From Morchella semilibera (lineage: Eukaryota > Ascomycota > Pezizomycetes > Pezizales > Morchellaceae), in contig WBVU01000003.1 of assembly GCA_009192285.1 (NCBI GenBank), forward strand, positions 5,425,973 to 5,489,972: a stretch of DNA of 64,000 nucleotides. The letters are read 5' to 3'. The position numbers and the translations under genes are program-made. Numbering within the stretch: position 1 is the first letter of the stretch; each line of letters begins with the position of its first letter. Positions 1 to 64,000 of this stretch are shown piece after piece. The notes beneath the pieces were generated by a model, which saw only the letters and a program-made list of their open reading frames with translations, searched no databases and had not been told where the DNA came from.

Positions 1-3000
1 GTAGTGTTTCAAGGTTGTAGCCAATTGCAAGTCAATTGCTTGCCGTGACGTATATATATAAGTCCGTAGGAGTTCCCGGCCTGAAGACGCCTCATGGCCA
101 GACGCATCATGTCAGCACATAATTAGGTACGGGGTACGTATAGATTTAGCAAGTCTTTAAATACGACGATTGGTGTTTTTTTTTTAGGTGGTTTCACTCA
201 ATATATTTTCTTCCTACTTTAGCTACTTATCATTTTGCTTATTTATTTATTAAGCTACGTCATAACGTAGCTATAGGTCTAGCTATAGGTCTCTACGACT
301 CCCCCCGCGTCCCCTCGTCAGCAGCACATATTTGACGATCTATCCCGCCAAAAATCTAAAAAATGGTACACAAATGTGTAAGTACTTATGTGTGTTTTCT
401 CCCCCCGGCTCAAAACTAAAAATACCTATTTTACTTAAGGTTAACTTCCATATAGAGCGTGCCCCTATCTTCTGCATATGAGAAGCGAGTAGTTACAAGA
501 CCTGGAGCAGATTCCATATATATATAGTTGTTCGGTTCCCTGCGCAGCTTGTTTTAAATACATCGCTTTAGTTCTATGGTTGTAGAGGTAAGTCTATAGG
601 CAGTAACTAAATGTATTGTTGCAACCACGACCACTCCCTACAGACTTAACCCCGTACGCGTAGCACATGTATATACCATCATTGACCCTATACCAATACT
701 AATCTGGTTTAGACTGATTTATTATGACGACAACACCGCAACACCGATTTCTGGCGAGAGGGAGGATCTGGTGAGGCTTGGCGATTTCGACTAACAGCTT
801 GATGCTGGGCCTTTGATTGACATTTTTTTATACGGAGACCCTTCCTCTCACCGGAGTAACCTCAATTACTCCACTGCTCTACACCGACCTTGACTGGGTG
901 TACCCAAGGCTCCAGATATATATCCTTTAGACTTGGGTAATATCACGGTAGTTCAAAACCGACGTTGGTTCGCTCGAATCCTAATCTCCTAAGCCTAAAT
1001 TGCAGAACTAACATACCCAAAATATTAACTAGGACAACTCGGGGCGACATACGCATAGGGGGAGCTGAGAGCTAGAGCGCGTGATCTCCAAAGACCTACG
1101 TATCATGCGGGTACGCATCTATCGCAGTCCCTTAGTTATCGAGGTCCTGTGCTTCCTGTGGATTATATAGATATTACTTGGTTTAATTGATCAAACGTTT
1201 AGAAAATATTGGCCAAATTTGCAAAGAGAAAAGCGAAGGTTTTGGTAAGTACAAAGGTCCCGTTCAAGGCATGGATTTTTTTTTATAAATTTCTCTAAAC
1301 CAATTCTCCAAAGTACGAGGTGGTTAGGAAAGAGTCAGGGTCCCTGGAACTTCAACATATCGGAACTAAGGCTGTTGACTCAGCTTTCTCGGATAGGTAG
1401 CGGATTCTAAATGTGTTACACAGTTGAGGAAGCCGCGAGTGATCATGACGTGACATGTCACTACAAGCTCCTACCGAGTGCTTAAGAAATTGAGCCGAAT
1501 TACTGTTCACCCCCTCGATATATATATATATATATATATAATACAACAACCCAAATTCTGGCGGACATGGAAAGATCCACTTCAGGTTCACCACAATATA
1601 ACCTATCATTATATTACAAACCCGTTAATTACTCTGCCAAATGGAATTTAAAGAAGGGATATATAACTAAATCCCCCCAAAACTGGGTAATTAGGGTTTA
1701 TATACCTGATTCCCCTGGCTGCGGGTACTATCCTACAATATATGACATACGGTATGAAAGATCACTTCCAATACCTTACAGAAGCACCATGCATATTTGC
1801 CTGCTGCCTAAGTCTTCGATGCTTTCATACACTGGATCATTCATCGCTGATGAATACGAACATGAAGAACTGATAAACCATACACCACCTATATCAACCG
1901 AGAGTTGATATCTATTTACCAGTGCCGCAAGCAAGAGGTCTCCTATACTAGAGGGTGCGGTAAAGTCATGTATCTAAGATACATACATGTAGCTAGACGC
2001 TACAAACGGTACATCCCACACGGCAGGCCGCTGATTATATATAAATTGATGCTTGGGCATAATGTTGTATAAATCCGAGTGTTCCCCCGGCCGTTCACTC
2101 ATTATGGGATGGTCAATTAATAAAGAATTCTATGAATTTAGAGCAAACTTTAATGCTTCCCGGTACCACTGTCCCGATAGCTGGGAATAAATTACAGGAT
2201 CGTAAGTTCCATAAGAAGCTCCAATACATACATGTATCCATATAATTGAGTCGCATTAATGACAATACTAAAGTCTTTACCATATATCGCAGCGCTAAAG
2301 AGACTTACCTTTGAAGCACCTTGGGTCCTCGCGTTGGATCTGTTCTCCAGCGCGTGACAAATGCGCTCTAGAGTACTACATGTATACATTGTAGAGCCGG
2401 TAGCCATAGGCCATGAAAACCTCTTTAAGCGCTTCGCTGAGAGGGGGTCCGATGATATATATAAGGTATTGGACTCGGCTCAGCAGATCAGGTACAGTGC
2501 TCTAGAATCGCGACCGGATATAAGCTTGGATGCAGGCTCGGCTGATCGGATTTGCTTGAGTGCAGGCTCGGATTTGGATTCGGGACCCGATAAAGCCCGT
2601 GCTCACGCGGGCCACCCAGCGCCCCGGACTAGACCTGCTGGCACTACCACTCGATACATGTACTCGTCCTTCCATGACATTTCCGAACACAACCAATAAA
2701 TAGGGGGACTTGGCACTTTTTTGCGCGTATGTAATATGGAATCAGCAGCACCCGTCGCATGACAGGCAGGTGTGCACTGGACACCCGAAGCGATCGCGAT
2801 AAACCGGGCTCACATACTCTACATGCATGCATGAATCGATACCCGACTAATGTTACTGGAACTTTCGTACCGAACCCTGGACTTGGTACTCCCACCCCAA
2901 AACCTAAGAGGAAAGGAATTATTTTTAGGAGTAGTAGCTAAGACGAGGCCTAGATCATACAATTGCGCGGGAAATTCCTTACGCCTAAACTCCCGGATCT

Positions 3001-3920
3001 CATAAGAAGCTGATGAAACACATTAATTTCTTAACAACACACGATAATTGTAAATCCAGTTTCAATTACACAAAGCTGCCTCGGTGCCTTGTTTGAACAA
3101 TCCTTAGGCCCTTGCATGGCTATGGCATCTCACCACAATTAAAATCGAGCTGCAGGGAAAATTTTACTGTTTCCCGATCGTACAAGATAATGTGTGCCTA
3201 AACTGCCTACATTTTGATAGCACTTGACACGTCATGTCACAGCATGTCAACTTCCTTGTTTTCTTGCCTCCTCTCAAACCATGATTGGTAGGAAACAAAT
3301 TCTGTAGACCTCATGAAAGATGATCAGGGGCATTTTTTATTTAGAACTACACGATGCAGATGATATGCACAATATGCAGGTACAATACAATTACAAGCGG
3401 CTTGAATTTCTCGTGATACTTCACGGCATGTACATGAGTACCTACTCTTTATGTATGTTAGTACTATGACCAGCCAGGGGAAGATCACAGATGAATACAA
3501 TTGTTGTCACTACACCAAAGAGTATGTAGTTACAAATTTCAGCACATATGTACATATACCGTAGTTTCTAGAAGCACTATACCGAAGAGTACTATACATG
3601 TAGCTATATCACCATATGTAAACTGCCGCGCGAAACATTGCCCACATGATGCAGGCAGTTCAACAAACTCTGTCCTGCAAGTACATTATGCGTACTTAGG
3701 AGGTTCGAATATCTCAAAGACACGAATACATACATGTACATAAAGCACGTGTACGAAAGTTTCTTCGTTAGATTCCAGTTGAGTTAAGCAGGAGGGCACC
3801 TCGAATAATCAATTATACCGTGCTATTAGGGGCATTTACTATATGGATAGGGCGGTACTAGGCCGGGCGGAGCAACTCCTTCGTCTGAACGTAACGTTAT
3901 AATGTGAGAGTGCATTCAAG
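1..3920. other. Gene-free stretch
   Basis: No reading frame here has protein-like composition or a convincing splice model. It holds an AT dinucleotide run near 1518-1542, several poly-T and poly-C runs, and repeated TACATGTA-type palindromes (near 1985, 2229, 2379, 2657, 3597 and 3733). The longest open frames, about 110 codons, are what chance gives in DNA of this length. Confidence 0.6.
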
Positions 3921-3921
3921 C

Positions 3922-4097
3922 TACAGTACCAAAAAGAGGCGTGGGATCACTATGGTATTCCCGTTGATACAATATCAATGCGGTAAGAATACTCTTCCTC
4001 TAATGCTGGTTTAGTTTTTTGGTATCTGTCATTAAATTCCGTAGTCCTATGGTAGTGCACGTGATTTCACCCCCATTTTTTCATACTGTATATGGCC
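3922..4097 (+). mobile_element. MITE-like repeat, family R4, copy 1
   Basis: A stretch of about 175 bp starting with TACAGTACCAAAAAGAGG and ending in CACCCCCATTTTTTCATACTGTATATG. The two ends are imperfect inverted repeats of each other (TA-C-GTA-C-AAAAA core). The same sequence recurs at 13984-14157 in the same orientation and at 32402-32575 inverted, sharing the internal motifs CAATGCGGTAAGAAT and TAGTCCTATGGTAGTG. It has no coding capacity, so it would be mobilised by a transposase encoded elsewhere. Edges are by eye, accurate to roughly 10 bp. Confidence 0.7.
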
Positions 4098-6703
4098 GTT
4101 CTAGAACTTTGTGCCGCAGGCCGTCAGATCGATTCGACAGGGTACTCCACGGTTCTTCTGGCCACCCCACACTGAAAGAAAAAATCTTTGCTGATGGCGA
4201 TGATAATGCTGAGAGACGGGGGGCTGTATCGAGCGTCGGAGATTGTCTCAACTCCTCATGCAGTCATACAAACTAAGCTGGCCAGAGCCGTGTGCGCAGT
4301 ACTATCGAACTCCTGCTGATCAATATGCAATATACTATAGCACGTACATTTAGTTTTAACGGCGGGCGAACCAACTCGACCAAGCCGGCCCCCCAAAGGT
4401 TCGTGCGCAGTATGTGACATGACCTATTCACACCGTGAGCAGTGGGTCGCAAGATAGACCAAAACTCATGTACCCTATATACGGCTTTGTATACATATAT
4501 ATGCCCCATTGCCGCTTTTCCGCCTTGAAGTGTACTTGCGGTGAAATTAAGTATTTCTCTCGCGCATGATAGTGACCGACCTCACCATGATGGTTAAAGT
4601 GGGATATAATTGTTTTCGGGTGTAGAAAAGACGGTAGCTTGAGTTTGGTATACTTGGACCAAGCTAGTGATTGTGATTCTGTAGGGTCTCAAGTCTGGTG
4701 GAGTTGAATGGTTGCCAGCGCAATAAGTAATTGGGACAATACTTAGTTTCACCGCAAGTAGATGTAATGTATGTTCTTGCCCTGTAAATATGTACCTCCG
4801 TATGTTACTACACTTGAGGCAGGGACGGCCTAGGCAGGAAGGCTACATCTGTAGAGGGGTGGAGGGGTGTTAATCATCTACCGTTGTTTTCGTTCTAGAA
4901 GGTCTCTAGGAGTAGAATCAAGATTGATACCGATACTACTAGCTGTGTATTAGGCTCGGAGTGGATACAATGTACTACGGGGGTAGGCCAGGGGAGGGTC
5001 TCCAGAACTGCGCCGGCCATGGTTGACTTTCCCCCCCCCCCATAGTACATCAGTTCTTAATGTTGTTGTTGACGCTACACCAAATTCGGTTAGTTGCCTC
5101 GCCGTTTAGCCGGTCAGATACATACATAGAGCTCTGTATATACAAGAGTATTTCATGTACCGAGCTACATGTAGTGTCCAAGAGTTGAAACTTTCAATAA
5201 TTAAGAAGAATCCATTTCTATGAAATATAAAAGAAACTTCATATTTGCTTTTATGTAGTGTCACTAAAATAACTTTTATTAGATCTATAGAACGAGCGTC
5301 GAAATTACCCCGCTCTCATCTCCAATGAAACCGTTGTATAAATTGTATTTCTGCCTACCTCAACCGTATACTACCCTACCACTACATGTACTCTCTCAAT
5401 TCCAACTCACCATCGGTAATATCATCTAGTCTTGCGCTTTCTGCCTCGATCTTTTCTACCTTCTAGAAGGCCTTGGGGAAGCATTTTGCCGTTCGCTCGC
5501 ATCGAAAGCCCGAACCCTATAGCTTATAGCTACTAAGCTAGCTTCTGGATCTACCGCTTCTGAAGTCAGATTACCTTTCTACCAGCTGTCCCGACCACCC
5601 TCAAGCCATCTCAAAGCCATCGTAACGACCAGCGAAGCCTAAAATCTACAATCGGCTCACCGTCGCAAGTCCCGTAAGAGGTCTGCTTGGATTTCGGCCG
5701 ACATTGGAGTCGATTTGGGTCCGGCGATGCATACATACATGTGCGTTTCGCGTCCCCCCCTCCCCCCCTACACTCCTCCGTATGCACCAACTTGTACTTG
5801 GCTTACAGTTAGACGGAACTAGACTGATATGATCTGGTATACTGAACAGGTGTGAAGGCCACTGTATTACGGAGGCCAACCCGCCATACTGCATACGCTC
5901 CTGCCCCTCCCCGCCTTTTTTCGTATAGGGCACACTCTCAACAGGGCACACTCTCAACCCTCACTGCTTCCTTTTCGCCGCCCGCAACCGCATTAAGTTA
6001 CAGGCCATCAGCCACCAGCCATCAATAACAAGATCTGGTCTTTTCCCTCGAATGAATAGGGGAGGAGTTCGTTGGTACTACATCCACCTTGATGTGATGT
6101 ACCAAGGACACACAGGTCTGCCTGCTGATTACCCCAGACCAAAGGTGTCGAACATACGTACATATATGCAGATTATTCTCATTCCTTCCCACCAGCTTCC
6201 ACCACGACCACGTGCACACTGAAACTTGGAGCGCCTAGTGCCTTTTCAAAACAGCGCAAGTCCACTAGGGCATATTTCTGCGCCTTGCGGCAATGATGGA
6301 ATTATGGAACGGGTATGTCTGATCGTGGCTAACCAATGGAGTAGGATTGGAAACACGCTCATAATCTAAACGGTTTTCATTAGCCAGAGGTTCATCACCA
6401 TAGGGTCTCCAGGTTCATAAGGAGCAACATCCCTTCTACTAACGCCTTTTCTAATCCTTAAGAATTGAGAGCCACACTCGCAACTTCCTTGTTCTTCCTT
6501 ATAAGGCCACAGGCATCCCCTGGCCTCCCATTTCTCCTCGGCCCTTTAAGCCAATAGCTCTTCTTGGATAGCCATACTTGGACTCGACACTGAGAACTGC
6601 GGCAATTATCTAAATCGATCTCGCAGCAGTCAGTACCCACCTTGTAGAGCTCACAATAACACCAGGGCTCTTCTTAACTCACAACTACGACACCTCTTTC
6701 AAT
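4098..6703. other. Gene-free stretch
   Basis: No supported gene. It contains one partial copy of a hairpin element (4974-5047), TACATGTA palindromes near 5166 and 5386, and CT-rich DNA from about 6400 up to the next gene, which probably includes that gene's promoter. Open frames of 60-100 codons are present on both strands but none looks like a protein family. Confidence 0.5.
4974..5047 (-). repeat. Hairpin element, family R5, partial copy
   Basis: Begins TACTACGGGGGTAGG and continues with GTCTCCAGAACTGCGCCGGC and CATGGTTG, then a run of about 13 C. The central part is the reverse complement of the centre of the complete hairpin at 54693-54797. One arm has been replaced or shortened and ends in the poly-C run. 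Confidence 0.55.
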
Positions 6704-7456
6704 ATGGCCGGGCACCCTCTCTCTGCTACACAGCCTACAAGGTATCTCCAAACCTCCGAGTCCATATTGGATTTCCCCGCATAACCTTAGCATAATCACC
6801 ACTTTTCTTGTTCGCTAACCTATACCTGCAGTTCCCCTCACGCTTTGCAATGGAACGATAACAACCGTCCGGATGTATTTACGGTGGGTCCTTTCCCATG
6901 TCCCTGTTGAAACAATTACTGACCTACATTTTATAAGGCCCCTATGACACGATCATTCTCCACCTCATCTTCGGATACATGGTGCGGTGCCGTAAGAGAA
7001 GATCGAGTACGATCGGCTACCAAAGCCAAGACTCGGTCGTCTTCTTCAAAGACAAAGCGCAAATCCAAGTCCCAAAAATACCCGAAATGCTGTACACCCT
7101 CCAGAGTAGAAAAGAGGCATCGTACTAGCGCTCGAGTCCGGTCGATCATTCATCAGATTGACGTTGTCCTTTCTTCGACTACTCCTGAAGACCCCATCCT
7201 CACGCCGACTTCCGTTCTGAATACCTCAAACCTCAGAAGACAACAGTCTTATGACCCTATTCAGAGGTTTTGCGATTCCAAAGACGATGAAACTCTATAT
7301 AAATTAGCTTTTGGGGGTGATAAAGCTCCTCCCGGGGGTGTAGAAAGGTCCCTTATTCCCCAAGAACAGGACGCACTGATCTCGGCCATGGCCGGGGCCC
7401 GTATAGGCGGGGACACCCCTCAGATACCCTCGAGCCGAGGAAAAAGCGGTCAATAA
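6704..7456 (+). CDS. Small basic protein of unknown function, three exons
   Basis: Read as three exons: 6704-6741, 6832-6883 and 6938-7456, giving 202 residues with all phases consistent. Intron 1 (90 nt) has donor GTATCT, branch-like GCTAAC and acceptor CTGCAG. Intron 2 (54 nt) has donor GTGGGT, branch-like CTGAC and acceptor ATAAG. I chose the ATG at 6704 because both introns then join the long exon 3 in frame; starting at 6944 inside exon 3 is the alternative. The protein has no signal peptide or membrane segment. A Ser/Thr-rich start is followed by a strongly basic stretch (around residues 55-100, with KTKRKSKSQK) that could be a nuclear localisation signal or bind nucleic acid. The C-terminal part is neutral to acidic, with LYKLAFGGDKAPPGG and ISAMAGARIGGDTPQ. 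I do not recognise a family. The upstream CT-rich DNA resembles a fungal promoter. Confidence 0.6.
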
Positions 7457-9320
7457 ACATTCTCTTCCAAAAAAAGCTTAATGCCTTCTCTATTATAATT
7501 TTTTGTTTTTGATTTTTTTCTTACCCCTCCGTTATTATGTTCGCAAAATTGAGCCTTTCCTCCTAGCTGATTTTTGAGTATTATGGAAGGCCTGCTGCAA
7601 TTGGTCTTGACCCCGGTCATTTTGTTTCTTTTGTCTTGATCTATGGGTTCTTTTGTAGGGTTTTAGGGTTGGGTAGGCTGGAATCTGGGTGCGGAGGCTC
7701 AAAATTTTGGCGTTACGGACTGTTTTTTCATTTGACTTTTACTAGTTTTCCCTTGAAGTATTACTTTAGTTGTTTATCATCAATAGATTTCATTATATCT
7801 ATAAATCTGGCATTAGCGGCTTTCCCATTGAATTGAATGTCAAGAAGTTGGAGTAGGTATACCGAAGTCGCCCGATGCTGACTTCCCAATGAAATTAGTG
7901 ACATCTGGCTCCATAGCTAAACTGTTTTTGTATATTTGGCGCCTTGTTAGTATATATATGCGGCGCTGCATGTTGGCTATGGCCGCTAGGTACATGTACC
8001 TTCGGTCTTGGGAAGCTTATAGGTGGTGACTCACTGAAGAAACCCTCGCAAGTTTATATTCCAGAGGGGGGATTTTTTCTCCCCTAACTACATGTAAGAT
8101 AGAGATGAATGTGTATACAAGTATCTCAAAGATTAAAGCACTACATGTATGATGTACCTTCGTTCCGCTTGGCACAACGGCCATGTTTGTACCCCCCGGG
8201 CCCATTTCACAACTGCATGCCATACAAAAACCCACCGAGGTCAGTACATTTCTGTATGGTATGCAAGTGTTCGAAAACGTTGTGAACTAGAGGGTATTTA
8301 TTGGTGCCAAGCAAAATACATCCCATCCCCATAAGTCGAGCCACTTGGGCGAACAAAAACCAAATCACGGCATGTTCGGATGTATTGGAGATATATGGAC
8401 CACTCATCACTGATCGGATGTCCATCAGATGGAGAGATGGAGATGAGAAAGGTACGGTACCCTAGATTGATGTGTATAAACATGGGAAGGAAACGAGTTA
8501 ATTCTGTTGAAAGATTCTGGCCCCTAGGAAAGAAGTAGAATTATCCCATTTCTCGTAGAAGTCTGCGGTGACGTCTAGATAAAGTTTTACGCACATACCT
8601 GGCGCAGGACAGGTCTTGCGGATCCAAGAAATCAACTGAAGATACCCAGCGCTTGCACCCGCATAGTGCGTGTGGTGGATCGCCTAGAGACCCGTGCTAA
8701 AACTATCAGGCTGGCTTGAAATTTCGAAAAACCGGCGAGGTTTCATAAATGCGTTCCCCACGAACTAGCCAGGTGGGAACCTCCCCCACCCCCTGAGTAT
8801 ATATACAATTATTATTCAGTTCTCAAAAGTAGTGGCGCCGTGGTCTGGTGTTCTCCCAATGTTGTTAAGCATCCCTGTCCCTGCCACCCTTTCTTTACCA
8901 GGGGCTAAGATCCAGTTGGTGGAATGACTTTCTGTCTACATCGAAGTCTGTTCTTAACTCTGGCCCTCCCTGCGGACCTTCTCTTCTCCTAGGTAATAAT
9001 AAATTCGTGTTGCCTATCTATTCGTTTATTGTCCCAAGTCATCTGCGGCGTACATAATATGTGTACATTATTAATATATCCTCGTGGTTGATCGATCGAA
9101 TGAGGCCGTAAAAGTAATGCAATGGCCCCTACCAAATAGATACCCCTTTGTGATGTCTATGGAAACTTATGTGTGGGGCAAATCAGTGTATAACCTGATC
9201 CGGGTTTCAAATAAATGCACTACGATGTCATTGTGAGCATTAATTATTTCCATGGCACTCACTGGCTTATCTTCCGAACTTGATTCGGATTGGGTGGGAG
9301 CCGTTGCCTCCCGTTGCAGT
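7457..9320. other. Intergenic stretch with a foldback repeat
   Basis: No supported gene. A T-rich segment just after 7456 is probably the 3' untranslated region and polyadenylation zone of the preceding gene. It contains TACATGTA palindromes (near 7991, 8088 and 8142) and a foldback element (8207-8290). The remainder is unremarkable AT-leaning DNA. Confidence 0.5.
8207..8290. repeat. Foldback element, family R2, copy 1
   Basis: Left arm TTCACAACTGCATGCCATAC pairs with right arm GTATGGTATGCAAGTGTTCG and GTTGTGAAC, separated by about 30 bp. The arm motif GCATGCCATA is shared with the foldbacks at 19885-20010 and 33374-33503. This is a small non-coding inverted repeat, probably a degraded MITE. 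Confidence 0.6.
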
Positions 9321-9322
9321 TA

Positions 9323-9494
9323 TTATATAGGCGACTTCCCTAGCCACTCGGGCACCCCCCCTCACTCGAACATTTAGCGTAAAAAAGAAAGGATCTTAGT
9401 TGTAACCGGCTTCTGTACTACTGACCCACCCACCAATCGTTATCTGTTCGAGTGAGGAGGGTGTTCGAGTGGCTAGAGAAGTTGTTTAGCTATT
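9323..9494. mobile_element. Hairpin MITE, family R1, copy 1
   Basis: Left arm CTTCCCTAGCCACTCGGGCA, continuing through CCCCCCCTCACTCGAACA, is mirrored by a right arm reading TGTTCGAGTGAGGAGGGTGT and CGAGTGGCTAGAGAAG. The arms are about 40 bp with roughly 75 bp between them. The same structure recurs at 10974-11138. It has no coding capacity. A transposase encoded elsewhere would be needed for movement. Confidence 0.75.
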
Positions 9495-10973
9495 ATGTCC
9501 TGGACGTATGGGGCATTAGAAGATCTCCCCCGTGCGTTAGCGCCTAAGTTGTAGTCCTCCTCTTGATTAAATGCTGCCAACTTTTGAGGGGCCACCTCTG
9601 CCACCGTGACCATGAACCAGTTCTCGGGGGTACAGGCGGCGTATTTCTGAGGGAATTTTCGGGTGCACGGTGCACTCCGCGGCCTCCTTAAATGTTGGCA
9701 GCTTCACCACAAAAAGAGATAATACTACTGTCACTCACTGGGTATTCACGGGAAGGAGCTCTTTGGCCAATAAGAACAAATAAACCGGACTTGGCTGTTT
9801 CTCTTTGGGGAATCCCGTGAACGACGGTACCAATGTGCCATAAAGTTCGCCAGGTTTATGCATGAGAGATTTTCCAATGTCTCATACGTCCAGGACATAT
9901 TATTAGCACGCACGTAGTGCATACAGAACAGTGGAAGGAAGGTTTTGCCGGAGTAGGCGAACCATACACACAATAGAAGCTTGGGTACATCTACATGTAC
10001 GCATGTACATGTAGTTAGGTGGCATCAGTATAAGTAGAGTACCCTGGGGTCCTCAAAGTAATGCAACGGCGGCAAAGAACCACAATTTCGCAGCTACTGG
10101 CCACTGTGGGAGATGCTTATGACTTATATACATATATACTCTACATACATGTAGTACCTAGAAACAAAAATGGGAAAAGTTAACTGGGGCCACCTTTTTT
10201 AATGGTGGTCGCGACACCGGGGTGCATCACCGAGTATAATTGAAACACCATCTCTCCGGGGAACATTGTTATCTTGCCTCCAGTCCCCCATCTTCCTCTT
10301 TCATCCCCTCCCCCCTCCCCCTCCCCCTTCCCCTCCCAGGCCCTTCCTCTACTGGTAACGATGAGTAGAGCCTTCAGGACGAAATACAGCGAAATTTAAC
10401 CCAAACGATTCCAGTGAGGGAGGACCCCGTGCTTCTAAGACGTGGCAGAGAAGACCATTCTTTTCTTATGGCCGCCTGTTAATGCCCATTTGGTACACTA
10501 TTGCTAACTCAGATGGTCATATGACAGTTGGGCTGTGTTGGATATCTCTGTGGCATATGGTTATTGATGCGATCTCAATGGACGTGCAGCGATTCTCTCG
10601 GGAGTGGAGAAGGAGTACGTTTGGAATGGAAGCAGATCACGCATTTGGTTGTGAGTGGCTACTGAGAGAGTGGATTGGAAGGGGTGGAGCTGTCATTATT
10701 GGTGTTGCGTCCTTGGATCTTCAGCCATGCGGAAGGACGCCCTACAGTGGCCTGTCAACCACTGTGACCCCTGCCAGTGGCAGTGACATCAGTTGAAGAT
10801 GTCTAATACCCACAAATAGGTACATGTACATCTTATAAATCACAACTTTATTTAAACAAATTACTTACTAAGCTAACACAGATCTACAGGGGCGTATCCA
10901 ACGTTACATAAACACAAACCAGCGAGTGATAGTTAATGATGACAGGATCAACCGATCAAATGCGCAATATATA
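9495..10973. other. Gene-free stretch
   Basis: No supported gene. Contains a C-rich pyrimidine tract at about 10285-10340 and several TACATGTA palindromes (two overlapping near 9996-10012, then 10149 and 10821). An open frame of 104 codons at 10482-10796 shows no recognisable family and is best treated as chance. Confidence 0.5.
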
Positions 10974-11138
10974 GACGGCCTCCCTAGCCACTCGGACACC
11001 CCCCTCACTCGGACAGCCAATCATGATTGGCTGGGAAGAAGTGCTGAAGGCACTTAACATGATGATCTTTTCTTTTTTACGGTAACTGTCCGAGTGAAGG
11101 GGGTGTCCGAATGGCCCGGGAAGGCGTCTATACCTAAG
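10974..11138. mobile_element. Hairpin MITE, family R1, copy 2
   Basis: Left end TATAGACGGCCTCCCTAGCC, then ACTCGGACACCCCCCTCACT. Right end, read on the other strand, is TATAGACGCCTTCCCGGGCC and ATTCGGACACCCCCTTCACT. The arms are about 45 bp and the centre contains the palindrome AGCCAATCATGATTGGCT. It matches copy 1 at 9323-9494. TA-type target sites are suggested by the flanking TATA but not proven. Confidence 0.8.
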
Positions 11139-13983
11139 ATGGGAATGAATAATTGACCTTTTTTTGGTAATTATGTCCTTGAGCTACCAAATATGCCTTG
11201 CAACGCAAGGTATCACCGACTTTCTTGTCATCTCTACTACTAGTGGCGCATCCCAACAACTTATGACACTCTGATCTGCATATCACCAAGAACGTTTGAC
11301 CAATATTCTATGGAGCCACCGCCTCAAAGTTTGTGTTCCCATAGTACGTTTATAAGTAGTCATTAGTAGTCGAATTTTCAATAACCAGGGCGATGCCACC
11401 GAACAACAAAAAACGGAGTTCTGAAGGCTCAAGGGGGGGTGGAAGCTCATTAGACGACCCCTCTACTTCTATGGAAAGTGAGCACTGATCGTCATTATGG
11501 TTTGAGAACTCAGAACATATTCGATTACAAGCCTAATAGGTGCGCACGGGTTTGATTTGGTTTCGGCAAGCTCCGAGTGCTATCATTGGCTGTTTGTGCA
11601 TGGAACACCATTGCGCACTTTTGCGTGTACGACATAAGCACGCATCGGAGATTCCAAGCTGTCAGCCTCAGCTCTATCTGCATGGAACGCAGGATGTGTT
11701 CCTTCCCTCTCCTATATGGCGAGAGGGCCGGTTTAGAGAAGCCATCAAGTGGCGCAAACAATCACGACATCAAAGAGCATGCTCCAAAACAAGGAGTGTT
11801 TTAAGATTTATATTATATCTCTGACACCTGGGTTCTATCACTGGGCCACGTACGTTTTCTACTCTATTTACCTCTCTCATATTTACAGGTTTAAAATCTT
11901 ACCGTAGATAACTGATATTGAGAAGTTCGAAAAGGGGAATTTTACAGAATAACGTCATCAATTATTTCAATGTATGATGCCCGATAGTAGTGTTTCAAGA
12001 ACCTAACTTAGGGTCCATTGCATTTGGAAACCGGCCCAAACGGAGTTTTAACCCTTGTAGGCTCTGTTTCAACGACCTTTTTGTTAGGCCTAATCCTTGT
12101 AAACGGTATGCACAGGGATGAAAACTTGACATTTCTGTGGGCCCTTATTTATCTTGAGCAGAACCCCGCTTTTCTTTTTTCGTAGGGAAACATAACCCCA
12201 AGTCCCCAACTTCAACTTCGGCTCGGGCTACAACTTCAGCTTACCCTCTTCTTTCTTTTCTTTTCTTTTTTTCTTTTATTTTTTTTTCGCGGCAGATATT
12301 TCTTCTCCCTCTAGGTCTCTGCTTCTCCCCCCGGCGCGGACCTAGTCGGTTTCAATTATCCGTACCAATATGCTACTCCTTGAATCTAGAGTCCAATACT
12401 CTGGTATGCAGAGTTAACGCCCTCCTCAAAGATTTTGGTATCCTATTGTGCTAAACGTGAAAATAGAAAGAATTTTCAGCATTGTCCACGAACGCTAACA
12501 TACAATTAATGATGAAAACAAAAAAAAAAAAAAAAAAAAACGAACGCTAACAGGCCCCGGCCATCTATAGGCCTAGCCCTTCAGGTTCTTCACGCCGAGC
12601 CCCGGGCACGACGATTCTAGAGATTTTTCTAGGCGCACAATGCTTTTGCAATGCATGCTTGAAGTATCAACTCCTAATATGGTATGAATATGGAAGATGT
12701 ACACAGTTACTCGAGCGTTCATAAATAGTCGGATTATATGAACCCTCGAGTAAAGTATCAACATACACACCTACCTATACTCCGCTCACTACATGTAGCC
12801 AATCCCCGCGTACGTCACAAGCCAATGAATGTATAAACCGAAATAAAGTAACTCAAAAGAAGCTCGCGAGAAATATAGAATCATGGGCGAATACTATCAT
12901 CGCCACCAATACGTTATCCATCGTCAATATCATCGTCAGTATCATCGCTCGGATTTAGATTATCACACATACCGCTGTTAATACACCTTCTGCATGGACA
13001 GATTAAACCGCGTACTCGCAGCTGCTCAAGGAATGGGTTCTATGGGCGGCGCTCCACCTGGGGTGGTATGTTCTAATCTCACTACCCTCTAAGCAACTTT
13101 CTTCTTTAAAAACTATCTACACCTCTACACCTGATTCCTGAGTGAGCAAGACATATCAACCCACAACACCTATAATTAATATGGGGCCGCACAATACCTC
13201 AGCGAACACTAAACACATATTGCCGTGCAAGCACCTTGTGAAACAACTAAACTAGAACCCAGATATCAGTCTTTTATTGGGCCGCCCATATATTGGTACT
13301 AGCCAGCTCGCTGCTCCTTAAGAAACGAGTAGATCTCATTGTCAGGAATGAAATTATATCCAAAAATGGAATATTTAACACTTGAATCGCCTCAACGGAG
13401 CTAACAAAAGTATACAACTAAGTCAACTTCCTCAAACCTAACACAGTAGACTGTTCTCAACTGCTAGGTCCACGGATGCTGCTCAATCCCCTTAAAACTC
13501 TAAAGAACTGCTTTACATCACAGATAGTCAATCGCAGATAGTGATGGTATATCATGATTGATTGATGATTGATACTTCATATGGTACATCATGAGACAGG
13601 ACGAAACTAGAGACAATAAGACGGGACAAGACAAGATCAGTCATAGATGTCTCAATACTTGTCCCTGTCCCGAGACTTTTTAACTTTTTCCACCGCACAA
13701 TTTGATATCGATCAATCAAACCACACAATTTGATATTACAAACTCCAAAACACAGTTAGGGTTAGCAACAGATCTTCAACTCGCTTTTTCTGGCATCAAA
13801 GTCACATCACCATAAAGTCTCGATACGTTATCATGAGTGCTAGGTCCTTGCCTTGAGACTTTCGAGCCAAGACTTTTCCGTGTCTCGTCTTATCTTGCCT
13901 CGTCCCTATGACCAGAACCCACGTCTCGCATACCCTCTTTATATATATATTACATAGTGATGCTCATTTCCCTCGCTTAACCT
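11139..13983. other. Gene-free stretch
   Basis: No supported gene. Contains a pyrimidine-rich tract near 12245-12290, the retroposon footprint at 12489-12552, and an imperfect large inverted repeat around 13590-13915. The arms of that inverted repeat are rich in GACAAGAC/GTCTTGTC-type sequence, for example AAGACGGGACAAGACAAG near 13618 against TCGTCTTATCTTGCCTCGTC near 13886. Confidence 0.5.
12489..12552 (+). mobile_element. Tiny retroposon footprint A with target-site duplication
   Basis: The 12-bp sequence CGAACGCTAACA occurs at 12489-12500 and again at 12541-12552. Between them lie TACAATTAATGATGAAAAC and about 21 A. A poly(A)-ended insert bracketed by a perfect direct repeat is the signature of target-primed reverse transcription by a LINE-type enzyme. 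The 40-bp insert would be an extremely 5'-truncated copy. Its end resembles footprints B, C, D and F. Confidence 0.8.
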
Positions 13984-14157
13984 ACAGTACCAAAAAGAGG
14001 GGTTGGATCACTACGTAATTCCCGTTAATACGCAAGCAATGCGGTAAGAATTCAATATTTGTGCAGTACTCTTCTCTAATGCCAGTATTCGTCACTAAAC
14101 TCCATAGTCCTATGGTAGTGATTTCACCCCATTTTTGCATACCGTATATGAAGTAGG
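13984..14157 (+). mobile_element. MITE-like repeat, family R4, copy 2
   Basis: Starts TACAGTACCAAAAAGAGGGG and ends CACCCCATTTTTGCATACCG then TATATG. It matches copy 1 (3922-4097) along its length in the same orientation and copy 3 (32402-32575) in reverse. Non-coding, with imperfect terminal inverted repeats. Confidence 0.7.
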
Positions 14158-14456
14158 GACCCATGGCACATTCATATGATTTTTATATGACAGTTTAATA
14201 TCTAAGGAAAAAACATTCAGATTCGTTCTACCTTGGATCTTGAGACGAGTGATCATATGTGACGCATTTTCGATATACGAGAGGATCTTTTCAACTTCCT
14301 AGAAGCGATTTCTTATTCATAACGGCCCAAGTATCTCAACCCTACTTATAGTGTAATAGTTAAAAAAAAATCACCTTCGTTTCATTAAGACACCGCAACA
14401 CGTGCCGCCCCAAGCACGGTCAACCTAAGTGCCTAGGCTGGGTGTACTTTGTATAC

Positions 14457-14668
14457 AGCCGCTCTTCAAAAGTGTTCGTGGTTCATATAAGATAGTCAGT
14501 GCTCAATGTGGCTTGCAGAGTTGAAATTTCAAATGTATCTATAGAATTATAGAAACTTGATAACAGAGAATAAAAACACCATGAACATCTAATATTGATT
14601 TTAGCCAACATTAGGTACTGATGGCTTGAGATTTCAATACACGAACACTTTTGATGAGTGGCTATATA
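14457..14668 (+). mobile_element. MITE, family R3, copy 1
   Basis: Left end GCCGCTCTTCAAAAGTGTTC and right end ACACTTTTGATGAGTGGC are inverted repeats of about 24 bp. The interior contains CAGTGCTCAATGTGGCTTGC, GAATTATAGAAAC and AATAAAAACACCATGAACAT. The same interior is found at 54662-54992 and, inverted, at 50242-50512. It encodes nothing. TA dinucleotides flank both ends (TATACAGCC and GGCTATATAT). Confidence 0.8.
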
Positions 14669-17600
14669 TGTAACTATCCTATATGGGTATATAAATATAA
14701 GGTACCTTTTGTGTACTCAAGTCGGTAGTATTAATTATAAACGGGGCCCTACACAACGTTGTATTTCGAAAGTCGGGACCTGAAACAGATGCTTTGGGCA
14801 GCAGAAGTTGATCAAATGGCTTGTTGCCGTATTCATTTTTATTATCTCGTGCTAGGGGGAAACCTGTCTGCTAGGTGAATGGTGACGTTCGAGATTGTGA
14901 GCGCGTCTAGTCGACCAGGGTTGTGGAGGGTTTCTAGTGACAAAATGCTCTAGCTTCTTTAGTTCTCTATTTCCTTTAATTTGTTTTCTTACTTATTGGG
15001 GATGCAAATGTGCTCTGCCTCTAATACAGTTGGTACTCATGGGGGATATTAATATTTTATCATAACCACCAGATTGCATATATGTATGAAATATCGATCA
15101 ATCAATCAGAACAAAGTTCCATAACTTCAGCCCGTTGGGCTAATTTTCTTTCTTTTCTTTTGTTCAGCTAAATCATGCTGTTTCTTTGTTGACGAGGAAT
15201 GTTATGCTACTTCCAGGAAGAGAGAAGGCCGGGGCGATTGCCATAACCTACGGGTTACATGCATTTATGAAGTATCAGTGGATCAATAAATATATAATAG
15301 CCCGGGATTGACAAAAATCGACGAATGTGTATACCGAGTGATAATCTATGGTCTAAATAACTTACTTGCCTGTTTTTGTATGGTCTAGTTGTTCCGTAGG
15401 TATGACTACATGTGGTGACTGTCGGCGAATACTATAGTCTTGGCAACTTTGGTCTCTCTCTCGAGCTCCTGACAGCTCTCCCATAGCTCCCCTGCCTATG
15501 TCTTTAACCTACATGTAATTAACTATCTTGGTTCTTGCCCCTTTTTGGTCCCTTCAAGCTAGCAGAATCACCATGGAGCCAGAATCGCATATGCAGCGGA
15601 GATAACTGTCTCATTTAGTATACAGAAGTACGTAGTGTACCGTCTTGCAGTTGATGCAGGTAAGATTTGGAACCTATGTTGCAGTACGGTGGCTCGACGT
15701 GGGCTAGCTTTTCTCTATTCCTGCCAAGCATCACCTACGAGGCGACTGGGCCGGATTCCAGGCCTAAAGGGCCCTTCTGAACCCGTGATGGCAATCTGAG
15801 TACACCGAGCTTAGAGGTTTCCTTTTTTCCAATCCCATTATCATTTATACAAAAGAATCACTTGTTGATTGCCACTCCATAAATTGTATTTAATAATTAT
15901 AAACTAGATATATTCTATTATGGTATCTAGAGCAAAAGCCCCAGTATACCCAAGAAAAACAAAAACGATATATGCAACCCTAACTCACCCGAGCTCTTAT
16001 TACAACGCCAAGTAGCCAGAGGGCTCAGGAGTATTGGAGATAGCCAGAAGTTTTGTTTCTCACCCTTTTAGTGCGTATCCTATTAGGCTGTCGATTCAAA
16101 TATTACACTCTGCTCATGTTTGGTAAATCCGGTTACATGAGACGGTATTATATTGCATTCTAGGATAAACTGAGTATTGGCTAAAAAAAAAAATAAGAAG
16201 AAGAAGAAGAAGAGTACTCGTATGGAGTTAAAGAACTTTCGGGCACGAACGTATGATGACAGAGGTACCTACAAAGGTATTTATTGAAACTGCGGTGCCC
16301 TTCATAGGATAAATCAATAGTTCGGGTCGTCCCCACACACTACTTCACACCTTCGTCGTACCTGGGGTGAACCTAACGGTATCATTTAACACCCATCCAA
16401 ACAAAAACCTAACTATAGAGGCCCAAAAGCAACTTTACCAAAAGGTCCCCCTGCTTATTCGACCAGAGACCACTGCAAAATCTTCCTACACGAAAAGGGG
16501 GGCCAAGTTTTAAACACTGATTGGTCTATCTACAAAATGCACGGTAAATGCCAACCGCTGGTGCCGACATTATCGTTTGTGGTTGTATGTAGAATCTGCT
16601 CTTCACTCGAAAGATGTGTGATATACGTATTTCCAAACAATTTCAAAGCTCGTACGCACCAGATAGGGGAATCTCTATGATCACTAATTCAGCGTGGTGT
16701 ACGTATACGTAGGTACATGTACTGTACTTATCTGCACCATTATATTAGCGTTATCAGGCTCGATGCATAAATGAATACATGTATTAGCCGTAGGTACAAC
16801 GAAGTGTTCTGGAAAACCGGCACAGATTTTATGTCTCCTCCTAAGACATTCAAACATTAGGAATGTAAGTAAGGTCGGGAAGGAAGAACTTAAAGGGGGG
16901 GTGGTAAACAGCGATCGTTAATCTATCCCCAATTCTGATCAGTGTGTAACTTCTTTGTACCTCCCTGTACCTGTGTCACTTTCTCAAGTTGCAACACGGC
17001 CAACTAACTGTTACACAAGGGGGGAAGAAAAGAAAAAAAAACTTACCCTAGCGAATACTACCTACACGTGCACGTGCACGGGCACAGCCGACCAACCAAA
17101 TACAAATACTTGCTGCATCGCGAAACATAAAAATAAAACAAAATGCATAAATACACACAGAATTAGAATTGCTCTATGCATGCATCCATGACGCACTCTC
17201 TTCTGGGTGCGATCAGAGGCACTGCCTCCCTTCATTCGCTTCCGATTCGGCTCGGCTGTGATCTTAGTACTTACCCCACATTAATCCTCCGAGTACAAGT
17301 ATTGTCAAGGTGAGCATGAGGTTCGGCTTTTGATACGTAGGGTACATGTATATATATTGGTGAGTAGGGGGTTTGAAACCAATATAGTATAGATCAACAT
17401 CGGCAAGTCCGAATTATGGTTTACCCTGGAGCCCTGGAGCCTGCTTTCCATCCCTAGTACTTGTCAAAGGAGGTCATCAAATATAAAATATCCCCAGTGA
17501 TACGCATCAAACAGGCGAATTACGATCCTTCTTGGCAAAGCAGATACATAAATTAAATTAGACCACTCCCGTTGGAAACCTTGCCAGTGTTCAATATCCC

Positions 17601-18109
17601 TGTCTATGTATGTTTTCAAACGGGGAATGAGTGGAGTAAAAAGGCTTAGCTGTGCTGAGCCTTCTGATTGGACTGGTTTTAATGTGTTGGTGTCAAGTGA
17701 GTCATCTTCATCCGAACGGTCAACGAAACTGCTAGTTGGTTTGAGGTACGTATGCAACCCCTCATCTATCAACCTCGTGATAATTATTTTGGGACCAGCC
17801 AATGGTGGGGAGAGCCCACAATCGAGAATGAACCCATGTCAACCACAACCACCACCACCACCAACCACCAACCAAGACCTCAAGCATTGGTGAAATAATT
17901 TAGTAAATCATCATACCATAAATTATTAAAATAGTTAAAGATTGATCCCCATATTTATTCACATCCCACATATTCAACATTGCATTCCAGTGCTCCATGA
18001 TTATTGTAAACAAAAAAGGTCACACCCGTGATAACCCATGTAAAGCCAAATCATAGTAAAAAAAAATAAAAAAAAATAAAAAACCAAGCAAAGAAAATTT
18101 CACCACAGT
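14669..18109. other. Gene-free stretch
   Basis: No supported gene. Open frames of 78-112 codons (for example 17464-17802, minus) have no recognisable family. There is an AAG trinucleotide run near 16195-16212, A-rich DNA at 18055-18085 and TACATGTA palindromes near 15511, 16714, 16777 and 17344. The last 200-300 bp before 18110 are likely the 3' untranslated region of the MARVEL gene. Confidence 0.5.
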
Positions 18110-19074
18110 TTAGTGATACGTTGGCATCTCCTGCGCATTAACTGGTGGTGGGGGTGGTGGAGGCGATGGTGCAAATTGCTGCTGGTGCTGGTACTGTTGC
18201 TGTGGATTTGGCGCGGGAGTTTGCGGAGGCGAGACCACTGGTACAGGCGACTGCGGATAATAGCCGTCATTTGGAACTCCTTGTGGCTGCTGGTGTTGTT
18301 GCTGCTCGTATTGTGTCTGTGGAGCCGGGTAGACAACGGGATTGTGCTCCTGGTAGACTTCCTGGACTGGGGCCCCCGTCTCCAACTCGTTGCCATTAGG
18401 GTCCTGACCGGTATTGTACTTTGCGCCGCGAAGGTCTTTGCGGTTGATGTGGAGGATGTAAGATGCAAGGGCAGTAGTGGCAATGAAGAGGAGGCTATGA
18501 GGATATACACATTAGTTCGAGATCTATACGGAGAGACTATGGGCAACTATAGGCACTACTGATGATGCGACCTCTTAAGGGTTTGATACGGTATAGAGAA
18601 AAAGAACTTACAACGTGAGAAATGAAAATGCCCACAGAGCCTTGATCACACCGCAATTGGTTTTACTTGAATCATAAACCAGCTGGCTGCAGTTCAAACT
18701 GAAGATCCCATCCGTTGTCATAAGTTCTCCCAATCCGGCCACCGCCACAAGCCATAGGATTAGTATGAACGCATCCACAATGACAATCGCTAGAGGCAAT
18801 AGCAAGTTGATGAAAAAGAGGAAAAAATTTATTGCAGCATAAATCATCGTAAAGAGACCAACAGTGAGGGCCATATTGAGTTGCCTATAAATCAGTGTTA
18901 GCGGTACTTAAAAGAGTAGACGAAGTATCGAATGAGCACATACCAGATTGATACAACAACGAATGAGTTGATGAGCGCGCCTGCCATACCAAGACACATG
19001 AGGCCAAGGACGAACTGAGTAGCTCGGACGGCCAACAGCGGGATCGCCGGCCAACGTGCATCTTTGGTCACCAT
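18110..19074 (-). CDS. MARVEL-domain membrane protein
   Basis: Three exons on the minus strand, 19074-18944, 18884-18612 and 18494-18110, give 262 residues with every phase consistent. Introns of 59 and 117 nt have donors GTATGT and GTAAGT and acceptors TATAG and CATAG; the second has a CTAAT branch site. The protein has the four hydrophobic segments of a MARVEL domain: segment 1 around residues 12-44, segments 2 and 3 around 48-100, segment 4 around 125-150. A conserved-looking loop contains two cysteines (LNCSQ and TNCGV). A cytosolic tail of about 105 residues is rich in Pro and Gln, with PSPPPPPPPV near the end. MARVEL proteins (named from MAL, physins, gyrins and occludin) sit in membranes at sites of apposition, and the fungal members are thought to work in vesicle traffic or plasma-membrane domains. 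The exact role of this one is unknown. The fold call is strong; the subfamily is not determined. Confidence 0.85.
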
Positions 19075-19884
19075 TTCGAGGCTATGATGTTGTTGTTTTC
19101 GATGTTTGTACTAGATGGATGATGAACAATAACTGACTGGCTACCACACAGGGAGGAGGATCAGAAGGTGGTGGTGGGCTTGTTCTTATACTTATGCAAA
19201 TAGTAAAAGAACGAGTGAATGACCATGGGGAGACCTCTAACAGGGGGTGTTGGATGTGTGCTACGTCAAGTGGAGACACTGAAGTTGTACAGAGAGCACT
19301 ATCACAGCCCAATCACAGCCCGTAGAGGAAGCGAGGGTCTCCTCTTTGGGTGGTAGATGCGAGGGCTGAGTGGGATGCGGCTTGCAGGCGCTTGTCACAC
19401 AAACATAACATACTCAAAAGGTGAAGGCCAGAACGATGAAAAATGACAAAGTGGAACACGCTACAGTACTGGTCTACAAAGTTGCGCACAAACTCCTCAC
19501 ATGGTGGAGTAGGTACATACATATACATACCTGCTCTACACTCGCTGGAACCCCACCAACAAAATATGAGATGGCTCTCACCTAGCCTCCCCTTATAATG
19601 GGAGATCAACTATTTGATAAGAAAGATAACAGGATCTATATAACCAGCTTTTCCCTTTTTCTCCAGGGGTCAGGACTTGGGGGATAAATGGTCATCCCTT
19701 AATACTCACTGATTAAGAAATCTTTAGCATTCCTTGTGAGCCTCAGCTCCACTCTATGGCACAGTGGAATCTCTGTAACATGCAGTTTTCAACGGGTTGC
19801 AAAGATTCACTCAACAGCGTTACATGGTGTGCTGCGGACTAGTTTTGACTAGGGTGTGGCTGTCTACATATTTATGAACTTCTA

Positions 19885-20010
19885 CTCGCAACTTCATAGC
19901 GTTTCTGAACACAACCGCTATTACATGCCATATAAGAATGCAGTCTTGGCGGTTTTTTTGTGTGTATGCAATATTAGTCGTGTTCAAAAACGCAATGAAA
20001 TTGCTACAAA
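19885..20010. repeat. Foldback element, family R2, copy 2
   Basis: Left arm TTCATAGCGTTTCTGAACAC, then AACCGCTATTACATGCCATA. The right arm, read in reverse, is TTCATTGCGTTTTTGAACAC, then GACTAATATTGCATACA. Arms are about 45 bp, with about 30 bp between. The arm shares CCGCTATT-CATGCCATA with the copy at 33374-33503. Confidence 0.65.
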
Positions 20011-23000
20011 AATTACCTCTGGTCATATATGAGCCAAGGACTGAAGTTTTACAAACGCGGTTATCACCGGACAATTGGATACATAGCTGCAGGTAATCTG
20101 GAATTGATATCTGCATCGGGAATTCAGCAATACAGACTGTAAGTTCCGTCCTTGCTCTGAAATTCCTATGGGGAGCTGTCAACATAGGCAAGTGCTGTAG
20201 CCTGTAGGTTCTTGATGAACAGACCAGACACAGCCTCTTATTCGTCATATTCCCCACCTCCCAGAGTGCCTATGAAGCTTGATTAAAGCCCACGACTTGC
20301 ACAGACCCCTACGTGACACTCCACCATATTCGGAATTTGCCGTGTTGTTGCGTGGTCGTGCGGTTACACGATGCTCCACTTTCAGAATCACAATAATTGG
20401 GTTAGGGTTATGTTATCGCAAGTTGATATGAATTACATACATAAATAATCATTTGTATCAGTCCTGGCCGGTACCTAGAGTAGTTCCGTTGGAATAAGTT
20501 CTCGATCACACTGGCCCAGCCCCCTGGGGTACATTATGTAATATCAGATCAGTGCTTGGACGTGTGCCTGTTCTGCCCAAGTCGCATAATGGTGTGATGT
20601 GTGCCATCAGAAAAGGGGACAGTCGATCTCAAAATTGGGCGAGGTTGAAGGCAAGGCTCCCACCACATGTACCTACATGTACCCTGGAGTACAGTTCTTG
20701 GCCTGCATACCGTTTTAAACAGGTACATCATAAATGAACTAGTAGTGCATGTAAGCGAGGAGAAAATGCTTGTTTCGATAAATATATCGCTTGGCACTAG
20801 CCCAACTATACCAGCGAGTGATTATTCATGAATATCCACATCAAACACCACCTTACCTTTCAGGGATCGATAGAGGGAATGAAATTTTGTGGAAATTGAT
20901 AAAGTGCAACTATTTTGCACGTAACATCCAATACCTGAAGACTATCTGTATCGCATCCTTGGCACTGCTACAGGTATATGCGGCAGAAACGGGAAGAGCA
21001 AAAAAAAAACGCCACCAAATCATGAGGATCTGTCTCAGTCAGCTCTTGTTTAACTCTAGTTGGAAGAGTCTCTCCCTTGCCTAATACGCGTGAATTATGA
21101 TTAATTAATAAGGGAATAGAACCTACTGACCAGAGACAATCCCATACGTGGGCTAGAATTGCAGTATGTGTTTTTTTCCTGTAACAGAATTTCAGGAGGG
21201 TTGCAATTGGGAACTGATGTAGGCACATTGTACTTGGATCGAGTAAGTAGGCTCCCGATAACTTGGTTTGGGGATGCGGCCCGGGAGATCGATCAGTCGT
21301 GTATATATTTCTTTTTATCATTAAGGCTGTCATTTTTTTTACGCTCATGACTGCTCATAATTTTATAACGCTCTCGAACCAAGCCGGATCTGCATACGAG
21401 CCTGGAAACCAGATTTGGTGGGTCGGAAACGTCATGAGTATATACAATACTACGAGTGCCCAACCACGGTCCTGTCAACAGACTTACCCCTACCGCCGTA
21501 GCACCACACCCGTATCCTTGCTTCAGCTCCAGAGTGTGTGATGGGAAAAGATCCTGGTGTTTAATGGTGTTTAATGTCGTTTCAGCCACAAGCAATCAAT
21601 GGGACTGATTCTGTTTGAATCTCTGTATTGCCAAGCTTACATGTAGTTATTGGCTATCCCATAAACCGTCGTTACTAACACCCCTCATATAAGACCGAAA
21701 GCCACACCAACAAGTACCATAGAATTTATTAGCACTAGCCACTCGTCGGGATTTAGGAAGGGGTGTCAGTATTGTCTCGATGGTTTATATGCTATATAGT
21801 TCAGCTACGCTACTAGAGAGTAACATGTATATATGTAGGCAGTGTGGGGTGTGAGTTGATCCTACGTACTCGGTAGGAAGGCGTCGACGGATGCCATTGG
21901 CCGTGGTATCTTGTCATAGCTTTCACAGCGATTGAGTCAGGTTTGTGAATGGACCGGGACATCCACCAATCGCTCGTATCTAGTCTTCGTTAGTGCATTT
22001 GCAGAGGGCTCAGCCAAGCAGCGAAAACCTTAGGAGAACGTGGTTTTTTGAATCTAAAACCATGGTGTAAGAAACTTTGATCGGGGTACGCACTGTTGTT
22101 TTGGGTACTGTCTGGGCATGGGTGGTTTGGCTGCGCGGTTTGGTTTGAAAGTTTTTTTAGATAACGCCGAGGGCACAATCGCACTTAACGTAAGCAGGGT
22201 ATAATTTGGTGACTTTATAAGATTTTATGACGCTCATTGGTGGATGGTTGATATCTAATGCCTTTTTGGCATAAATCCTGGAAAACTATGGCTCTCCCAG
22301 CTCAGGTCCTTCATGACTTGACTGGGGATGGTGCTAATGTGTGAGGACCATGAGCTGTTGAAAAATGGCCTATTAGTTCTATTTGCAAGTCCTAACTTAC
22401 CGATCGTGAATGGCCCCGAATAGATAAGATTGAGCTTCGTCGAGTTAGACACGAGGCTCGGGGTGGATGTGTGTACCTATATAGGTAGTAAGGACGTAGT
22501 GCGGATGGTAGAAGTACCGTAAGATCCCCTCTCCCCTCACGTCTCTTTTCGGTATACTAATACTACCGTAAGCAAGGCAATAAGAGTTGAAATGTAATGA
22601 TCAAGGTCAGCGAAACCGCCGCCCCCAAATACATGTAATATATATGAATCCACGCTAGCGGCGCAGACCCCGCCACGCCAAATTAATGTCACGTTATATA
22701 ACACCGCTTTCTTCTTCGCAGCCAACAACAGGCCACTTGTATCGATATACGGTATACGTGACGATAATAAATAACCTAACATGCAGCTTGTACGGCTTGG
22801 GGATCAGTATCGCCTAGACCGGCCGTTGTCTCGCATCCACGAGGGTGGGCGGGCCCAGGCCTTGATCTACAATAATCCATCTATTAATCCCCGATGTCGC
22901 GTTACAAAGTCACCAAGACATTCTCATAACTGATGGGCTGCGTACAACTGGTGAGTCGAGGACAGAATAGGGGCGTACACCGGCCGCGGGACAGTGTTGA

Positions 23001-23057
23001 GGCCGGATCGAGTGACTGGCTATGTGCCAAGCCATATTTGGTTCATGATAAGTAAAA

Positions 23058-23135
23058 CACTCTACGTACATACGTTTTTTTTTTTCCATCAGTGATTGCA
23101 TGCAGCCCTGAGGCTATAGCAATCACTCTACGTAC
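23058..23135 (-). mobile_element. Tiny retroposon footprint C with target-site duplication
   Basis: CACTCTACGTAC is present at 23058-23069 and 23124-23135. The 54-bp insert begins with ATACG and a run of about 11 T, so the element lies in reverse. Read on the minus strand it ends GGGCTGCATGCAATCACTGA then TGG and poly(A). This end resembles footprints A, B, D and F. Confidence 0.75.
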
Positions 23136-24432
23136 GTGCGCTCTTAGTAAATTAATAAGATGAATGGTGGTGGTAACCTGAAAAAGCTCATCTTGTAGCG
23201 AACAGTCATGGACCCTACATCGATACTAGACAGAAATTAGCTGGCTGTGTACTCCTTCGGTGGATCCATTGGGGTTATAAAATGTGAAATTGAACAGGTG
23301 AGATCGAGACACTAGACTTAAAGCTCACGCTAGAGATCAGCCGGAAGAAATTATGGCCTCAACATATTAAGCCATCTATTATATCACTTTATGTAACTGT
23401 CACGGCATGGATATATGGGGCAAAGCCTTTGGCCTGTCCGGCCTGGTACGTAAATTAAAGTATCTACTTATATTGAAAGATATCTCTACTATATATTACT
23501 TCATGAGGAAAATACCAGTCAAGCCCTGAAGTGGCTAGAATATTACTATTGACATTTTAAATAGGGAGAGAAATAAAAACTCAGTTTAATCCAGCTACGT
23601 TTTTCCTAACGGTGGTATGCATATATGCTGTTCCCCTGATGGAAATGTCTTGTATAACCATGTCTCCTAGTATCAAGATTAGAAAAGATTCAGTCCGGTG
23701 AGTATGTTGAAATCCGAACTCAATAAATGTGAAATGATATAGAAGAAAACACCAGGAATATTGATAGTTTAGTAGATAATGCTAAATACAATACCTTAGC
23801 CTTTCCTAGGATCCTAATTTGCTTGATGTATCTTAGGAAGCAAAGTCTATTTGGTATAGATAATGATCGTCCGATATATATAAAGAGATAAACCTCGCCG
23901 GGAATCTTAGTGTGATGAGATGTTATTAGCCTTAGGGTACCTACCCGAGGTTTCTTTTATTTTATTTTATTTACCCTGGTTATAAATCGCGAGGTCCTAT
24001 GTAGTTGATGAGTCGACGGCGGCGGGGTCGGGGGCCCATCCGGTACCGATATATACACTTAGTTTTGGAGTAACGACGGGACTGGTGGGGCTACGGGTAC
24101 GTAGAAATTTAGGAGGGTTAAGCAGTGACGCTCGGGCTGATATTAAGTTGCATGATTGAGTCTCGTCGTTGTCTACGCGGGTACGTCGTTGTATTAATGC
24201 CCGGGCCCTGAATTAGGCAACTGTATACTGATCCAGCTTGGGTCTCTCATAGTCATTAATTCTACAAGTAATAAGGGCTGAGAAGGGATATAGGATCCAA
24301 AACCGCTGAAATGACATTCATCATTATATGTCACCATATATGCATGCCCGGCGCATTTAAGCTAATCGTCGCCGACACTACCGGGTAGCCGGGGCAGGCA
24401 AGGAGATCCTGAAAACCGCTTTTCCTGGGAGT

Positions 24433-24487
24433 AACCAATTCGACCACGATTACTGATGTAAACAAAAAAAAAAAAACCAATTCGACC
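24433..24487 (+). mobile_element. Tiny retroposon footprint B with target-site duplication
   Basis: AACCAATTCGACC occurs at 24433-24445 and 24475-24487. The insert between them is only ACGATTACTGATGTAAAC plus poly(A), a severely 5'-truncated copy. Its sequence matches the ends of footprints A (TACAATTAATGATGAAAAC) and C (CAATCACTGATGG). Confidence 0.8.
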
Positions 24488-27400
24488 CCTGCTAGCACGT
24501 TTTTATGTTTCTTTTCTGGCCCGGGTACACCTAAAAGATATATATACCTTGATATATATCCCTGTGAGATTTCGTCGATAAGGAGAATTAAATACTCATC
24601 AGAATAGACGCAGCGCCCACCAACTCTCGCCCAGGCTCTAATCATGATGATTTCATTTACGTCGGAAGGTGTGTATACGTATATATTACCAGTAATATAT
24701 CTTAATTAAACAACCCAATCCAGATTAAACAACATATTTGTTCGCCGGCCGCGGCCGGGAATGCCTACAGCTGATATCGATCTTCAAGTACGTAAGATAT
24801 CATTGATCCTGGCCTCGAATGCGCCCGGTACCTAAGTCATCTATACCTTCCCTGAAATAATTACGAAGTGTAGTGGTAAGTTATAATTAACTCACACTAG
24901 CTACCACAGCACCGCCTATGAGTATTTTCCCTCCCCAAATCACCACGCTACCCCCTTGATCACACAAATAAACTACCAAAACCATGAGCCTTGTGGTGGC
25001 TGATTAACTTGTGTGTAGTGTTGCCATGATGGTAATTATGATGGGCGGAACGTTCATATTGAACTAGTTGTAGGTGCCTCCTCTTCCGGATTCCTAGGCC
25101 TCTATCCCTAGCCTTTAATCTCTCCCACTAGTGATCTATCGCACAAAACGCCACTGTACAGCACTATCTGGGGATGGGAAACGCTTGTATCGATAGTTAG
25201 CCTTAGATTCGGTTAGTCGGCAACTGGGTATATCATTCCGGCATAGGGACAAGCTAAGTAAGTAGGATGCCGGTCCCGGATTCGCAGCAAGGGTGGAAGA
25301 TCCTACAGCTTGGGAGACGAGGTTTATGGTAAGCTATATAAATGCACGACCTACCATAACTCCCCGGTCTCCCCAACCATGAATTTAACATATAGAATCC
25401 AGCCATATCAAACATAAACATCCGGAATGCTACTCAAACCTTAATATTTGTTATACGAAGCCAGCACAATTTTCTGGGAGAGCCCAGTCCATCTAAGGCT
25501 ATCGATTCCTAACCAGCCACTGCCACATGTCCTCCGAGAATGCTTAAGAAAGAACCAACCTACGTAACCATTGTCTGATAAGACTCGCTAGGCATTGGAT
25601 TGGAGAACAGGGCGGAGAGAAAGTCTTCGAATACCGTCGGTTCTTAAAAGAACAGCCCAGGCTCAAAGGGTCAGATCTAAGCCGTCTGATTGGTTGCTTT
25701 AGGTCTTGCTACCATGCACCTATTGCGCTGTCCTTTTGCATTGAACGCGGGTTCTTATTTCGAGACCCAACGGTATATTCACTCCTGCCCCTCTTGTCTC
25801 AAATTCAGTCTCTGAAGACTCGACCAGACTCATATGCGGCCATAAGCCTGTCGGGTGGGGGTATCTTTGATAACCACATGTATGGGAGCCCGATAATGTA
25901 TAAGATACAGTAGTTCAATTTCATGTAGTGTCAACATGTCTGAGATCTTCCAAGTAATCCGTGTATAGCTAGTGCCCGGGACGGGAGCGGGTTAATGTAG
26001 GTACTTCAACGATCGAACGTACCTACATACATGAAGTATATACGTGCAAATTAGAGTATGAACTATAGAAAAAAATTCAAGGATGCGGGTAGGGCGTGAT
26101 CGGCCGTGCAAGGCAAATAGATGACTACATGTAGATAAGTATCTGGTCATCATCCACAGGCCTCATGATCATCTACATACCATTCACCTTAATATATATA
26201 TCCAGAACAGGTATGTAGATGGTTGGCTCGACGCCAAGAGGCTCTAATAATTGATCATCTTTCGTACTAGCGCTATTTATAAACATCTTGGCAATTGCCT
26301 AAACAAGACAAAGCCCAAAATATCTCTCCAAATTGCAAAAGTGGACGGCACATGCAGCTGGGTTTTGAAGTTCGTTCAACTAATCGGATACCCCAGAGAA
26401 GCTATTGTTTTACGGCTGAAGCAGAAGAGGAAGACCACGACTCGAAGATTTGAGTACAATTGGCTGGCAAGGTAACTTCTGCAGCTGATCGAGGCTGAAA
26501 CTCCAAACACGGCTTGTGAGCATGGATCAGGGTACTACAACAGGCGGCTGCAGGAACCACAATCACCACTCTTTACAACTCTGTACCTGAATAGGGTCAT
26601 TTCAACAGTTATCCAGGAACAGGCACACACACACAGTACTGTACACACACCACAATACATTTCCCATGACATTCTCCTCTCAGACTTTGTCTTTGTACCC
26701 ATCGCTCTCCAGCTGGATATATTTACCGGGACTCAGCATCTGAATCTCTCGGTGGATAGGGCCTCCCCTCACACCCCCCGCCCCCCCCCCCCCACCTCCC
26801 TCGTTTTGTGTTTCTCAGTGGGTGTGTGCACGTTCGGAACGAGCCTATATCTCTGCACGTCATTGAGTGGTACCTGAATAAAGTTTTACCGCGAAATAAA
26901 ACGATACCCTGCTCTGATCTAATGTGAGTGGCCAGAGGTCTGTTGCTGGGCGGCGCCGACCCCAAATTGGGGATAATGTTTCCGGCCAGTAATGTCTATG
27001 GACAGCCTGTCGCATGAAAGGGAATCCTTATCGATGATGGTGGTGATGGTTCCTGGCCTTATGCAGGTGTACGGGAAGCCATGTCTTGACGTCCATAGGT
27101 AGATGAAGAAACGTGAGGGGGAAGGAAGAGAGGAAGAGAGGAGGAGGAAGCGAGCTGAGAAGGCTGCAGGTCGTGTGCAGGTGTGTACCTACCTACTCTA
27201 GCGAGATGCGCTCTAGCGAAGGTGGGATACGTGGAGGGACGAGGGACGAGGAACACAATACCACTGGCTCTGCTATCATTTCACTGTGCATTTTCGTTTG
27301 TCTCTGAATACGATATTAGTAAATTAGGGGAAGGAGGAAGAGGCCTAGCTAGGGTCCGACCGGCCTCATGCTCATCCATCGCCAGTCAAAAATGATCAGG

Positions 27401-28003
27401 ATTGAAGGCAGGATCTTTGAGAATAGAATATCTACACCGCGCGCTTTCTGAGATGAGCCTCTTTAGAAAAGCGTATAAGGCCTAGATAGAGTGTATGAGC
27501 TCATCCTCAATTGTCCTAGAAAGAAGCTGTGGGCATATACTGGGTCGGGCGCGCGACTCGAGAAACAATGGTGAGAAGAATGTTCCTATTCAATCCGGTG
27601 AGTGCCTAATTGACCCCCGATAGGTGAACTGGCGTCTGTGTTTATCTATCTATTTCTGCGCCCCATTGTCTTAGACTGCTGGCGTCTATAGGATAGATAA
27701 ATTAATGCCTATAGAAGGGTGACACATCCGGTCTCTATGGTTCATATTTCCATAAATCTGTTCTCTATTCGTACCTACATCGATAGACTGCTCTATTAGC
27801 TCCATTTCTACAACCGTCAACCCCCACCTATAGAATTCATCTCAGCCCGCTCAGCTTTCTGCTGCTGCATCCTACTTATCTCTGCTCCCTCCCCCGGTGG
27901 GACCTCGAGATCACCTCCTCCCCACCTTCTCCACCTCACTTCTCTGGCTAGAATTCCTATACCCATCACCTAGTATCTCCCTCTTTACCACATATACAAC
28001 AAG

Positions 28004-28963
28004 ATGCAGCTCCTCCCGCTTCTCGGCCTCGGCCTGTCAATTCTCATTACTCCCGTCACTGCTCACTCCTGGGTTGAGTGCGTTTCTACAACAGTTTCCA
28101 ACCTTGAGGCTGCCCGCTCTAGTCCCGGCAACCCCCTCCCTGATAATATTTGCAATGGCTACCCCAGAAACAAAGCCTTTGACGGTAATTGGATAGACGA
28201 ATCCACCTACTACTCCTGGAACCTCAATCACCCAGAAAAGAATGCCAATGGCCTCGCCTGTAACCCCACACAAACCAATCAATATCCACCCGGGAAGGCC
28301 ATGACTACCGCTAAGCCCGGCCAAACGCTCCTGATGCGGCATTGGGGCAACGGACACGCCAATTATGCGTATGGCCTTCCCCCTAACAAAGACCCTGGTC
28401 TTGTTCGTGTTTATTGGAAGGGTGCGAAAGAGATGGAGATCACCTCCAAGAGCGAACTGACGAGCGCCAACTGGATGCCCGGGGCGCAGGCCAATTTCTC
28501 AGCGAACTCCATCTGGAGAAGGCTACCGGACGGGCGGCCCGACGATATCGCAAACTATTTCTCAATCACGTTACCGCAGGACATGGAGAATGGACGGCAT
28601 ATGCTGGTATGGGCGTGGGCTGGCGAGCGGGGGTTTCTGAACAATGGTCCTGGGTGGAAGGCTGGGGATTATGACAACGAATGGGTGAATACATACTCGA
28701 CATGTTTCGACATCATGATTGAGGGGTCCTCGTTTAATGGCCCTTCGGCGGGAGCTGGTAACGGTGGTGACGATGGTGGTGCGTCAGAGATGTGCAATAA
28801 TACACCGTGTAGGAGGGGGGGTATGGCTTCTGCGGTGTGCACCGGGGCGTCATGCCCGCCGTGTAGGTATCGCAAGCCGGACGGTGTTGATTGCTATGAG
28901 TATAATGGCGGGAAGTGTCCGTTTGGAAGTGCGTTTGACTGCAAACTGAACAAGCAGGTGTAG
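28004..28963 (+). CDS. Secreted His-brace (LPMO-like) protein with Cys-rich tail
   Basis: An intronless gene of 319 residues. Residues 1-20 form a clear signal peptide (MQLLPLLGLGLSILITPVTA). Cleavage after TA leaves His21 as the first mature residue in HSWVEC. A mature N-terminal His together with a later His in RHWGNGHANYAYG (His118, or His113) is the pattern of a copper histidine brace, as in lytic polysaccharide monooxygenases and related fungal copper proteins. Positions 26, 50 and 86 carry cysteines, probably disulphide-linked. The core ends around residue 245. A Gly/Ser/Asp linker follows, then a tail of about 55 residues with eight cysteines (CNNTPC, VCTGASCPPC, DCYEYNGGKC, DC), likely a small disulphide-rich module. 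I cannot assign an AA family; substrate and activity are inference. The protein acts outside the cell. A CT-rich leader precedes the ATG, which is the first in frame and the only one that gives the signal peptide. Confidence 0.75.
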   Translation: MQLLPLLGLGLSILITPVTAHSWVECVSTTVSNLEAARSSPGNPLPDNICNGYPRNKAFDGNWIDESTYYSWNLNHPEKNANGLACNPTQTNQYPPGKAMTTAKPGQTLLMRHWGNGHANYAYGLPPNKDPGLVRVYWKGAKEMEITSKSELTSANWMPGAQANFSANSIWRRLPDGRPDDIANYFSITLPQDMENGRHMLVWAWAGERGFLNNGPGWKAGDYDNEWVNTYSTCFDIMIEGSSFNGPSAGAGNGGDDGGASEMCNNTPCRRGGMASAVCTGASCPPCRYRKPDGVDCYEYNGGKCPFGSAFDCKLNKQV

Positions 28964-30925
28964 CGAGCGATTGGGGGTTTTTTTTTGTGTTTTATGTGAT
29001 TATGATGATAATGATGGTGATGGACATTCTTTTGTTGTTTCTGTTTTTATTCCCCCTCTCTTACCTGCGCCTGTCCTCTGGGCGAGGCTGGACAGTGGGA
29101 TGGGATACATAGTTTTCTTTTTTAATGAGGAGTTATTGGCTAGGTAAATAAATAAAAGAAAAAAATACATAAATTAGCTAGACAATCTTATCGTCTTCTC
29201 ATCGATATGTTTTTGTTGGGCTTATGTTACGGCTAGAAGTTGACGGAGCATATATCGACCGATCGAGTAGACATAGAGTAGAGTACCGAGTGATCGGCCG
29301 TGCCTAGTCAAGTGGTAGCATATCCGGAGGGTATCAGTCAGTAGAGTATATCTGTGCGCACAAGGCGCAATTCTCGCTTGCATAAGGTTTGTCTCACCCC
29401 CCAACCTAGGCTGGGTGCCGTACCTGTCAATCTCTTAATACACGTGGTACAAAGAAGACCCAAGCAAAACAAGTGGGCAGCGGCAACGAAACGAGACCGA
29501 TTTTTAAATTTGGTAGAGGCTATATTGTATATGGGTGTTTATTTATGTACTTATCTATAGTATAGCAAGGGCGTTTCATATTGTTGTCGGCGCGCTTGCG
29601 GTTTTGGGATCGCGGCGCGCGGCCTGTAGCGCGATAAAGGGCTGGCGGGGTTTGCTTTTGCTGGAAGCGCCAAGTTGTATATTTGGGACCCAGGGGACTC
29701 TCGTAAGATGTAGCTTCTTATCTTGACTGGCCATGGGGTTTGTAGGTGTAGTCCAGTTGGGATGTGGCATTGAGTGACGTGGGGGGTAAAGGCGACGTGA
29801 TAGCTCATGGTCGGAGACTATACGGAAGAGCTAGGCTGTTGGCGGTCTTGATCGGGGGGAGCTGAGAGTGGTTTGCTCCCGGCTATAGAGTGTATATATA
29901 GAAAGGACCAGGTGTGGTGGAGGCACTTAAGGGGTTTCATATATGTCGGTCGGAAGAGAACCCAAGGGTGCAGTAAATCGTCGCCCTAATATGGACAGGT
30001 ACAGGCCTATAGCACTCTCAAACCCTATGACCCATTAATTGCAGCTCCAAGGTCCTCCCATATATATATATATATATATGCCTGTGAGACGATTTAGGAA
30101 TTAGCTATGTAGCTCCATGTAGCCATACGGTATGGTGAAGTAGACTGTTGTACTTGAATTGAATGTATTGAGCACCAGGGCCACCATGGAAAGTTGAGAT
30201 GTATACGTGCATGTTGTGCAGACACCCCAAAGACCCGAGTGATGGCCGATGTCTAACTAGCGTCGCATCCACAGGCAACGTCGTCGTTTAACGTCACGTC
30301 ATGTCAGCTCTAGATCTCTCCTCCACAACACCTCGCTCCAACGCCGTCTCTATCATCACACCACACTCTCATCGGTATCCGCGCTTGTATCATGTTATCG
30401 ATTCTTGGAGGATGGTGGGAGGGGGAGGGGCGTGTATATATCCTCCATCCGGATCCACTGAAGCCAGCAGACAGGCTCGTAGCCTCTATGGGTGCTACAG
30501 ACAACTGTTTACCCCGAGTAACTAACTCTTATGTTACTCCTGTACGTATCCGAGTGGTCCTCCACAGCGTTCTGGGTGGCGGGTAGAGGGGAGTGGCCAG
30601 ATCAATAGTAGGTACTACGGGCCGTACAGGTACATATTGCTAACTGCGCTGTGCTTTTAGGCTGTAATTAGACGGCAAATAATAGGCCTCTGTTTGATTC
30701 GTTAACAGGATGCCTACAGCAGACGAAAACAAAATAAGTCTCGGAAACATCCCGCCCTTGGTCCTGGCGGGCCAATAGCAGGCCGGCTATTGCGGGCTAC
30801 AGCGTACGGAGATTTCACCGTGTTTTACTTACAGGTATGTGACGGGGCTTTGGTTACATAGTCGGCTGCGTTGCGCGTGTTGCTGGTGCCAAGACGTGGT
30901 AACCTATAGTTGCGAGTGATGGGTG

Positions 30926-31038
30926 GTGTCTAGTGGGCGATTTCTTTTTTTTTCTTCGTTTAATTCATACTCATATGCAGCCTTCCGGCTATGACGGCGT
31001 ACCAAATCCTCTCCAAGAGACCAGTGTCTAGTGGGCGA
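30926..31038 (-). mobile_element. Retroposon footprint D with target-site duplication
   Basis: A perfect 15-bp direct repeat, GTGTCTAGTGGGCGA, lies at 30926-30940 and 31024-31038. The 83-bp insert starts with a T-rich tract, so it is reversed. On the minus strand it ends AAGGCTGCATATGAGTATGA, then ATTAAACGAAG and A-rich sequence. The GGCTGCAT motif matches footprint C. Confidence 0.8.
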
Positions 31039-31544
31039 ATCTGTCAGGATTTATCGGCGATGGCAGAGCTTAACGGCGTATATACAGGGCGCATCATTCA
31101 GAGGGATATCAGATATTAGCACAGGTCTTAATCGCGGGCACAACCCTGATTACTCACGGATATTGTCCCTATTTTCTGACCCTCCGTACATGCAATATAG
31201 TTACTGGTCACAAGTCATAGGACATAACAAAACAAGCTCAAAATGGTGTATCCTTACCAGCCCATATCTGCAAACTCTTCTTTGCAAGGGAGGTTCGGAT
31301 AGGCCTCTAGTGTAGGAACATGCATACTACCACAACCAGCCAGATACACTTACCAGGCTTTAATTACCACCTCTCATTAGGATATGTGCGGGCACTGCTC
31401 GTCTTGGGCTGCCATGACATAGCCTATAGCTACGACCGCTAACTACTAGTGCCATACGGCCGGGCAATATCTTAACACCCAACTACATACTAGTTCCCTA
31501 TCTCAAAGTGGAATAAACAGAATAAAATAACTTTTGGAGACGGC

Positions 31545-31707
31545 AGGGTCGGCTCCTTTTTTTTGCTATGACAATATCACACCACCCCAGGATCTCCTCC
31601 GCCACCTTCTTCAACAAAGAAAGCATAACAAAGGGAAATCATAACAACAAAGTACACGCAATCATTACACCATTCTGTCTACTCCACTCCCCTAGGGTCG
31701 GCTCCTT
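31545..31707 (-). mobile_element. Retroposon footprint E with target-site duplication
   Basis: AGGGTCGGCTCCTT occurs at 31545-31558 and 31694-31707. The insert of about 135 bp begins with poly-T (reverse orientation). Read on the minus strand it ends GATATTGTCATAGC and poly(A). It is the longest of the six and does not clearly share the TGATG-AAAC end of the others, so it may be a different element or a copied transcript fragment. Confidence 0.7.
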
Positions 31708-32401
31708 GGTTTGTCTGGACTACCTACCAGGTGTTATTGGGCCATTTATTGCATTGGCTATATACCAGGCGTTAAAGTTCTAGCTATATGTCATGTTGAA
31801 AGCGTAAGATCGGGTGATATCCTACGAGTAATCAAGCTGGGGGCCTATAACCTAAACGACCGTAGACCGCACCGCGGCAAAGAGAAAACAGGACGGAATT
31901 TCTTTTAATCCTCTTCAGCCTCTTTGGACTCGGCTATGCTGGTGCTTGGACAGCGGCCATAGCCGTGGATTTAGCAAGCACGCTGTCCAGAGGGACGACA
32001 GCCATGTAAGTAGCTTTGAGAGCATTAGTGATGGAGAGGCGTACATTTGGATAGAGTCAAGAAAGCCCGCTTAGTGCCGGGGCCGGTCATGATCTTGAGG
32101 TAAAGGTCTCGGCTTGGGGCGGAGCGTCGGGGTTTTTAGAGTAGAGTTAGGGGCTATGGTTAGGAGCAGGTTCGGGTGGTATTTTTGGAAGCGAACTGTC
32201 GGTGCCTGTTCGTTCTAGCTGGGGATTGGGGATGTCATCTGTTATGGCTCTTGTTCTATTGTTGGCTCCCCACCTCCCAATAATTTCGCTGACGACGTTG
32301 GTTTCTTTCGACTCTTCCTGGTATTTCCTTTAGTTGTCCTTTATTCTATGGTCCGTCAATGTTGACCCTCATATAGTAGAGGGATGAGATTGGTGGATAT
32401 A

Positions 32402-32575
32402 AACAGTATGAAAAAACGGGGTGAAATCACCACCATTGGACTACGGAATTTAGTGACGAATATCAAAATAAACCAATATTCTAAGAGGAATACTGTACCA
32501 ATACCGTATTCTTAGTGCCTTGATGGGGGGTATACGTACTTACATAGCCACTTCTTTTTGTGGTACTGTATTCTC
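32402..32575 (-). mobile_element. MITE-like repeat, family R4, copy 3
   Basis: Reads in reverse relative to the copies at 3922 and 13984: AACAGTATGAAAAAACGGGG at its left end, ACTACGGAATTTAGTGACGA inside, and TTTTTGTGGTACTGTATTC at its right end. It is more diverged internally than the other two copies. Confidence 0.65.
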
Positions 32576-33373
32576 TAGAGTAGTACACCGATTTACACTT
32601 TGCTCTGCTTTGTCTGCATTGACCAAAAATAAACTCCAACCCGCCTCAAAACTCAAAACCGGTTCTGAGTACCAGTTCTAAGAAGGGTGTTACACCCAGT
32701 TCCTGTCACTCCAGTCCGTGGGGGAGGGTCATACTGCGGCTGAATTATCATACTGACTATGATAACAAAATGTGAAGCATGAGAACATGTGGTGTCGATG
32801 CATTCAACATTTAACGTCGCGACTCGCTAGAGCAGCACCCACCCGCACTAAAGTTGAGTGCCCTAACCCACACCATCTCTAGTAGTATTTTGCCAAGCCG
32901 TAGCGCGAGACTACATGTGGTGATAAAAGTGAAATGTTAAACATAGAGAGTGAAATGTTAAACACACATATAGAGTACGTATGATAGTATACACCTCTGC
33001 CCCTTCCATGATCACCCAGGGTTCCATCATACTAACCGAAGGTTGAGTATAACCTATAACGAAGCGCCTATCCGCACCGCGCGCGGTGCCAAGTGCCAGT
33101 CCCCAATCCAATTACAACAAACGGTTTCACTGTCCAAGTTTGGTCAAGCTTGCTTTAGGCGCCCATATCTGGGATTAGAGGTCCGAGTGATAGGCTGTGC
33201 CTAACCAACGTTGGCAGTACAAACCTTAGCTGCCGCATTAATAGATTGCAGGGTTTAAATGGCCCTACCTCTAGATCTCCTCCTTCCTTGTAGACACGTG
33301 CACAAGGATATCAAGCTAGGGGGGGGGTCAAGCATAGGCTCGAAAACGCGGGTGGGCATTCACTGGTCAGTTA

Positions 33374-33503
33374 TACTCGTACTTTCCTGACGTTTGGAAA
33401 AATGACCGCTATTGCATGCCATACAAATACGCGCCAAGTCCAAAATTTAGTATGGTGTGCAATAGTGGTCCATTTCCCAAACGTCAGGAAAGTACGAGTA
33501 GTA
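33374..33503. mobile_element. Foldback element, family R2, copy 3
   Basis: Arms of about 52 bp: ACTCGTACTTTCCTGACGTT, then TGGAAAAATGACCGCTATTG and CATGCCATAC on the left. The right arm is nearly the exact reverse complement, ending AACGTCAGGAAAGTACGAGT. About 25 bp separate them. High arm identity suggests this is the youngest of the three copies. Confidence 0.75.
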
Positions 33504-36500
33504 CTAAGTACTCATCCATAGACTCCGCATCATCAGCACAAGCCGCTGACTGGCTTGGGTCATGTCATGTCATTTTTTTTTTATATATTATCGCCCATCT
33601 CTCGAGAACCACTCGGCTAGTGGATCGAATACCATCATGGGATGAAGATGCATGGACCCTTATGCGAAGATCTAGAGATGGCAGAATTAATGGCTGCGCT
33701 GACTATATACCTGTAGTTGTGCTTCTCAGTTTTAGAACCTTGGCGAATCAGGCTGGTGTGTCGTCGTGGTTAGTACGATTCGAGCTGCCCATGGAACGCT
33801 CAAGCATTAGCTTTAGCTAGTTGATTTGGCGTCGAGGCATACACACACAGACCCCATCACCCGTAGTGGCTGTGGGGTGAGGTAGTTTTTGGTATGTAGC
33901 TAGTGGTAAGGGATTAGCTTGCTACCGCCTCTTTCCCTGACTCTTCATATTAATACTAATAGAAGTAATGCTAGGCTTAAGACAGAATTTACCCCAATAC
34001 CAACACCCAGTCCTGTAGTCTTAAAGATACAATATAAAAGGTTACCACAACTATAAGCGGATGTCTGGGGAGCCAAAGTATCTAATGTACGGTTCCCAGA
34101 TGCAATCTTTAAACAACACTTTTACAACATTAGAGAATCCGAGCTGGTTTGGGGGAAACTAGCATAATTTAACTGAGGGCTCTGAGGCCCACCAATTATT
34201 AATTCTGGTTTGCCGTACGTAGGTTAGTTGAGGTGGTGCCTATGGGTTTATTTTATATATGCATGCCTAAGGTACTGGCTAGTCTTTCTATACGAGCCCC
34301 CAAAAGTTCAGAAAATAGGGGCTTGAGATAAATACCCTTCTTTGTTTCTCAAGAGTTAATTACTCGGAGTAATTGTAAGTGCATGTAAGAGTCCAAGTTT
34401 TAGAGCAAACTCGCATGAGCGACCCAATCGCCGAACTTCTAGAAGGGGAGTTTTGAAGAGAAAAGGTCACATTTGCCGCAATGGTGGTTGGAGTTATATT
34501 ACTGCACGACCAGCAAGATAACGCTTTATTGCACAGCCCCCGGGGGTGGGGCAGTGACTTCATTGTATGTACATATGTAGGTACGTACTCTCCGTTATGA
34601 TTACGGGTTCATGGTGTTTAAATCACTGAGCACTAGGCAACTCTCTTATGAGGCCCTCGAGTGGTTTTAAGGAATATAAAGCGTATATACTCAGGATTGC
34701 CATATCTTCCTGGCCACATGCAATTAATATACAATACCCACATCCGTTGTCATCTCAAGGGTTAGGGTTAATATGAGCCTTCCCCTTGGTGCCAACACAT
34801 GTTCAAAGCTCAAACAGAATTGCAATGAGCTGTAAGGATAAGAACCTGCCTAGACATACGTTACATCCGTATTTCCCCAGGACTATTGGATCACCACAGA
34901 TAGATCATGTATAAACTGTGAGCGATCTAAAATCTTCAGACAACTTGTAATATGCATCCTAATCTTATAATACGTGGTTTGTGTTTAAGTAAAACAGGGG
35001 GAGCCTGGGAACATGGAGTTTATCGCATGCGACCGCGGCGATGGCTGATGGTCCCAGTCGATTGGGATCTTACTTATCTACCCCATGGGGAAGAGTCAGC
35101 CACCAACGAGCCAGATAAATTTAAAGAAATAGAGGAGAAGGAGGGGTGATATCTGTCGCTCTACAGAGACTTGGTTTTTGGTGGTGGTATCGGACAAGCA
35201 GGCACAGATATTACCTACTGATCTAGAGTACAGCCTCTGGTATAATTAGTGTAGAAACAGGGGTCTAAAAACAGGGTTTAGGTGGCTGGCCCAACCAATA
35301 GAACTCTTGTCACACTTCTATAATAATTCTGCCAGAGGCTGTACCATCATGCTCCTCATGGCTGCAGGGATACCACGAAACACTCAACCTGTACCGACCT
35401 TCGCAGCTCCACCCTCCCCCATGAAACCGCATCCAAAACATAATGGAAAAACGTTGAACTCGTCACACGGCGAACCCCTCTTGTGTTCTCAGAGTTTTGT
35501 CTCACAGAAGGGTATGGAAAGTACCGTCAGTTAGAACAGCCTAGGTTCAAAGTTCTGATTGGGTGGGGGATTTTCTTTTTGCCAAGCTTGCCGTTGAAGC
35601 TGCATATGTGAGTAGCACAAGCACATGTGCTACAGAGAGGCTGTGCAAAATACCAGGTGGTCTAACGTATGCAGCTATTGTAGGACCTGTAGGCGCACCC
35701 TAAATCAACAGTATCTTACAAGTCTGTATTTAAACTTCAATTATCCTGGCAGTGTCACTCCGGATCTCCAGCGAGGCATACCGGAGAATAGGTGACCTTG
35801 GTAGATCCCTTTTTTTGAGGCTCGATTCCATCTTCTTTAGGCAGGAGGGTACTAGATACAGTTCGCGACAAATCGAGCCATAAACTCCCTAGGCTAAGTA
35901 ACACGCTTTTTCCAGTGGCGGCCGGAAAACCCGGAAGTCTCAAGTACAATGTTTAGTATTTCCAGAGTCGTAGATCCCCTAGGTTAGAGTAGGCAGGTAT
36001 GGTAATTAGTAATTACTAATTCATAGGACCGCTAACTGGGGCCAGGGGTGAGTAACTGTGAATTTACTTTCTAGTCTAGAGTAGGCACTCTACCGGGCGC
36101 TCGGAGACTGCCAAGCGCTGTCACCCCTCCAAACTGGAGTACCTGAGATACAACATCCCATTGGCCTAGCCCGTATTCGAAGTCATGCCCACTATTTCTC
36201 TCAGCAGGTTTGCGGAATATTGTGGTTGCAATTTCTTACTTATTAGCCTCGCCTCAGAACGCCAATTGTAACTTCTATCATTCCACCAATGATTGCTTTT
36301 CCCTTGATTTCGTGATCTCTTTGAAAGGTGGCTTGCAGCACCTGTCACCCACTTTGTAACCTGCAGTGTCATGGAAAATTAGAGTGGTACCCCCTTCCCA
36401 CTGGGACGTTCCGAGCGGGTGCGTAGATGGACCTCTATGAATACCCTGGTAAAAGGCAAAACATATATGTATATCTAGCGGTCCCTCCCTGCCTTGCACA

Positions 36501-36528
36501 CCTGGAGTTGCTATAAGCCTTCAACGCA

Positions 36529-38657
36529 ATGTATTTCACCACCGCAACCCTCCTTCTCCCATTCCTTCTGCTCGTACAAGTTGCAACATGTACTCAACCG
36601 GAAAGTGAGAGCATGGTGTCCAACCGCCTTAGCCCCGTATCACTAAATAGACTGGTAAATAAAAACCGTTTCCGACCACCAACTAAGAAGCGTGCTACCT
36701 CGGCGCTGAGGGGGCCGCTGTATATCGAGTTGCCGCTGGACCACACGAATTCGAGTAGCGAGACGTTCTTGAATCGGTATTGGGTGGATGAGACGTTTTA
36801 TAAGCCTGGAGGACCGGTTTTTCTGTAAGTAGTTCGGGGGTGGAGTTACTATGAATAGGACTGACGATATATCGGTGGATGGATATGCACAGTTATCGAT
36901 AATGGTGAAGCCACCGCGGAAGGTATGGAGTACTACCTCGCTTCTGGGGCATCCGGATCCCTCGCAGAACGATTCAATGGGTATATATATCCCTACTTAT
37001 ATCAACGTTTCCGGGCTGTAGAACTCACAACTATGCAGTCTTCTGATCCTCTGGGAGCATCGCTTCTACGGCACCTCACTCCCCGCCATGCCTGCTAACT
37101 TCCGCTTTACCCCCTCCCAACTCTACAACTACTTCAGTTACCACAAGGTTGAGCAAGCGCTGGAAGACGTCGCTGTCTTTGCGCGCAACTTCAACAGCAG
37201 CTTCCACCCTTCCACAACGCCGTGGGTTTTTGTCGGGGGCTCTTACCCTGGTGCACGTGCTGCATGGTCCCGCCTTCGGAATCCTGAGATTTTCCATGTG
37301 TCATTAGCATCCTCGGCGGTGGTGCAACTCCAGGAGAACTTTTGGCAGTATTTCCTGCCGGTGGAGAAATTGTTGGACGAACAAGGATGGAGGAACTGCT
37401 CCAGCGATATAAGGAGCTTTAATGCGTGGTTAAATGATGCTTTTGACAACGAGGATGCGACGAGGATTGATAACTGGCTGAATATTGTAACGGGACCGGA
37501 CGATAGTTCAGCGCTTTATAGATATTTCCATTGGGATGATAGTGGAGATGTGTGGGTAGATCGGAGTACAAACGTAAGAGCGGCTATAGGAACGATTTAT
37601 CAAGACTTCCAGGTAAATATGGCATCAGAGCTGTTGTTGCTTTTGTGAGCAGGGAATATGGATCATGGACGCTAACGATGGTTTCTTCTGCGGTATCGCG
37701 TAGTATGTCGGAATGGGCGGCTATCTCGGTTACTTCTGCGATTCCCTCCAACAAGAAGCAGCAGGCTCTCTCAGCAACCTCAACAGCAACTCTGCTGGCG
37801 TTTTTCAAGATTATGAGCTCGATAGCGCCCTTGACATCTATGCAACTGTGATCAGGGATATCTGGACATATCTTCTTACCCCCGAACAAATACCCCCTGC
37901 TGGCCTTACCATAGATAATATCGTTTTGGGTCTCGATTGTTCCGCGGTCGATAGGTCCTGGTGTGAGGAGAGCCTGAACGCCTTTTCATGGCAGTGGCAG
38001 GTGTGCTCCGAGATTGGCGCATTCCAGGTTGGAAATGCTTCACGCCCCGAGACGCTCCTACCCAAAATCGAGTCGATGGACTCATGGATCCAAGACTGTG
38101 TGAGTTACTTTGGCAACGGTTTGAGTAATGGTCCAAATATAGCACCGATAAATGATAGATACGGTGGATGGGACATGCAACCAAGCAATATAATGTGGAA
38201 CGACGGCGAGAATGACCCGTGGCGAGGTGTCACTCCGCATTCGACCACTGAAGAGGCCCCAAAACGCCCGTCTACGACCGATATACCAGCGAATGGAACG
38301 ACCCCGCCTGGTAACGAAGTATTTGGGTATGTCGTACCAGGTGGGTTTCATTGCCCGGATCTCGGTGACGTGAGAGTGGTGAGGGACACAACCAGGCCGC
38401 CGAGTGGGCCAATATCTGGGGCCAATATTGCACATACAGTCTTTATAAATGCACTTGCACAATGGCTTCCGCAATTCGTGGAGCATGATGTTCCGGATGT
38501 GTCTAAAGTGCCGCCGGGATTAGCGGGGGGAGGCGCGTCTAGTGCAGGTAGTGGGGGTTCTGAGGATGATGGTTCGTCAGATTCTGGCGCGGGGAGAAGG
38601 GTGATACCGGTGATCGGAGCTGTGATAGCGGTAACGATGGCGTTGTACATGATATAG
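36529..38657 (+). CDS. Serine peptidase family S28, likely GPI-anchored (one-base phase break)
   Basis: Exons about 36529-36824, 36893-36980, 37039-37612 and 37704-38657, giving about 636 residues. Introns have donors GTAAGT, GTATAT and GTAAAT; the last has a GCTAAC branch. An N-terminal signal (TATLLLPFLLLVQVATC) leads into the S28 start GPLYIELPLDHTN. The catalytic Ser lies in VGGSYPGA (about residue 196), the Asp in NDGENDPW (about 490) and the His in GGFHCPDL (about 535). This is the full triad of the prolyl carboxypeptidase/dipeptidyl-peptidase group, which cleaves after proline. The C-terminus is a Ser/Gly/Asp-rich stretch followed by a hydrophobic tail (VIPVIGAVIAVTMALYMI), typical of a GPI signal, so the enzyme is probably on the cell surface. 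Odd: splicing GT-AG at intron 1 leaves one extra base (TT instead of T before ATCGATAATGG), causing an immediate stop; all later exons are in phase. Confidence 0.8.
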
Positions 38658-40177
38658 ATGAAGATACTAACGATATTTCTTTTTTTATGTTTGGGGCGGT
38701 ATACCTTGTTTTCTTATTTTATGGATTTTTGGCGCAGATACCACATTCCTCTTAGGTTCATTTATCATGTAAAATAAACTATTGAAAAGAAATTTGTCAA
38801 AGCAAGGTTTCTAAATACAATTCTTTTCGGCTGCCTCTAGAGATTAGTAAATATAGGGTATGTAGCAGCCCGTGGTGCTTTCTCTAATATAATGCATGTA
38901 AATACTTTGTACGGCCGGCCAGTAAGTAAGTATTCCATATTGCGAAGGCAAAAAATCCCTAGTTTCAACTTTCCGATATGGCTTGATTTAAATACGGTGT
39001 GTGTACTGATTCTTTCTTCTAAGACTTGGGACTCAAGTATCCGCCATATCACTTGATAATGATATAATTAGCTCCGGATCTACACTTGGCGTTAACCCTC
39101 GGACGTACTAGAATAAGATGGGTATAAGTACTTGTAATTTGGGTGATGAATCATGATGTCTCACTCGATCAGTAAACTTACGCATACTTGTATGCCGAGA
39201 CAAAATTTCCGAGCCTGGAGCTTCTAATCGTGGTGGTTAGAGCGTGATGTCCAGTTCTAAAGCCGACAAGGAAGTATTTTCCGACCCCCGAACCCGCTTC
39301 CTATAGAACTTCTACTGATCTTCCTGTCATTAAGTACCGTGTGGGATCATCGTGCAAGGACACGCAAAGTGAATATTAGGTTATTGACGAGCGGTATTGC
39401 TTTTCCTGTATAGCGACAAACCGGTAACAGAACCTCCAGTACAATCAATTATCTAACACCAATAAGAGCAGCGAATCCAAGTTTCCAACAATTTCTCTCA
39501 TAAAGTCATGGCAAATCACTCGGGAATTCGAACATCTTTATTGTTAAATCTTTTTTCAATGAGACATCACCTTCCGTTCTTTGCTCCTCACCATTTGGTA
39601 ATGTCTTACACTAGTCCTATCCACACTTTGCGTCTTCACTCGTGCTCTACTCCTCCTCCTTCCCAGCTTTGTATGCACCTTTGTTGAGTGGCGTATGCGG
39701 ACATGAGCGCTGGAGCACATGCATGTACGTATATGTAACCTACACGTGCATAGAGATATCCTAATCTGTTATTATTATATTTTTGGCTTTAATTTAAATT
39801 CGATGGCATAATATTTTTAAAGGAAAGCCTGCAGCTTTCCACTTAGCGCTTGAATCATATTTAAACGCGTTAGCCTTGACCGCTATAGGGATGAAACTCG
39901 GTCGATTAACAGGTTTATAATGTTCTTGCTTAGATCTTGCCGCGCCATATTCCGAATTGTTCTTTAAAAGCGTCCTACTTGGGCTGATCAAGTGATCAAG
40001 ATGCCAAATGACTTCAAAATCACCTAGAAGATCTATTAGGCGAGTACTTAAGATAAGAAATTCTAATCTAGGAGTACTGGTTCCCCGTATCTACGAGTTT
40101 GTTGATGCGGTAAACTTATTGGTTGGTGGCCAAGCCTACTATATGTATATAAATATCCTTTTACAACAATGTTTGAC
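38658..40177. other. Gene-free stretch
   Basis: No supported gene. T-rich DNA after 38657 is the probable polyadenylation region of the peptidase gene. The remainder has no open frame above about 70 codons with protein-like composition and no recognised repeat. Confidence 0.5.
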
Positions 40178-40296
40178 GTGTTCGGTCATAGAATGATGAA
40201 AATGGGGCATCCCGTCCGCTCTGCCATACCCAATCATCATATCGCCTAGTTAGTACTGCAGTGGGTGACCATGTGGGAATCCTAGGTACCGAACTC
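40178..40296 (+). rRNA. 5S ribosomal RNA gene, copy 1
   Basis: About 119 nt with the diagnostic 5S segments GGCATCCCGTCCGCTCTGCC (helix II/III region), CGCCTAGTTAGTACTGCAGT and GGGTGACCATGTGGGAATCC, the last two covering the internal Pol III control region (box A and box C). The terminal stem is intact: GTTCGGT at the 5' end pairs exactly with ACCGAAC at the 3' end. TTTT follows within a few bases (CTCTTTTGC), as a Pol III terminator should. 5S genes scattered singly are usual in filamentous ascomycetes. The segment between GTCCGCTCTGCC and ATCATATCGCC (ATACCCAATC) differs from the common fungal form, and this copy shares that feature with copy 2. Confidence 0.85.
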
Positions 40297-42951
40297 TTTT
40301 GCTACCTCAATCTGCGGTGCGGGTTGGGATTTTTGGGAAAATCAAAAACGCCGGTACGGGGAGGTCCACTGTGGAAACCCCCCCCCCCCCGATTTTGGGG
40401 CTGTATAGAGGGCAAGGGTACTCTCATTTCAACCTTTTTGCCGCAGAGATTAAGTACGTCCCACCATTCTTAAAACTAACTAGCAGCTCATCTTTTTTAA
40501 TGTCACAGCACGTCAGGGTCAGGGTCAGGGTCAGGGATGGGGCCGCTAGTAGAATTCATGGCCCTTATTCAGGCCCGCCGATGCTGACCCCGCAATAATA
40601 GGGATTAAAATTTTATGGAGATCTGTATGTAAGAGTCTGCCAGTAAAGCCACACTAAATTTGCTTTTTCTGGAGGGTCGGCGTTTTATTCACGGACGAGG
40701 GGATACATGTATACGCACTTCTAATACCCGGCTCCTTTTCTCAACTACATGTACTTGACTTAAGTAGCTATGTAGCTGTACATGTCGGTTAGTAAAGATA
40801 GGGAGTACTCTCCTTTTGTATTCCCGAGAACTTGCCTTTCTTTACAGGAGCTCTCTGAACGACTTATTACATAGTATTCGTTTGCCGGTTTTCATGACTT
40901 CCGACTGTATATCACCGCATGCACCAGTAACCAATATTTGCTTTGATGTATTATGTTTGTTCTGGGGAACAATACACCGAATCATGTCGGTTCCGCATGT
41001 TTCTATAATTTCGGTATTTTGACTACATAGATCTTGTTAGGTTTGAATACAGTAGCTAGTGGAAGAGACTATAATCAGGTAAGACTAGTAGTATACCTAA
41101 TAATTACCGCTACTGGACTGGACCCACATGAATCAAGTACAAATAAGGCGGGGTGCCTAAGCTAATTACTGGCTAAAAACAGCACATATATATATACTCT
41201 ACAACTGTTAGAGAGTGTATTTTCATCAAGGTGCCCAATCAGCCTACGACATTCGGTTTTATAATTATGCATTCCTTCTAGCTTAGCGCACCCGTTATAG
41301 AATGTAATGATATCTTCTGACAGACTGATTTAATCATTGAAGAAAACTTAGTGATATAATTTCCCTCAGCCTATTGCTTGCAATACTGAGATCGAGACCT
41401 GACTATTATACTTTCTAAACTAATAAAACCTTCAATACCAGCGCTATAAACAACCGTTCCAATCACTGGCTAGGTAGTATTAGCTCACTTCGGTAATGAT
41501 TAGTCTAGAGAGTTTTGGGTTAAGGGACTTGCATGGTCTAATGATCACCAATTGGTCCGAATTTGACTCATAAATTGAATGATCAGTACAAGTTTAGGCA
41601 AAAAGAGACAACTAAATTACAATGCAGAACCGGATTAATTAAGTGGACTTTATTACGATCAGATACCACTGTTTTCGTATCTAAAAGCTTGGTTAGATGA
41701 TATCTGGTCGTCTCCTTTTATCTATCATCCGTCCCCTCCATCGAAAAAACAAATCCCTTACAACATGATGACGTCGGGGTCTGGTCGCTCCCGATAAGCC
41801 CAATGTTATCTCACGTCCCTGAGCCCAAGCCGGGCAGGGTCCGGCTGCGAGAGCCCCTTCAGAAAGGTTTTATTGGAACATTAATTTAAAGTTTTAATTT
41901 CACTGTTCTTGGCACTTGAGTATCCAAGTAAGCAAGCAAAGGCGAGACCATTCTAATCATGCATCGTTAACTCGCGCGCTAGTATTAGTAGCCCCCCCAC
42001 TAACCTACTGGACAACAAGCCGGAGGGGGCTAGGGGTACGGGAGCGTATCAACTAAGCCATTCATATAAGTTTATTTGTAGTGACATTTTCCAATGCTTG
42101 TTGCGCGGATAGTGTAGCGACGGTTGTTGTAGTAGTTGAAGGTTGGGCGGGTTCAGGTTGAATGGAAAAGAAATGGCTCTAGTACTACAGTGAGTAAGAT
42201 TATATTTATAATGACTAGCACTTGTATTACAGATACTTCTGTGGCCCAGAAATAATTGGCATACTCATTGCCTAGCGCAGTTCTCATTGCAACCATAGCG
42301 ATTGCGTGGGTATGGTTGGTCAATTGAGGACCGCACCGGCCTTTCGCTCGGAGGTGTCCACCATAGAGACTTGGACTGATGCTTATTGCGCGGGTACTAT
42401 AGCCACAGTATCGACCTGTTTTTTTTTCGTCTTTTTTTTATTTTTTTTAATTCACTAATTGTATGCAAGTATCGACCTTTTGAGCGTCGGGATTCAATTG
42501 GCAATACCGGGACTGTTGCTGATACACGATTTGCATTAAATATTGTTACCGAGTGATGAGCTGTGATCCGAGCGTCTGAGAAGCATCCTAATGGTACGTT
42601 TTCGGAAGCTATAGGGGAAACATTTGCCGGTAGACTGCCGCTATTGAAGGGAGCATCGGGAGTTGCTATAGGTTTGTCTTCTCAAGGCGCGAATGGGAGG
42701 TGCAGAGCGTAGCAGTTTTATAGCCGTTGCATGCGGCTAGTGTGGTTAGCCCCGGAATGTGGCCGTTTGTGAATAACGCTGAGTGTTGAAGCATTTCCGT
42801 CGTAGGTTCTGGGATGAGATTAAGTATACTTACTAGACTGCGTGGTGGTTTCTTGGGTGTGGGTCGTGGGATCGTGGGATCGTGGGGTGGGGTGCAGTAG
42901 CTTGTTGAAACTACCCCAGCAATATAAAACCCCACGTCTGAGTAGACTGTC
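40297..42951. other. Gene-free stretch between two 5S genes
   Basis: No supported gene. It contains a poly-C run near 40380-40391, a GTCAGG hexamer repeat (about four units, near 40513-40537), a footprint of a retroposon at 42407-42478, and TACATGTA palindromes near 40706 and 40744. Confidence 0.5.
42407..42478 (-). mobile_element. Tiny retroposon footprint F with target-site duplication
   Basis: AGTATCGACCT is present at 42407-42417 and 42468-42478. The 50-bp insert opens with interrupted poly-T, so it is reversed. On the minus strand it reads TGCATACAATTAGTGAATTA and then A-rich sequence. TACAATTA is shared with footprint A. Confidence 0.7.
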
Positions 42952-43070
42952 GTGTTCGGTCATAGAATGATGAAAATGGGGCATCCCGTCCGCTCTGCCA
43001 TACCCAATCATCATATCGCCTAGTTAGTACTGCAGTGGGTGACCATGCGGGAATCCTAGGTACCGAACTC
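42952..43070 (+). rRNA. 5S ribosomal RNA gene, copy 2
   Basis: Nearly identical to copy 1 across the whole 119 nt; the only difference seen is C for T in box C (GGGTGACCATGCGGGAATCC). The closing stem GTTCGGT/ACCGAAC is intact. The nearest T run is a little further (CCATTTTACTTTTT, about 12-25 nt downstream), so termination may be less tight than in copy 1. Sequence similarity falls away outside the gene, which argues against a simple larger segmental duplication. Confidence 0.85.
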
Positions 43071-46000
43071 CACAATCCATTTTACTTTTTGCCTTACCAA
43101 CACCCCCCTCTTTAGCGGTAGCGGCAGATTGAATCACATGGGCCGCGGCATCGGACCCTGGCGGTTTTGAACTGGTTTGCTTCATTTCCCGAGGATGTCT
43201 AGTCCAGAGTTATCGGCACCAACACTCAGCCACGGACCTGGATATCTCAAATATAGGTACTAGGCACCGTAGTTACCTCCTTCTGTATCCAGGCGATACA
43301 TCAACAGGGAGATCATAAGGTTATCACTTGATCTTTGTCTTTCTGCCAATGTTGAGATTGTGATTGCGAGCCAGGGAAAATATATCCACCCTGTAATAAT
43401 TGTGGCAAGGTCTGGACCACTGTGTATTATGTCATTACTGCTTCTTTGCCAAGGGAACTATTGTTATAAAAGGGCTACTAAATTCCCTGCTGTATTACAA
43501 TAAGACATAAGAATTATATCCGCTGCCAGACCCTATACCACGAACAGCCAGCTGCGGTTGATGATCTGCCTGTGTATTCTTATATGAGAATGGTGTATGG
43601 GCACTAGTCACAGCATATCACTCGTGCCTACAACCCCAGACCCGTTTTGGATCTGTAATTCTGCCGAGCACCGACAACTTTCGAGCTCGGCCTGCGGGCC
43701 GGCCATTCAAGCCACCCGCCTACCCACATATGTATGTAGGTCTCTAATCCGTAGCCGCTGATTAATGTTGAGCTGCGGGTGCCGATGTGTATGTACGAAA
43801 GCCATGATACTGTCCCTTGCATGTACGTCCCCTTACCTTGTGCGGGAACTGCATGACATCCTCTACCTCTACCTACTTGCAGGGTATATGTATGAAGTAT
43901 CTACCTGCAGGGTGTTGCAAAGATTGCGGCAATGGCCAGGCCAGGGTTAGGGGTGTCCCCAGCAGGTAATAAGCTTCAAGAAAAGAAATAACTAAAAGTC
44001 CCGGCCCTCCCGGATTTCGCAAGACTACATGTGGTTTCCAATTAACAATCCTCCCTCATACCGCGGCCCTCTACTGTACATACCCACCCCACCCCCGGCA
44101 GATACGATAATCCCGGCGGCGCGCCGGCCCCCCACATCAAGCTCTAGACCCACGCATCACACCCTCTCACTCGCGCGGCGAACCAGCCGGCAAACAGTTT
44201 GCCCCCCCCCCCCCCACGCCGGCGGATGCGGGCGCCCGCTGTCGGCGATCCTTGATGCGTGCTCTGGTCGCCGAATGGGTGTTTATTTATGCCATCTCCC
44301 GCGCGCGCGCGGTTGAGACCGGGTGGTGTGGTGTGGGGCGGGCTGGGGTAGTACTAGATGGGCCCAGGCACCGGCTCTGCTCTGGACACTCACTCATGAA
44401 CTAGAACTAGGAGCGGCTATCCGGACGGACACAAGGTTCTAGTATAGTATAGATTCGTATATATATGTACAGCAGTGATCTGGTCCTCCCCGCGATAAAT
44501 TAAATTATTCTGTCTCGTATCTACAAACTGGGCGGACCGGGGAGGCCGAGATGGAGCTGGTATGGTATGGTATGATCGCCACACAGCTCCATTCGAAACA
44601 CGCCCTGAGCCCAATGATCTCACCCCCTCCCCGCGATCGCGAGGTTTGGAATTTATGCCCTCCATATGGTGGTATTATAATGCAATACAATCAGCACGGC
44701 ACTGATGCGATTCGCCTGCATGATCCTCGCTCTCGCTGCGCGCTGAAACACCCGGGCCTACCGTCAAGTCGGCAAACTCATACTTCTATAGCCAGAGGAG
44801 ATAATAGATCGCCGTAAATATGCCGACGCAAACAATCCAACATAGGCAACCTAAGCCTGGCAGAGTGGGGTGGAGGTGGAGTACCGCGGGTGCGGGTGGG
44901 AAAGGGGGTGAAGGGCGGGTAGAGTAGGTAGAGTTACAACAGAATGGGTCTACATGTAGTTGTGCAATTTATCTATGTCTGTTCTACCTGTCCACGATAT
45001 CTACATAGAGTACATACACAAGAGCTATTCACTACTATGTGTTTGCGCTCACGGGGAGCGCCTGTACGGCGGGGATGGGGTGGGTGGAATATGTTGTTGT
45101 ATCTGGACTGAACTGAACTGAACTGAACTGAACTATGCACGGCAACGGGTCACGGGGTAGGGATCGGCGTCGTTGATAATCGGGGATTTCGGTGGTTTAC
45201 ACTGCCGAGACATACATATGATCGTCGCTATCGTGTGTGCGTGTGTCTGTGTGTGCCTGTAGAGTTGTGTCTGTAGAGTTGAGGTAAAGATTTGGAATTT
45301 AGTGAAGAGTGAAGAGAGCAGGCGGAGGAGAAGAGAACCCTAGCCCTGGAATCAAGCTTTCCGTGAATGGAGAGAGGGGTTTTAGCGAGTCATCTGTAAG
45401 CATTAATTAATTATGTCTTGTGTTCCTTGAATAATCCCGGTCAGATACATACATCTGGCCCGTGATGACCCTGCCAGCGGTGGAGACAGGCAGATATACT
45501 TGCACCTCAACAGAAAGGTAGAGTGGAGTAGAGTAAGGTAGAGTAGTACCTCGTCTCCACTCTCTCCCCTCCCCTGCGAGTGGTCCCTGCATCTCCTCCA
45601 GCCATCCAGTCGGTCATCCCGTTGTCCGTAGCACACGCAATTAGCTGTCTGTTGTTCTGTTCTGTTGTCTATGTTTGTTCTCCGGCGGGTCTCTTGTGAA
45701 TGGCCTCTTTACCGAGCGGTGAGTTCTTATTTCTCGGCTAGGTGTGCCCCCCACATAGTGAGTGAGATTGCTGCGAAGAGGACAGTTGGGATTGGTGTGT
45801 AACGGAGTGTGTGTGCTGCTGATGGTCCTAGATTTACAGATAGACAGATAGACATAGACAAATATGTAAAGTAGAGTAGGGTAGAGTTGAGTAGAGTTGG
45901 GGTTGAGTTGAGTAGAAGAAGTGGGTGGGTGTGTGGGTGGGTTACTCTACAGCTCTACAGGTCAGGTTACAGGCTACAGACTTGGTATGTTGCACAAGTT

Positions 46001-48132
46001 ACACGCAGAAAACAGAAACAGAACACAACCGTTGAATGACGTCGCGCATTGGCTGGCGATCCCTTCCCCTCCCTTCCCTTCTTATTATTATTATTAACCC
46101 CTCAACCTCTCTACCCTATTCTACCCTACTCTACCCAACTCTACTCACACACAGAAAAATAGAAAATAAAAATAAAAATAAGAATAAAAATAAATAAGAG
46201 ATACAGGTAATTGCAAATCCTGAGCGACAAAACCTATAATCGATCAACGAACGAGAGCAAGAAACTCACCCCCCTCAGCCCATAGTGACGTTTTTCACTC
46301 CTCTCCTCTTGAATTGTAGTTGCCGAACACCCCCCCCTCTCTCTCCCCCACTCCCCCTCTTTGAGAACCGTGTAAACGAACATGTGCGCGCGGGTCGCTC
46401 GGTCGGGGATGTACACGTACTGTAGGTACAACAGCAGCAACAACCAACAACACATACGAGCGGTACCTATCGGTGCAAGATCTGTTAATTCTGTCCAGTC
46501 CTGTCCTGTCCGTCCTTCGCTTGCACATACCTGCATCCCGTTTCCCTGGGCCGTGAATAAACAACTTCATCCATCCATCCGTCCCGTGAGTGGATGCCCA
46601 CCCCCCGATCCAATCACGGAAGATCACCTCCCCCACCACCACCACCTCCTCCTCCTCTCTTCAATTATAAAGCATGGAATTGCCTCGTGGGGAAAGAGTG
46701 GTGGGGAGGGAGGGAGGGGAGAAAGTTGTAAAGCTTAGAAGGCTGTCGTCGATGTCAAGCAGCTATAAGCCACCACCTCGATCCATACCGTGCGGGCAGT
46801 AGACAGTAGAGCACTGGTAGAGTAGGTACTCTACTGCTGTATGTATGTAGGTAAGCAAAAGCAGGTCGGCGTCTCCTCTTAGGTGAGGATAGCTCTTGAT
46901 TGATCGACGTCGACACCAGTCAGTCAGTCAGCCTTGGTTGCTGCTTGTTGCCCTTTGCTTGATTGCTGGTTTTTTCCGACCCGTGGGTTGGTAATCTTAT
47001 TTATTCCCCGACTCGCCCCCCCGCTCCTCTCCCTGGCTTGCTTGGTCTGCTACAGAAATACATATTGGTCCGTGTGTCTTTGCTGGTCTGTGTCTTGCCT
47101 GCCCGCCTGCCGAGATTCTGATTCTGATCCTAAAGATCCTGGCCTAGTGGATATATATATTTATACAAGAGGGAAAAAAAACCAAGTTGGGTCGCTGCTG
47201 CTAAAGTAGATCAGCAAGCCACATTAGCTTCAGAGCTGCTGCACCGTCCGCGTGGTGGTGGTTTTTTTTTTTTATCGGTTCCACACAAGGTCAAACACTC
47301 TTTTTTTTATTTTATTTTTTCCCGCTCGTTTGGTTCCTCACATAATCAACCAAACCAACCAGACAACATCCAACCACCAACGCAACCAGTCCCTCCCAAC
47401 CAGCGGCAAGATCGAGGAGGAGGAGGAGGAGGAAGGAAGGAATAGGAAAGAAGGAGGAGAAGGCTGACTGGCTGGCTAGTTTGTAGCCAACCCCACACCG
47501 ACTGGGAGGAGGAGGAAGACGACGTGCAAACACATTAGTACCCTCAGGGAAAAGGGTAAAGGGAAGAAAGAAAAAGAAAAAAAAAAGGAAAGGAAAAAAA
47601 CCAAATCTCTCTCTTGAGCTCTCCACACAGCCAACCTGCTCCTCGTCTATCTGGTGGTACCTGGGTTGGACGGGGGTACTTTACATCTCACTTACTGCTA
47701 GGTCAGGTGTGGGCCCATTAACAATATACTAATAAATACCTGGAGGACACCCCCCCCACCCCCGCTATAACGTGCAGAGGAGCGTTTGCATAAATCATCA
47801 TCATACTTAATAGACAGAAAGCCCCCCTTGTCTTATCTCGTCTTGTCTTGTCTTGTCTTGACTTGCACATATACTACTACCACAGTACTACAACTACCTT
47901 TGGTCTTGTTCACATCATCATAGAGATTCTTCATCAGCTTCAACCTATTCAGCTACATCATCATCATCATCAACAACATCAACTTTATCATCAACCTCTT
48001 CATCAACAATCATCATTATATTATCAACCTCACCTCCTAAATACTCAGATTCGTCACTTCATCACAACTACCACCATCAGCATCATCCCCACCACCATCA
48101 TCAATCTTAACTCTAGATCCCCATGTCCCACA
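43071..48132. other. Intergenic, microsatellite-rich stretch
   Basis: No supported gene. From about 44.0 kb the DNA becomes richer in G+C and simple repeats: poly-C near 44203-44215, alternating GC at 44298-44311, CTGAA pentamers at 45107-45135, GTAGAGT-type repeats at 45510-45550 and 45865-45915, ATT trinucleotides near 46082-46096, AAAAT repeats at 46160-46195, poly-T near 47262-47273, GAG trinucleotides near 47415-47432, CTTGT pentamers at 47829-47860 and ATC/CAT trinucleotides from 47910 to 48110. The last few hundred bases are the probable promoter and 5' leader of the gene at 48133. Confidence 0.5.
45865..46150. repeat. Inverted pair of GTAGAGT/CTCTAC repeats
   Basis: GTAGAGTAGGGTAGAGTTGA and AGTAGAGTTGGGG at about 45868-45905 are mirrored by CTCTACCCTATTCTACCCTA and CTCTACCCAACTCTACTC at about 46108-46147. 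The two repeat tracts could pair as arms of a stem of roughly 38 bp with a loop of about 200 nt. It lies about 2 kb upstream of the gene at 48133. Confidence 0.5.
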
Positions 48133-49046
48133 ATGTCCCGAAATAACTCTGTATCGACCACCGAAACCTCCGGCAGTGGCTACACATATCCATCCCTCCT
48201 CTATCCGCTCTCGACAACCACGACGTCTTCAACAAATACCTCCATCTCCTCCACCACGTCGCGGGAGGGTCGCGTCATCTCCGACTTCAACCCCACCCTC
48301 CTCCTCTACATCCCATCGCACGGCGGTCTCCGTGCGCGGAAGGCTAGCGCAGAGCTCACAATCCATGACATAACGACCCATCTACCCGGTTACAACAACC
48401 ACACCAATTCTATCCCGGACACCGTGACAATGGCGCAGATCAAGGGCGTTATCGCCGCGCGGCGCTGGGAGTCGGCCGAATCCAAGGTTGCACCGGCGCT
48501 TGTCTCGCGCAGGCATGGGAGCTTCTCGTCGAGGAGTATGGTGTTGGGTCCCGGGGGTGTGGAGGCCGCAGAGTGGAAGGTACCGTGGGATGTCATGAAG
48601 CCGGCACACATCACGATGAAGGGGAAGGAGGACTGGCGCATTAATGTGTGGTGTGGGCGCGAGGACCGGAGGGCGCAGGTGTGGACAGTCGGGAGGGAGA
48701 CGTATGTTTGGCGCTGGTTGGAGAGCGGGGAGTTGGTCCTTGAGAAGCAGAGTGAGGAGATGGGGAGTCACCAGATTGGCGCCTTCCTGTTTGCGGTAGG
48801 TGTTTCTTTTCTCCAGTTGGGTTTGGGTTGGAGTACTAATGAGTGAAATAGCATCATTCAAAGGGTTCATCGTTCGGACCGCTCCTGGCTACGGGCGGTA
48901 CACTGATCCTCGACGAGCGCGGATTGTCGCGGACTATCGCTGTGACTAGTTTGCTCATCCTCCTGAAGCGCGAACGGCAGCGCCGTAGTATCGGCGGGCG
49001 CTCATTCAAGGCCGAAACGCCAAGGTCTCGCCGTGAGAGTATCTAA
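48133..49046 (+). CDS. Conserved-looking protein of unknown function, two exons
   Basis: Exons 48133-48795 and 48852-49046, giving 285 residues. The 56-nt intron has donor GTAGGT, branch TACTAAT and acceptor AATAG, and both sides are phase 0. The frame stays open upstream, but that part is made of ATC/CAT repeats in the leader with no in-frame ATG giving a better start, so I chose the ATG at 48133 (MSRNNSVSTTE). Residues 1-45 are Ser/Thr-rich and probably disordered. The body (about residues 50-250) reads like a compact beta-rich domain: FNPTLLLYIPS, DWRINVWCGREDRRAQVW, YVWRWLESGELVLEKQ, then GTLILDERGLSRTIAVTSLL. That order faintly recalls tubby-like or LURP-type beta-barrels, a suggestion only. 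The tail is basic (LLKRERQRRS, ETPRSRRES). No signal peptide or membrane segment is seen. It has a long, repeat-rich upstream region, as regulators often do in fungi. Confidence 0.7.
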
Positions 49047-51190
49047 ACAGCGCACATTACCATCATCCATTAGGTGCTGCATAATTCCTTATCTCCTACT
49101 TACGTTCCCCCCCCTCTTTCATTATTTTCTGGGTCTGGGTTCGGTTTTGGTCTGGTTTGGGTGGGGGAGCATATTATCCGGGGGCTCACTTCTTTTTTCT
49201 GTTTCCTATTCCTTTTTTGCGGTTCTGTCTGTTACTACTATCTGTCTATCTATCCATGGAGGGGGGCATATCATTTATCATTGGAGGAGCGTTGATTTTG
49301 ACTTTTGGGATCTTGGCGTTGTTCTTTTCTCCTTTCATTTTATCCTTTTTCTAGTTTTATTTCCTTTTTCTTTCTTTTTTCCTTTTTTTACTTGAGGAAA
49401 AGGAACAATTTTTTTCTCGAGAGCCAGCTGTCTGGTGGGATTGGCCACTGGAGCAATCAGTCGGTCGTATGTATCATCCACATACATCCATATATGCAGG
49501 GTGGGGTCGACGACGCTGTCTGCCTATTTCTACTCTACCGCCGGCCGCGGGATCTATCTGTCTATCTATCTATCCAGCTGTAAATAATATCTCCAGATTG
49601 ATTTGAATCGTTGACTTCTCTGATCTCCTTTGTTTTTTTCCCCCCCGTTTTTGTTTTTTCTGCCGCGGTGGGGGAGGGAGAGGTGAGGTGAGGTAATATA
49701 GCATAATCTATGAACTATGTACCAATTTCGATATCCAACCCAACCAGACCAAGAAAACGGGACATACCCCCCCCTCCCCACTCTTCCAATCACGGCAGGG
49801 AGCGTACTCCGCCGCCATTGGAGGGGGGGAGGGGAGGGGGGGGGGGGCAAAAAGGAAAGAAGGCGGAAAGAAGGCAGAGCGTCGTGGCAGATGGAAAGTG
49901 CTGGAAGAAGGCTTGGCACATGGCGAGTGATGGGTTGTGACTAGTGGCGCGGTTTGGTTTGGTTTGTGGCGGGTGACGGATGGTCTTGCTTGTCGGGCGG
50001 GGGGCGGGGGCGGGCTGCGCCGCGGGGTGGCTGACGGAGATGGATGATGCATGGTGCACCACGGCGGGGGGCGTGGACTAGTAGTTCTATCATTGACGTG
50101 AGAGGGTATTGTACTGGGTGCTCTGTGGTTGGTGGGGGGTGTAATGGATCTTTAGGGCGGGTACTGGGAACTCTGGGAATGCTTTATGGGGTTAGTTAGT
50201 CTCTCCCGGCTATCTCTATTGGCTGTGTATAGCTAGCTACTCATCAAAAGTGTTCGTGGTCCGGATTTAATGGCATGTCCGGCTCAAGTAAATCAGTTAT
50301 CAAGCTGTGCATTGGGGTGTTTGGGGTCTCAAGCCACCAGTATTTAATGGTGGCTGAAATCGGCATTAAATGCTCATGGTGTTTTTATTCCCTGTTATCA
50401 AGTTTCTATAGGTACATTTGAGTCTTTTGATTCAACTCTGTAAACCACATAGATCTAGAGTGGTGGCCATCTTATATATGAATCACGGACACCTTTGAAG
50501 AGTGGCTGTATCTTTCGCATTAGCGTGCCACATCTAGGGAGTGGTTGTCCAAAATGGGGCAGCAACACACGAGTCTTGTAGCACATTCTAGTACCCCAAG
50601 GGCTATGTCCTGGGACTGTTGTCATAGATGTACATATACTTGCAGTAGGGTTTTCAATATGAATAGAGAGGAATCCATACCGGAGGTCTTTGGGGTAGTG
50701 TACAGACAACATGTATCTCAGGGCATTGATGTCAAGACAGAAAACATGCACATATATGGGGGGGGGGGGAGATACCGGGGGCGTACTCCGAGTCCTGTAA
50801 TTAACAGGGAAATAGCCACAGTATCACGCTTGCCCGTAGCTTCACATAAATAGCATTTTGGGCACTTAGCCCTGTAAAGTTGGAAACAAACGAGGGTCAA
50901 ACTGGTGATGGCAAAGCTTGGTTTCGTACCCATCCCCTCTACGGACAATCGACTATTCATACCGTTGTTGGCGGGGGCGATCTCAGCCCGACGACACCGT
51001 CACCTATTGCGAGACGGTAGGCTTATAGCCCACAAAGGCAGTCTGTCCTTTATTTTGTGGCCAGGAACGTGAGAAAACCGGGTGAAAAAATCTGTACGGT
51101 AGGCTATGATTGATGTCTCTGAGTAGATCCTCGCCTTTTTGAATATCTATAGAAATATGAAACATCATTTGATCTATATCTTAAAGTAAA
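49047..51190. other. Gene-free stretch
   Basis: No supported gene. T-rich sequence (49080-49420) follows the preceding gene. There are G-rich runs near 49823-49846 and 50758-50770 and TCTA repeats at about 49556-49574. A MITE copy occupies 50242-50512. The open frames seen here are low-complexity readings of CT- or GA-rich DNA. Confidence 0.5.
50242..50512 (-). mobile_element. MITE, family R3, copy 2 (inverted)
   Basis: Left end ACTCATCAAAAGTGTTCGTG and right end CACGGACACCTTTGAAGAGTGGC are inverted repeats. The interior read in reverse contains TGATAACAGGGAATAAAAAC and ACCATGAGCAT, matching copies at 14457 and 54662. This copy is longer by about 60 bp than copy 1. Confidence 0.75.
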
Positions 51191-52441
51191 TCAAGCCTCA
51201 GCACCACGATCGTACAAGTAAAAATTAGAATCTCTTGAATAGTGATTTCGTTGCTCATGATAGAAAGCGATATTGCGATTCTTGAGGGCAATCCGGAAAA
51301 AGTCCATATAAGGCCTATAAAACCCACGGGTCCCATCCGGGCTTTGTCGCGGACCAAAGATATCTTGAAGTATGGAGATCGGGGTTAGAGATTCCTCTGT
51401 TGGGTAGCCAAAACCAATCAAGAAGCACATTGGCGGATCACTGCGTGAGGGATCCCCGTAGACTTCAAACTTGGGTCGGAATTCGCCAAAGTGACATAAG
51501 CGGATATTGTGCCGAAGTACTGTTTTTTCTGTTTTAAGAGTGAGTATTAAGACGAAGTGGATATAGATATATGCATTGAACAGGGTGCGATACCATCAAT
51601 ATTGATATGTAAAACTTCCGATGCCCCAAATTGACTTAATTCAAGCATCAATAGAAGCGAAGCGACCCCCGAAAACCCACGGTAACCCTTACTTGCCTTC
51701 AACTCTGGTCCGATCCCAAATAGACTCCTCAGGATCTTCCGGAATGGGTTAAAGTTAGGGTCTTCAGGGCTTGCCGTCCAGCTCTTGCCAGGCCCTTGCT
51801 TCTCACCCTCTTCGATGATCCAATCGATGAAACCGCCATAAAGGCTCTCCAACTGCGTATACCGCCATTCTGGATCCGCCGTATGGTATGTAGGGAAGCG
51901 CTTCACTCCGTCTTCGTCGGTGCTTTGATCTGGCCGCTTCCGGCCCCTGAGAGGTTCGAGAAAGGACCCCGAGAATAGATAACTCATGACCAAGAACCTA
52001 GCGCCCGCGCGATAAAAAACTCTCCTCTCCATGCTCAGTGAACGAATCCATGTACACAAGCTGTGCGAACCGGGCAAGCCAGCTACCCAGCAAGCGGCTG
52101 ATTTCCCTCACCGTGAGAAGTTCATCGAAAGTCGGGGGCGCCGAAGCGAGGCCTTCGCAAAATGCCTTCGTTGGGGGATTTAGATAGCGATTTTCGCCGA
52201 GGTCGAAGTAGTTGCCTTCCCATTCGATTGGGAGTTTGCTGGCCCTTGCGGCACGTAAACAATCGTCGAACGCAGGAAAATACTTTGATGCGGCTGTGCG
52301 GAGTAAGGTTCTAGTGTTAGACTTGAGAAGGCTACGGAGGGAGTGGCAAGTGGAGGAAAAGTTCAAGATATCGTGAGGATCGGTGAGGTCTTTGAATATG
52401 GCCAGATGGATCTCTGAGGGAATGAATAGAAGGGTGGACAT
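51191..52441 (-). CDS. F-box protein with an apparent one-base frameshift
   Basis: Begins with an F-box (residues 1-40: LFIPSEIHLAIFKDLTDPHD then ILNFSSTCHSLRSLL). F-box proteins select targets for SCF ubiquitin ligases, binding Skp1 through this motif. The body resembles large F-box families of fungi with the order REISRLLGSW, then LSMERRVFYRAGARF, then an acidic and aromatic C-terminal part. Two blocks, 52441 to about 52040 and about 52040 to 51594, are in different frames. Removing one T from TCGTTCACTGAGC joins them as MDSSLSMERR. An 85-nt intron (donor GTGAGG at 52112, acceptor GGAG) would also restore frame but would delete conserved-looking sequence. A second intron, 51593-51529 (65 nt, GTATCG to ACAG), joins the last exon (51528-51191). 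With the single-base correction the model is 394 residues, in frame to the stop. Substrates are unknown. It may be a recent pseudogene. Confidence 0.6.
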
Positions 52442-53093
52442 ATTGGCTCGTGTCTATACTGTATTAGACGAGGTAGTGAATATGAGATGCCCTCTTTATC
52501 GTGCAAAGAGACAATATTATTGAGATCTCATGTGGATAGGAGGGGGGGGGGGGAGCTCTTGAGCTTGACAGTATGTACTACATACATATAATCAAGAGCG
52601 CGTGTTAATTAATAAGCTGGGGTGACCGAATACCAAACCCGGTAAATGCTCCAGCCATAGCCCACAGAGATCAGAGATATATATGCCTCTAGCTACAGTA
52701 TATCAGTACATGTATGTATAGTAACTCTACATATACTCCCATGTAGTTTTATCAAGTACATAAATGTAGAGTAGTACTTACATACTACATGTATGTATGT
52801 AGTTTGCAACTAAAAGGCCGTAGTTTAGCCAAGTAAATGAATCACTGCGTGGAAATTGTCTGAATTGATATTACATATATAAACTTATATATAGCGCAGC
52901 TAACATATTCGTTAACGAAAATAGATACAAAACAGGCTTACTGGCCTGTACAGTACTTGACATCCACCTGGTACTCAACATCCCACTCTCCTTCATGGGA
53001 GCATCGTCAAGAAATCTGTAATGATTTAAAAAGTAGCTATAGCTAGTTAATAGCTCATGTGGGGTTAGTATGTATACTTTACAAGATTGACAA
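52442..53093. other. Intergenic stretch
   Basis: No gene. It contains a G run of about 12 near 52543-52554 and a dense group of TACATGTA-like palindromes (52709, 52785) in AT-rich DNA, and probably the promoter of the upstream minus-strand F-box gene. Confidence 0.5.
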
Positions 53094-54041
53094 CTATAAC
53101 ATCGAGCTCATCAGCCAAAGTCTCAATATCTCCTGCTCCAAAAACTCGGCTACCTCCAAACAGTCTCCCCTACGTGCCACCGAAACCAAAGGTAAAAGCC
53201 TTTGTTCATACCAAAAACTATCAATCCCAGGCATTTGCTTCGAAAAACACCTCTCAACCACATCCACTCTTCCCCTTAGACACGCCAGTAATAGAGGGTC
53301 GAACCCCCGGTTGTTTGCGCTTATATAATCACACCCCTCTTGCTCCAACAGGAAATCCACCACATCCATCTTGTTGCAATAGAGCGCAAGAATCAATGGT
53401 GTATCATTGTCTACATCCACCACGTCCACCTCGGCCCCATACTCCACCAAAACCTGCACACAATCCAGATGCCCATACTCCACGGCGAGTGTTAAACAAC
53501 TACTCATGTGCTCATTTCTAATATTAGGGTCTGCACCCGCCGCCAAAAGCACACGCAACATTTCCACCCTCCCATTTCGACAAAGATCGAACGTCAATGG
53601 CTCCCTCCACCTCCACAGTTGGTCCGGCGATGCGCCACGGGACAGGAACAGACTCACTACCGGAATTTGATTTGCCCAGACTGCAATACCAAGTGGAGTC
53701 CTTTCATTGTCGCGTTGTGCGTATGGGACACCGTGGTCGAGGAGGAACTGCACAGCCTCGAGACTTCCGTTGCAGCAAGCTTGGTTGAGGGATTCGTTTT
53801 CCGTAGTTTCGTCTGATGAGGGTGTGTGGGCGACAATAGTTTTCAAGAGTGGAACGTGGTTCTTAGCGGCAGCCCAGATCAGGGCGGGGATCTTGTCCTT
53901 GTCGGCGAGGGCATGGTGTAGCATGAGGTATGAGAGGTTGTAATGGCATGCACGGCATGTCAGGAGAAGACTTAGAAGATCGCCGGGACCGAGGTTTTCG
54001 GCGATGATGGAGAGTATCTCGTTTGGGACTTTGAGAAGCAT
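53094..54041 (-). CDS. F-box protein with ankyrin repeats
   Basis: A single-exon frame of 315 residues. Residues 1-40 (LLKVPNEILSIIAENLGPGD then LLSLLLTCRACHYNL) form an F-box. Ankyrin repeats follow from about residue 50 to 295, about seven by eye, with signatures such as ESLNQACCNGSLEAVQFLLD, TPLGIAVWANQIPVVSLFLS, LRVLLAAGADPNI, SCLTLAVEYGHLDCVQVLVE and DTPLILALYCNKMDVVDFLL. F-box/ankyrin proteins would bring ankyrin-bound clients to an SCF ubiquitin ligase; in fungi the clients are mostly unknown. The ATG at 54041 puts the F-box right at the N-terminus, as is usual. Its neighbour on the same strand is another F-box gene, and the next gene rightwards also carries ankyrin repeats, but here the repeats are old and diverged, unlike those at 60-62 kb. 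Confidence 0.85.
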   Translation of the reverse strand: MLLKVPNEILSIIAENLGPGDLLSLLLTCRACHYNLSYLMLHHALADKDKIPALIWAAAKNHVPLLKTIVAHTPSSDETTENESLNQACCNGSLEAVQFLLDHGVPYAQRDNERTPLGIAVWANQIPVVSLFLSRGASPDQLWRWREPLTFDLCRNGRVEMLRVLLAAGADPNIRNEHMSSCLTLAVEYGHLDCVQVLVEYGAEVDVVDVDNDTPLILALYCNKMDVVDFLLEQEGCDYISANNRGFDPLLLACLRGRVDVVERCFSKQMPGIDSFWYEQRLLPLVSVARRGDCLEVAEFLEQEILRLWLMSSML

Positions 54042-54435
54042 GGTTACGAAACTGAGAAACAGCGTTGGAAGATGTTTTGTAGATGTTGTAGATGTGGCCC
54101 TACAGTAGATATAAGAGGATCTTGTGACTCAGCAGTTAATCTGGTAAGGATCCCCCGGCGCTTAATTTTCTGGGAAGGGTGGGGGGGGGCGGTGCACGTG
54201 GTTGATCGATAGATCGAGGCAGTTACTTGAGGTAGGCGATGGTTATATTGTATATGAGATATGAGGGTCAATCTAGATAAAATAAAACTCAGAGTCGCTG
54301 CTGGGAAATAGTTTCTTTTATAAAGTAGAATAGAATATTGGTGCAGTAATTGGGCAAGAGAGGTGTTTTGAAACATACTCTACAGCCGGTGAGCTACGGT
54401 AGGTGTAAGAAGTACTACGGGTGTGAGATTCATCT

Positions 54436-54510
54436 TCATTCGGACGGTTGCCAAGAGCGGATATTTTTCAGCTCCTGCAAAATTGTCCTCTTGGCAACCG
54501 TCCGAATAAA
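54436..54510. repeat. Short perfect-arm hairpin, family R6
   Basis: ATTCGGACGGTTGCCAAGAG and CTCTTGGCAACCGTCCGAAT are exact reverse complements, separated by about 30 bp. Perfect arms suggest a young element or a maintained structure. No second copy was seen in the window. Confidence 0.7.
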
Positions 54511-54661
54511 CTGAGATTTTGCCTATCCAGGCTATCCCTTAAAATGCTGACCCCCCTAGAAGAAGCAAATCTACATGTAGTGTGGCTTTACTAACAGATC
54601 CCTTATCAAATAATACAAATTTAATTCCTCTATTATAGGGGGTCAGTAACAGACTAAGGAT

Positions 54662-54992
54662 ACAAGATCTTCAAAAGTGTTCGTGGTTCATACGTACTAC
54701 GGGGGTAGGGGTAAGTCTCCAGAACTATGGTCTGTTGCAACCATGGCCGGCGGCGCAGTTCTGGAGACTTTCCCCTACCCCCGTAGTAGTAGTACTTATG
54801 GAAGATGGTCAGTGCTCAATGTGGCTTACAGAGTTGAAATACTCAAATGTACTAGCTATAGAATTATAGAAACCTGATAACAGAGAATAAAAACACCATG
54901 AACATCGAATAAAGTACTGGTGGCTTGAGATTTTAAACATTTCAAATCCGAATCACGAACCTTTTGATGAGTACATGTACTAGTGGCTACTC
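54662..54992 (+). mobile_element. MITE, family R3, copy 3, interrupted
   Basis: Left end TCTTCAAAAGTGTTCGTGGT and right end CACGAACCTTTTGATGAGTA, with the interior CAGTGCTCAATGTGGCTTAC and AATAAAAACACCATGAACAT matching copy 1 at 14457. It is about 100 bp longer than copy 1 because another hairpin element sits between GGTTCATA and TATGGAAGATGGTCAG. Confidence 0.8.
54693..54797 (+). mobile_element. Hairpin element, family R5, nested insertion
   Basis: Left arm ACTACGGGGGTAGGGGTAAG then TCTCCAGAACT. Right arm AGTTCTGGAGACTTTCCCCT then ACCCCCGTAGTA. Arms are about 33 bp with about 35 bp between. It lies inside MITE R3 copy 3, so R5 moved after that R3 copy had inserted. A related partial copy is at 4974-5047. 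Confidence 0.8.
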
Positions 54993-55714
54993 CCCACCCC
55001 ACCTTACAGACAACAGTGGGTTAGTGACCTTGTCGCTTAGGGACCGTGCAGAGGCCGTTATCTACTAGTCAAGTTTTTATCGGTTGCTACAGCCATTACC
55101 TACCCGCAAGTAGAGGTATTCCCCCACTTCCATACATCGAATACCAGTTAACCCCTTCACACTAACCCTAACCCTAAACATTACACGGTAAAGTCATTTA
55201 TACTATGTACTACATATCTATTAAAACTCTGTTTTAAAATTCCCTCTCGACTCCCAAACGAGGCCTAAAGAAACCCAGATAGGTCTTACAGCACTGTACC
55301 TACATGTTTTGAAAGGCCAATATGGGGTGTTGACAGGTACGTTCACTCACTAAATGCAGAGAGCCCTGTACAACCAAACTTATTTGCCGCCCTCGGATCA
55401 AGGCGTTTGGCTTGCATAGGACTATGTAATGCTGATTGATCCCTTATTAGTAGAAGAATTAGGTTTGCTGTAAGCATATCTTGCTAGATCCCAGCTTTAG
55501 AGTAATAGTAGCCAGAGTTAGAACGATTTGATAAATTTCAATCCAGCAAAAGGTCGGTTGGAGAGCTGAGATCGAGCCAGAACAACTTTGATTGGCCAAA
55601 AAATACCTTGGCTCTGGCTCTGGCTGTGGCTCTGGCCCAGTCTGACTACATTAGTCCATAGTCTTTGATCCTTCCCCGCAATCTACAACGGACACAAGAT
55701 CACCCGGACTGAAA

Positions 55715-58700
55715 ATGCCAACCGACATCTGCTTCCGCGTAAGGCAGATACCAATACACCTAACCCTTCAAAGCCTAGCCCAGGCTATTGAGGAGTGGTT
55801 CTCTAAATACGAGGGCGTTAGCGTGCGCGTGGATGAAAGGCGGACAACCCTCGTTCAGTGTTGTTATAACCCAAAGACCGCGAAAACATGCATTCTTCAT
55901 TTCGACTCGGAGCCTCCACGAGCACTCGAAAGTTTGGGGACTAATATGACGTACGATCTCGAGATCTCACCCGATTACGAAATTCTGATTGATAGGGACT
56001 TCTACGGACTTACGCAACTGTACACACCGAGTACTACGGACATTAAGCTTGAGTACATATCTTCGCCACTGCAGGGATAATTTCCTGAAATTCCAAGAGA
56101 CTGATGGTGAAGTTAGCATCATCGCGCTATCTGGCCTTAATGGACACGCCTATGGTTCATGGGCGAGCAAGCCTAATAATCGGGGTATAAAGAAGATGTG
56201 GCTGCGTCATTTCTTCCAAGAGGATAGATCGGACTGTAGGACAATGATATATGGCTACAATTCGAGGCTAAACGAACCGGGTATTCATACGCTTTCCGAC
56301 TATAGCGGAACGCTTCTAGAGGAGGTGGATAAAGTTCGGAAAGGATATGAGGTTTGTGCCATCCTTTGACCATAGTTCTAGGGTGATTAGTGCTGGTAGC
56401 AATGAGGAAGAGAGTTTGAAAAAATTGGCTGACCTTGGCCCGATGATAAGGACCGGCCTGTAGCACTTATAGGCCATAGCTTCGGGGGAATTATTATAGC
56501 AGATGTGAGTTCCCCGCGGCTATTGGGACTGGAATCCCTCAGCCGTTCTTGACTACCACTATGGGATGGGTCTATATATATGTATCGAGAGGCGCGATAT
56601 TGTGATTAAGCGATATATATCCTTTTGGTAAACTAGGGGATATGCCACTCTCGAGACCCTATCATATCTTATTGTGGCCACATGTACACCTTCATTGATA
56701 GAAACTAACTTTTGCGAGAAGGCAATTGTGAAAGACAAGGAAACTCCACGACGTAGGGGGTGCCTCTTCAGGATGACGAAGGCGATCGTTTTTTTCGCGA
56801 CGCCACATAGAGGAATTCTTTTTGACGATATACGTGAGATGGTTGGGGATGGATCACCACGTTTGGATCTGGTGCACTCGATAGGAAGAGGTCAGGAGGC
56901 AGAGGATCTCCTATTGTTTACACGATATGTTGAGGAAGAACACTTCCGGGTTATGAGCTTTAGGGAAACAATGCAAACAAAGCAGTTGAAACGGGTACGT
57001 TTTCACCCTAGACGATGTGTGAGGTATATTGGCACTAATGTTAGTCTGTGCGGTTAGGATCCTGTTACAAAAACATGGACTAGGAGTGGCCCCTACTATA
57101 CAGTTTTAGAGAGGGAATCTTCCATCCTGAATCTTCCCTGTGATTACGAGGAGGTTTTATGCGCCGAAGGGGACCACTCGACTCTAGTAAAATTTAATAA
57201 TAAGCTAGAAAACACTTATACTACTATTCTTGGACGCTTTAGTATCTTGCTAGATCACATTGGTATATCACGGACCAATCAGTCTCATCTGAGCCCTTGA
57301 TCACAATTGCCTCTTCATTAAAATGCTGACTGAACTATATTAGTTCAAGCTAGTAGCGGAGATCATGCGGAGATCAGCTCGCGCCTACGAATTGCTGTTT
57401 TGAATAAGGAATATTCGCTCGTATCAGTCCTGCTAACCCTTGGGAAAGCTGACCCAACCCTCCTAGCAAAATCTACAAAGGATGCCCGTATGCTCAGACT
57501 GTTGTCTCTATATGGTGCCAAGAACGACCTTGAGAAGGTTTGCCCCGGATGCTCTGTAATGGAAATAGAAATGGGTCGTTGCGAGCCTAGACAGAACGGA
57601 ATGGAGCATGGGCAGATCTACGATGCCCCAGATGTCGATCGCGGAAAAATTTTGGCCTGGCTTTCAAGACTTGAACCTGAAAAGGACCACGAACGGATAC
57701 GGAAAAAGAGACATAGGCACACAGGACAGTGGTTTCTTGAATCAACTAAAGTGCAGGGATGGCGGGAAGAAGACAAAATGTCGCTGCTGTGGTGTTACGG
57801 TAACCGTAAGTAACCTCTAATTATATTATTCGGCGGGACTAACAAGATCCTAGCTGGCGTAGGGAAATCGGTCCTAACGTTAGTCGATCCTCCCCCCCGC
57901 CCCCCCCCCCCCGGGGCCGATCTCTCCCCCTCTCTGGAACTATTGTAACAATGAAGTAGATCTACGCTTCTGGAGGATATTACGACGCAGTACGAAAACG
58001 AAAAGGCCGTAGGAATAGCCTATTTCTACTTTAGTTACCAGGCTATAGCTAGCCAGGAACCAGAGGATATATTAAGTATATGGATCAAGCAGCTGTGCCG
58101 TCGACAAGATGGGCTTCCGAGTTCTCTGCGTACTCTCTACAAAGACTCCATCGATAATGACCTTAAACCAAAGCTTTCCGAGCTCGAAGGCTTAGCTCAA
58201 GAAGTGATCAATACATTCCAGAAGGTTTTCGTGGTTATCGACGCTCTAGACGAATGCAGCAAGCAACATCGGAATGCGCTCGTTAATTACCTAGTACGAC
58301 TTTCAGACGACCATAGTCACTGCGTATTGAAGTTTTTCATTGCTAGTCGACGGGAAGTAGATATCGAACGTATTCTCTTGTCGGCTAGTTTTTCAACCTT
58401 TCCTGTGGAAGTAACAAAGGTCGACGAGGATATCGCAGCATACATCATCCACGAGCTGAAACATCGGGAACAGGATTTATTCGAGCTTGATGAAGCCTTG
58501 AAGGAAGCCATCCAGACTAAGTTGACCCAGTCAGATGGAATGTAAGTGCTGCGGATCAAAACAAGGTCTTAAATATTTACTTACATTGCAGGTTCTTATG
58601 GGTAAAATGCCAGCTTGACTATATTTACGAGCAAGCATCAAAAAAGGATATAATGGACGCCTTGAGTTCACTTCCTGATACTGTTGCTGGTACCTACGAA

Positions 58701-61700
58701 CGGATGTTCAAACGAATAAGTAGCCAGGCCAAGTCAATGAAGGCTCTCGCCCACCGTGCGTTGTGCTGGTTAATTACTTCGAAAAGAGCATTATCAATGA
58801 AAGAACTGGCGGTAGCTGTCGCCATCGAGTCTACAACTGATTGGGCCGGGGTGGTTAATCATGAGAATATGTATTCAGAAAAGACTATCCTGAATTCTTG
58901 TTGCGGATTCATTATTAATGAGTGCGGGACAGTGAGACCAATTCATTTTACTGTGCAAGAGTTTCTAAAAGAGAAAACTTTGGAAATACACGAGGGTGTC
59001 ACCGGGAATATCTTTGTTACAACGAGTTTACTCAAATCTCTGCTGATTACTGATTTTAAATGTCAATTTATAAAGTCTCCTAGGGGCCGATTTGGACAAG
59101 GACCGAGATCAAGGTTACATCTCAATGCGACGGGCCTTCATAATCTTTTAGAATACTCATGCACATTTCTCAACCAGCACTTAAATGATCTTCATCCATT
59201 ATCTGAAAGCGTGCTCCGCCTTGTTAAAGGACTGCTAGAAGAGGGGAGAGGGATCCTTCGGTGGGTAATGCTTGAGGTATTCAGGTCTCAAGGGAAGACG
59301 AGCGCTAGAGAAGTGTTGACCGAAATGGAATCGAGAGTGAATTTCCAGCGGTCTACATACCACAGCGTTACGCCCCGGCCCGGGGGTTCCAGAGACGGGT
59401 CTACCGCTGCAGGCCCCTACTCGGCGCCCTATTATAGGATACCGTCTGGTGGGGGTCAGGTCCGCTACGTACATCAAAAGGGCCCGCTCGACTCCGACGA
59501 TGGCCGCAACATGCAGAACCCGACCGAGAGACAACTCAACCCGAGAGTTACCCCATTGATTTTACTATCTAGTCTTAATTTGTTATCTCTATATTTCCAC
59601 CTCTACTCGAAGCCAGTCGATGTGATACAGCTGAATGAGGTCTTACACCAAGTCGTACGCAATGGGTCTGTGTCGGCAGTTAAGGAACTACTCAATCGTG
59701 GGTGTGATATTGAGTTCCCGGACGCTAAAAAGAACTCTCCGCTACTCACTGCGGTAATGAGTGGATGTGAGGAGGTAGCCATGTTTCTGATTGCTGAGGG
59801 AGCGAATGTACACCAATCCGATAAATCAGCGGGCATGTCTGCCTTATATCACGCCTATAAAAATGGTATGGTCGACACGGCCAAGGCCATTATTAATAGC
59901 GGCACAAATGCAAATGTACGTAAATAAAGGATGTATATTCCTTTGAACACATCTCATCTGACCAGCACTTACATGAAAGTGTTTGCTAATATCCATCGGT
60001 TCAACATCTATAAGTCTCTGGAGGCAGTGCGTAGGAATTACGGTATCGCTCTCTTGGGAGCGGTTAAGCAGAAAGAGCTAGTGACGGTCAGGGCCCTCAT
60101 AGAAGCTGGTGCCGATGTGAATATTGTAGATGAAAGAGAACGTAGGGCCGCTCTTTCGCCAGCAGCTGAGCAGAAGGATATATACTGACGTTTAACACCC
60201 TCATAGTAACCACTCTCTCCCTAGCAGTTGAGCAGGGGGACATAGCGATGGTCAAAACCCTCATAAAAGCCGGGGCCGATGTCAACGTCCGGGGTAGATA
60301 CTACGGTACCGTTCTGGCGGAAGCGATTTATAGGCGGAGTCCCCGAGAGATCGTCCAAGCACTCAAGAAAGCCGGGGCCATTACCAAGGTTCAGATTGGT
60401 CCGTACGACATAAATGTCCAGGAAAGAACCTTCAGAGGATGTGTAGAGGCTATCAGAGTACTCCTGGAGGCCGGGGCCCAGGTCATTAACCGGAGCGATA
60501 AAAATGGTGCCGTTCTGCAGGCAGCGATTGGTAATGACCGCTCTCTAGAGGGCATCCAAATGCTCGTGGAGTCTAGGGCCCATGTTAAGATCCGGGGTGA
60601 GAATTACGGTATCGCTCTCTTTGAAGCACTTAGGTGGGATTCCCCATTGGTCATTAAAGTCATCATAGAAGCCGGGGCCGATGTCAATATCCAGTGTGTT
60701 AACGATCGTACTGCTCTGCATGTAGCGATTGCGCTGAACTGCTCCATTGGGACCGTCAAAGTACTCCTGCACGGCGGGGCTGGTCCTAATCTCCGCAGTA
60801 GAAAGTGTGGCACTGCATTGCAAGCAGCGGTTGGGCTAGGCCGCCCTATAGAGATCATTAAACTACTCCTGAAGAGTGGTGCAAATGTCAATATTCAGGG
60901 GGGTATTTATGGTACCGCTCTGCACGCAGCGATTGTGACGGGTCGCTCCATAGAGATTATAAAAACACTTCTAGAAGCCGGAGCCAATGTCAATATCCAG
61001 AGCGGTTATTATGGTACCGCTCTCTTTGAGGCGGTTAAGCGGAACTCTACAGCGATTGTCAAAGCCATCATAGAGGCCGGGGCCGATGTCAATATCGAGT
61101 ATTGCAAGTATGGTACAGCTCTGCAAGAAGCGATTATTGGGGGCCACTCCACAGAGATCATTAGGACACTCCTAGATGCCGGGGCCGATGCGAATATCCA
61201 GGGGAGTAAGAATGGCACCGCTCTACACATAGCGATTGTGCTTGGCCGCCCCATGGAGATCATCAAAGTACTCTTGGAAGCCAGAGCCGATGTCAATATC
61301 CAGAGCGGTTATTATGGTACCGCTCTCTTTGAGGCGGTTAAGCGGAACTCTACAGCGATTGTCAAAGCCATCATAGAAGCCGGAGCCGATGTCAATATCG
61401 GGTATTGCAAGTATGGTACAGCTCTGCAAAAAGCGATTATTGGGGGCCACTCCATAGAGATCATTAGGACACTCCTGGATGCCGGGGCCGATGCGAATAT
61501 CCAGGGGGGTAAGAATGGCACCGTTCTACAAACAGCGATTGTGCTAGGCCGCCCCATGGAGATCATCAAAGCACTCTTGGAAGCCGGAGCCGATGTCAAG
61601 ATCCAGGGAGGTTTTTATGGTACTGCTCTACACGCAGCGATCGCGCAGGGTCGCTCCATAGAGGATGTCAAAGCACTCTTGGAGGCCGGAGCCGACGTCA

Positions 61701-62131
61701 ATACCCAGGGTAATTCGTATTTTGGTACCGCTCTTCAGCTTGCGGCCTCCAACGGTGCGGTAGAGATCGTCAAAGTTCTCATTGAAGCTGGGGCCAATGT
61801 CAATATAAAAGGTGGCCGGCATGGAACCGCTCTCCGGGCAGCAGTCCTGTGTGGCGCAACACAGGTTGTCAAAGCACTCTTAAAGGCTGGGGCCCATGAC
61901 AATATCCAGGACGGCTTCTTTTATGGTACAGCCCTCCAGCTTGCGACCTCGAACGGCGCGGTAGAGACCGTCAAGGTTTTCATTGAATCTGGGGCCAATG
62001 TCAATATAAAAAGTATGTGTGGTACCGCTCTGCAGGTGGCTCATGCGGGTTATCAACCGGGGGGGAAAGAGATTATCAGAATTCTCCTGGAAGCCGGTGC
62101 AATTGATGTTGATTGTAATGAATCGCATTAG
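55715..62131 (+). CDS. NLR-like receptor: alpha/beta hydrolase, NACHT NTPase, ankyrin repeats
   Basis: Hand-spliced into 11 exons: 55715-56019, 56075-56351, 56451-56504, 56719-56994, 57058-57262, 57344-57805, 57854-57878, 57960-58541, 58592-59919, 60028-60141 and 60225-62131. Phases agree throughout, giving about 1,844 residues. Residues 1-100 are an N-terminal domain typical of this class. Residues 110-372 are an alpha/beta hydrolase (IIALSGLNGHAYGSW; nucleophile Ser in ALIGHSFGG, about 204; FFATPHRG; His in AEGDHSTL, about 344). Residues 515-730 are a NACHT domain with Walker A GNPGVGKS (525-532) and Walker B VFVVIDALDEC (624-634). After a helical region (AHRALCWLITSKRALSMKEL) and a disordered linker come about 20 ankyrin repeats (1080 to the end). 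Such STAND proteins act in the cytosol: ligand binding to the repeats triggers NTP-driven assembly and the N-terminal effector fires, usually in non-self recognition or programmed cell death. Ligand and effector activity here are unknown. The exon 10-11 join is the least certain. Confidence 0.8.
57879..57959 (+). other. NLR intron with long poly-C tract
   Basis: An 81-nt intron, donor GTTAGT, acceptor AAGTAG, directly after the microexon that encodes the Walker A motif. It holds about 20 C interrupted by one G and followed by GGGG. Splicing it out joins GKSVLT to STLLEDITTQYENEKAVGI, the expected continuation of the NACHT domain. If retained, the C tract shifts frame and stops follow, which would abolish the protein. 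Confidence 0.7.
61001..61606 (+). repeat. 303-bp tandem duplication of three ankyrin repeats
   Basis: 61001-61303 and 61304-61606 are two copies of one 303-bp unit (101 codons, three ankyrin repeats). I count about 14 differences, so about 95% identity. The unit starts AGCGGTTATTATGGTACCGC in both copies. About ten of the differences change an amino acid and four are silent. The surrounding repeats are clearly related but much more diverged. Confidence 0.85.
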
Positions 62132-64000
62132 AGAAAGCGTTGAAGGATGAGCTAAGGCTAAGGGTAATTTTGGGGCGGGGCAGATACGAACGTACCTTTT
62201 GGTGCACGTATCCTGTACCTGTATGTAGAAACGGGAGTGTGTTTTGTGTCCTTTGTGCATGTGTTTTCTTTTTTCTTTCTTTTCCTTCTTTTTTTCCCTT
62301 TGGGGGGATCCGGGAAGGGGCGTATGGCCATATATATAGGTCGATCTGAAGCCCGGTGATATACTTGGAGTAGGCATAGATATTGCATGAGTGAAGAGAG
62401 CCTGGGGCATTCTATAGTAAGATTGATCGTTAGATCTTATTTCTCATCCTCGCCTAGCTATTAAATACATGTATATATATGCCTCCCCCCTCCCCCTCTT
62501 CTGGCCATTATCATCACCCTCCCCATCATTATCATCATCACCATATATATGCATCACAACTGCCCACCATAACCATCAATAGTACCAAGGAGGCTAATCT
62601 ATCGTAAGTATTAGTTATCCCCCACGTACTACATGTAACAACGGTAGTAGATAGCAGCAGCAACGGTAGTGGTAGGAGCGGTAATGGTGGAGAAGATTAA
62701 TTATAGATCTAGACCCAATCATACTAGACACACCTATTCAATTCAACACGACAGCATCCTTTAAGTACGACAAAGATATCCTTGAACTAGATCTGCCGGA
62801 GGTTCCGGGGGATGCATGCAGCTATAGTTCTGTCTGAATCTAGATACCGAGATGCATATGGCTGGATTTAGAGATATTACAGCCGAATTATATTGGAGGG
62901 TAATCTACCTATGCAGGTGGTAATAATTAATTATAACAGCTTCAGGGTCCATGAGAGACTAGTTGAGAGTAGAATACGATACTTTAAACCAGTGCTGTAC
63001 TTCGGATAATTATAAGAGGCGCCAAGGGCATTCAACCCCCTGCAATATGGGAGATATTTCTTGGGTCCTGATATAGGGCTGAGATTAAGGTGGCCCGTAA
63101 GGCGCCAAGCCATATATTCGCGAGTCAAGACATGAGGTATCACTCGAGTTTGACAACTGGGCTGTGGAACTTTTTTTTTTGTATGCACTTTATAGCTATG
63201 AAAATATGCTGAGGTGGGATTAAAACTTCTAAATGAGAAAAGCCGTGCTCGAATGTCTACAAGAAGCGCCTAGGCGGTTAAGGTAGTGTACCAGACCCTG
63301 TAACGTAACCCGACGTACCCAAAAATCCTTAATTTTCGACTCAAAGGACAGCTCATTATTAATCGTACGGTTACCAGGGGAGTTGGTCATATTTCGCGGG
63401 GTTGCCCAGAGTCGATCGAGGAATTTGTACTGCTCCGGGTGTTGTTGCTTCAACGTCAAGTTATTCGGAGCGTGGACAATTGTATATCACTCCGTCAATT
63501 CTCGAAGTCATTTCAATACAGATAGTATTGAAATATATTCTACTTTAGAGCACGGGATTAATGATACTAACACAGTTCCGGGAGGGCCCTAGGTCACTAG
63601 TATGAGTATATATATCTGAAGGAGAGGGAGAAAGAGGGAAGGAGATAATGGAGGATTAGGAGACGATGGAGAAAGAACTAAGAAACTTAATGTCTTATTC
63701 CCATCGGATTTTGTGGCTGTATAGAAGGACGATGATTCTTATGACCCGTATGTATCTATCAAGAAATGGAGAGAGGTTTTTTTCTAGAGATGTCAACAAG
63801 CTAGCCGTCAAGGACCTACATAGATATTATACGAGTCGCGAATATCCCCTGTATCGTTTCTTGGCTCCCTCGGCCATGGATATCACACAATATAAGGATT
63901 TTCTGGATAGACAGTATGAAATGTGACTATTTGATCATGATCTAATACTGATAAAGCAGTGTATATGGTTAAACTGCATTTCTGCGAATAATATATATAG
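62132..64000. other. Gene-free right end
   Basis: No supported gene. T-rich and CCTC-rich DNA follows the NLR-like gene, with a CAT/ATC run near 62515-62545. Open frames include one of 86 codons at 63666-63926 (plus), rich in Arg and Tyr, with no recognised domain and no upstream exon that I can join to it. It could be the exon of a gene running off the window, but nothing proves it. Confidence 0.5.

Follow-up and report, generated by a model that had tools for sequence, protein, structure and literature searches.

A SesB-like/NACHT/ankyrin receptor gene of Morchella semilibera, probably functional once spliced, and a putative intron resembling an ankyrin half-repeat

Described receptors of similar architecture

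A SesB-like/NACHT/ANK protein of Metarhizium anisopliae (gi 322704939) appears in the published table of fungal NOD-like receptors (NLRs) (Dyrka et al. 2014, PMC4986451, Table 2), while Table 4 of the same paper gives Pa_6_7270 of Podospora anserina as sesB-like/NACHT/TPR(HEAT). In that source, the SesB-like domain is a predicted lipase, which human SERAC1 has as well; N-terminal domains of class 1 are believed to be direct effectors, and the repeats of fungal NLRs are highly alike and variable in length. The pairs SesB-like + T-NACHT and T-NACHT + ankyrin are each reported as frequent in Sordariales (PMC12258605), and SesB-like NLRs as nearly absent from basidiomycetes (PMC9815663). For PLP-1 of Neurospora crassa (patatin/NB-ARC/TPR), cell death is described as depending on the nucleotide-binding motif as well as on the activity of the patatin domain (PMC12881547). 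Finally, NACHT-ANK genes of Tuber melanosporum are cited for their codon-sized micro-exons (Iotti et al. 2012, cited in PMC4986451 and PMC9815663), and intron gain through tandem genomic duplication has been described (PMC4974935, PMC2891723).

The gene studied here lies in a window of 64,000 nucleotides (the whole stretch of DNA analysed, G000:C19:5425973-5489972) of a genome of 56.76 Mb in 23 contigs. The short introns, retrotransposons and gene content fit a fungal genome, and a SesB-like NLR fits an ascomycete, such receptors being almost lacking in basidiomycetes (PMC9815663). It shares with the M. anisopliae protein the order of modules (hydrolase effector, NACHT, ankyrin repeats), a likeness of architecture, and differs from the tabulated protein in its approximately 23 ankyrin units and in two putative introns inside the array. 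Pa_6_7270 likewise combines a lipase/esterase-like N-terminal domain with NACHT, but its C-terminal repeats are different. PLP-1 is best regarded as an analogue that works in a similar way (lipid hydrolase head, ATPase, repeats), yet it is not of the same class, having patatin, NB-ARC and TPR where our gene has hydrolase, NACHT and ANK. In T. melanosporum, splicing touches the repeat part as it would here, with micro-exons instead of the two introns that we propose within the array, whereas the published cases of intron gain by tandem duplication resemble our intron 10 in the duplicated coding segment, the splicing of intron 10 being predicted. The listing of the SesB-like/NACHT/ANK layout among fungal NLRs (PMC4986451) agrees with a preliminary description of this DNA, which had recognised the layout of a fungal NLR-like receptor.

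Gene model, domains and paralogs

At face value the locus is a wreck: between 55600 and 62200, an ORF scan finds 0 forward frames open from end to end. When ten GT-AG introns (48–217 nt) are removed from 55715-62131, 5,541 nt remain, with one ORF of 1,846 aa and a terminal stop only (Table 1). The preliminary description, which had arrived at about 1,844 residues after removing ten introns, is thus borne out, and the four motifs it named (GHSFGG, GDHSTL, GNPGVGKS and VVIDALDEC) are all found in the joined protein, where the P-loop, interrupted by intron 6, reads GNPGVGKS across the joined exons. A branch-like motif (RCTRAY) occurs within the last 50 nt of eight of the ten introns (it is absent in introns 7 and 8), and seven times in the coding sequence taken as a whole (5,541 nt). 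The acceptor of intron 3 (56721) was picked with the help of a paralog, the alternative (56718) giving one extra Lys. A stretch at ~59350-59560, suspected of being a non-coding insert for want of a Pfam match, was retained as a variable linker, since its frame is open and both of its ends align to the paralog on contig C7.

Table 1. Exons and introns of the NLR gene (window coordinates), with the retrotransposon of the second C19 paralog (locus coordinates).
Feature	Position	Strand	Content or phase	Evidence or conservation
Exon 1	55715..56052	+	N-terminal extension before hydrolase (MPTDICFRVRQIP...)	Open frame; aligned to C7 and C19 paralogs
Intron 1	56053-56116	+	Phase 2	Same position in C7, second C19 copy and C1 locus L055
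Exon 2	56117..56351	+	Hydrolase, first part (DIIALSGLNGHAYGSW)	
Intron 2	56352-56450	+	Phase 0	Position common to C7 and L055
Exon 3	56451..56504	+	Nucleophile elbow GHSFGG at 56472-56489	
Intron 3	56505-56721	+	Phase 0	Position common to C7 and L055
Exon 4	56722..56994	+	Hydrolase core (FFATPHRG ... SFRET)	Alignments to C7 paralog
Intron 4	56995-57057	+	Phase 0	
Exon 5	57058..57262	+	End of hydrolase, GDHSTL at 57169-57186	Alignments to C7 paralog
Intron 5	57263-57343	+	Phase 1	
Exon 6	57344..57805	+	Linker, NACHT start up to GN of P-loop	C7 alignments, Pfam
Intron 6	57806-57853	+	Phase 1	Kept in C7 and second C19 copy
Exon 7	57854..57878	+	P-loop PGVGKSVL	
Intron 7	57879-57959	+	Phase 2	Kept in C7 and second C19 copy
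Exon 8	57960..58541	+	NACHT, Walker B VVIDALDEC at 58231-58257	NPHP3_N
Intron 8	58542-58591	+	Phase 2	
Exon 9	58592..59919	+	Helical/winged-helix region, variable linker, first ankyrin units	Pfam, C7 alignment
Putative intron 9	59920..60027	+	GTAAAT...GGCAG, phase 1	Ankyrin register restored
Exon 10	60028..60141	+	Ankyrin units	
Putative intron 10	60142..60206	+	GTAGGG...ACTGAC...CATAG, phase 1	Diverged copy of next ankyrin half-unit
Exon 11	60207..62131	+	Ankyrin array, 18 complete units of 33–35 aa, to stop codon	
Ty3/Gypsy-type element	L042 6783-9557 and L043 784-2133	minus		

Pfam searches with the joined protein recovered the hydrolase, NACHT and ankyrin modules of the preliminary description, with DUF676 (an esterase; 21.5 bits, just above the cut-off of 20.3), NPHP3_N (124.9 bits for a cut-off of 24.8) and Ank_2 (412.9 bits for a cut-off of 27.3, over 13 stretches). 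DUF676 scored 25.3 with the hydrolase domain alone and 17.8, below the cut-off, in the model variant with one extra Lys, while NACHT (PF05729) reached 26.1 in the final model, under its cut-off of 26.7, and 27.0 in a partial model. Abhydrolase_6 and GPIID_WHD (the latter at the winged-helix region of exon 9) gave matches below cut-off. The hydrolases of three relatives matched PGAP1, Abhydrolase_6, Abhydrolase_1, DUF676 and Hydrolase_4 in 3/3 cases each (E<=0.05). The best E-values of sequence searches against the PDB were 0.065 and 0.015, and residues 1-880, compared with bacterial defence models, gave marginal matches (best E 0.0038). As in NLRs (STAND), the protein has a central NTPase with Walker A and B (GNPGVGKS, VVIDALDEC, NPHP3_N) and C-terminal ankyrin repeats; as in SesB-like proteins, a DUF676-type alpha/beta hydrolase lies N-terminal to the NTPase and has kept both the Ser of GHSFGG and the His of GDHSTL. 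We take this Ser to be the nucleophile and this His to be the catalytic one, the acid not being among the residues assigned.

A DNA search of the same genome brought up relatives on C7 and at another place on C19, and their introns were compared by splice-aware protein-to-DNA alignment in both directions (window protein against C7, C7 protein against the window). The C7 paralog is close and carries all three modules. With the window protein as the query, introns 1-8 fall at the same residue and phase (2,0,0,0,1,1,2,2) in C7, allowing for one extra Lys in the query at intron 3, and the run adds two further introns without counterpart and a frame break in C7 exon 1. The reverse run finds the same eight introns in the window, along with eight others without counterpart; these eight lie past the winged-helix region, in a part for which the C7 protein guides the alignment poorly. 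For the second C19 copy, the alignment consists of two pieces, in which introns 1 and 4-8 agree in position and phase. Of intron 2 the donor side alone is recovered, intron 3 comes with an additional exon of one residue that is ambiguous, and exon 8 contains an unusual further gap. This copy is broken. Its hydrolase reads GHRFGG and GDYSS, the nucleophile Ser and the His both being lost, and a Ty3/Gypsy-type retrotransposon (gag; RT, RNase H, integrase, chromodomain) sits between exons 2 and 3 of the copy. Moreover, a hydrolase on C1 (locus L055) has introns 1-4 in common with our gene and keeps GHSFGG and GDHSTM, with neither a NACHT nor an ankyrin part detected within 8.3 kb. No near-identical second copy of the NLR gene or of two flanking stretches was returned by the genome DNA search, which leaves one allele.

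These paralogs belong to a large family. The NPHP3_N profile has at least 125 exon-level matches in the genome, identical twin contigs included, as counted after scoring 150 of the 206 candidates; at eight other loci (hand count), a separate match ends at profile position 30, which is consistent with the same split of the P-loop. A hydrolase query returned 107 matching stretches that correspond to about 37 loci, our gene included (hand count, after collapsing the contig pairs C12/C13 and C21/C22). In these contigs, five of six pairs of 3.1–3.6 kb loci are 100% identical and the sixth is 99.97% identical; they are duplicated contigs of the assembly, which inflate family counts.

Compared with C7, dN/dS is 0.19 for the N-terminus, 0.11 for the hydrolase, 0.37 for the linker, 0.15 for NACHT, 0.15 for the winged-helix region, 0.26 for the first ankyrin units and 0.23 for the rest of the array, this last value depending on an uncertain repeat alignment. 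The ratios are rough, since residues 955-1060 (the variable linker segment) are saturated at synonymous sites and dS is 1.06–3.03 elsewhere; a proposed C7 intron (7100-7053) was counted as coding. The coding frame has been under purifying selection over both lineages taken together; pairwise dN/dS tells neither the lineages apart nor the time or lineage of any later end of this constraint.

The ankyrin array and its two putative introns

By our own count, the ankyrin solenoid comprises about 23 units, of which 18 in the last exon; an open frame of 653 codons spans 60170-62131. The most variable unit columns are 22, 23, 29, 12 and 11, as computed from 16 of these 18 units (two were dropped by the cutting pattern). 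Three units are duplicated in tandem as blocks of 303 bp (60974-61276 and 61277-61579) identical at 289/303 positions (95%), with a dN/dS of 0.80 from 14 differences, which is in line with the alike and length-variable repeats reported for fungal NLRs (PMC4986451). Mean identity between units is 45% within the window array (120 pairs) and 46% between window and C7 (112 pairs), the second C19 copy, with one unit cut, being left out. The units of C7 are 69% identical among themselves (21 pairs), so that homogenisation is seen in C7; those of the window are no more alike mutually than to C7 units, and array-wide homogenisation is therefore not demonstrated in the window gene.

The preliminary description had called the gene apparently intact. 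This stands as far as one open frame with its motifs is concerned, and otherwise depends on the junctions of introns 9 and 10, two breaks that are peculiar to our gene among the three paralogs compared and lack a paralog counterpart, which makes the support for them indirect. At break 9, the frame stays open with four of the 22 GT-AG pairs, and two restore the exact ankyrin register; at break 10, eight of 28 keep it open and a single one restores the register. Taken alone, these odds give modest support to the two introns. For intron 9, we chose the junction of Table 1, which has a CAG acceptor and gives the exact register, over 59916-60014, 59916-60023 and 59920-59979, which also leave the frame open. 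When guided by the C7 protein, the alignment joins 59920 to 60206, i.e., the donor of intron 9 to the acceptor of intron 10, and skips exon 10; both introns being in phase 1, the reading frame is kept, and this junction may be either the true one or that of a second isoform.

Intron 10 is the critical case. Its 65 nt align with the ankyrin half-unit that follows, at a score reached by 0/2,000 single-base shuffles, and against the last-exon array its score is reached by 0/500 shuffles. Intron 9 shows no such likeness to the array (223/500), and for introns 1-8 the shuffles reaching the score, of 200 each, are 185, 194, 147, 15, 81, 148, 4 and 170; intron 7 (4/200) is a C-rich tract. An ankyrin-derived segment is also what would be seen if the locus were a recent pseudogene or a truncated receptor, break 10 then being a frameshifted repeat and translation ending at ~60185 after about five ankyrin units; the intron-free, open ankyrin arrays of both paralogs, the weak donor (GTAGGG) and the broken state of the second C19 copy point the same way. 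Yet a perfect ACTGAC lies 17 nt ahead of the TAG of intron 10, while RCTRAC is missing from the 1,925-nt last exon, in which 0/568 internal GT-AG pairs have one suitably spaced. Removal of intron 10 moreover yields the exact unit length, as only one of the 28 pairs does, and the 653-codon frame downstream stays open. Inactivation through RIP is disfavoured, the indices of the gene (0.87, 1.15) differing little from the window values (0.95, 1.10), with 0.76 and 1.38 for the array. Altogether, we regard a pseudogene or truncated receptor as somewhat unlikely and the gene as probably functional once spliced, and an intron born from a duplicated half-repeat appears more likely than a plain lesion. 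We further suggest, tentatively and at somewhat less than even confidence, that intron 10 arose by tandem duplication of a half-repeat whose first copy gained the ACTGAC branch point and is spliced out, so that the sensor stays in exact register, and that, were this splicing partial or regulated, the intron would switch the product between a complete sensor and a truncated one.

Genomic setting and proposed function

Both ends of the C7 contig carry telomere-like repeats, one of these ends being some 48–53 kb from the paralog. On C19, such repeats are present at the left end and none at the right end of the sequence; measured from this right end, the second copy lies at about 13–25 kb and the window gene at about 81 kb. 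The copies likely belong to a subtelomeric cluster, putatively so for C19. The telomere-like ends (L047, L048, L053, L054) consist mainly of a 10-bp unit, TTAGTTAGGG (CCCTAACTAA), and not of plain TTAGGG; among the literature matches listed for this unit, no title concerned fungal telomeres. A short interstitial CCCTAACCCTAA occurs at 55166-55177, about 540 bp ahead of the start codon. Farther upstream, a repeat of about 277 bp (~50235-50511) has dozens of copies in the genome that are about 71–83% identical, and 54802-54945 matches the other strand of these copies; the two may form a MITE-like inverted repeat. The window also holds a small ankyrin protein with an F-box match below cut-off (53094-54128, minus strand; just upstream of the NLR gene), a serine carboxypeptidase S28 in two open frames split by a probable intron (37022-38657), both single-copy by DNA, and a secreted-looking protein with a hydrophobic N-terminus and a DUF7492 match (27974-28963). 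A further ankyrin-repeat stretch in two frames lies about 4 kb downstream of the NLR gene (L044 4086-4702, on C19).

Given the domains, motifs, conserved gene structure, low dN/dS and large family observed here, we consider it likely that the gene encodes a fungal NOD-like receptor of SesB-like/NACHT/ankyrin type, in which a sensor would trigger NACHT switching and a lipid hydrolase would drive cell death. By analogy with its class, the C-terminal ankyrin solenoid would sense a ligand, which is most likely a foreign protein or a modified one, and thereby free the NACHT ATPase for ATP binding and oligomerisation. Gathered in the oligomer, the N-terminal alpha/beta hydrolases would then cut or remodel membrane lipids, their presumed substrate, leading to regulated cell death or to another nonself response. 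The proposal builds on the status of SesB-like and class-1 domains as predicted lipases and direct effectors, respectively (PMC4986451). A functional protein of the NLR class might instead employ its hydrolase in developmental or symbiotic signalling or lipid metabolism, away from nonself recognition and cell death; we find this unlikely, SesB-like domains having been tied, if indirectly, to regulated cell death (PMC9815663). The possibility of a new incompatibility or defence system, raised in the preliminary description, is very improbable for this gene, because its layout is already tabulated (SESB-LIKE/NACHT/ANK of M. anisopliae, PMC4986451), its constituent parts are reported as common (PMC9815663, PMC12258605) and it has dozens of relatives within the same genome.

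The receptor itself is one more of a described class. What the locus adds is that a sequence resembling a wreck is very probably a working receptor gene, the exons of which are testable by paralogs within one genome. If spliced, intron 10 would be a clean case of recent intron birth inside an immune-type sensor array; if its splicing is partial or regulated, the unspliced form would be a short receptor made of the hydrolase, NACHT and about five ankyrin units.
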